Source: Deltaproteobacteria bacterium (GTDB taxonomy: Bacteria > Desulfobacterota > Desulfobacteria > Desulfobacterales > BuS5). Taken from it: DNA of 32,490 nucleotides. Shown here piece after piece: positions 1 through 32,490 of the stretch (its first letter is position 1; every line of letters begins with the position of its first letter). The stretch is from positions 1 to 32,490 of the forward strand of contig JAGGWL010000308.1 in NCBI GenBank assembly GCA_021157555.1, written 5' to 3'. The notes below the pieces were generated by a model. That model had not been told where the DNA came from. It made no database searches and saw nothing but the letters and a program-made list of their open reading frames with translations. Made by a program: the position numbers and the translations under genes.

Positions 1-29
1 GAATCCATTTCTGCCCCTGTATCATTTTT

Positions 30-48
30 GGCGGATATGGAATCCGCC
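30..48. repeat. Short hairpin GGCGGAT-atgga-ATCCGCC in leading intergenic region
   Basis: Perfect 7-bp arms with 5-nt loop read directly. Confidence 0.5.
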
Positions 49-105
49 CCTGCCTTGAGTGAATGTCAATTTTTTGACTGAATCTTATAAGGCTTAAGAT
101 ATTCG

Positions 106-142
106 TAACCGTTCACGGTTATCAGTTTACGGTTAACAGTTG
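106..142. repeat. Short AACCGT/ACGGTT repeat cluster (TAACCGTTCACGGTTATCAGTTTACGGTTAACAGTTG)
   Basis: Near-identical 14-mers ACGGTTATCAGTTT / ACGGTTAACAGTTG in tandem, preceded by inverted AACCGT-TC-ACGGTT. Confidence 0.6.
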
Positions 143-306
143 AAAAAGATATCGAAATTAAAAGGAAAAAAGGTCTCTGGAACCGGGATATTGACTTGGC
201 ATAGAAACGTGGACGATCATTCCTATAGGGAGGAATAATAAAGCTTGATTTATTCCGTTTCAAAGGCATAATATGCCCGTATCAATTCCGTTAGAGAAAG
301 GTTGTT

Positions 307-417
307 ATGGAAAAAAACGAAATAATACGGCTTATTACTGAATGGCAAAACCGTATATTACGGATAGAAGGTATCCTGATTATAACGGATTTGGGAGAGG
401 CTATGATTTTAATTTGA
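307..417 (+). pseudogene. Short ORF (MEKNEIIRLITEWQNRILRIEGILIITDLGEAMILI*), probable 5' fragment of a gene interrupted by the inverted-repeat element at 376
   Basis: ATG preceded by AGAAAGG; the reading frame runs into the terminal inverted repeat at 376 and stops inside the element. Parent family not established. Confidence 0.4.
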
Positions 418-549
418 TGAAAGCCCTGAAATCATAGGCTGTTTGTATTTGAACTTGAGGACTTATCCATTCAGATGTATCAAATCCTCATTTGCCAAGT
501 CAATGATTTCAGCGAGTTATGTCCTGACCCCCAAATCCGTTATAATCAG
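376..549. mobile_element. MITE-like / long-hairpin element with perfect 20-bp terminal inverted repeats, no coding capacity
   Basis: CTGATTATAACGGATTTGGG (376-395) and its exact reverse complement CCCAAATCCGTTATAATCAG (530-549); internal nested arms CTGAAATCAT (426-435) / ATGATTTCAG (503-512). Confidence 0.6.
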
Positions 550-583
550 AAATTATTAATGTGTTTGTTAATTTTTTAACGGC

Positions 584-664
584 GTCCTTCCAGGACTAAT
601 TGCCTTGAATATAATTTTACCGGTGGTTAAAACCACCGGCTATATGACCTAATCCCTTCGGGAT
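584..664. repeat. Cluster of three hairpins in intergenic DNA
   Basis: GTCC-TTCCA-GGAC (584-596), CCGGTGGTT-AA-AACCACCGG (620-639, perfect), ATCCC-TTC-GGGAT (652-664). Confidence 0.6.
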
Positions 665-828
665 AATATGAGATCAATTTCATCGCTGATCAAAACAAGG
701 TAAAAAATATCCCTTTTTTTAAAAAATACAACTGCTCAATGCCGGCTTCAAGATACCCGAGCCACATATCACCATCTTGCCAATACGTATATTTTAGTAA
801 CATTATAAACTTATTCTTTCCTCGTTCC

Positions 829-3800
829 TCATATCATCCGTTCTATCTTCTTGAGCAAAGTATCAAGTCTTTTTTGGGAGACAGGTACAACAGTTTTAAG
901 TTCCTGGGCAAATACGGATACTTTGTATTCTTCGATCATCCAGAAAAAATTTTCAACTTCGCTGCGTTTTTCTTTTGTTGTACATGGTGACAAATTTTCC
1001 AGCAAGCTGTTCAGCTTGTCAGTATATCCAGTGACCAGAGATGCCCTGGCTCTGTCTTTATTAATGTCGATAAACGCCCTTTGGCTGCGAAGGGAAATTG
1101 CTTTTAAATATCTGACAAGGTGGGACAGACGTTCCGTATTATATAATTCCATAAAATTATTTGGTACAAGCCTTTTTACTTCACTTGATAATCCATTTAA
1201 AAACAACAGGTTCTTTTCATTAAATCTTTGTATTTTTTCAAAATCTGCTATCTGTAATAGTGTATCATGATAAGCAGAGATTACGGGAATACTTGTTTTA
1301 AGCAGTTCGTCACCTTTTTTTAATATAAGCGGACTGACGGATTCTGCATAAGAATAGAATTCTTTTTTTGAACGAATATTTTTGTTGAACAAACTGGTGA
1401 TGGCGCTTTGATAAAATCTATTGCCAAGACTGGAGGCGCTTCCAAAATGTGAGGAGGCTTTTTGCAGATTTACAGGAATTTTCATTCTTTTTTTTAAAAA
1501 TTTTAGATCTTTGGAAAATAGTATAGAAAATAAAGCAATAATCCCTTTTTTATGAGATTGAAGCGCAGTTTCAGGATTGTTGAAAATACGGAGATTAACT
1601 TTGTTTTCCATGCTTTCAAGAGCGGGATAGACCGCCCAATTTCCCATATTTTTATTATTTAGGGGAATAGATTCGGGAAGATCCGGAAAATTCCATTCTA
1701 TTATGCTGCTTCGCTCCCAATTTTTTCTTATTGATCTCAATTCTTTTGATTCGCGAATGTCAATTTGGGGAGAGGCCGTGCCGTATAAAACGGCTTTATC
1801 ACGGCTGGATCTGATTTCCTTTCCCTTTTCATTTGTGATCGAAATAACAGCTTTAAGATGATCCGGCAGTCCGGCATCCGGCCAGGCCGAAGCAGGTATA
1901 TTTATCTTGAAGCGTTTATCAATCAATGTTCCCAGAGAGGAAAAAAGGGACGAGGGATTTGATTCCTGGCCATGGGGCATTTCCTTGATAAGAATATCTA
2001 CTGTATCTGCTATTGGGACCAGCTTTTTTCTGTATTTTTTGGGCAGCCCTTTAATTAATGCGGCAATTTTTTCTTTAAAAAGACCCGGTACCAGCCAGTC
2101 AATACTTTCGGAAGGTATGGATGAAGCCAGGGCTGCGGGCACCTTAATTGTTACTCCATCATTCGGTTTACCTATGTTAAAATTATAAGCGCATCGAAAT
2201 TTGATATTGCCTAAAGAAATTTTATCCGGAAAAAGCTCCAGTTCTTCAGTATCCGGATTATACTTTAAAAGATCCTGTGTTTCCATTCGCAAAAACCGGT
2301 CTGTCCCTTTTTTTTTGATGCATGCTTCAAGTGCCCTGATGTTGTAAATCTCCGGCAGTCGGTTCATGTAAAAATCGGCCATCTCCTCCTCGCTGACAAG
2401 GATATCCCGCCTCCTGAACCTGTTTTCCATATCAGCAATTTTTTCAATAAGTTCCTGATTGTGCTGCATGAATGATAATATTTTTTTAACATCACCCTGC
2501 ACAAGGGCGCTGTTAACAAAAATTTTAAATGCTTCAGCAGGATCAATTCTTCCGTAGGAAACCGGCCTTTGCGTAATAATTATCAGGCCGAACAGGCTGA
2601 CCTGCTCAAACGCCACCACTTCTCCGCGGTTACGTTCCCAATGAGGCTGATTATAAGTGTATTTGCATTGTTTTTTGCCTGCATTTTCAATCCATGCATT
2701 ATCAATTGCAGCAACGCATCTTGCATATGGACGGGTTGTTTCAATCAGTTCAAAAGCAACGAGCCATTTCCCGGCTTTATTAAAAAGTCCCGAACCAGGA
2801 AAAAGCATCACCTCGCTGCCTTTGGCAGCCTTGTAAAAATTTTTCTCTTTTTTTAAAGCAATATTGCTCAGGAATCCGCTTAAAATTGATTTATGGATTG
2901 CCTCATAAAGTGGGTGCCTGTCATCATCAGTCTGCCTGGATTTGCTTTGTGAAAATTCCACTTTTTTTTGAAAATTATTTTTATCTTCCTTGATAATATT
3001 ACTAAGCTGTGAATGAATATCGACCCATTCTCGCATTCGTTTATAGGAAAGAAAATATTCCCGGCAAAATTTTTTCATCCTGTTGCCGGTTTTCACCTTT
3101 TGCCAGGTCTTATTATAGGTATTCCAGATATTAAGCAGGGTGATAAAATCGGACAAAGGATCTACAAATTCTTTATGCTTTTGATCCGCCGCCGCGGCTT
3201 TCTCAGGCGGACGTTCCCGCGGATCACGAATGCTCATGGCAGAAGCTATAATCGCCATCTCCTGTATACAGCCATATTTCCCGGCTTCAATCAATATTCT
3301 GGCAAGACGCGGATCAACAGGCATATTTGCCATTAATCTTCCGTATTTTGTTAATTTAAAACGCCTGCGCCTGGCGGGAGCCTTTGCTTTTTGCAAAACC
3401 TGCAATGAAGAAATTGCGCCAATTTCGATCAGCAGGTTAAAGCCGTCCTTGATATTCTTCGGCTCCGGAGGATCTATAAAAGGAAAATCTTCAATATTTC
3501 CCAAATTAAGAGCCAGCATCTTTAGGATGACTTCCGCAAGATTTGCCCTTAAAATCTCGGGGGGCGTATAAAGACGGCGTGAATTAAAATCTTCTTCAGG
3601 AAAAAGACGGATGCAGATACCGTTTTCTACCCGCCCGCATCTTCCTTTTCTTTGCTCAGCACTGCTTTGCGATACAGGTACAACCGGCAGTGAGGTTATT
3701 CTTGAACCTGGCATATAATGCGATATGCGGGCCAGGCCTGTATCAATAACATATTTAACCCCTGGGATTGTAATGGATGTTTCAGCTATGTTGGTTGCAA

Positions 3801-4692
3801 TAATTATTTTTCTGCCCGAACAGCGGGCAAAGATTTTTTTTTGTTCCGATGCAGATATCCTTGCGTATAATGGCAGGACGAAAATTCCTTTATATTTACG
3901 TCCCTCAATTAAAGTGCGTGTTTCATGTATATCCCGTTCGGTTGGCATAAAAATCAGGATGTCTCCAAAAGGACTGCCACTTTGCAGTTCGTCAACGGCC
4001 TGCGCTGCCATCTCGACATGGGTGAGCTCATCATTCAATTCATGCTTTCCGGCAAAATAACGCGTTTCAACCGGATAGACCCGGCCGGATACTTCAATCA
4101 CAGGAGCGTTGTCAAAGGCTTTGGAAAATTTCTCTGTATCTATTGTGGCTGAAGTTATAATCAGCTTCAGATCTTTTCTTTTTTTTGATAAAGTTTTTAA
4201 TATGCCGAGCACAAAGTCGATATTCAGGCTTCTTTCATGTGCCTCATCGACTATTAAGGTGTCATACATATTTAAAAAAGGATCATTCCTGGTTTCTGCC
4301 AGAAGAATTCCGTCTGTCATTATTTTTATAAACGAATTTTTGCTGGTCTTATCCTTAAATCTGATTTTATAACCAACAGAACCGCCCACAGCCGTTTCAC
4401 CCAGTTCCTCTGCAATTCGGGCTGCAACAGTTATAGCGGCTATCCTTCTTGGCTGGGTGCAGCCAATAAGGCCATTGATGCCGCGGTCGGCGGCAAGGCA
4501 GAATTGCGGGATCTGAGTGGTCTTGCCGGAACCTGTCTCACCTGCAATAATAACTACTCTGTTATTCCTGATGGTCTCTATAATTTCATCTTTTTTTAAA
4601 AAAACAGGCAGGGAGCGGTTGAATAAAGGTTTGGGAATGTTATTTTGGCGCCATTTGTTTTGTTTTTTGAAATACTGAGCAAAATTTAGCAT
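829..4692 (-). CDS. hrpA: ATP-dependent RNA helicase HrpA (DEAH box, DUF3418-type C-terminus)
   Basis: 1287 aa; GETGSGKTTQIPQF (Walker A), VDEAHERS, SAT, QRKGRCGR; length and architecture typical of HrpA. Confidence 0.95.
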   Translation of the reverse strand: MLNFAQYFKKQNKWRQNNIPKPLFNRSLPVFLKKDEIIETIRNNRVVIIAGETGSGKTTQIPQFCLAADRGINGLIGCTQPRRIAAITVAARIAEELGETAVGGSVGYKIRFKDKTSKNSFIKIMTDGILLAETRNDPFLNMYDTLIVDEAHERSLNIDFVLGILKTLSKKRKDLKLIITSATIDTEKFSKAFDNAPVIEVSGRVYPVETRYFAGKHELNDELTHVEMAAQAVDELQSGSPFGDILIFMPTERDIHETRTLIEGRKYKGIFVLPLYARISASEQKKIFARCSGRKIIIATNIAETSITIPGVKYVIDTGLARISHYMPGSRITSLPVVPVSQSSAEQRKGRCGRVENGICIRLFPEEDFNSRRLYTPPEILRANLAEVILKMLALNLGNIEDFPFIDPPEPKNIKDGFNLLIEIGAISSLQVLQKAKAPARRRRFKLTKYGRLMANMPVDPRLARILIEAGKYGCIQEMAIIASAMSIRDPRERPPEKAAAADQKHKEFVDPLSDFITLLNIWNTYNKTWQKVKTGNRMKKFCREYFLSYKRMREWVDIHSQLSNIIKEDKNNFQKKVEFSQSKSRQTDDDRHPLYEAIHKSILSGFLSNIALKKEKNFYKAAKGSEVMLFPGSGLFNKAGKWLVAFELIETTRPYARCVAAIDNAWIENAGKKQCKYTYNQPHWERNRGEVVAFEQVSLFGLIIITQRPVSYGRIDPAEAFKIFVNSALVQGDVKKILSFMQHNQELIEKIADMENRFRRRDILVSEEEMADFYMNRLPEIYNIRALEACIKKKGTDRFLRMETQDLLKYNPDTEELELFPDKISLGNIKFRCAYNFNIGKPNDGVTIKVPAALASSIPSESIDWLVPGLFKEKIAALIKGLPKKYRKKLVPIADTVDILIKEMPHGQESNPSSLFSSLGTLIDKRFKINIPASAWPDAGLPDHLKAVISITNEKGKEIRSSRDKAVLYGTASPQIDIRESKELRSIRKNWERSSIIEWNFPDLPESIPLNNKNMGNWAVYPALESMENKVNLRIFNNPETALQSHKKGIIALFSILFSKDLKFLKKRMKIPVNLQKASSHFGSASSLGNRFYQSAITSLFNKNIRSKKEFYSYAESVSPLILKKGDELLKTSIPVISAYHDTLLQIADFEKIQRFNEKNLLFLNGLSSEVKRLVPNNFMELYNTERLSHLVRYLKAISLRSQRAFIDINKDRARASLVTGYTDKLNSLLENLSPCTTKEKRSEVENFFWMIEEYKVSVFAQELKTVVPVSQKRLDTLLKKIERMI

Positions 4693-4853
4693 TAAAATAA
4701 TTTAGGCTGTATATATTCCTGATATGCCGCACATTTATTTTTTTGTTTACATTTTCTGCAAACGTCCACATGCTTGCGCGGCCTTCCTTTTTTGGGACAG
4801 ATAATATAAACTTGAAGTTTATGCGGTTTTATTAATTTGTCAAGTTGTTCCAT
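4692..4853 (-). CDS. Small Cys-rich (putative zinc-binding) protein, 53 aa, coupled to hrpA
   Basis: Not in supplied ORF track (below length cutoff). Translation MEQLDKLIKPHKLQVYIICPKKGRPRKHVDVCRKCKQKNKCAAYQEYIQPKLF*; GGAG Shine-Dalgarno upstream; stop TAA overlaps hrpA ATG by 1 nt (TAATG). Confidence 0.7.
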   Translation of the reverse strand: MEQLDKLIKPHKLQVYIICPKKGRPRKHVDVCRKCKQKNKCAAYQEYIQPKLF

Positions 4854-4870
4854 AATGCTGCTCTCCAAAA

Positions 4871-6403
4871 TTATATATCATCCCTTTGTAGCATCACGGT
4901 TTCTCCATATGGCGCTTGATCGTGCAAAAGTAATCGGAATTCATAGTTTGCAAAATGAATTGTATCGCCACTTTTAAGTCTGGCAGGTGTATTTTCCTGA
5001 ATTTTTCTTTTGTTAAGACGGGTTCCATTGGTACTTCTGTGATCCTCAAGATAATAATAACCGTTTTTATATTCAATAGTGGCATGAAGACTCGAAATAA
5101 ACTCCTTGGGAATCACAATGTCGTTGCTTGAATCTCTGCCTATACTTACTGATTTTTTATTCAAAACAAGAGATACAGATTCCTTGGTGATGATATGATC
5201 CACATCTATAAGCTCTGCCTGAAAAACAGGGTGATATTCCGGTACGCCATCAACCTGTATTTTTTTTGAATCATCGGGTGCAATTTCTTTTTTCTGCCGT
5301 TTATATATTACTATTAAAATTGCCAATATAATAAAAAGTATTATAATTATATAATAATTAATTGGTATTATAGAAAATCGCTGCTTAAAGGATTTATCAG
5401 TCTCTCTTGCTTTCGTCAGAGATTTTTTATTTTCTGTCTTTATTATTGAATCTTTTTTTACGATTAATTCAGGTTTTGGCTCTACTTTTTCTTTTTTTGG
5501 TGTTATCTGTTTTTCTATCAAGGACGAATTATCAGGCTCAACCGCCTTATGCTTATTTGGCAAAGGCGATAATTGCTGTGTACCCAATTGCGCTTCTTTT
5601 ACTTTTACTTGAGGTTTGCTTATAATTTTATTTATTTTTTTAAATATATCAGGAATCTCTTCAGCGTTATAAGCCCTGAAATATTCCCCGTTTGTTCTTG
5701 ATGCAAGTATTTGAAGCATGCGAACGTCGGCCTTATCAGTAAATGCAATACCAAAAATTTTAATGCCTGATTCTTTACTCTCCTGCGTTAAATTATTCTT
5801 AAGCCATGCTTCTCCTTCAATATCCCGTTCCTTGCTGCCGGTGTCTATAATTCCATCGGTTAAAAGAATAAGCACTTTCTGCGCTTCTTTTCTCCCATGA
5901 ATTTTGAGTTCATAAATTGCTCTTTCCACACCTGCAGGAGTGTTTGTAAAAAGCCCTTTATAATTTATGTTGCGCAGACTTTTAAGAAATCTTGCAGCGG
6001 CTGCCTTGTTATTCATATTTGCAAGCTGTTCAACCACTCTTGCATCCTGGTCAAATATTACCATACCAAGACGGATTTCTTCACTTGTATTATTGAGCAA
6101 CTCAGTAACAACATCTCTCGTGATAAATTTGGGATCATTTTTTTTCATACTCCCGGAATTATCCAGAGCAACTATAATATCAATTTTCGGTCCGGTTGAG
6201 GAACTATCCAGATTAATTGGGTTATGATCAGGCTCTGCTTCGATCACAACAGGGGTTTCCGAATATTTCTTTAAAAGATTTGATTCAGTTTTTATTATCC
6301 GGTCAGTATCTTCGGAAACGCCATAAGAGTTTACTGCAAAAACAATTGTTGTGAAGAGAATAAGATAGCTCAAAATAGATTGCTTGATTTTTTTACTTTT
6401 CAT
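4871..6403 (-). CDS. von Willebrand factor A domain + single TM + C-terminal FHA domain protein
   Basis: MIDAS-like DNSGSMKKNDP; TM INYYIIIILFIILAILIVIY; FHA core VSIGRDSSNDIVIPKEFISSLHATIEYKNGYYYLEDHRSTNGTRLNKRKI. The ORF opens at 6445, but MKSKKIKQ at 6403 starts a signal-like hydrophobic segment and is the better start. Confidence 0.85.
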   Translation of the reverse strand: MKSKKIKQSILSYLILFTTIVFAVNSYGVSEDTDRIIKTESNLLKKYSETPVVIEAEPDHNPINLDSSSTGPKIDIIVALDNSGSMKKNDPKFITRDVVTELLNNTSEEIRLGMVIFDQDARVVEQLANMNNKAAAARFLKSLRNINYKGLFTNTPAGVERAIYELKIHGRKEAQKVLILLTDGIIDTGSKERDIEGEAWLKNNLTQESKESGIKIFGIAFTDKADVRMLQILASRTNGEYFRAYNAEEIPDIFKKINKIISKPQVKVKEAQLGTQQLSPLPNKHKAVEPDNSSLIEKQITPKKEKVEPKPELIVKKDSIIKTENKKSLTKARETDKSFKQRFSIIPINYYIIIILFIILAILIVIYKRQKKEIAPDDSKKIQVDGVPEYHPVFQAELIDVDHIITKESVSLVLNKKSVSIGRDSSNDIVIPKEFISSLHATIEYKNGYYYLEDHRSTNGTRLNKRKIQENTPARLKSGDTIHFANYEFRLLLHDQAPYGETVMLQRDDI

Positions 6404-6414
6404 GTTATATATAC

Positions 6415-6438
6415 CTTTAGGAACAGGGCACGAAATAA
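6415..6438. repeat. Dispersed repeat copy A: CTTTAGGAACAGGGCACGAAATAA
   Basis: Near-identical to 7961-7983; diverged third copy at 28998-29018. Confidence 0.6.
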
Positions 6439-6493
6439 TACACAAACACTCAAATGTCTAAACTTTTTTTAAAATAACAAATTTTAAATAATC

Positions 6494-7945
6494 ATGTACC
6501 TTGCATATTATAATTTAAATGTAAAGCCATTTCAGATAAGCCCGGATCCCAAATTCCTCTGGCTGGGAGAGACTCACAAAGAAGCCCTTGCCATTTTAAA
6601 GTATGGAATTTTTGACAACAGGGGTTTTTTACTTCTGGTTGGAGATGTGGGAACCGGCAAAACCACACTTATCAACGGATTGTTAGAAAGTTTGAGTGAA
6701 GATACTATTGTGGCAACGATAACCGATCCTGGACTGGATGTACTTGATTTTTATAATTTTCTTGCAGTTAGTTTTAAAATAAATAAAAAATTTACCACAA
6801 AAGGTGATTTTCTTGTTCATTTTATCCATTTCCTTCACAAGGTTTATGCTGCCAATAAAAAGGTGCTGTTAATAATTGACGAAGCACAAAGACTCTCGCA
6901 TGAAATGCTGGAAGAGATACGCTTATTGTCAAACATTGAAAAAAAAGATGAAAAACTTTTAAATATATTTTTGGTGGGACAGAATGAATTAAATGAAACC
7001 CTTGCTGAAACAAAAAACAGGGCATTATTGCAAAGAATAACCACAAAATATGATATAGGACCTTTAAAAAAAAGGGAAATTAAGGATTATATTCAATTTC
7101 GTTTAAACGTTGCAGGCACTCAACGCAAGCTTTTCAATAGAATGGCAATTCGTGAAATCATTTCATTCTCACAATGTTATCCCCGCCTTATTAATGTTAT
7201 TTGTGATCATGCTCTTTTAACCGGATTTATAAAAGAAAAAGACAAGATTGATGCATCAATTATTAAAGAGTGTGTAAAAGAACTCAGTCTTTCCAAGGTA
7301 AAAAAGAAAAAACGTAGGAGTCTTTTGGGGGTAAAGGATACATCAATAGCCGGAACAGAAAGAAACCCCGCCAGATTAAAACCAGCTTTTTTAATTCTAA
7401 TCATTCTCCTATTGTTTATCGGCGGATACAATTATTTTTCAAATAAAGATAAATCAAAAACAGATATTATAATTACTGATGTTACTAAAGGTGGCAAGGT
7501 AAAGCCCGGCCTTTCAGTAAAGAATAATGTCAATCTGAAACAAAATAAAACAAATACCCCTCTGTTTAAGGATAAAGATCCTGATAAAACATTACCAAAA
7601 CCATATGCTGAGGATAAATTGACAATCAATATCCTTCCAAATTCGGATGAATTGTCTTCCGAATCATACAAACTGCTTGATAGATTCGTTCAAAGGATCA
7701 AATTATATCCTGATGCTGCAATAACAATAAAAGGATATACAGACTCTTCAGGCAGTGTCGGTTACAATAAACTATTATCAAAATTCAGAGCCAATAATGT
7801 GAAGAGCTATTTGGCAGGCCAGGGCGTTGATTCTTCAAAAATCAAGAGTATGGGTATGGGCCCGGCAAACCCCATAGCTTCCAACACAACGCCTGCCGGA
7901 AAAGCAAAAAATCGCAGAATTATATTAGAGTTGATACATCCCTGA
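6494..7945 (+). CDS. ExeA/GspA-type AAA ATPase with TM and C-terminal OmpA-like peptidoglycan-binding domain
   Basis: MYLAYYNLNVKPFQISPDPKFLWLGETHKEAL, Walker A GDVGTGKTT, Walker B VLLIIDEAQ; TM PAFLILIILLLFIGGYNYF; OmpA-like TITIKGYTDSSGSVGYNKLLSKFRANNVKSYLAGQGVD...GKAKNRRIILEL. Confidence 0.88.
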   Translation: MYLAYYNLNVKPFQISPDPKFLWLGETHKEALAILKYGIFDNRGFLLLVGDVGTGKTTLINGLLESLSEDTIVATITDPGLDVLDFYNFLAVSFKINKKFTTKGDFLVHFIHFLHKVYAANKKVLLIIDEAQRLSHEMLEEIRLLSNIEKKDEKLLNIFLVGQNELNETLAETKNRALLQRITTKYDIGPLKKREIKDYIQFRLNVAGTQRKLFNRMAIREIISFSQCYPRLINVICDHALLTGFIKEKDKIDASIIKECVKELSLSKVKKKKRRSLLGVKDTSIAGTERNPARLKPAFLILIILLLFIGGYNYFSNKDKSKTDIIITDVTKGGKVKPGLSVKNNVNLKQNKTNTPLFKDKDPDKTLPKPYAEDKLTINILPNSDELSSESYKLLDRFVQRIKLYPDAAITIKGYTDSSGSVGYNKLLSKFRANNVKSYLAGQGVDSSKIKSMGMGPANPIASNTTPAGKAKNRRIILELIHP

Positions 7946-7960
7946 AACTTTCTACAAAAG

Positions 7961-7983
7961 CTTTAGGAACGGGTACGAAATAA
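7961..7983. repeat. Dispersed repeat copy B: CTTTAGGAACGGGTACGAAATAA
   Basis: Differs from copy A by one indel and one substitution over ~24 nt. Confidence 0.6.
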
Positions 7984-8046
7984 CTTCCCCAACTATGCAT
8001 CACAGCTTCAGGCTGCACATCTTGAAATAGCTCATAAATTCGAGCG

Positions 8047-8865
8047 CTACTTGGAACGATTATTTTTTTCCACGCTCCTTAACTTGTGTGCGGCAATTTT
8101 GGCTTCGCTTGATTCAGGGTATTTTCTTATCAATTTCTTAAAAATTAAACGAGCATTAGCAGTATCTTCCAAATTAAAAAAAGCAAAGCCCTGTTTTAAA
8201 AGAGCGGATTTAACTTTATTGCCATCAGGATATTTTTCAATAACTTTTTGGTATTCAAGTATCGCCTTTTTGAACGATTTCTTACGATAATAGACTTCAC
8301 CAAACCAGAACTGCGCATTATCCGCATTCCTTGAATTGGGATACTGTTTTAATAAAGATGTAAAACCCTCAATCGCAGCCTTATTATCTCCACTATCAAA
8401 CGCCTCTTTAGCTTTTTGATATATCCTGTTATCAGGAGTTTGTTCTTTAACAACTTTGCGATAAGTTTCTTTTTTACTATAAACATTACCAGGAACAGGT
8501 ACTAAAGCTCTCTTTCCCCTGTTGTTTGACTCTTCAAGAGCCATTATCCTGCTATTCAATAAGTGTTCAGTCTCTTCAACCCGTCCATATAAAAGCCGGA
8601 TTTCATCCCTGAGTTTGTCAATTTCGGCATTAAGGCTTGCAGATTGTTCCCTTAGCAGGTTATCTTCTTTTGAGCTGTTTTCAGTATAGCTTTTAATATT
8701 TTTAAAAAAACTTTGATTTTTGGACTCAAAATCCGAATAACGCCTTTCAAGTGATGCAAGTCTGTTATCAAGGATATAAACATCCTCTCTTAAAGCACAT
8801 CCTGATAAAGAAAAACCAGATATAAAGATAAAAAAAATGACAAAAAATAAAAAAAATGATTTCAT
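8047..8865 (-). CDS. ybgF: Tol-Pal system protein YbgF/CpoB (coiled coil + TPR), predicted lipoprotein
   Basis: 272 aa; FSLSGC lipobox, coiled-coil N-term, TPR-like YQKAKEAFDSGDNKAAIEGFTSLLKQYPNSRNADNAQFWFGEVYY; adjacent to pal. Confidence 0.9.
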   Translation of the reverse strand: MKSFFLFFVIFFIFISGFSLSGCALREDVYILDNRLASLERRYSDFESKNQSFFKNIKSYTENSSKEDNLLREQSASLNAEIDKLRDEIRLLYGRVEETEHLLNSRIMALEESNNRGKRALVPVPGNVYSKKETYRKVVKEQTPDNRIYQKAKEAFDSGDNKAAIEGFTSLLKQYPNSRNADNAQFWFGEVYYRKKSFKKAILEYQKVIEKYPDGNKVKSALLKQGFAFFNLEDTANARLIFKKLIRKYPESSEAKIAAHKLRSVEKNNRSK

Positions 8866-8943
8866 AAATTATTTTTTTGAACATAAAAGGCCGGAAAGCT
8901 ATAAAGCCTCCCAGCCTGCAAATAAGAATATACAACTCAAGAC

Positions 8944-9534
8944 CTATTCCAATACAAAATGTACCCGCCGGTTTTTGGCCCAGGCATCTTCATTATGTTC
9001 CAGGAATAATGGACGTTCCTCACCATAACTGATTGTTGTTAATCGTTCTTGCGCAATACCAATATCCACCATAAATTTTTTCACACTCTCTGCCCGTCTA
9101 TCGCCCAAAGCAATATTATATTCACTGGTTCCGCGTTCATCACAATGCCCTTCAATAATCACAGAAACATCCGAATATTGCATCATCCATATTCCTTTAA
9201 GTTTAAGGGTATCCTGTGATGACAAGGAAAGAACCGAGCTGTCAAATTTAAAATATATATCTTCATTAATAAATTTTTCTCTGGCAGCATTTTCCTGAGC
9301 AGCCCGCTCCTCAGCAGCCAGAGCTTCAGCAGCCAGAGCTGCTGCATCTGCTTCTGAAATAGTGCTTTCCTCAAGATCCCCAGCAATTTCTTCAACCTGT
9401 TGAGCGGTAGAATCTTCGGCCGTTTGGTCTGTTACCGGTGCAGTACTAACCACCTTTTTAGTACATGCTGTGGTAAACAGCATGACAGATACAAAAAAAC
9501 AGAACGTTAATGTAATCAATAATCTCTTTTGCAT
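8944..9534 (-). CDS. pal: Peptidoglycan-associated lipoprotein Pal
   Basis: Start [11 protein letters not shown] at 9534 with GGGAGGAG upstream; lipobox FTTAC; OmpA domain [34 protein letters not shown]. Confidence 0.93.
9311..9340. repeat. Perfect tandem 15-bp duplication in pal linker
   Basis: TCAGCAGCCAGAGCT twice (9311-9325, 9326-9340), encoding duplicated ALAAE-type pentapeptide. Confidence 0.85.
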
Positions 9535-9562
9535 TTTCTCCTCCCTAATTAATAAAATGAAT

Positions 9563-10888
9563 TCACCTATAAATATTCGCAGACCATGCAGGATTAGTTT
9601 GTTCGCCAGGCATGGAAAGTAAACGTCTCTGATCCGTTCCATAAGCGGTCATTACATATATACCGGCAGTGCCTTTACGAGTGGAACTAAACAGAATCAG
9701 ACTTCCATCAGGAGACCATGAAGGGGATTCATTATCATAGGAAGATTCTGTCAACCGCATAAGATTTCTGCCGTCAACACTAATAACAAAAATGTTGATT
9801 TCACCCTTGCACATACCTGAATAAGCTATCTTGTCACCTTTTGGCGACCAGGCTGGCTCTGTATTATATCGCCCTTGATATGTAAGTCTGCTTACATGTC
9901 CTGATCCCACATCCTTAATGTAAATCTGCGGAGTTCCATGTCTTTTGGAAACAAAGGCCATTTTTCTTCCATCAGGAGACCATGAGGGAGATGAATCTAT
10001 TCCTTTGTTTATAGTTAATCTTTTAGTTATTTTACCCTTTCCGGTCAACATATAAATTTCCTGGTCACCGGAAAATGAAAATGTTGCGGCAAGCTCAAAC
10101 CTGTTAGGAACCCATGCAGGAGTGATATTAATACCTTTTTTGGCAACAATAGTGCCACTTTTTTGTGTTAAATTTTTTATGTAAAGGTCAGGGTGGCCTC
10201 TTAAATATGAAGTAAAAGCCAGACACCTGCCATCGGAGGACCATGCCGGAGAGAGAGTTATATTTTTGTTAAAGGTAAATCTTTTGGGATTGTAACCATC
10301 AAAATCACAGATATATATCTCCTTATGGCCTGAACCGGTCGACACAAATGCAATCCTGCTGTCAAATATTCCCCGATTGCCGGTGAGATGCTCTATAATT
10401 TCGCTGCAAAACCTCCGGACTATCCTTCGCTGGTCGCCAAGCCTGCTTTTATACTTCTTGCCAACAATCAGCTTGCATTTAAATGTATCATACAACCTCA
10501 ATTCCATTTCAAGCCGGTTGGCGTTTTCAAGAATAGCTCCTGTTATCAACAGCTCCGCACCAATAGATGTCCAGTTATAAAATTTAATATTTGATGCTGT
10601 AGTGCCTGAGCTATGAGCATCTTCCAGAAAAGCCGCCCTGTCAAGCATTTTGAAATAACCGGTAAACTCCAAAGTTGAAGAAAACAAGTCAGAAGCTTCC
10701 TGGGCAGTCTTCCTTTCTGCAAAATTGCCTGAAAAGGTTTTAAAATAAGAAACAGCAACAGGAATTTTTCTTAAAAAGGGATTGGTTATATCTATATAAT
10801 CATATCCCGCAAATGCGATATGCGACCCTTCAAAACAAAATATAACTGCAACACAATATAATACTCTAACAAATAATTTTTTTAACAT
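9563..10888 (-). CDS. tolB: Tol-Pal system beta-propeller protein TolB
   Basis: 441 aa; repeated [14 protein letters not shown] / [14 protein letters not shown] propeller blades; position between tolA and pal. Confidence 0.95.
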
Positions 10889-10918
10889 ATCATCTCATAT
10901 CATCCGAAAATCTTACAA

Positions 10919-11797
10919 CTACCTGATACCTTCAGGCGTAAACCTTAACCCGACAATCACATAAGATTTATGAATTCCTGCAGGATGCGGGCGAACGGGA
11001 TTCGATTTTATAATTGCTTTTCTGGCAGATTCGTCCAAATAAATATTGCCTGACCTTTTATCAAACCATATATCCTGTATTTCACCATCCGGCATAATTT
11101 TAAACGCAATTTCAGCCATAAAATCAGTACGCCCTCCCGCCAGTTGTTCGGAAAATGCCCAGTTTTTTTGAACCTGATAAGCAACTTCAACCCTATAGAT
11201 ATTGATTAATTCGAGTCTTTTTTTTCCGGCAATACCATTAAAATTTTCTACTCTTACATCTTTTCCAGATTCTTTATTGTTCTGTTTCCCTGCCTCCGAC
11301 TTTTTGATTTCCTCTCTTAAACGTTCAAAAGCCATGGCAAGAGGATCCGATTCCGCCTCTTCAACTTTTTGTTCTATCTGTTGCAGAGACTTATTTTTGA
11401 GTGCTTTCTTTTTAAAAGCCTTCTCGTTAAGGACTTTCTTTCGTATTTTCTCTGGTTTATAAGTTCTCTTTTTTAGAGATTTTTTAACCCTTTTCTTCTT
11501 TTTTCCCAAAGGAACAGGTTTTGCGGATTTTTTTGCGGTGTTAACCGCAACTTCCGTGTCAGTCTTTGAATCTATCTTTTTGGGTCTAACAGATTTTGAT
11601 AAAATCTTGTTTTCAGGTAATGAAACAAGACTGACATTAATTACAGATGCTAACGGCTTGTTATCTGGTGTAAATTTCGGAGCAAAAATCAAAGCACATA
11701 TAAAAATCAGGTGAAATATGATTGAAATTGCATAAATGCAAAAAAACGTTTTTGGATCGTTATCTATCTCCTGATATAAGTGAGCATTAGAATACAT
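10919..11797 (-). CDS. tolA: TolA / TonB-family energy-transducing protein
   Basis: N-terminal TM, Lys-rich charged linker, TonB/TolA-like C-terminus (VQKNWAF...IAFKIMPDGEIQDIWFDKRSGN); synteny tolQ-R-A-B. Confidence 0.88.
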   Translation of the reverse strand: MYSNAHLYQEIDNDPKTFFCIYAISIIFHLIFICALIFAPKFTPDNKPLASVINVSLVSLPENKILSKSVRPKKIDSKTDTEVAVNTAKKSAKPVPLGKKKKRVKKSLKKRTYKPEKIRKKVLNEKAFKKKALKNKSLQQIEQKVEEAESDPLAMAFERLREEIKKSEAGKQNNKESGKDVRVENFNGIAGKKRLELINIYRVEVAYQVQKNWAFSEQLAGGRTDFMAEIAFKIMPDGEIQDIWFDKRSGNIYLDESARKAIIKSNPVRPHPAGIHKSYVIVGLRFTPEGIR

Positions 11798-11843
11798 TTT
11801 TTACCCAAACACGGGAACTCAAAAACTAATAATTAAACCTGAT

Positions 11844-12269
11844 TCAACTTTTTTCATTCTTTTCAGTGGTGACAGGCTCTGTAACCATCCCGATCTTTTC
11901 GACTCCTGCGCCTTTAATCTCTGACATTACCAGAACTACCCGTCCATATGGTATCTCTTTATCAGCTCTAAGAAAAACTTCGCGATCTTTCCGCCCTTCC
12001 AGAATTTTTGATAATTTTTTCTGAAGAAAATCAATTTCCACCTGATAATCGTTTATATGAATCCCGCCACTTTTATCAATAGTAATTACCAGATTCTCTG
12101 CCTGCACAGTAAGAGATTTGGCATCCGTCTCAGGCAAGGATACATCAACCCCTTGCATCATCATAGGCGCTGTAACCATAAAGATTATAAGAAGAACAAG
12201 CATAACATCTACAAATGGAGTTACATTGATCTCCGCCATAAGACTATCATTCTTTCCGTTGGATATCAC
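11844..12269 (-). CDS. tolR: TolR / ExbD-family biopolymer transport protein
   Basis: MAEINVTPFVDVMLVLLIIFMVTAPMMMQGVDVSLP. Confidence 0.95.
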   Translation of the reverse strand: MISNGKNDSLMAEINVTPFVDVMLVLLIIFMVTAPMMMQGVDVSLPETDAKSLTVQAENLVITIDKSGGIHINDYQVEIDFLQKKLSKILEGRKDREVFLRADKEIPYGRVVLVMSEIKGAGVEKIGMVTEPVTTEKNEKS

Positions 12270-13021
12270 TTATCAATCCTCTCCGTACTTAAAATATCTC
12301 TTTCAATTATATTCAAAAAATCAGATGAAAAACTCTGCAATTCAGACTCTATAATCCTGATCTTCTGCATAAAATAATTAAAAGCGATTACCGCCGGTAT
12401 TGCCGTTGCCAAGCCTGCGGCTGTAGCTACAAGAGCCTCTGATATGCCAGGTGCCACAACAGCCAGACTGGCAGAGCCCCTCAAACCGATTCCATGAAAA
12501 GAATTCATAATACCCCATACAGTACCAAAAAGGCCAATAAAAGGGGTTGTACTCCCTGTTGTAGCAAGGAAAGGAACCATTTGCATCATTCTGGTCGTTT
12601 CTGTGTTGATTGCCCGCCGCAAAGATCTTTGCAGATTATCAGTACCTGCAACTTTTGAACTCAAAGATAATACTTCAGGTTCCTGTGTTCCGGATTCATG
12701 CTTTTGTGGTTCTTCGCTTTTACCTGTATCCCCTGACAAGCTCAACTTTCTCAATTCAAGATATCCGACACGAAAAATTCTGGCAACAGGACAGCCATAT
12801 AGTTGCCTTGCTTTTTTAAAAGCATCGGAAAAATCTTTGCTCTTCCAGAAAAATTCTGTAAAAAGGATTGATTCTTTTATCGCTTTTCGCAAGTATCGAT
12901 ATTTTATAATAATAATTGCCCATGAGGTTATTGAAAAAAAAAGCAAAAGTAAAAGCACAAATTGAACCATGAGTCCTGCATTGGCTACCATGTGCAATAA
13001 ATCAATATCTGAAGCAGGCAT
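12266..13021 (-). CDS. tolQ: TolQ / MotA-TolQ-ExbB proton channel protein
   Basis: LATTGSTTPFIGLFGTVWGIMNSFHGIG...PGISEALVATAAGLATAIPAVIAFN; 4-nt overlap with tolR. Confidence 0.95.
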   Translation of the reverse strand: MPASDIDLLHMVANAGLMVQFVLLLLLFFSITSWAIIIIKYRYLRKAIKESILFTEFFWKSKDFSDAFKKARQLYGCPVARIFRVGYLELRKLSLSGDTGKSEEPQKHESGTQEPEVLSLSSKVAGTDNLQRSLRRAINTETTRMMQMVPFLATTGSTTPFIGLFGTVWGIMNSFHGIGLRGSASLAVVAPGISEALVATAAGLATAIPAVIAFNYFMQKIRIIESELQSFSSDFLNIIERDILSTERIDK

Positions 13022-13187
13022 AAGTGTCTCCGTAAACTTTTTTGTTTAATAATGTCAAAACATTCGAAAACATTCAAAGGAATAAGGTAGAATATAAAAT
13101 ACAACCATAAAACATATTTCAAAGATTTCACTATACTGAATCTGGAGCAGTGTCAACAAATTTGGCATTAGATATTCTTTTTTGAAA

Positions 13188-13240
13188 CTATTGACAAACC
13201 TATTTTTCTATTGACAAATAACTAATAAATTATTAGTTAT
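13188..13240 (+). promoter_or_regulatory. sdh promoter/operator region: two CTATTGACAAA direct repeats followed by perfect 11-bp inverted repeat
   Basis: CTATTGACAAA at 13188-13198 and 13208-13218 (20-bp period); ATAACTAATAA-A-TTATTAGTTAT at 13218-13240. Confidence 0.6.
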
Positions 13241-13278
13241 CTCAATGAATATACTTTGGTAATATTATAACGGAGGAA

Positions 13279-13923
13279 ATGATGGCTTGGATAACAGAAA
13301 CATTCACAACATCAATAGGAAAAAAAATTTTAATGGCCCTTACAGGCTTAAGTTTTTGTGGTTTTCTGACTGTACATCTTATCGGGAATCTCACTCTATA
13401 TGGTGGTCAGGATCTTTTTAACGCTTATGTAGAACATCTTCATTCATTAGGGCCTCTTATTATAGTGTTTGAATGGGGACTTCTATTACTGGCAATAATT
13501 CATATCCTAACAGGTTCAATTCTTTTTTTTCAGAATCTAAAAGCAAGACCTGTAAGATATAAAGTTAATAAAAATGCCGGAGGACGTACCCTGGGATCGG
13601 CTACTATGCCGTACACCGGTTTTATCCTGCTCCTCTTCATTATATTTCACCTATTGGATTTTCATTTTGTTGATCATACTACTCAAACTGTTTATCAAAT
13701 TGTATCCAATTCTTTGTCTCAAATCGGGTTAGCAACTGTTTATATCTTTGCGGTTGTTATAGCTGCAATACACATAAGCCACGGATTCTGGAGCCTGTTC
13801 CAGACTTTAGGCGCTAATCATCCAAAATATATGCCCTTAATAAAAAATATTGGCATTCTATTCAGCCTGCTTATAGGAATAGGTTTTGGTTTCATCCCTA
13901 TATTTATTGCATTTATTGCTTAA
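13279..13923 (+). CDS. sdhC: Succinate dehydrogenase/fumarate reductase cytochrome b subunit (B-type, single large anchor)
   Basis: 214 aa, about 5 TM segments with conserved His (TVHLIGN, IFHLLDFHFVDH, IHISHGFWSLFQTLG); followed by flavoprotein and Fe-S genes; GGAGG upstream. Confidence 0.92.
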   Translation: MMAWITETFTTSIGKKILMALTGLSFCGFLTVHLIGNLTLYGGQDLFNAYVEHLHSLGPLIIVFEWGLLLLAIIHILTGSILFFQNLKARPVRYKVNKNAGGRTLGSATMPYTGFILLLFIIFHLLDFHFVDHTTQTVYQIVSNSLSQIGLATVYIFAVVIAAIHISHGFWSLFQTLGANHPKYMPLIKNIGILFSLLIGIGFGFIPIFIAFIA

Positions 13924-13966
13924 AAATATCCACCAAATTTAAGGTGAAAGATAGAAAGGATTTGTT

Positions 13967-15880
13967 ATGCAACTTGATGGTAAGGTTCCAGGTGGTCATA
14001 TTTCAGAAAAATGGGATAAATACCGTTTTGATTTAAAACTGGTAAATCCCTCAAATAAAAGAAAATTTAATATTATTGTGGTGGGAACCGGTCTTGCAGG
14101 TGGTTCAGCTTCCGCATCTCTGGCAGAGCTGGGATATAATGTTAAAACATTCTGTATCCAGGACAGCCCCAGACGCGCGCATAGTATTGCTGCTCAGGGT
14201 GGTATAAATGCTGCCAAAAACTATCCCAATGACGGAGACAGCACTTGGCGTCTCTTTTATGACACAGTAAAAGGCGGTGATTTCAGATCACGTGAAGCCA
14301 ATGTCTACAGACTTGCCCAGGTAAGCTCTAATATAATAGATCAGTGTGTAGCTCAGGGAGTGCCTTTTGCACGAGATTACGGAGGTTTGCTTGCAAACCG
14401 CTCTTTTGGAGGCGCTCAGGTTTCAAGAACCTTTTATGCAAGAGGACAGACAGGACAACAGCTTCTTCTCGGCGCCTACAGTGCACTTTCAAGACAAATT
14501 AATGCAGGTAAGGTTACAATGTTTCCCAGGAGAGAGATGCTTGACCTGGTTGTAATAAATAATCAGGCTCGAGGAATCATTGTAAGAAACCTGATAACAG
14601 GAGAACTTGAGTCTCACGATGCAGATGCAGTTGTTTTATGCACCGGCGGATATGTAAACGTTTTTTTTCTCTCAACCAATGCTATGGCATGCAACGTTAC
14701 TGCTGCATTTAGAGCTTGTAAAAAAGGTGCGTTTTTCGCTAATCCCTGTTTTACCCAAATTCACCCGACCTGCATCCCGATGCATGGAACATTTCAATCA
14801 AAATTGACTCTCATGAGCGAAAGTTTAAGAAATGATGGGCGTGTATGGGTTCCTAAAAATCCAGGAGATAAACGGCCTGCCAATCAAATTCCGGAATCGG
14901 AAAGAGATTATTATCTCGAAAATAAATACCCAAGCTTCGGCAATCTGGTCCCACGTGATGTAGCTTCGCGCAATGCCAAGGAACAATGTGACGTTGGAAA
15001 AGGCGTGGGTGAAACAGGACTGGCAGTTTATCTTGACTTTGAAGAAGCCATTAAACGTGACGGAAAAAATGTAATAGAAAAAAAATACGGGAATCTTTTT
15101 CAGATGTATGAAAAAATTACGGCAGCTAACCCGTATGAAACACCAATGATGATCTATCCCGCTATGCATTATGCAATGGGTGGCTTATGGGTAGATTATA
15201 ATCTCATGAGTAATCTTGAAGGCCTGTTTGTTCTTGGTGAAGCCAATTTTTCCGATCATGGTGCAAATCGACTTGGAGCCAGTGCTTTGATGCAAGGTCT
15301 TGCAGACGGTTATTTTGTTATTCCATATACAATTGGCGGATATCTGGCTGGTACATCAAGAAAAGATATTACAAGTGACCACCCTGCCTTTAAAGACGCA
15401 ACCCAAGCTGTCAATACACGTATTAACAAGCTCCTCTCAATCAATGGCAAACGTACTGTGGATGATTTTCACCGAGAGCTGGGACAAACTCTCTGGAATC
15501 ATTGCGGTATGGCCAGGAATGAAGCAGGCCTGAAAAAAGCCAAAGAGCATATCAAAGGGCTGAGAGAAGAATTCTGGCAGAATGTTAAAGTACCTGGAGA
15601 TGAAAAAGACTTCAATCAATCACTTGAACGAGCCGGACGTGTGGCTGATTTTCTTGAATTCAGTGAGATCATGGTAGATGATGCCCTTGAGCGTAAAGAA
15701 TCCTGCGGAGGCCATTTTAACGAAGCCTACCAGACCGATGAAAATGAAGCTTTACGTGATGATGAAAATTTCTGCCATGTTGCCGCCTGGGAATTCAAAG
15801 GAGAAAATAATAAACCGGAATTCCATAAAGAGCCACTGGTTTTTGAAAACGTCAAATTAACACAAAGGAGCTACAAGTGA
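13967..15880 (+). CDS. sdhA: Succinate dehydrogenase/fumarate reductase flavoprotein subunit
   Basis: 637 aa; FAD motif [54 protein letters not shown]. Confidence 0.95.
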
Positions 15881-16641
15881 CAAAAAATATAAATTTAACC
15901 TTAAAAGTATGGCGTCAGAAAGGGCCGAACGTAAAAGGCAGACTTGAAACTTATTATGCAAATGATATTTCCACAGATATGTCTTTTCTGGAAATGATTG
16001 ACGTTGTAAATGAACAATTAACGCTTGAAGACAAAGAACCGATAGCATTTGATCATGACTGCAGGGAAGGCATTTGCGGAATGTGCGGTGCAGTTATAAA
16101 CGGTCGGGCTCATGGTCCTGAGAAAGGAACAACATTATGCCAGTTACACATGAGACATTTTTCCGACAAGGATGTAATTGTTATTGAGCCATGGAGAGCC
16201 AGAGCTTTTAAGATAATCAAGGATCTGGTTGTAGATAGAAGTGCTTTGGATACAATCATCCAGGCCGGAGGATATGTGTCAGTTGACACAGGAGGAGCGC
16301 AGGATGCCAACTCCATAGCTATTCCTCAAGAAATTGCTGAACTGGCCATGGATGCAGCCGCATGCATAGGCTGTGGCGCTTGCGTCGCCGCCTGTCCCAA
16401 TGCTTCCGCAATGCTGTTCACAAGTGCAAAGATATCTCAACTGGCTTTACTCCCCCAGGGGAAGCCTGAAGCAGCACTGCGAGCCATCGCTATGGTCAAT
16501 GTTATGGATAAACTCGGTTTCGGCAACTGTACCAATGAAAAAGAATGTGAGGCAGAATGTCCCAAAGAAATTTCCATAATCAATATTGCACGCATGAATC
16601 GTGAATTTTTAAAAGCCGGCCTTATTTCTACTGTAAAATAA
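15877..16641 (+). CDS. sdhB: Succinate dehydrogenase/fumarate reductase iron-sulfur subunit
   Basis: GTG start overlapping sdhA stop (GTGA); [10 protein letters not shown] [2Fe-2S] motif, [13 protein letters not shown] and [13 protein letters not shown]. Confidence 0.95.
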
Positions 16642-16681
16642 AAACCTGCTCTGTATCAATTGCTTTTTTAGACTATAAACT

Positions 16682-16721
16682 AAAGCGGGACTCTCTGACA
16701 TTTCAAGGTGCCCCGCTTTTT
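16682..16721 (+). terminator. Probable terminator after sdhCAB
   Basis: AAAGCGGG ... CCCGCTTTTT, 8-bp stem with long loop, T-run. Confidence 0.55.
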
Positions 16722-16739
16722 ACGATAAAAACTACCAAT

Positions 16740-16922
16740 ATGGATCCTGTTAATTGTTACAACTGCCTGCACTATTATGTTACATGGGACAAAAACTTTC
16801 CATATGGCTGCAAGGCTATGAAGTTTAAAAGTAAAAGGCTGCCATCTGCTGTAGTCTTGCAAAATTCGGGAACTAAATGCCTTGTGTTTGAGAAAAAACA
16901 AAAACCCTTCTTATCATCCTGA
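16740..16922 (+). CDS. Small Cys-containing protein of unknown function (60 aa)
   Basis: MDPVNCYNCLHYYVTWDKNFPYGCKAMKFKSKRLPSAVVLQNSGTKCLVFEKKQ: CxxC plus two further Cys; ends 12 nt before GGDEF gene. No strong Shine-Dalgarno seen. Confidence 0.65.
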   Translation: MDPVNCYNCLHYYVTWDKNFPYGCKAMKFKSKRLPSAVVLQNSGTKCLVFEKKQKPFLSS

Positions 16923-16933
16923 AAGAACATTCT

Positions 16934-18004
16934 ATGAATAATATTGAGCCACTTATCAAACAGTTAAAAGAAAATGAAAAAATAGCAAAAAAATTTTTTC
17001 AGGTTGAAACCAAAATTTTAAGTATTTTGAATTTTAAAGATTTTTTTGAGATTCTTTTAACTGAAATCAAAGAGATATTCAAGGTACCCCATGTATGGAT
17101 TTCTCTGATCAAAACAAGCGAGGTGACAAATCTGATTCGTCATCTGGAATCATCGAGAATATTAGGAAAAAATATAAATATAATAGATCAGAATTCTTTC
17201 CAGCAGCTTCTTGGCAACAATACGACACCCTTGCTCGCCAACGATAATTTAAAGCCTTTTTACAAAATTATAAACATTAAAAGAAAATATCTTATCAGAT
17301 CAATAGCCATTGCGCCAATTGCTATTGATGGAGAGGTGATAGGAAGTCTAAACCAGGCCGATTTCTCCCCCACCCGTTTCCAACCAGGCATTGACACAGG
17401 CCTTTTAGAACATCTTGCAGTAAAAATATCTCTGTGTTTATCAAACGTCACTGCCCATGAAAAATTAAAAATAATGGCCTATCACGATCCTCTTACAGGA
17501 CTTTTAAACCGAAGGGTAATGGATGCTGTCCTAAAAAGAGAGTTCACACGTTCCGAAAGGTATAAAGCTCCACTATCAGTGATATTCTGTGACATCGACA
17601 ATCTTAAACGAACAAATGACATGTATGGACATGATACAGGGGATCTACTTATAAAACATGTAGCAGACATATTGTTGAAAGAAAGCAGACAATCTGATGT
17701 TATCGCAAGATTTGCAGGGGATGAATTTGTGGTAATCCTTCTGGAAACCAAAAAAAAGGATGCTCTGAACCTAATTAACCGGATCAAACTTTACTGTTTT
17801 GCGCATCCCTTAAATATTAAAAAATTATCCATACCTGTTTCAATTAGTTTTGGATTATCATCTACAGAAAACAATTCCATTAAATCATCAAATATACTTT
17901 TAAAACAAGCAGATGACAATCTATATGCGGTAAAAAAAACAAGAAATAAAAAATCAGGTAAGGAGGAAGCTAATATAATTAATTTAGCTGTTCACAGAAA
18001 ATAA
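16934..18004 (+). CDS. Diguanylate cyclase with N-terminal GAF/DUF484-like domain
   Basis: HDPLTGLLNRRVMDAVLKREFTRSERY...FCDIDNLKRTNDMYGHDTGD; signature RFAGDEF; RQSD five residues upstream matches inhibitory I-site. Confidence 0.88.
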   Translation: MNNIEPLIKQLKENEKIAKKFFQVETKILSILNFKDFFEILLTEIKEIFKVPHVWISLIKTSEVTNLIRHLESSRILGKNINIIDQNSFQQLLGNNTTPLLANDNLKPFYKIINIKRKYLIRSIAIAPIAIDGEVIGSLNQADFSPTRFQPGIDTGLLEHLAVKISLCLSNVTAHEKLKIMAYHDPLTGLLNRRVMDAVLKREFTRSERYKAPLSVIFCDIDNLKRTNDMYGHDTGDLLIKHVADILLKESRQSDVIARFAGDEFVVILLETKKKDALNLINRIKLYCFAHPLNIKKLSIPVSISFGLSSTENNSIKSSNILLKQADDNLYAVKKTRNKKSGKEEANIINLAVHRK

Positions 18005-18038
18005 AAAAAACCTTATCGTATGCGATAAGGTTTTTTTT
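18003..18038. terminator. Bidirectional intrinsic terminator between GGDEF gene and rplQ
   Basis: A8-CCTTATCG-TATG-CGATAAGG-T8, perfect stem; genes converge on it. Confidence 0.92.
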
Positions 18039-18051
18039 ATTTATTTTAATT

Positions 18052-18504
18052 CTATCCGTTTGATGTTATACTAATATTTTTTTGATCTGTTTCAATATCA
18101 AGCTCTATCTTTTTGCTATCAGTTTTCATACCTCCGGATTTTTTGCTATCTGCTCCCAACAACTCAACCAACGAAACCGATGCAGCATCACCAGAGCGCC
18201 TGCCTACTTTGAGAATCCTGGTATAACCACCGGATATTGCACCATACCGATCATTAGCAACGGAAAAAAGCTCATGGACAACATCTTTTTCTCTTATAAT
18301 CGAGAAAGCCTGACGCATAGCATGGAGATCTCCACGTTTAGCCAGGGTGATTATTTTATCTGCCCAGCGTCGTAGTTCTTTTGCTTTAGCATCAGTAGTC
18401 CGAATACGTTGATACTTAAACAGAGATGTTACCATATTTCTAAACATAGCCTTTCTGTGGCTGCTTGTTCTATTTAACTTTAAAACAGCTTTTCTATGTT
18501 TCAT
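18052..18504 (-). CDS. rplQ: 50S ribosomal protein L17
   Basis: MKHRKAVLKLNRTSSHRKAMFRNMVTSLFKYQRIRTTDAKAKELRRWAD; downstream of rpoA. Confidence 0.97.
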   Translation of the reverse strand: MKHRKAVLKLNRTSSHRKAMFRNMVTSLFKYQRIRTTDAKAKELRRWADKIITLAKRGDLHAMRQAFSIIREKDVVHELFSVANDRYGAISGGYTRILKVGRRSGDAASVSLVELLGADSKKSGGMKTDSKKIELDIETDQKNISITSNG

Positions 18505-18512
18505 TGGATAGC

Positions 18513-19532
18513 CTATTCTCCTTCTTCTATATCTTCTTCCGGTAGAACGAATCCCTCAAGTGTCATGCCAAGGAAAAGACCCATTTCATTTAAAACTTCC
18601 TTGATCTCGTTTAATGACTTTCTACCAAAATTTTTTGTTTTCAGCATTTCAGCCTCAGATTTATTAACCAGTTGATGAATCTTGTTTATATTAGCATTCT
18701 TAAGACAATTCGCACTACGAACTGACAACTCAAGCTCATCGACTCGTCTATATAGATTTTTATTAATCTCTGGTTGTACAGGGAGATTCAGTTCCTTTTC
18801 AATCACAGGCTCAATAGATTCATCAAAGTTAATAAAAATACTCATCTGTTCTTTAAGAATCTTGGCAGCATATGCTACGGAATCCTCGGGTGAAATACTC
18901 CCATCAGTCCAAACCTCCATAGTAAGCTTATCATAATCACTCTTCTGGCCTATACGAGCCTCACTTACGGCATAGCTAACCCGTTTTATCGGTGAAAATA
19001 TAGCATCTACAGGTATTGACCCTTCAGGAGCATCATCATCCTTGTTTTCTTCTGATAGGGCATAACGCCTGCCGAGTTTGACAACCATCGACATATGAAG
19101 GGAAGAATTTTCAGAAAGTGTTGCAATATACTGATCAGGATTGAGGACTTCACAACCGGCATCGTCACTGATAATATCTCCTGCCAGAATCACGCCCTCA
19201 GTATCAGCCTTAATGCAAACCTCAGCACAATCAGTCTCATTGAGCTTTAAGCGTACCAGTTTTAAATTAAGAATAATTTCAGAAACATCTTCAAGTACAC
19301 CAGGAATAACACCATATTCATGCATTACGGAATCAATGTTGAGCGATACAATTGATGCACCATAAAGAGATGAAAGTATTATTCTTCTTAATGAATTACC
19401 AATGGTTATTCCAAACCCTCTTTCAAGGGGTTCGCATACAAACTTTCCGTATGAAGGTGTGGAGGATACCTGCACATTCTCCGGCGTAATCATTTTCTGC
19501 CAGTTCATGTACATGAATTCGTTTGGTGACAT
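18513..19532 (-). CDS. rpoA: DNA-directed RNA polymerase subunit alpha
   Basis: [35 protein letters not shown]-terminal [15 protein letters not shown]. Confidence 0.98.
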
Positions 19533-19580
19533 TATTTTATCTCCAGCTTGTTCATCTAAGAGTAATCATAAAAATCAATA

Positions 19581-20210
19581 TTACTTCGAATATAGTTCTA
19601 CGATTAACTGCTCTTGCATTGGCATTGTAAGGTCTTCCCGTAAGGGAAAGCTTTTTACTACTCCTGTAAATTTCTCTTTTTCCAAATCAAGCCACTGAGG
19701 CACACCTCTGCGTACTACCGCACCAAGTGCATCGCCAACTGCCTGGATCTTTCTACTTTTCTCTTTAACTTCTATAACGTCACCAATTTTAACAAGAAAT
19801 GAAGGAATATTAACCTTCTTTCCATTAACTGTAAAGTGATTATGCCTCACAAAATGGCGTGCTTGAGAACGAGAATTAACAAACCCGATACGATATACGA
19901 CATTATCAAGCCTTCGCTCAAGCAAAACCAAAAAATTTATTCCTGTAATGCCTCTTTGTTTTTCTGCTTTTTCAAAAAAAAGCCGAAACTGTTTTTCAGA
20001 AAGCGCATATATACGCTTAACTTTCTGTTTTTCTCTTAACTGAATACCATAATCGGAAGGTTTTCTCCCCCTCCGCTGGCCATGATCACCGGGAGGATAG
20101 CCGTGCCTATCAAAAGCACACTTGTCTGAATAACAGCGATCTCCCTTAAGAAACAATTTTAAATTTTCGCGTCGGCAAAGCCGACAAACAGAACCTCTAT
20201 ATCGTGCCAA
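19581..20210 (-). CDS. rpsD: 30S ribosomal protein S4
   Basis: [15 protein letters not shown]...[41 protein letters not shown]. Confidence 0.98.
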
Positions 20211-20234
20211 TAGGAATTCCTCCCGTAAAAATAA

Positions 20235-20621
20235 TTAAACCCTACGTCTTTTTGGGGGCCTGCACCCGTTATGCGGAATTGGAGTTACATCTTTAATCAT
20301 TAAAAGCTTAAAACCTGCAGCCTGCAAAGATCTAAGAGCAGATTCGCGGCCAGCGCCAGGACCCTTGAGATAAACCTCCACACTTCGCATGCCATGCTCC
20401 ATTGCTTTTTTGGCAGCATCCTCGGCAGCCAGCTGCGCAGCAAAAGGGGTACTTTTACGTGAACCTGAAAAGCCTTTTACACCAGAGCTTGACCATGCAA
20501 TAACATTACCGGCCGGATCTGTGATCGAAATAATTGTATTGTTAAAAGTTGATTGAATATGTACAATTCCAGAAGATATATTCTTTTTTTCTTTTTTTTT
20601 AGTACGCGTTTTTTTAACCAT
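20235..20621 (-). CDS. rpsK: 30S ribosomal protein S11
   Basis: [49 protein letters not shown]. Confidence 0.98.
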
Positions 20622-20645
20622 TCATTTAACACCGTATTATTTAAA

Positions 20646-21029
20646 TTATGCCTTTTTAATTCCGCCCTTTTTTTTTACCGCTGACCTTTTAGGCCCCTTG
20701 CGAGTACGTGCATTTGTGCTGGTTCTCTGTCCCCGAACAGGAAGCGATCTTCTATGGCGGAGCCCTTTATATGACCCGAGATCCATTAATCTTTTTATAT
20801 TCATTGAAACTTCTGTACGAAGTTCACCTTCCACTTTGTAATCACTGTCAATTACTTTGCGGATACTATTAATCTCCGATTCCGACAATTCATCGGCCAA
20901 GGTATTCGAGTCCAAATTCAAATTTGCAATTATCCGTTTTGAAATAGTCCTTCCAACTCCATAAATATATGTAAGAGCGATTTCAATACGTTTGCGTTTA
21001 GGTAAGTCTATACCTGCAATTCTTGCCAA
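20646..21029 (-). CDS. rpsM: 30S ribosomal protein S13
   Basis: [33 protein letters not shown]...[25 protein letters not shown]. Confidence 0.98.
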
Positions 21030-21043
21030 AGCTGCCCCCCTCT

Positions 21044-21157
21044 CTATCCTTGCCTCTGTTTATGTCTTTTATTCTCGCAGATAACCCTTACAACACCTTT
21101 TCTGCGTATGATTTTACATTTACTGCAAATCTTCTTTACTGAAGCTCTAACTTTCAT
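21044..21157 (-). CDS. rpmJ: 50S ribosomal protein L36 (C+ zinc form)
   Basis: Not in ORF track (37 aa): [37 protein letters not shown], CxxC...C....H pattern. Confidence 0.95.
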
Positions 21158-21201
21158 ATTTATCACTCCACACTATGAACCTGACCTTTTTAAATAACAT
21201 A

Positions 21202-21420
21202 TCATTTTGACCGATAAGTAATCCTTCCTCTGGAAAGATCGTACGGTGAAAGTTCTACAACCACTTTATCTCCAGGCAGTATTTTAATAAAATGCATTCG
21301 CATCTTGCCGGAAATATGCGCAAGTACCTGATAATTATTTTCAAGTTCGACTTTAAACATGGCATTCGGCAGAGTCTCAATAACTTTACCTTCTACCTTT
21401 ATCGCTTCTTCCTTTGGCAT
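21202..21420 (-). CDS. infA: Translation initiation factor IF-1
   Basis: 72 aa; [72 protein letters not shown]. Confidence 0.97.
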
Positions 21421-21446
21421 AATATAAATCCTGTATAAAAATATTA

Positions 21447-22757
21447 CTAAAATCTGCCTTTAATCTTGCTGCCGCCCTTTTTTAAAAAACCTTCATAATG
21501 ACGCACCAGCATATGAGATTCAATCTGTGAAATAGTATCAATTGCTACGCCAACAACTATCAAAAGAGCAGTTCCCCCAAAATAAAATGGCACTTTAAAA
21601 TATGAAATCAAAATTGACGGTAACACACATACTGCAGAAACATAAACTGCTCCACCTAAAGTAATCCTGGTTAAAACTTTGTCGATATAATCAGCAGTAC
21701 GCTTACCAGGCCTGATGCCCGGTATAAAACCGCCTTGCTTTTTAATATTGTCTGCAACTTCAACGGGATTAAAAGTAATAGCTGTGTAAAAATAACAAAA
21801 GAAAAATATCATTATTATAAAGAAAAATTCATACAGCATGCTGCCTGGTCTTAATGAATCAATCAATGTCTGCATCCAGGGAATGGTGATAAAACTTGCA
21901 ACGGTAGCAGGAAACATCATAATTGATGAAGCAAATATCGGGGGAATAACACCAGACGTATTTATCTTTAAAGGCAAATGTGTTGATTGCCCGCTATACA
22001 TCTTTCTGCCAACGACTCTTTTTGCATATTGAACAGGTAAACGACGTTGCCCCTGTTCTACAAATACAATAAAAGCAATAACAAGACCCATAAAAACAAG
22101 TAAAATAAGAACTGGAAAGATTCCAATTTCACCTGTTGAAATCAGTCTGAATGTATTTCCGATGGCATCAGGAATCCTGACAATAATACCTGCAAATATG
22201 ATTAATGAAATACCGTTACCGATCCCTTTTTCAGTAATTTGTTCTCCCAGCCACATAATGAAAGCAGTTCCTGCTGTCAATGTCAGCACAGTCATTAATC
22301 GGAATCCCCATCCCGGATGAAGAACTGTTCCCATCTGTTCCAATCCAATACTTATTCCGAACCCCTGAATTATGCTTAAAATTACTGTTCCATAACGTGT
22401 ATACTGTGTTATCTTTTTATGGCCCTGTTCACCTTCTTTTTTTAATTGTTCCAAATGCGGGACTGTAACCGTTAACAACTGCAAAACAATGGATGCACTA
22501 ATATAAGGCATAATACCTAGAGCAAAGATCGAAAGCCTTTCCAGCGCTCCTCCTGAAAACATATTAAAGACACCAAGTATCGTTCCTTGTGCTCTGGCAA
22601 ATATATCAGCTAAAGCCACACCATCTATTCCGGGTGTGGGAACATGAACACCAATGCGATATACAATAAGCAAGGCAAGAGTGAACAAGCATCTTTTTTT
22701 TAGCTCAGGTATATTAAATATATTACCGAATCCATTTCCAGCCATACTATGCCTCAA
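21447..22757 (-). CDS. secY: Preprotein translocase subunit SecY
   Basis: [29 protein letters not shown]...[13 protein letters not shown]; start could be 22757 or MAGNG at 22745. Confidence 0.97.
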
Positions 22758-22767
22758 TCTATATTGA

Positions 22768-23202
22768 TTACTCTACTTTTCCACCTGCTGCTAAAATCTT
22801 TTCCATAGCAATTTTGCTTAAGCTGTCTAAACGAATAGTAAGCGGCTTGTTAATTTCGCCTTGTGCTAAAAGCTTAATTCCGTCTCTTTTGCCTTTAAGC
22901 AGACCAATGTTTACAAGTGATGCTTCATCAACAACACTGCCAATTTCAAATCTGGCTAAATCCCGTATATTAATTATAAGTATATTTTTTTTAAAAATAT
23001 TGGTAAATCCCCTTTTAGGCAAGCGGCGATGAATAGGCATCTGACCGCCTTCATAACCAGGGCGCACTCCACCACCAGAACGGCTATTTTGCCCTTTTGT
23101 TCCTCGTCCTGCAGTTTTACCGGACCCGGACCCTACACCTCGTCCAACACGTTTTCTTTTTTTGCGCGAGCCTGGTGCAGGCGCAAGTTCATTTAACCTC
23201 AT
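22768..23202 (-). CDS. rplO: 50S ribosomal protein L15
   Basis: [49 protein letters not shown]. Confidence 0.97.
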
Positions 23203-23386
23203 CTGATTTCTCCTCAGCTTTCACAAGGTGGGATATCTTATTAATCATACCTCTGGTAGAAGGGGTGTCAACAAGTGCTACAGTTCTATTGAGCTTTGTA
23301 AGCCCCATACCGCGCAAAATTTTTTTCTGTTTTTCAGGCCTGCCGATCATACTTTTTACAAGAGTTACATTTATCGTTTCAGTCAT
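23189..23386 (-). CDS. rpmD: 50S ribosomal protein L30
   Basis: VTLVKSMIGRPEKQKKILRGMGLTKLNRTVALVDTPSTRGMINKISHLV; 14-nt overlap with rplO. Confidence 0.95.
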   Translation of the reverse strand: MTETINVTLVKSMIGRPEKQKKILRGMGLTKLNRTVALVDTPSTRGMINKISHLVKAEEKSDEVK

Positions 23387-23542
23387 ACATTTCTACCTCG
23401 AAAATTGACGAATCATAAGAGGATATATAAATTTTCAGATAATTACAAGATTTTAAAAAATTTGACACAAGGACAGAGGAAGGAAAACGTATTAGAATAC
23501 TCCTACGACCAATATCACAGTGAACCTATTCAGGTAATATAG

Positions 23543-24037
23543 TTATAAAGAATTAATATCTATCCCCCGCCTCGCTGCAACTTGCGCACGACTTTCAAGT
23601 CGTGTAAGCCCCTCAATGGTCGCCTTAACAAGATTGTGAGGATTGTGAGATCCCATACACTTTGTAAGAATATTCTGTACACCCACAGCTTCAAGTACAG
23701 CGCGAACGGCACCACCAGCAATAACACCAGTTCCTTCTGAAGCAGGTTTAAGCATAACTTTTCCTGCTCCATACTTACCAAGAACCTCAAAAGGAATTGT
23801 CCCCTTGTTAAGAGAAACTTTGACCATGTTTTTCTTTGCCTTTTCAACACCTTTACGAATAGCTTCCGGAACCTCTCCTGCTTTTCCCAATCCCTGACCA
23901 ATAGTTCCGTTTCCATCTCCAACAACTACTATTGCACTAAAGCTGAATCTGCGGCCACCTTTAACGACTTTTGCCACTCGATTAATATACACAACTTTAT
24001 CTATTAACTGATTTTCTCTTGTATCTTTTTTGAACAA
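23543..24037 (-). CDS. rpsE: 30S ribosomal protein S5
   Basis: [46 protein letters not shown]. Confidence 0.98.
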
Positions 24038-24061
24038 GGGGGCTCCTCCTTCGATCTAACA

Positions 24062-24430
24062 CTAAAAATCCAATCCAGATTCTCGGGCTCCTTCAGATAC
24101 TGCCTTAACTCGCCCATGATATAAAAAACCATTACGATCGAAAACAATTTTCTTTAACCCATTTTCAACTGCACGTTCGCCTATAAGTTTACCAACATAA
24201 CGCGCAATTGCCGTTTTATTTTCAAAATCAGTCTTTTCCCTGGTTTCCCGTTCAAGACTTGAAGCAGCAACAAGCGTACGACCAGAAGTATCATCAATTA
24301 TTTGCGCATATATATGCTCTGCACTGCGGAAGACACTTAGTCTTGGTCTCTCCTGTGTACCTTTTAATTTCTTGCGCACTCTCTTTTTTCTTTTTAAACG
24401 CATTTGTTTCTTTAAATCAAGCGAACCCAT
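24062..24430 (-). CDS. rplR: 50S ribosomal protein L18
   Basis: [29 protein letters not shown]...[26 protein letters not shown]. Confidence 0.97.
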
Positions 24431-24454
24431 TTCACGCTTCCTTTTAGAAAAAAA

Positions 24455-24994
24455 TTATTTCACTCCAGTCTTACCGGCTTTCCTTCTAATATGTTCTTCG
24501 GCATATTTGATGCCTTTACCCTTATAAGGTTCAGGAGGCCTTAACATTCTTATTGAAGCTGCGGTCTGACCAAGTACTTCCTTATCAATACCTGCAAGTT
24601 TTATACTATTCTTCTTATCTACAGTTGCTGAAATTCCTTCAGGTAAAACAAAATCAATAGGATGAGAATATCCCAAATTAAGGGTTATCGTATTTCCCTT
24701 AAGCGTAGCACGATATCCTATGCCGTTTATATCCAATACCCGTTCAAATCCCTTGCTGACGCCATGTACCATATTGGCAACTATACTTCGGATACTGCCC
24801 TGTAAAGATCTGCTTATCCTGTCATCCTTATAAACAGTTACATATATGATCTTGTTTTCAAACTTTAGATCAAGGGCAGGATGAATAGACCTTCCAAGAA
24901 CTCCTTTTTCACCCTTCACATTTAAAAAATTTTCTTTATATGCAACTTCCACATTATCAGGTATTAAAATTGGCTTTTTGCCTACACGAGACAT
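24455..24994 (-). CDS. rplF: 50S ribosomal protein L6
   Basis: MSRVGKKPILIPDNVEV...RMLRPPEPYKGKGIKYAEEHIRRKAGKTGVK. Confidence 0.98.
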   Translation of the reverse strand: MSRVGKKPILIPDNVEVAYKENFLNVKGEKGVLGRSIHPALDLKFENKIIYVTVYKDDRISRSLQGSIRSIVANMVHGVSKGFERVLDINGIGYRATLKGNTITLNLGYSHPIDFVLPEGISATVDKKNSIKLAGIDKEVLGQTAASIRMLRPPEPYKGKGIKYAEEHIRRKAGKTGVK

Positions 24995-25013
24995 TATCTT
25001 TTACTCCTCATAA

Positions 25014-25412
25014 CTACCAAACATTACAGAGAATTTCGCCACCCACATTCTCTTTTCTTGCTCTTTTATCTGTTATAATTCCAATAGAAGTAGATAAAAC
25101 AGAAATACCCATACCGCTCAAAACATCCTCTACATCTCTTGCTTTTACATAAACCCTTCTACCAGGTTTACTTATTCGTTTAATAGCAAGGATAACATTG
25201 GAACGATCTTCGCCATATTTAAGATACAAATGCAAGACACCCTGCCTGTTATCATTAGTAAATTTATAATTTTTTATAAATCCTTCAGCCTCAAGCACTT
25301 TGGCAATTTCTATCTTTATTTTTGCACCAGGTATATCTACTTTTAACATTTTTGCCTTTACTGCATTTCTGATGCGTGTCAGCATATCCGCAATCGGATC
25401 ACTCATTGACAT
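25014..25412 (-). CDS. rpsH: 30S ribosomal protein S8
   Basis: [44 protein letters not shown]...GGEILCNVW. Confidence 0.97.
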
Positions 25413-25485
25413 TCTACTCTCCGTTCATAAAGATTAAAAAATACTATAAATTTATTTTCTTAAAAGAATTTTTAATTAACTTTTT

Positions 25486-25671
25486 TTACCAACTAGACTT
25501 TGTTACTCCGGGAAGTTTCCCATTTGATGCAAGATCTCTGAAACAAATACGACATATGCCGAATTTTCTCATAAATGCCCTGGGTCTACCGCATATTGGG
25601 CATCTATTATATGCTCTTACCCCAAACTTGGATTGTCGCATTGCTTTCATTCTAAGAGCTTTTTTTGCCAA
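25486..25671 (-). CDS. rpsN: 30S ribosomal protein S14 (type Z, zinc-binding)
   Basis: 61 aa; [38 protein letters not shown]. Confidence 0.97.
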
Positions 25672-25757
25672 TTTTTCCTCCTTATCACTTTATGATTTAG
25701 CAAAAAAAATGCATAATCATCAACACACTCTACAAAGCTTGTTTCCTGCAGAAGGAA

Positions 25758-26300
25758 TTAATTTCTGAACGGCATACCTAAAAGTTTAAGGAGTTCTTTG
25801 CCTTCATTGTTATTCTTTGCAGTATTTACGATAGTAATATTAAGCCCATTTATTTTGTCTATAGCATCATACTCAATTTCGGGAAAAATTATCTGTTCTT
25901 TTATTCCCAATGAATAATTTCCAAGACCATCAAAAGCTTTAGGTGAAAGGCCTCTAAAATCACGCACACGAGCAAGAGAAATATTTACAAGTCTATTATA
26001 AAAATCATACATCCGCGTATTACGAAGAGTTACCATGCATCCTATAGGCATACCCTTCCTGAGCTTAAATGCAGCAATAGATTTTTTTGCCCGTGTTATA
26101 ACGGGTTGTTGTCCCGAAATAATCTTTAATTCAGCCAATCCGGAATCAAGAAGTTTATTGTTATTTATTGATGCTCCCAGCCCCATATTTAATACAATTT
26201 TTTCAAGTTTAGGAACTTGCATGACATTGTTGTATTTAAAAATTTCTATTAGCTTAGGGACTACTTCCTTATCATAATACTTTTTTAACTGTGACATCAA
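25758..26300 (-). CDS. rplE: 50S ribosomal protein L5
   Basis: [18 protein letters not shown]...[31 protein letters not shown]. Confidence 0.98.
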
Positions 26301-26321
26301 TTTTCCCCAAAAACAAATGGT

Positions 26322-26651
26322 TTATGCATCAATCATTTCATTACACTTTCTACAGACACGAACTTTTTTCCCGTCTTCAAGGATCTTCATCTTGATCCGT
26401 ACAGGTTCAATGCATTTATTACAAACAAGCATTACATTAGACCAGTGCAACGGAGCTTCCTGCGTTATTATACCACCCTGCTTGTTAGTCGCATTTGGTT
26501 TGGAATGTTTTGTTACTATATTTATCTTCTCAACTACAACCCGACTATCTTTTCTGATAACTTTAATAATCTTTCCAATTTTAGAGCAATCCTTACCGGC
26601 AATTATTTTAACTTTATCATCTTTTTTTAAATGGGTGCTATTACATTTCAT
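26322..26651 (-). CDS. rplX: 50S ribosomal protein L24
   Basis: HLKKDDKVKIIAGKDCSKIGKIIKVIRKDSRVVVEKINIVTKHSKP; C-terminal CNKC/CRKC ribbon. MKCNST start at 26651 preferred over 26675, which would overlap rplN. Confidence 0.95.
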   Translation of the reverse strand: MKCNSTHLKKDDKVKIIAGKDCSKIGKIIKVIRKDSRVVVEKINIVTKHSKPNATNKQGGIITQEAPLHWSNVMLVCNKCIEPVRIKMKILEDGKKVRVCRKCNEMIDA

Positions 26652-26655
26652 TTTT

Positions 26656-27024
26656 CTATAAAACCTCAGGAGCAAGGGAGATAATTTTCATAAATCTTTT
26701 AGCCCGTAGTTCTCTTGCAACTGGACCAAAGATACGTGTTCCGACTGGCTCTTTATTTGCTGTAATTAAAACCGCAGAATTATCATCAAATCTAATATAT
26801 GACCCGTCAGGGCGTTTAATTTCCTTCTTTGTTCTAACTACTACTGCTTTAAGCACATCCCCTTTCTTTGCTTTGGCATTAGGGATTGCTTCCTTTATTG
26901 ACACAACAATTATATCACCTACGCTAGCGTATCTTCTGCGTGATCCACCTAAAATTTTTATACAATAAACAACTTTTGCTCCTGAATTGTCTGCTACCGT
27001 TAATCTTGTTTCTGCCTGTATCAT
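26656..27024 (-). CDS. rplN: 50S ribosomal protein L14
   Basis: [46 protein letters not shown]. Confidence 0.98.
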
Positions 27025-27046
27025 AATAAAGTGTTCCCTTATTCAA

Positions 27047-27325
27047 TCAAACGGCTCTATCAAGTATTTTATTTAGACGCCACTTCTTGGTTTTGCTAAT
27101 CGGTTTGGATTCTACAATTAGCACCTTATCACCAAAACAGCATTCATTTTTTTCATCATGCGCTATAAAACTTGAACGTCTTTTTATATATTTGTGGTAA
27201 AGTTTATGTTTAACAAGTCTTTCAACCTGTACCACAACCGACTTGTCCATTTTATCACTTACTACTGTTCCAGTAACCTGTTTTCTCATTCCACGTTTTT
27301 TCATGGCACCAACTATTCTATCCAA
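27047..27325 (-). CDS. rpsQ: 30S ribosomal protein S17
   Basis: [45 protein letters not shown]; true start may be MKKRGMRKQ (27304). Confidence 0.95.
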
Positions 27326-27527
27326 TGAATATTTTATTAGTTATTTCTCTTTTAACAGTCTTTATCCGGGCTATATTTCGCTTGACCTTTTTCATTGTTT
27401 GAATATTTTCAAGCTGACCTGTTTTATGCTGAAAACGCAAGTTAAATAATTCTTCTTCAAAATCATTCAGCTTCCGGCTCATTTCTTCTATACCTAACTC
27501 TCTAATTTCACCTGCTTTCATTACCAT
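27318..27527 (-). CDS. rpmC: 50S ribosomal protein L29
   Basis: [53 protein letters not shown]. Confidence 0.96.
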
Positions 27528-27934
27528 TCACTCCTTGCAACAAATCTGGTTTTCACTGAGAGTTTATGTGAGGCCAAGCGTAGAGCTTCTTTTGCAAGTT
27601 CCAAAGATACACCCTCCATTTCATAAAGCATTTTTCCAGGTTTAACAATTGCTTTCCATCCTTCAGGAGCTCCTTTGCCCTTACCCATTCTAACTTCAGC
27701 AGGTTTTTTTGTATATGGCTTGTCAGGAAAGATTCGTACCCAGATTCTCCCACCTCTTTTCACATGCCGGGTCATTGCTATACGGGCGGCCTCAATCTGT
27801 CTGGCATTAATTCCTCCGCACTCTATAGCCTGTAATCCGTAGTCACCAAAATTTAAATTGCAACCCCGGTATGCAACTCCCTTCATTCTACCTCTCTGGT
27901 GCTTACGAAACTTCACCTTTCTGGGACTTAGCAT
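27521..27934 (-). CDS. rplP: 50S ribosomal protein L16
   Basis: [24 protein letters not shown]...[32 protein letters not shown]. Confidence 0.98.
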
Positions 27935-27975
27935 CTAAAATTACTCCTGTTATATCAAATCAATATCTAAAATCG

Positions 27976-28614
27976 TTAAAGATTATCTTTCTTTAAAATC
28001 TCACCTTTAAAAATGAAGACTTTAACTCCAATGACCCCATAAGTTGTATTGGACTCTATAAAACCATAATCAATATCAGCTCGTAAAGTATGTAAAGGAA
28101 CCCTACCCTCTTTATAGCACTCCGTCCTGGCCATCTCGGCACCGCCTAAACGTCCTGCACATATAACCTTGATACCTTGTGCGCCAAATCTCATAGCAGA
28201 TTGAATACCTCGTTTCATAGCTCGACGAAAAGCAACCCGCCGTTCAATCTGAAGAGCAATACTTTCTGCCACAAGCTGAGCGTCAACTTCAGGTTTTCGT
28301 ACTTCCTGAACATCAATAAAAATTTCTTGAGAAATTATTTTCTCAAGCGATTTTTTTAGAGCAGAGATCTCGGCTCCTTTTTTACCTATAACAATGCCAG
28401 GTCTTGATGTAAAAACCCTGAGTCTGACACGCTTGGCGGATCTCTCTATTTCAATTTTGGAAATACCAGCATGATAAATTTTCTTTTTGACAAATTTTCT
28501 TATATTAAAATCTTCTATAATATAATCAGCATAATTTTTATCAGCATACCACCTTGACTCCCATGTCTTAATTACACCCAGTCGCAAACTTATAGGATTT
28601 ACTTTCTGGCCCAA
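27976..28614 (-). CDS. rpsC: 30S ribosomal protein S3
   Basis: [32 protein letters not shown]...[13 protein letters not shown]. Confidence 0.98.
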
Positions 28615-28626
28615 GCTTTGTCCCCC

Positions 28627-28965
28627 TTATAGCAAATCATCGCACAATATAACTGTAATATGAGTAGTTCTTTTTAATATTCTCGTCCCTCTGCCTCTGG
28701 CCCTAGCTTTAAATCGTTTCAATGTTGGGCCCTGATCAGCTATTATATTTCGAATCACCAGTGAATCTATATCTACACCTGAATGCTGATCAGCATTTGC
28801 CACAGCACTGCGTAAAGTTTTCTCTAATATGCCCGCAGCTTTTTGAGGCATAAATCTCAAAATATCAAGGCCGACTTCAACAGGTTTTCCCTTAACAGCA
28901 TCAACAATCATACGAACTTTTGTTGAAGAAATACGCACAAATTTCGCTACTGCTTTAAACTCCAT
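28627..28965 (-). CDS. rplV: 50S ribosomal protein L22
   Basis: [51 protein letters not shown]. Confidence 0.97.
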
Positions 28966-28997
28966 TCTATACTAATCCTTATAAATGTAAATACCTA

Positions 28998-29018
28998 TTA
29001 GAAACGGGGACAAAAGAC
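28998..29018. repeat. Diverged dispersed repeat copy C: TTAGAAACGGGGACAAAAGAC (rpsS-rplV gap)
   Basis: 16/21 identities by eye to TTAGGAACGGGTACGAAATAA at 7963-7983. Confidence 0.4.
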
Positions 29019-29063
29019 CTTCATCACTACGTGCCTAATTGTGGAAATATTTTACCATCGTTA

Positions 29064-29345
29064 TTACTTTTTTAACCTGGACTTTTTGTCACCAGCATGC
29101 CCATAAAATGTTCTTGTTGGAGAAAATTCGCCCAACTTATGGCCAACCATATCTTCAGAAACAAAGACCGGAATAAATTTTCTTCCATTATGAACCGCCA
29201 TGGTTATACCTACCATATCAGGAATAATAGTCGACCTTCTTGACCATGTTTTTATCACTTTATTAGTTCGTACTGCCTGAGCAGCTATTACTTTTTTTAA
29301 TAGCTTTGGCTCTATGTAAGGTCCTTTTTTTAACGATCGCGGCAT
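29064..29345 (-). CDS. rpsS: 30S ribosomal protein S19
   Basis: [19 protein letters not shown]...[48 protein letters not shown]. Confidence 0.98.
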
Positions 29346-29446
29346 AAGTACTCCTACTTCAATAACAAATTAAAGATCAGGCACAGGCTTTAAAAAAATA
29401 AATTTTACAAAACCTAAACTTGACTCACAATAAAATTATATCTATT

Positions 29447-30277
29447 TTATCTTTTAGTTCTCTTCTTTAGAATATAACGGTTACTCTTTTTTTTGTTTCT
29501 TGTTTTAAAACCTTTTGCAGGCACGCCCCATGGACTGCATGGATGTCGGCCACCTGATGAACGTCCTTCACCGCCCCCCATAGGATGATCAACAGGGTTC
29601 ATTGCAACGCCTCTAACTTTAGGACGTTTCCCAAGCCAACGCTTTCTTCCAGCCTTACCAAGTGATATCTTTTCATGAATTACATTACCCAACTGACCTA
29701 TTGTTGCCTTGCAATTCATCAAAACCATCCTGACTTCCCCGGAAGGAAGCTTCACTTGAGCATACCTGTCCTCTTTCGCCATAAGCTGCGCAAACGTACC
29801 GGCACTTCTGACGATTTGTCCACCCTTACCTATCTTCAGTTCAATATTATGAATATGCGTACCCAAAGGAATATTTTTTAAAGGAAGTGTATTCCCTGGT
29901 TTAATATCAGCTTCTGCGGATGAAATTACAAAATCACCGACGGAGAGCTTAAGCGGTGCAAGTATATAACGTTTCTCGCCATCAACATAATATAATAAAG
30001 CAATCCTGGCAGATCTGCCAGGATCATATTCAATTGTAGCAACTTTTGCAGAAATTCCGATTTTATTTCTTTTAAAATCAATTATCCTGTAACGTCTCTT
30101 ATGACCGCCGCCACGATGCCTGCTGGTAATTCTTCCGTTTGCATTTCGCCCACCTGTCTTTTTTATAATTTTCAGCAGGCCCTTTTCAGGGGTAGATGTT
30201 GTAACTTCCTCAAATGTCGAATAAGTCTGAAATCTGCGACCCGGAGAAGTAGGTTTAACTCTTTTAACAGCCATCAT
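29447..30277 (-). CDS. rplB: 50S ribosomal protein L2
   Basis: [31 protein letters not shown]...[29 protein letters not shown]. Confidence 0.98.
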
Positions 30278-30338
30278 GAACCTCTCGTCTAAAATAAAGA
30301 TCGGAATATCTATAAATTTTCATACAAATAGTGCCTGA

Positions 30339-30359
30339 ACGAAAACTGCTAATTTTCGT
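30339..30359. repeat. Hairpin ACGAAAA-CTGCTAA-TTTTCGT in the rplW-rplB gap
   Basis: Perfect 7-bp arms, 7-nt loop. Confidence 0.55.
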
Positions 30360-30370
30360 AATAGCTAAGC

Positions 30371-30658
30371 CTAAACACCCTCAAAAAATTCAATTCTTTC
30401 ACCAGGCATCAATTTTACAATAGCCTTTTTCCAATCTTTTCGTTTACCTGTTATACGGCCTTTCCGTTTTATTTTGCCTTTTACCTGAATGGTATTAACA
30501 GAAACAACCTTAACTTTAAATATCTGTTCAACAGCTTTTTTTATTTCAACCCTATTAGCAGTTTTATCAACTTCAAAAAAAAACTGATTTGACTTTTCTT
30601 TTAAAAGTACACTTTTTTCAGTAACAATGGGTTGATGGATGATTCTATAATTAATCAT
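30371..30658 (-). CDS. rplW: 50S ribosomal protein L23
   Basis: [51 protein letters not shown]. Confidence 0.97.
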
Positions 30659-31290
30659 ACAGCAAACCTCCCTTCAACTCCACTGATGGATGACTGCAAT
30701 AATACTAAATGAATATGCTTAAGAATATCGTAAACATTAAGTCCTTCATATTTCATGACTGTTATGCCAGAAACATTTTTTGAAGAAAACTCAAGCGTTT
30801 CATTTTTTCCCTCTGTCACAATCAATGCATTTTTTATATTCAGCTTGTTGATGATTGATACAAAATCTTTCGTCCTAATCTTATCCAGATTAAAGTTATC
30901 CAGTACAATAAGCTCATTAGCCCTGTATTTGCTGCTTAACGCCATTTTAAGAGCAAGTTTTTTTACTTTTTTGGGAACCGAGTATGCATAAGACTTGGGA
31001 TCAGGGCCAAAAACGGAACCACCTCCACGAAGCAGGGGCGACTTAATATCGCCTCTCCGTGCCCTTCCTGTACCTTTCTGTCGAAACAATTTTTTAGTAC
31101 TTCCCTTTACATCACTACGATGTTTGACCGAAGCAGTACCTGACCGTTTACAAGCTAATTGCATCCTGACGACTTCATGTAAAACACTCGCCTTAACAGG
31201 AACATCAAATATATCGCCTGACAGCTCTACTTCGGAGACCTTTTCCGCTTCCGTATTTAAAACATCCACTACAGCCATTATCAATACCAA
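30655..31290 (-). CDS. rplD: 50S ribosomal protein L4
   Basis: [54 protein letters not shown]; start possibly MAVVDV at 31278. Confidence 0.97.
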
Positions 31291-31351
31291 AATTATATGT
31301 TTGTTAATTCATAAAAAAAAACATAATGCTAATAAATTAAAAAATTATTTA

Positions 31352-31981
31352 TCAAGCAAATTTTCTTTTTTTGATTGTTATTAATCCCGAATTACATCCA
31401 GGCACTGCACCCTTTATTAATACCAGATTCTCTTCCAGTCTAATATCAATTATTTCAAGATTACGTACAGTTTTCAAAGAATTACCATATTGCCCTGGAA
31501 GCTTTTTCCCTTTTATAACCTTGCCAGGCCAAGCGCTGCACCCTATAGACCCAGGAATTCGATGACTATGGCTACCATGTGTCTTTTTGCCTCCATGAAA
31601 GCCATGACGTTTTATTACACCTGAAAATCCACGTCCTTTCATTGTTCCCAGAACATCTACCAGCTCCCCCACCTTAAACATATTAACAGGAATGGATTGC
31701 CCTATATTATAGAGAGCAGGATCTTCCACTCCAACCTCTCTAAGATATAAAAATAACCCTTCTGAACTCTTTTTCAGATGCCCTTGTTTTGGTTTATTAA
31801 TACGCGATTTCTTCTGTTCGCAAAAACCAAGTTGAAGTGCGTTGTAACCTTCCTTAACAACTGTTTTGATTTGTGTCACAATACACGGGCCAACCTGTAT
31901 CACTGTTACTGGTATATGTTGACCATCCCCTGAAAAAACTCCGGTCATGCCTATTTTTTTTCCTATCAATCCTTTACACAT
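31352..31981 (-). CDS. rplC: 50S ribosomal protein L3
   Basis: [30 protein letters not shown]...[32 protein letters not shown]. Confidence 0.98.
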
Positions 31982-32001
31982 GGCTTTAACGATTCCTATG
32001 C

Positions 32002-32316
32002 CTATAGTTTTATCTCTACATCTACTCCGGGAGAAAGATCCAGCTTCATTAATGCATCTACTGTCTGCTGTGTCGGTTCTACAATATCAAGAACTCTTTT
32101 ATGCGTTCTAATCTCGAACTGTTCGCGAGATTTCTTATCTTTATGCGGTGAACGAAGAACACAATACTTATTTATTCTCGTTGGAAGAGGAATCGGCCCC
32201 ACTACCTTGGCACCCGTTTTGTTAGCTGTATCAACAATATCTGACGCAGACAGATCAAGAAGCTTATGGTCATAAGCTTTAAGCTTTATCCTTATTTTTG
32301 TGTTGACTTTCATCAT
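32002..32316 (-). CDS. rpsJ: 30S ribosomal protein S10
   Basis: [68 protein letters not shown]. Confidence 0.98.
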
Positions 32317-32347
32317 ATTTTCTTTCGAATTCTGGAATGCTTTTTTT

Positions 32348-32490
32348 TTATTCGATCACTTCGATTACAACACCTGCACCAACAGTACGTCCGCCTTCTC
32401 TAACGGCAAACCTCAATTCTTTTTCCATTGCTATAGGTGTTATCAACTCAGCCGTTATCGTTACGTTGTCACCAGGCATTATCATCTCCA
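32348..32490 (-). CDS. tuf: Elongation factor Tu, C-terminal end (partial, runs off window)
   Basis: Translated from minus strand: [45 protein letters not shown]. Confidence 0.96.

Follow-up and report, generated by a model that had tools for sequence, protein, structure and literature searches.

The closest described relatives of the gene pair analyzed here come from several systems. In the threonine-phosphorylation pathway of the type VI secretion system (T6SS; PpkA-Fha-TssL/TssM), the kinase PpkA modifies TssL, which is bitopic and carries a periplasmic peptidoglycan-binding domain; the resulting phosphothreonine of TssL is bound by Fha (PMC3953482). The PpkA of P. aeruginosa contains a VWA domain (PMC1262709). 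In the ExeA-ExeB system, peptidoglycan drives the two proteins into multimers that are needed for secretin assembly (PMC4098917). In Sulfolobus, the FHA domain of ArnA binds the C-terminus of the VWA protein ArnB, which bears phosphorylation sites (PMC6509490, PMC12852372), and this binding depends on phosphorylation of the C-terminal region by a kinase. Finally, an AAA ATPase gene adjoins a VWA gene in MoxR-VWA pairs (RavA-ViaA, the MoxR-VWA ternary systems and BatA/BatB). The logic of the pair appears to resemble that of the T6SS threonine-phosphorylation pathway and of ExeAB, with the domains shuffled.

Architecture of the two proteins and comparison with known systems

The window, i.e., the whole 32,490-nucleotide stretch of contig JAGGWL010000308.1 that was analyzed, contains two divergent genes whose products are designated P0001 and P0002. 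Both open reading frames and their layout agree with a preliminary description of this DNA, with key motifs intact, and the signal-VWA(MIDAS)-TM-FHA and AAA-TM-OmpA architectures that it proposed hold in Pfam searches and hydropathy analysis and, for P0001, also in an AlphaFold model. The features are as follows:

4871-6403, minus strand: VWA-TM-FHA protein P0001, 510 aa, ATG start (Pfam, hydropathy, AlphaFold)
6320-6403, minus strand: P0001 N-terminal signal segment, residues 1-28 (hydropathy, segment 6-24)
5639-6181, minus strand: P0001 VWA domain, residues 75-255, predicted periplasmic (PF00092, 5.1e-19)
5291-5365, minus strand: P0001 single TM helix, residues 347-371, past a disordered linker (AlphaFold; hydropathy 348-366)
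4952-5149, minus strand: P0001 FHA domain, residues 419-484, predicted cytoplasmic (PF00498, 2.2e-21)
4874-4912, minus strand: P0001 conserved disordered tail APYGETVMLQ with candidate phospho-acceptor Thr502 (alignment, AlphaFold)
6404-6493: shared divergent intergenic region, 90 bp between both ATGs
6494-7945, plus strand: AAA-TM-OmpA protein P0002, 483 aa (Pfam)
6494-7291, plus strand: P0002 ExeA/PEP-CTERM-type AAA module, residues 1-266 (AAA_22, 1.1e-26)
7385-7441, plus strand: P0002 single TM, residues 298-316, preceded by a Lys/Arg-rich stretch (hydropathy)
7637-7915, plus strand: P0002 OmpA-like peptidoglycan-binding domain, residues 382-474 (PF00691, 1.1e-19)

The start of P0001 was placed at the ATG at position 6403 and not at the TTG at position 6445, which would give a longer, less likely open reading frame, because a clean signal sequence results from the ATG. 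The MIDAS of the VWA domain is complete (D81-x-S83-x-S85, T153/T155 and D183), and the residues of the FHA domain that bind phosphothreonine are kept (R423, S437, H440 and N459). A shallow AlphaFold model of P0001 contains the VWA domain (residues 74-262), the TM helix (347-371) and an FHA sandwich (396-493), with the linker and tail disordered, and in structure comparison it matches many VWA domains. The top NCBIfam match of P0001 is the T6SS FHA protein TagH (TIGR03354, 62.4 bits against a cut-off of 120.25). ArnA is among the sequence matches of the P0001 FHA domain, and ArnAB is among the structure matches.

Both Walker motifs of P0002, A (residues 50-57) and B (residues 125-131), are intact. 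The nearest named family of the AAA module is the XrtA/PEP-CTERM ATPase TIGR03015, which matches residues 1-265 with 260.8 bits, under its curated cut-off of 324.5; unlike that ATPase, P0002 has a TM segment and an OmpA domain, and the window holds no exosortase cluster. Peptidoglycan-binding OmpA domains have an Asp and an Arg spaced by 15 residues, and P0002 keeps both, Asp417 and Arg432, at this spacing. The TssL model TIGR03350 covers only the OmpA part of P0002 (58.4 bits versus 139.8). An AlphaFold model of P0002 was set aside (alignment of 2 sequences, pLDDT 45). Taken together, hydropathy, the signal segment, flanking charges and the shallow P0001 model favor a topology with the VWA and OmpA domains in the periplasm and the FHA and AAA domains in the cytoplasm.

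Compared with the T6SS pathway, the shared elements are a membrane Hanks-type kinase (described below), an FHA protein and a VWA domain; the fusions differ, since here VWA is joined to FHA, AAA to OmpA, and the kinase to three TM segments only. Neither the TagH nor the TssL model reaches its cut-off, and T6SS genes were not recognized nearby. P0002 is like ExeA/GspA in being a cytoplasmic ATPase with one TM segment and a periplasmic peptidoglycan-binding domain, and P0001 shares with ExeB/GspB one TM segment and a large periplasmic domain (PMC4098917). However, the peptidoglycan-binding domain is of the OmpA type, the partner is VWA-TM-FHA instead of ExeB, and the pair loci are without gsp genes. 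The term “ExeA-type”, which had been applied to the ATPase, is loose, the best named family being TIGR03015, below its cut-off. The pair has in common with ArnA and ArnB the FHA and VWA domains, the former with its phosphothreonine-binding residues and the latter with a complete MIDAS; the Sulfolobus proteins, however, are two separate regulators of archaellum expression, whereas here a single membrane-spanning protein would have its VWA domain outside and its FHA domain inside. A MoxR/VWA precedent had also been put forward. We reject a MoxR-VWA identity: AAA_22 is the best match of P0002, an ExeA-like ATPase, and there is no Pfam call of the MoxR-type AAA_3 on it. Since the membrane is predicted to separate the VWA domain from the AAA domain, the co-chaperone contact of MoxR-VWA pairs (PMC7159879) would be impossible here.

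Conservation of the pair

We searched 146 genomes drawn evenly from the order, most of them incomplete metagenome-assembled genomes (MAGs), and found a P0001-like protein in 15 and a P0002-like ATPase in 60. The two genes are divergent neighbors in eight of the 15 P0001-bearing genomes, which represent four families (f1, f22, f51 and f72); the eight are three species of the window’s genus together with G021, G051, G100, G135 and G079, and they are not independent, three of them being from one genus. The divergent gaps range from 87 to 328 bp with start codons as called. No conserved element was evident in them by eye, and counts of promoter-like sequences equaled those in shuffles. A sample of 390 genomes from the class added 22 genomes with VWA-FHA proteins, and no AAA-OmpA neighbor was present in the 18 of these whose VWA-FHA context was readable. 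In a phylum sample (395 genomes), a VWA-FHA match was obtained in one genome besides the window’s own.

A search of public genome contigs with the VWA-FHA alignment retrieved a ninth pair, in the distant MAG bin63 (CP070689.1, locus L079). There, the AAA-OmpA gene (8280-9839; the N-terminus of the protein is partly masked in the record) and the VWA-FHA gene (9836-11182) lie on the same strand with a 4-nt overlap, i.e., in an operon. VWA motifs are generic; VWA-FHA loci L080, L082, L083 and L084 were also among the matches listed in public contigs.

In a tree of AAA-OmpA proteins, the eight divergent partners group as a clade (86/81), with a single unpaired protein as its sister, and the bin63 ATPase falls outside this clade. 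In the tree of VWA-FHA proteins, the eight divergent partners likewise form a clade (95/80), adjoined by the bin63 protein and two f42 proteins (82/90). The sub-groups (G000,(G049,G098)) and (G135,(G051,G100)) are common to both trees; therefore, the pair has been co-inherited. The VWA-FHA and AAA-OmpA genes form a conserved unit: far from being rarely adjacent, they are neighbors in nine genomes. The linkage of AAA-OmpA to VWA-FHA may have arisen twice.

The flanks of the pair change even within the genus: the window has hrpA and tol-pal there, and G049 has, among others, genes of the transposase and EF-G types. A functional link to the tol-pal neighborhood was considered and rejected, as no tol-pal genes are found beside the pair in G049.

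A Ser/Thr kinase and a conserved threonine tail

The Ser/Thr kinase partner that the preliminary description proposed to look for was found adjacent to the pair in family f51, as a relic in f22 and as an orthologue in the window genome. In G051 and G100, a 418-419 aa kinase (Pfam 1.6e-59), whose N-terminal part has about three TM segments, is encoded past the 3′ end of the AAA-OmpA gene, at a distance of 13 bp in G051 and 508 bp in G100. The kinase gene is convergent to AAA-OmpA and lies outside its operon. Behind it are genes for a DUF4388 protein and for a longer relative of the kinase, the latter with three TM segments, a coiled coil resembling that of TolA and a C-terminal domain that is conserved; the DUF4388 proteins of this cassette have an MshE-like c-di-GMP motif that scores right at the cut-off (38.0 bits). 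In G021 (f22), a relic occupies the same position, 20 bp from the AAA-OmpA stop codon: what is left are 111-113 codons from the C-terminal end of the kinase, which retain 64-67% identity and are interrupted by an in-frame TAG, the 5′ part being gone.

The window genome encodes five kinases above the Pfam cut-off. One of them, P0003, is encoded on contig C335 and aligns with the f51 kinases from end to end, the 3-TM region included, at 59% identity; its catalytic motifs are intact. It is preceded by a related 3-TM gene that has lost its kinase domain; this gene is one open reading frame in G049 and G098 and appears as two in the window genome. In this genome, the kinase gene is away from the pair and the tol-pal cluster occupies its place; a tblastn search revealed no kinase relic within the window.

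When the order sample was searched with the full-length kinase, matches reached the N-terminus only in G000, G049, G098, G051, G100 and G021. Matches in G005 and many others were discarded as covering the kinase domain only (query start at ~111 or later). A profile of the 3-TM region gave at least 120 bits in seven of the 390 class genomes, six of which are pair genomes; the seventh, G364, belongs to f51, and its contig breaks off within the second kinase, short of the position of the pair. Matches in the remaining class genomes were weak (28-60 bits) and nearly all were to stand-alone proteins of ~95-120 aa. The pair genomes G135 and G079, which are 71% and 83% complete, respectively, gave no match to the 3-TM domain of the kinase. 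The hypergeometric probability of the co-occurrence of kinase and pair is 4e-11 by genome (6/8 pair genomes versus 7/390 kinase genomes), which is too small because the genomes are related; the value by family, 6e-5 (3/4 versus 3/73), is fairer. We conclude that the 3-TM Ser/Thr kinase family is tied to the pair through gene order and co-occurrence.

A possible substrate lies at the end of P0001. The motif [ED]T stands immediately past the FHA domain in 30 of 38 VWA-FHA proteins, compared to 12.1 expected from shuffled tails, and 28 of the 38 have a G[ED]T tail; in complete paired proteins, the tail reads GETVM[IL] or GETVKI. An acidic residue before the threonine and a hydrophobic one at +3 would suit both a kinase site and an FHA ligand. 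The conservation of the G[ED]T tail is suggestive of a phosphorylated FHA ligand. The tail is not specific to the pair, since unpaired VWA-FHA proteins conserve it too. At locus L084 (Burkholderiaceae), genes for an FHA-kinase and then a PP2C phosphatase come after the VWA-FHA gene; in G131, too, an FHA-kinase gene comes after it. The neighbors at these two loci support phospho-signaling as the general setting of VWA-TM-FHA proteins.

Proposed mechanism and alternatives

The pair and the kinase probably constitute a membrane switch in which threonine phosphorylation controls an ATP-powered machine linked to the cell wall. We tentatively regard the pair as the effector half of an inner-membrane phosphothreonine relay that acts on an AAA complex bound to peptidoglycan, a reading that has a real chance of being correct and could still well be wrong. 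In this relay, the kinase, by itself or together with its long coiled-coil partner, which also has three TM segments, would sense the envelope and phosphorylate a threonine on the cytoplasmic side, most likely the one in the Thr502 tail (GETVM[IL]) of VWA-FHA, one of its own, or both. We infer that binding of the phosphothreonine by FHA domains would then cluster the VWA-FHA protein, the kinase and AAA-OmpA, that AAA-OmpA, held on peptidoglycan by its OmpA domain, would multimerize or hydrolyze ATP as ExeA does with ExeB, and that the VWA domain would capture a periplasmic or outer-membrane client through its MIDAS. As a result, an envelope structure would be assembled or positioned on the cell wall under the control of phosphorylation. 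Several findings weigh against this reading: the kinase gene is away from the pair in the window genome and convergent to AAA-OmpA in f51, two incomplete pair genomes gave no match to the kinase, unpaired VWA-FHA proteins share the threonine tail, AAA-OmpA proteins are common without VWA-FHA, and the pair genomes are partly related.

P0002 has the layout of ExeA (PMC4098917). In one alternative, the pair would help to assemble a secretin of type II secretion (T2SS) or of a type IV pilus in the manner of ExeA/GspA, with the VWA-FHA protein replacing ExeB/GspB and phospho-signaling being minor. The genome does encode three secretins above the cut-off, and two unpaired P0002 relatives, L066 and L152, are near gspD/gspE-like genes. 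However, these are the only two of 29 unpaired relatives with a secretin gene in the vicinity (some loci are short), so that the ATPase is not consistently encoded with a gsp operon, a possibility raised in the preliminary description. Ten of the 29, including a second ATPase copy of the window genome on contig C247, adjoin a gene for an unnamed 377-aa protein, usually together with a TPR gene, and most have neither kind of gene in the region. No secretin or GspE gene was recognized at any of the nine pair loci, and the kinase and FHA domain are left unexplained. We consider a secretin-assembly role unlikely. Equally improbable in our estimate is that the kinase and ATPase are informed by the OmpA and VWA domains about the condition of peptidoglycan or the outer membrane, with regulation and not assembly as the output. 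The TM segments, TolA-like coiled coil and conserved C-terminal domain of the long kinase partner, the DUF4388 proteins with their c-di-GMP motif and the tol-pal genes next to the pair in the window would fit such a sensor of envelope stress. Yet no transcription factor or response regulator accompanies the pair, tol-pal does not stay next to it within the genus, and an AAA ATPase suggests work beyond sensing.

That the genes are functionally unrelated and merely share a promoter region is harder still to accept. Overlapping promoters can preserve short divergent gaps, and each architecture is widespread without the other. In bin63, however, the two genes overlap in one operon and run in the same direction, and the AAA protein belongs to a lineage placed apart; a shared divergent promoter is therefore no explanation there. 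Elsewhere, the gaps vary in length with no evident conserved sequence, the surrounding genes change, and both genes co-occur with the kinase. Least credible, to the point of being very improbable, is a detached threonine-phosphorylation module of the T6SS. The same modules are present in that system, i.e., a Hanks kinase, FHA, VWA (in PpkA), a peptidoglycan-binding TM protein and an NTPase (PMC3953482, PMC1262709), and TagH, at 62 bits with a cut-off of 120, is the best NCBIfam match of P0001. Nevertheless, no T6SS core gene was recognized among the neighbors of the pair that were scanned, and both the TagH and the TssL models are far below cut-off.

The phosphothreonine relay can be extended to a stand-alone machine of one order of (probably desulfobacterial) bacteria, in which a split receptor kinase switches on the peptidoglycan-bound AAA-OmpA and the VWA protein; this further step seems to us rather doubtful. 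The split receptor kinase would consist of the 3-TM kinase and the 3-TM coiled-coil partner, acting by phosphothreonine-FHA binding. Such a machine would build or position some envelope structure independently of T2SS and T6SS.

Among papers accessible without subscription, our literature searches found none describing the VWA-FHA/AAA-OmpA/kinase set. The suggestion that the pair belongs to an undescribed system is thus plausible, with the reservation that its logic resembles the T6SS threonine-phosphorylation pathway. To our knowledge, little is known about how kinases and FHA proteins act on envelope assembly in Gram-negative bacteria apart from T6SS. The set is compact, comprising the pair and one or two genes for kinases, and suits direct tests of the phospho-control of a wall-anchored AAA complex. 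If the proposed mechanism is true, it would follow that the parts of the T6SS threonine-phosphorylation pathway, i.e., kinase, FHA, VWA, peptidoglycan anchor and ATPase, can be rebuilt as a separate heritable module.

Neighbours of the pair in the window

The gene of the AAA-OmpA ATPase and a complete tol-pal cluster are immediate neighbours in convergent orientation, and tol-pal is absent next to the pair in G049, another species of the same genus. Since the pal ORF, as mechanically called, overlaps tolB by 80 bp, the true pal start probably lies downstream of the called one.

8047-13021 (-): tolQ-tolR-tolA-tolB-pal-cpoB
4692-4868 (-): Cys-rich 58-aa ORF between the VWA-FHA gene and hrpA
16934-18004 (+): diguanylate-cyclase-like protein, read by eye

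The 58-aa ORF, which abuts the hrpA start, has a C-x12-C-x2-C-x5-C-like Cys pattern; it matched nothing in Pfam or NCBIfam, and no relative was found among the loci compared. The diguanylate-cyclase-like gene is flanked by sdhB and a ribosomal protein cluster, and the N-terminal part of its product was read by eye as GAF-like.

Other settings of the ATPase and of VWA-FHA proteins

AAA-OmpA ATPases recur in a cluster with a TPR protein and an unnamed 377-aa protein, in the order TPR protein, 377-aa protein, ATPase, at the eight loci listed; the 377-aa family has no match in Pfam. Some VWA-FHA proteins of families f30 and f42 and of one Myxococcales MAG carry an additional C-terminal domain of ~200 aa with motifs like VSxTIVPT...DPVEIMSVxFL.

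L064, L065, L056, L153, L196, L220, L221, L223: TPR/377-aa/AAA-OmpA cluster
L123-L132, L119, L120, L083: VWA-FHA with the extra domain
L084:690-4756 (Burkholderiaceae): consecutive VWA-FHA, FHA-kinase and PP2C genes

The kinase cassette and relatives of the 3-TM region

The kinase cassette of families f51 and f22 includes a DUF4388 protein; in the one at L051, the score of an MshE-like c-di-GMP motif lies at the cut-off.

L051:2499-4154, L052:13208-14857, L190:215-1882, L208:8586-10235: DUF4388 protein
L137:6823-8339 (contig C335 of the window genome): 3-TM protein, kinase relative without the kinase domain
G147:C10:29450-29692, L205-L207: examples of stand-alone relatives of ~95 aa

The kinase-less relative is a single ORF in G049 and in G098, also of the window's genus, and is represented by two ORFs (212 and 293 aa) in the window genome. 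Free-standing membrane proteins of ~95 aa akin to the 3-TM region of the kinase were also seen in the class sample, where they are frequent in family f36.
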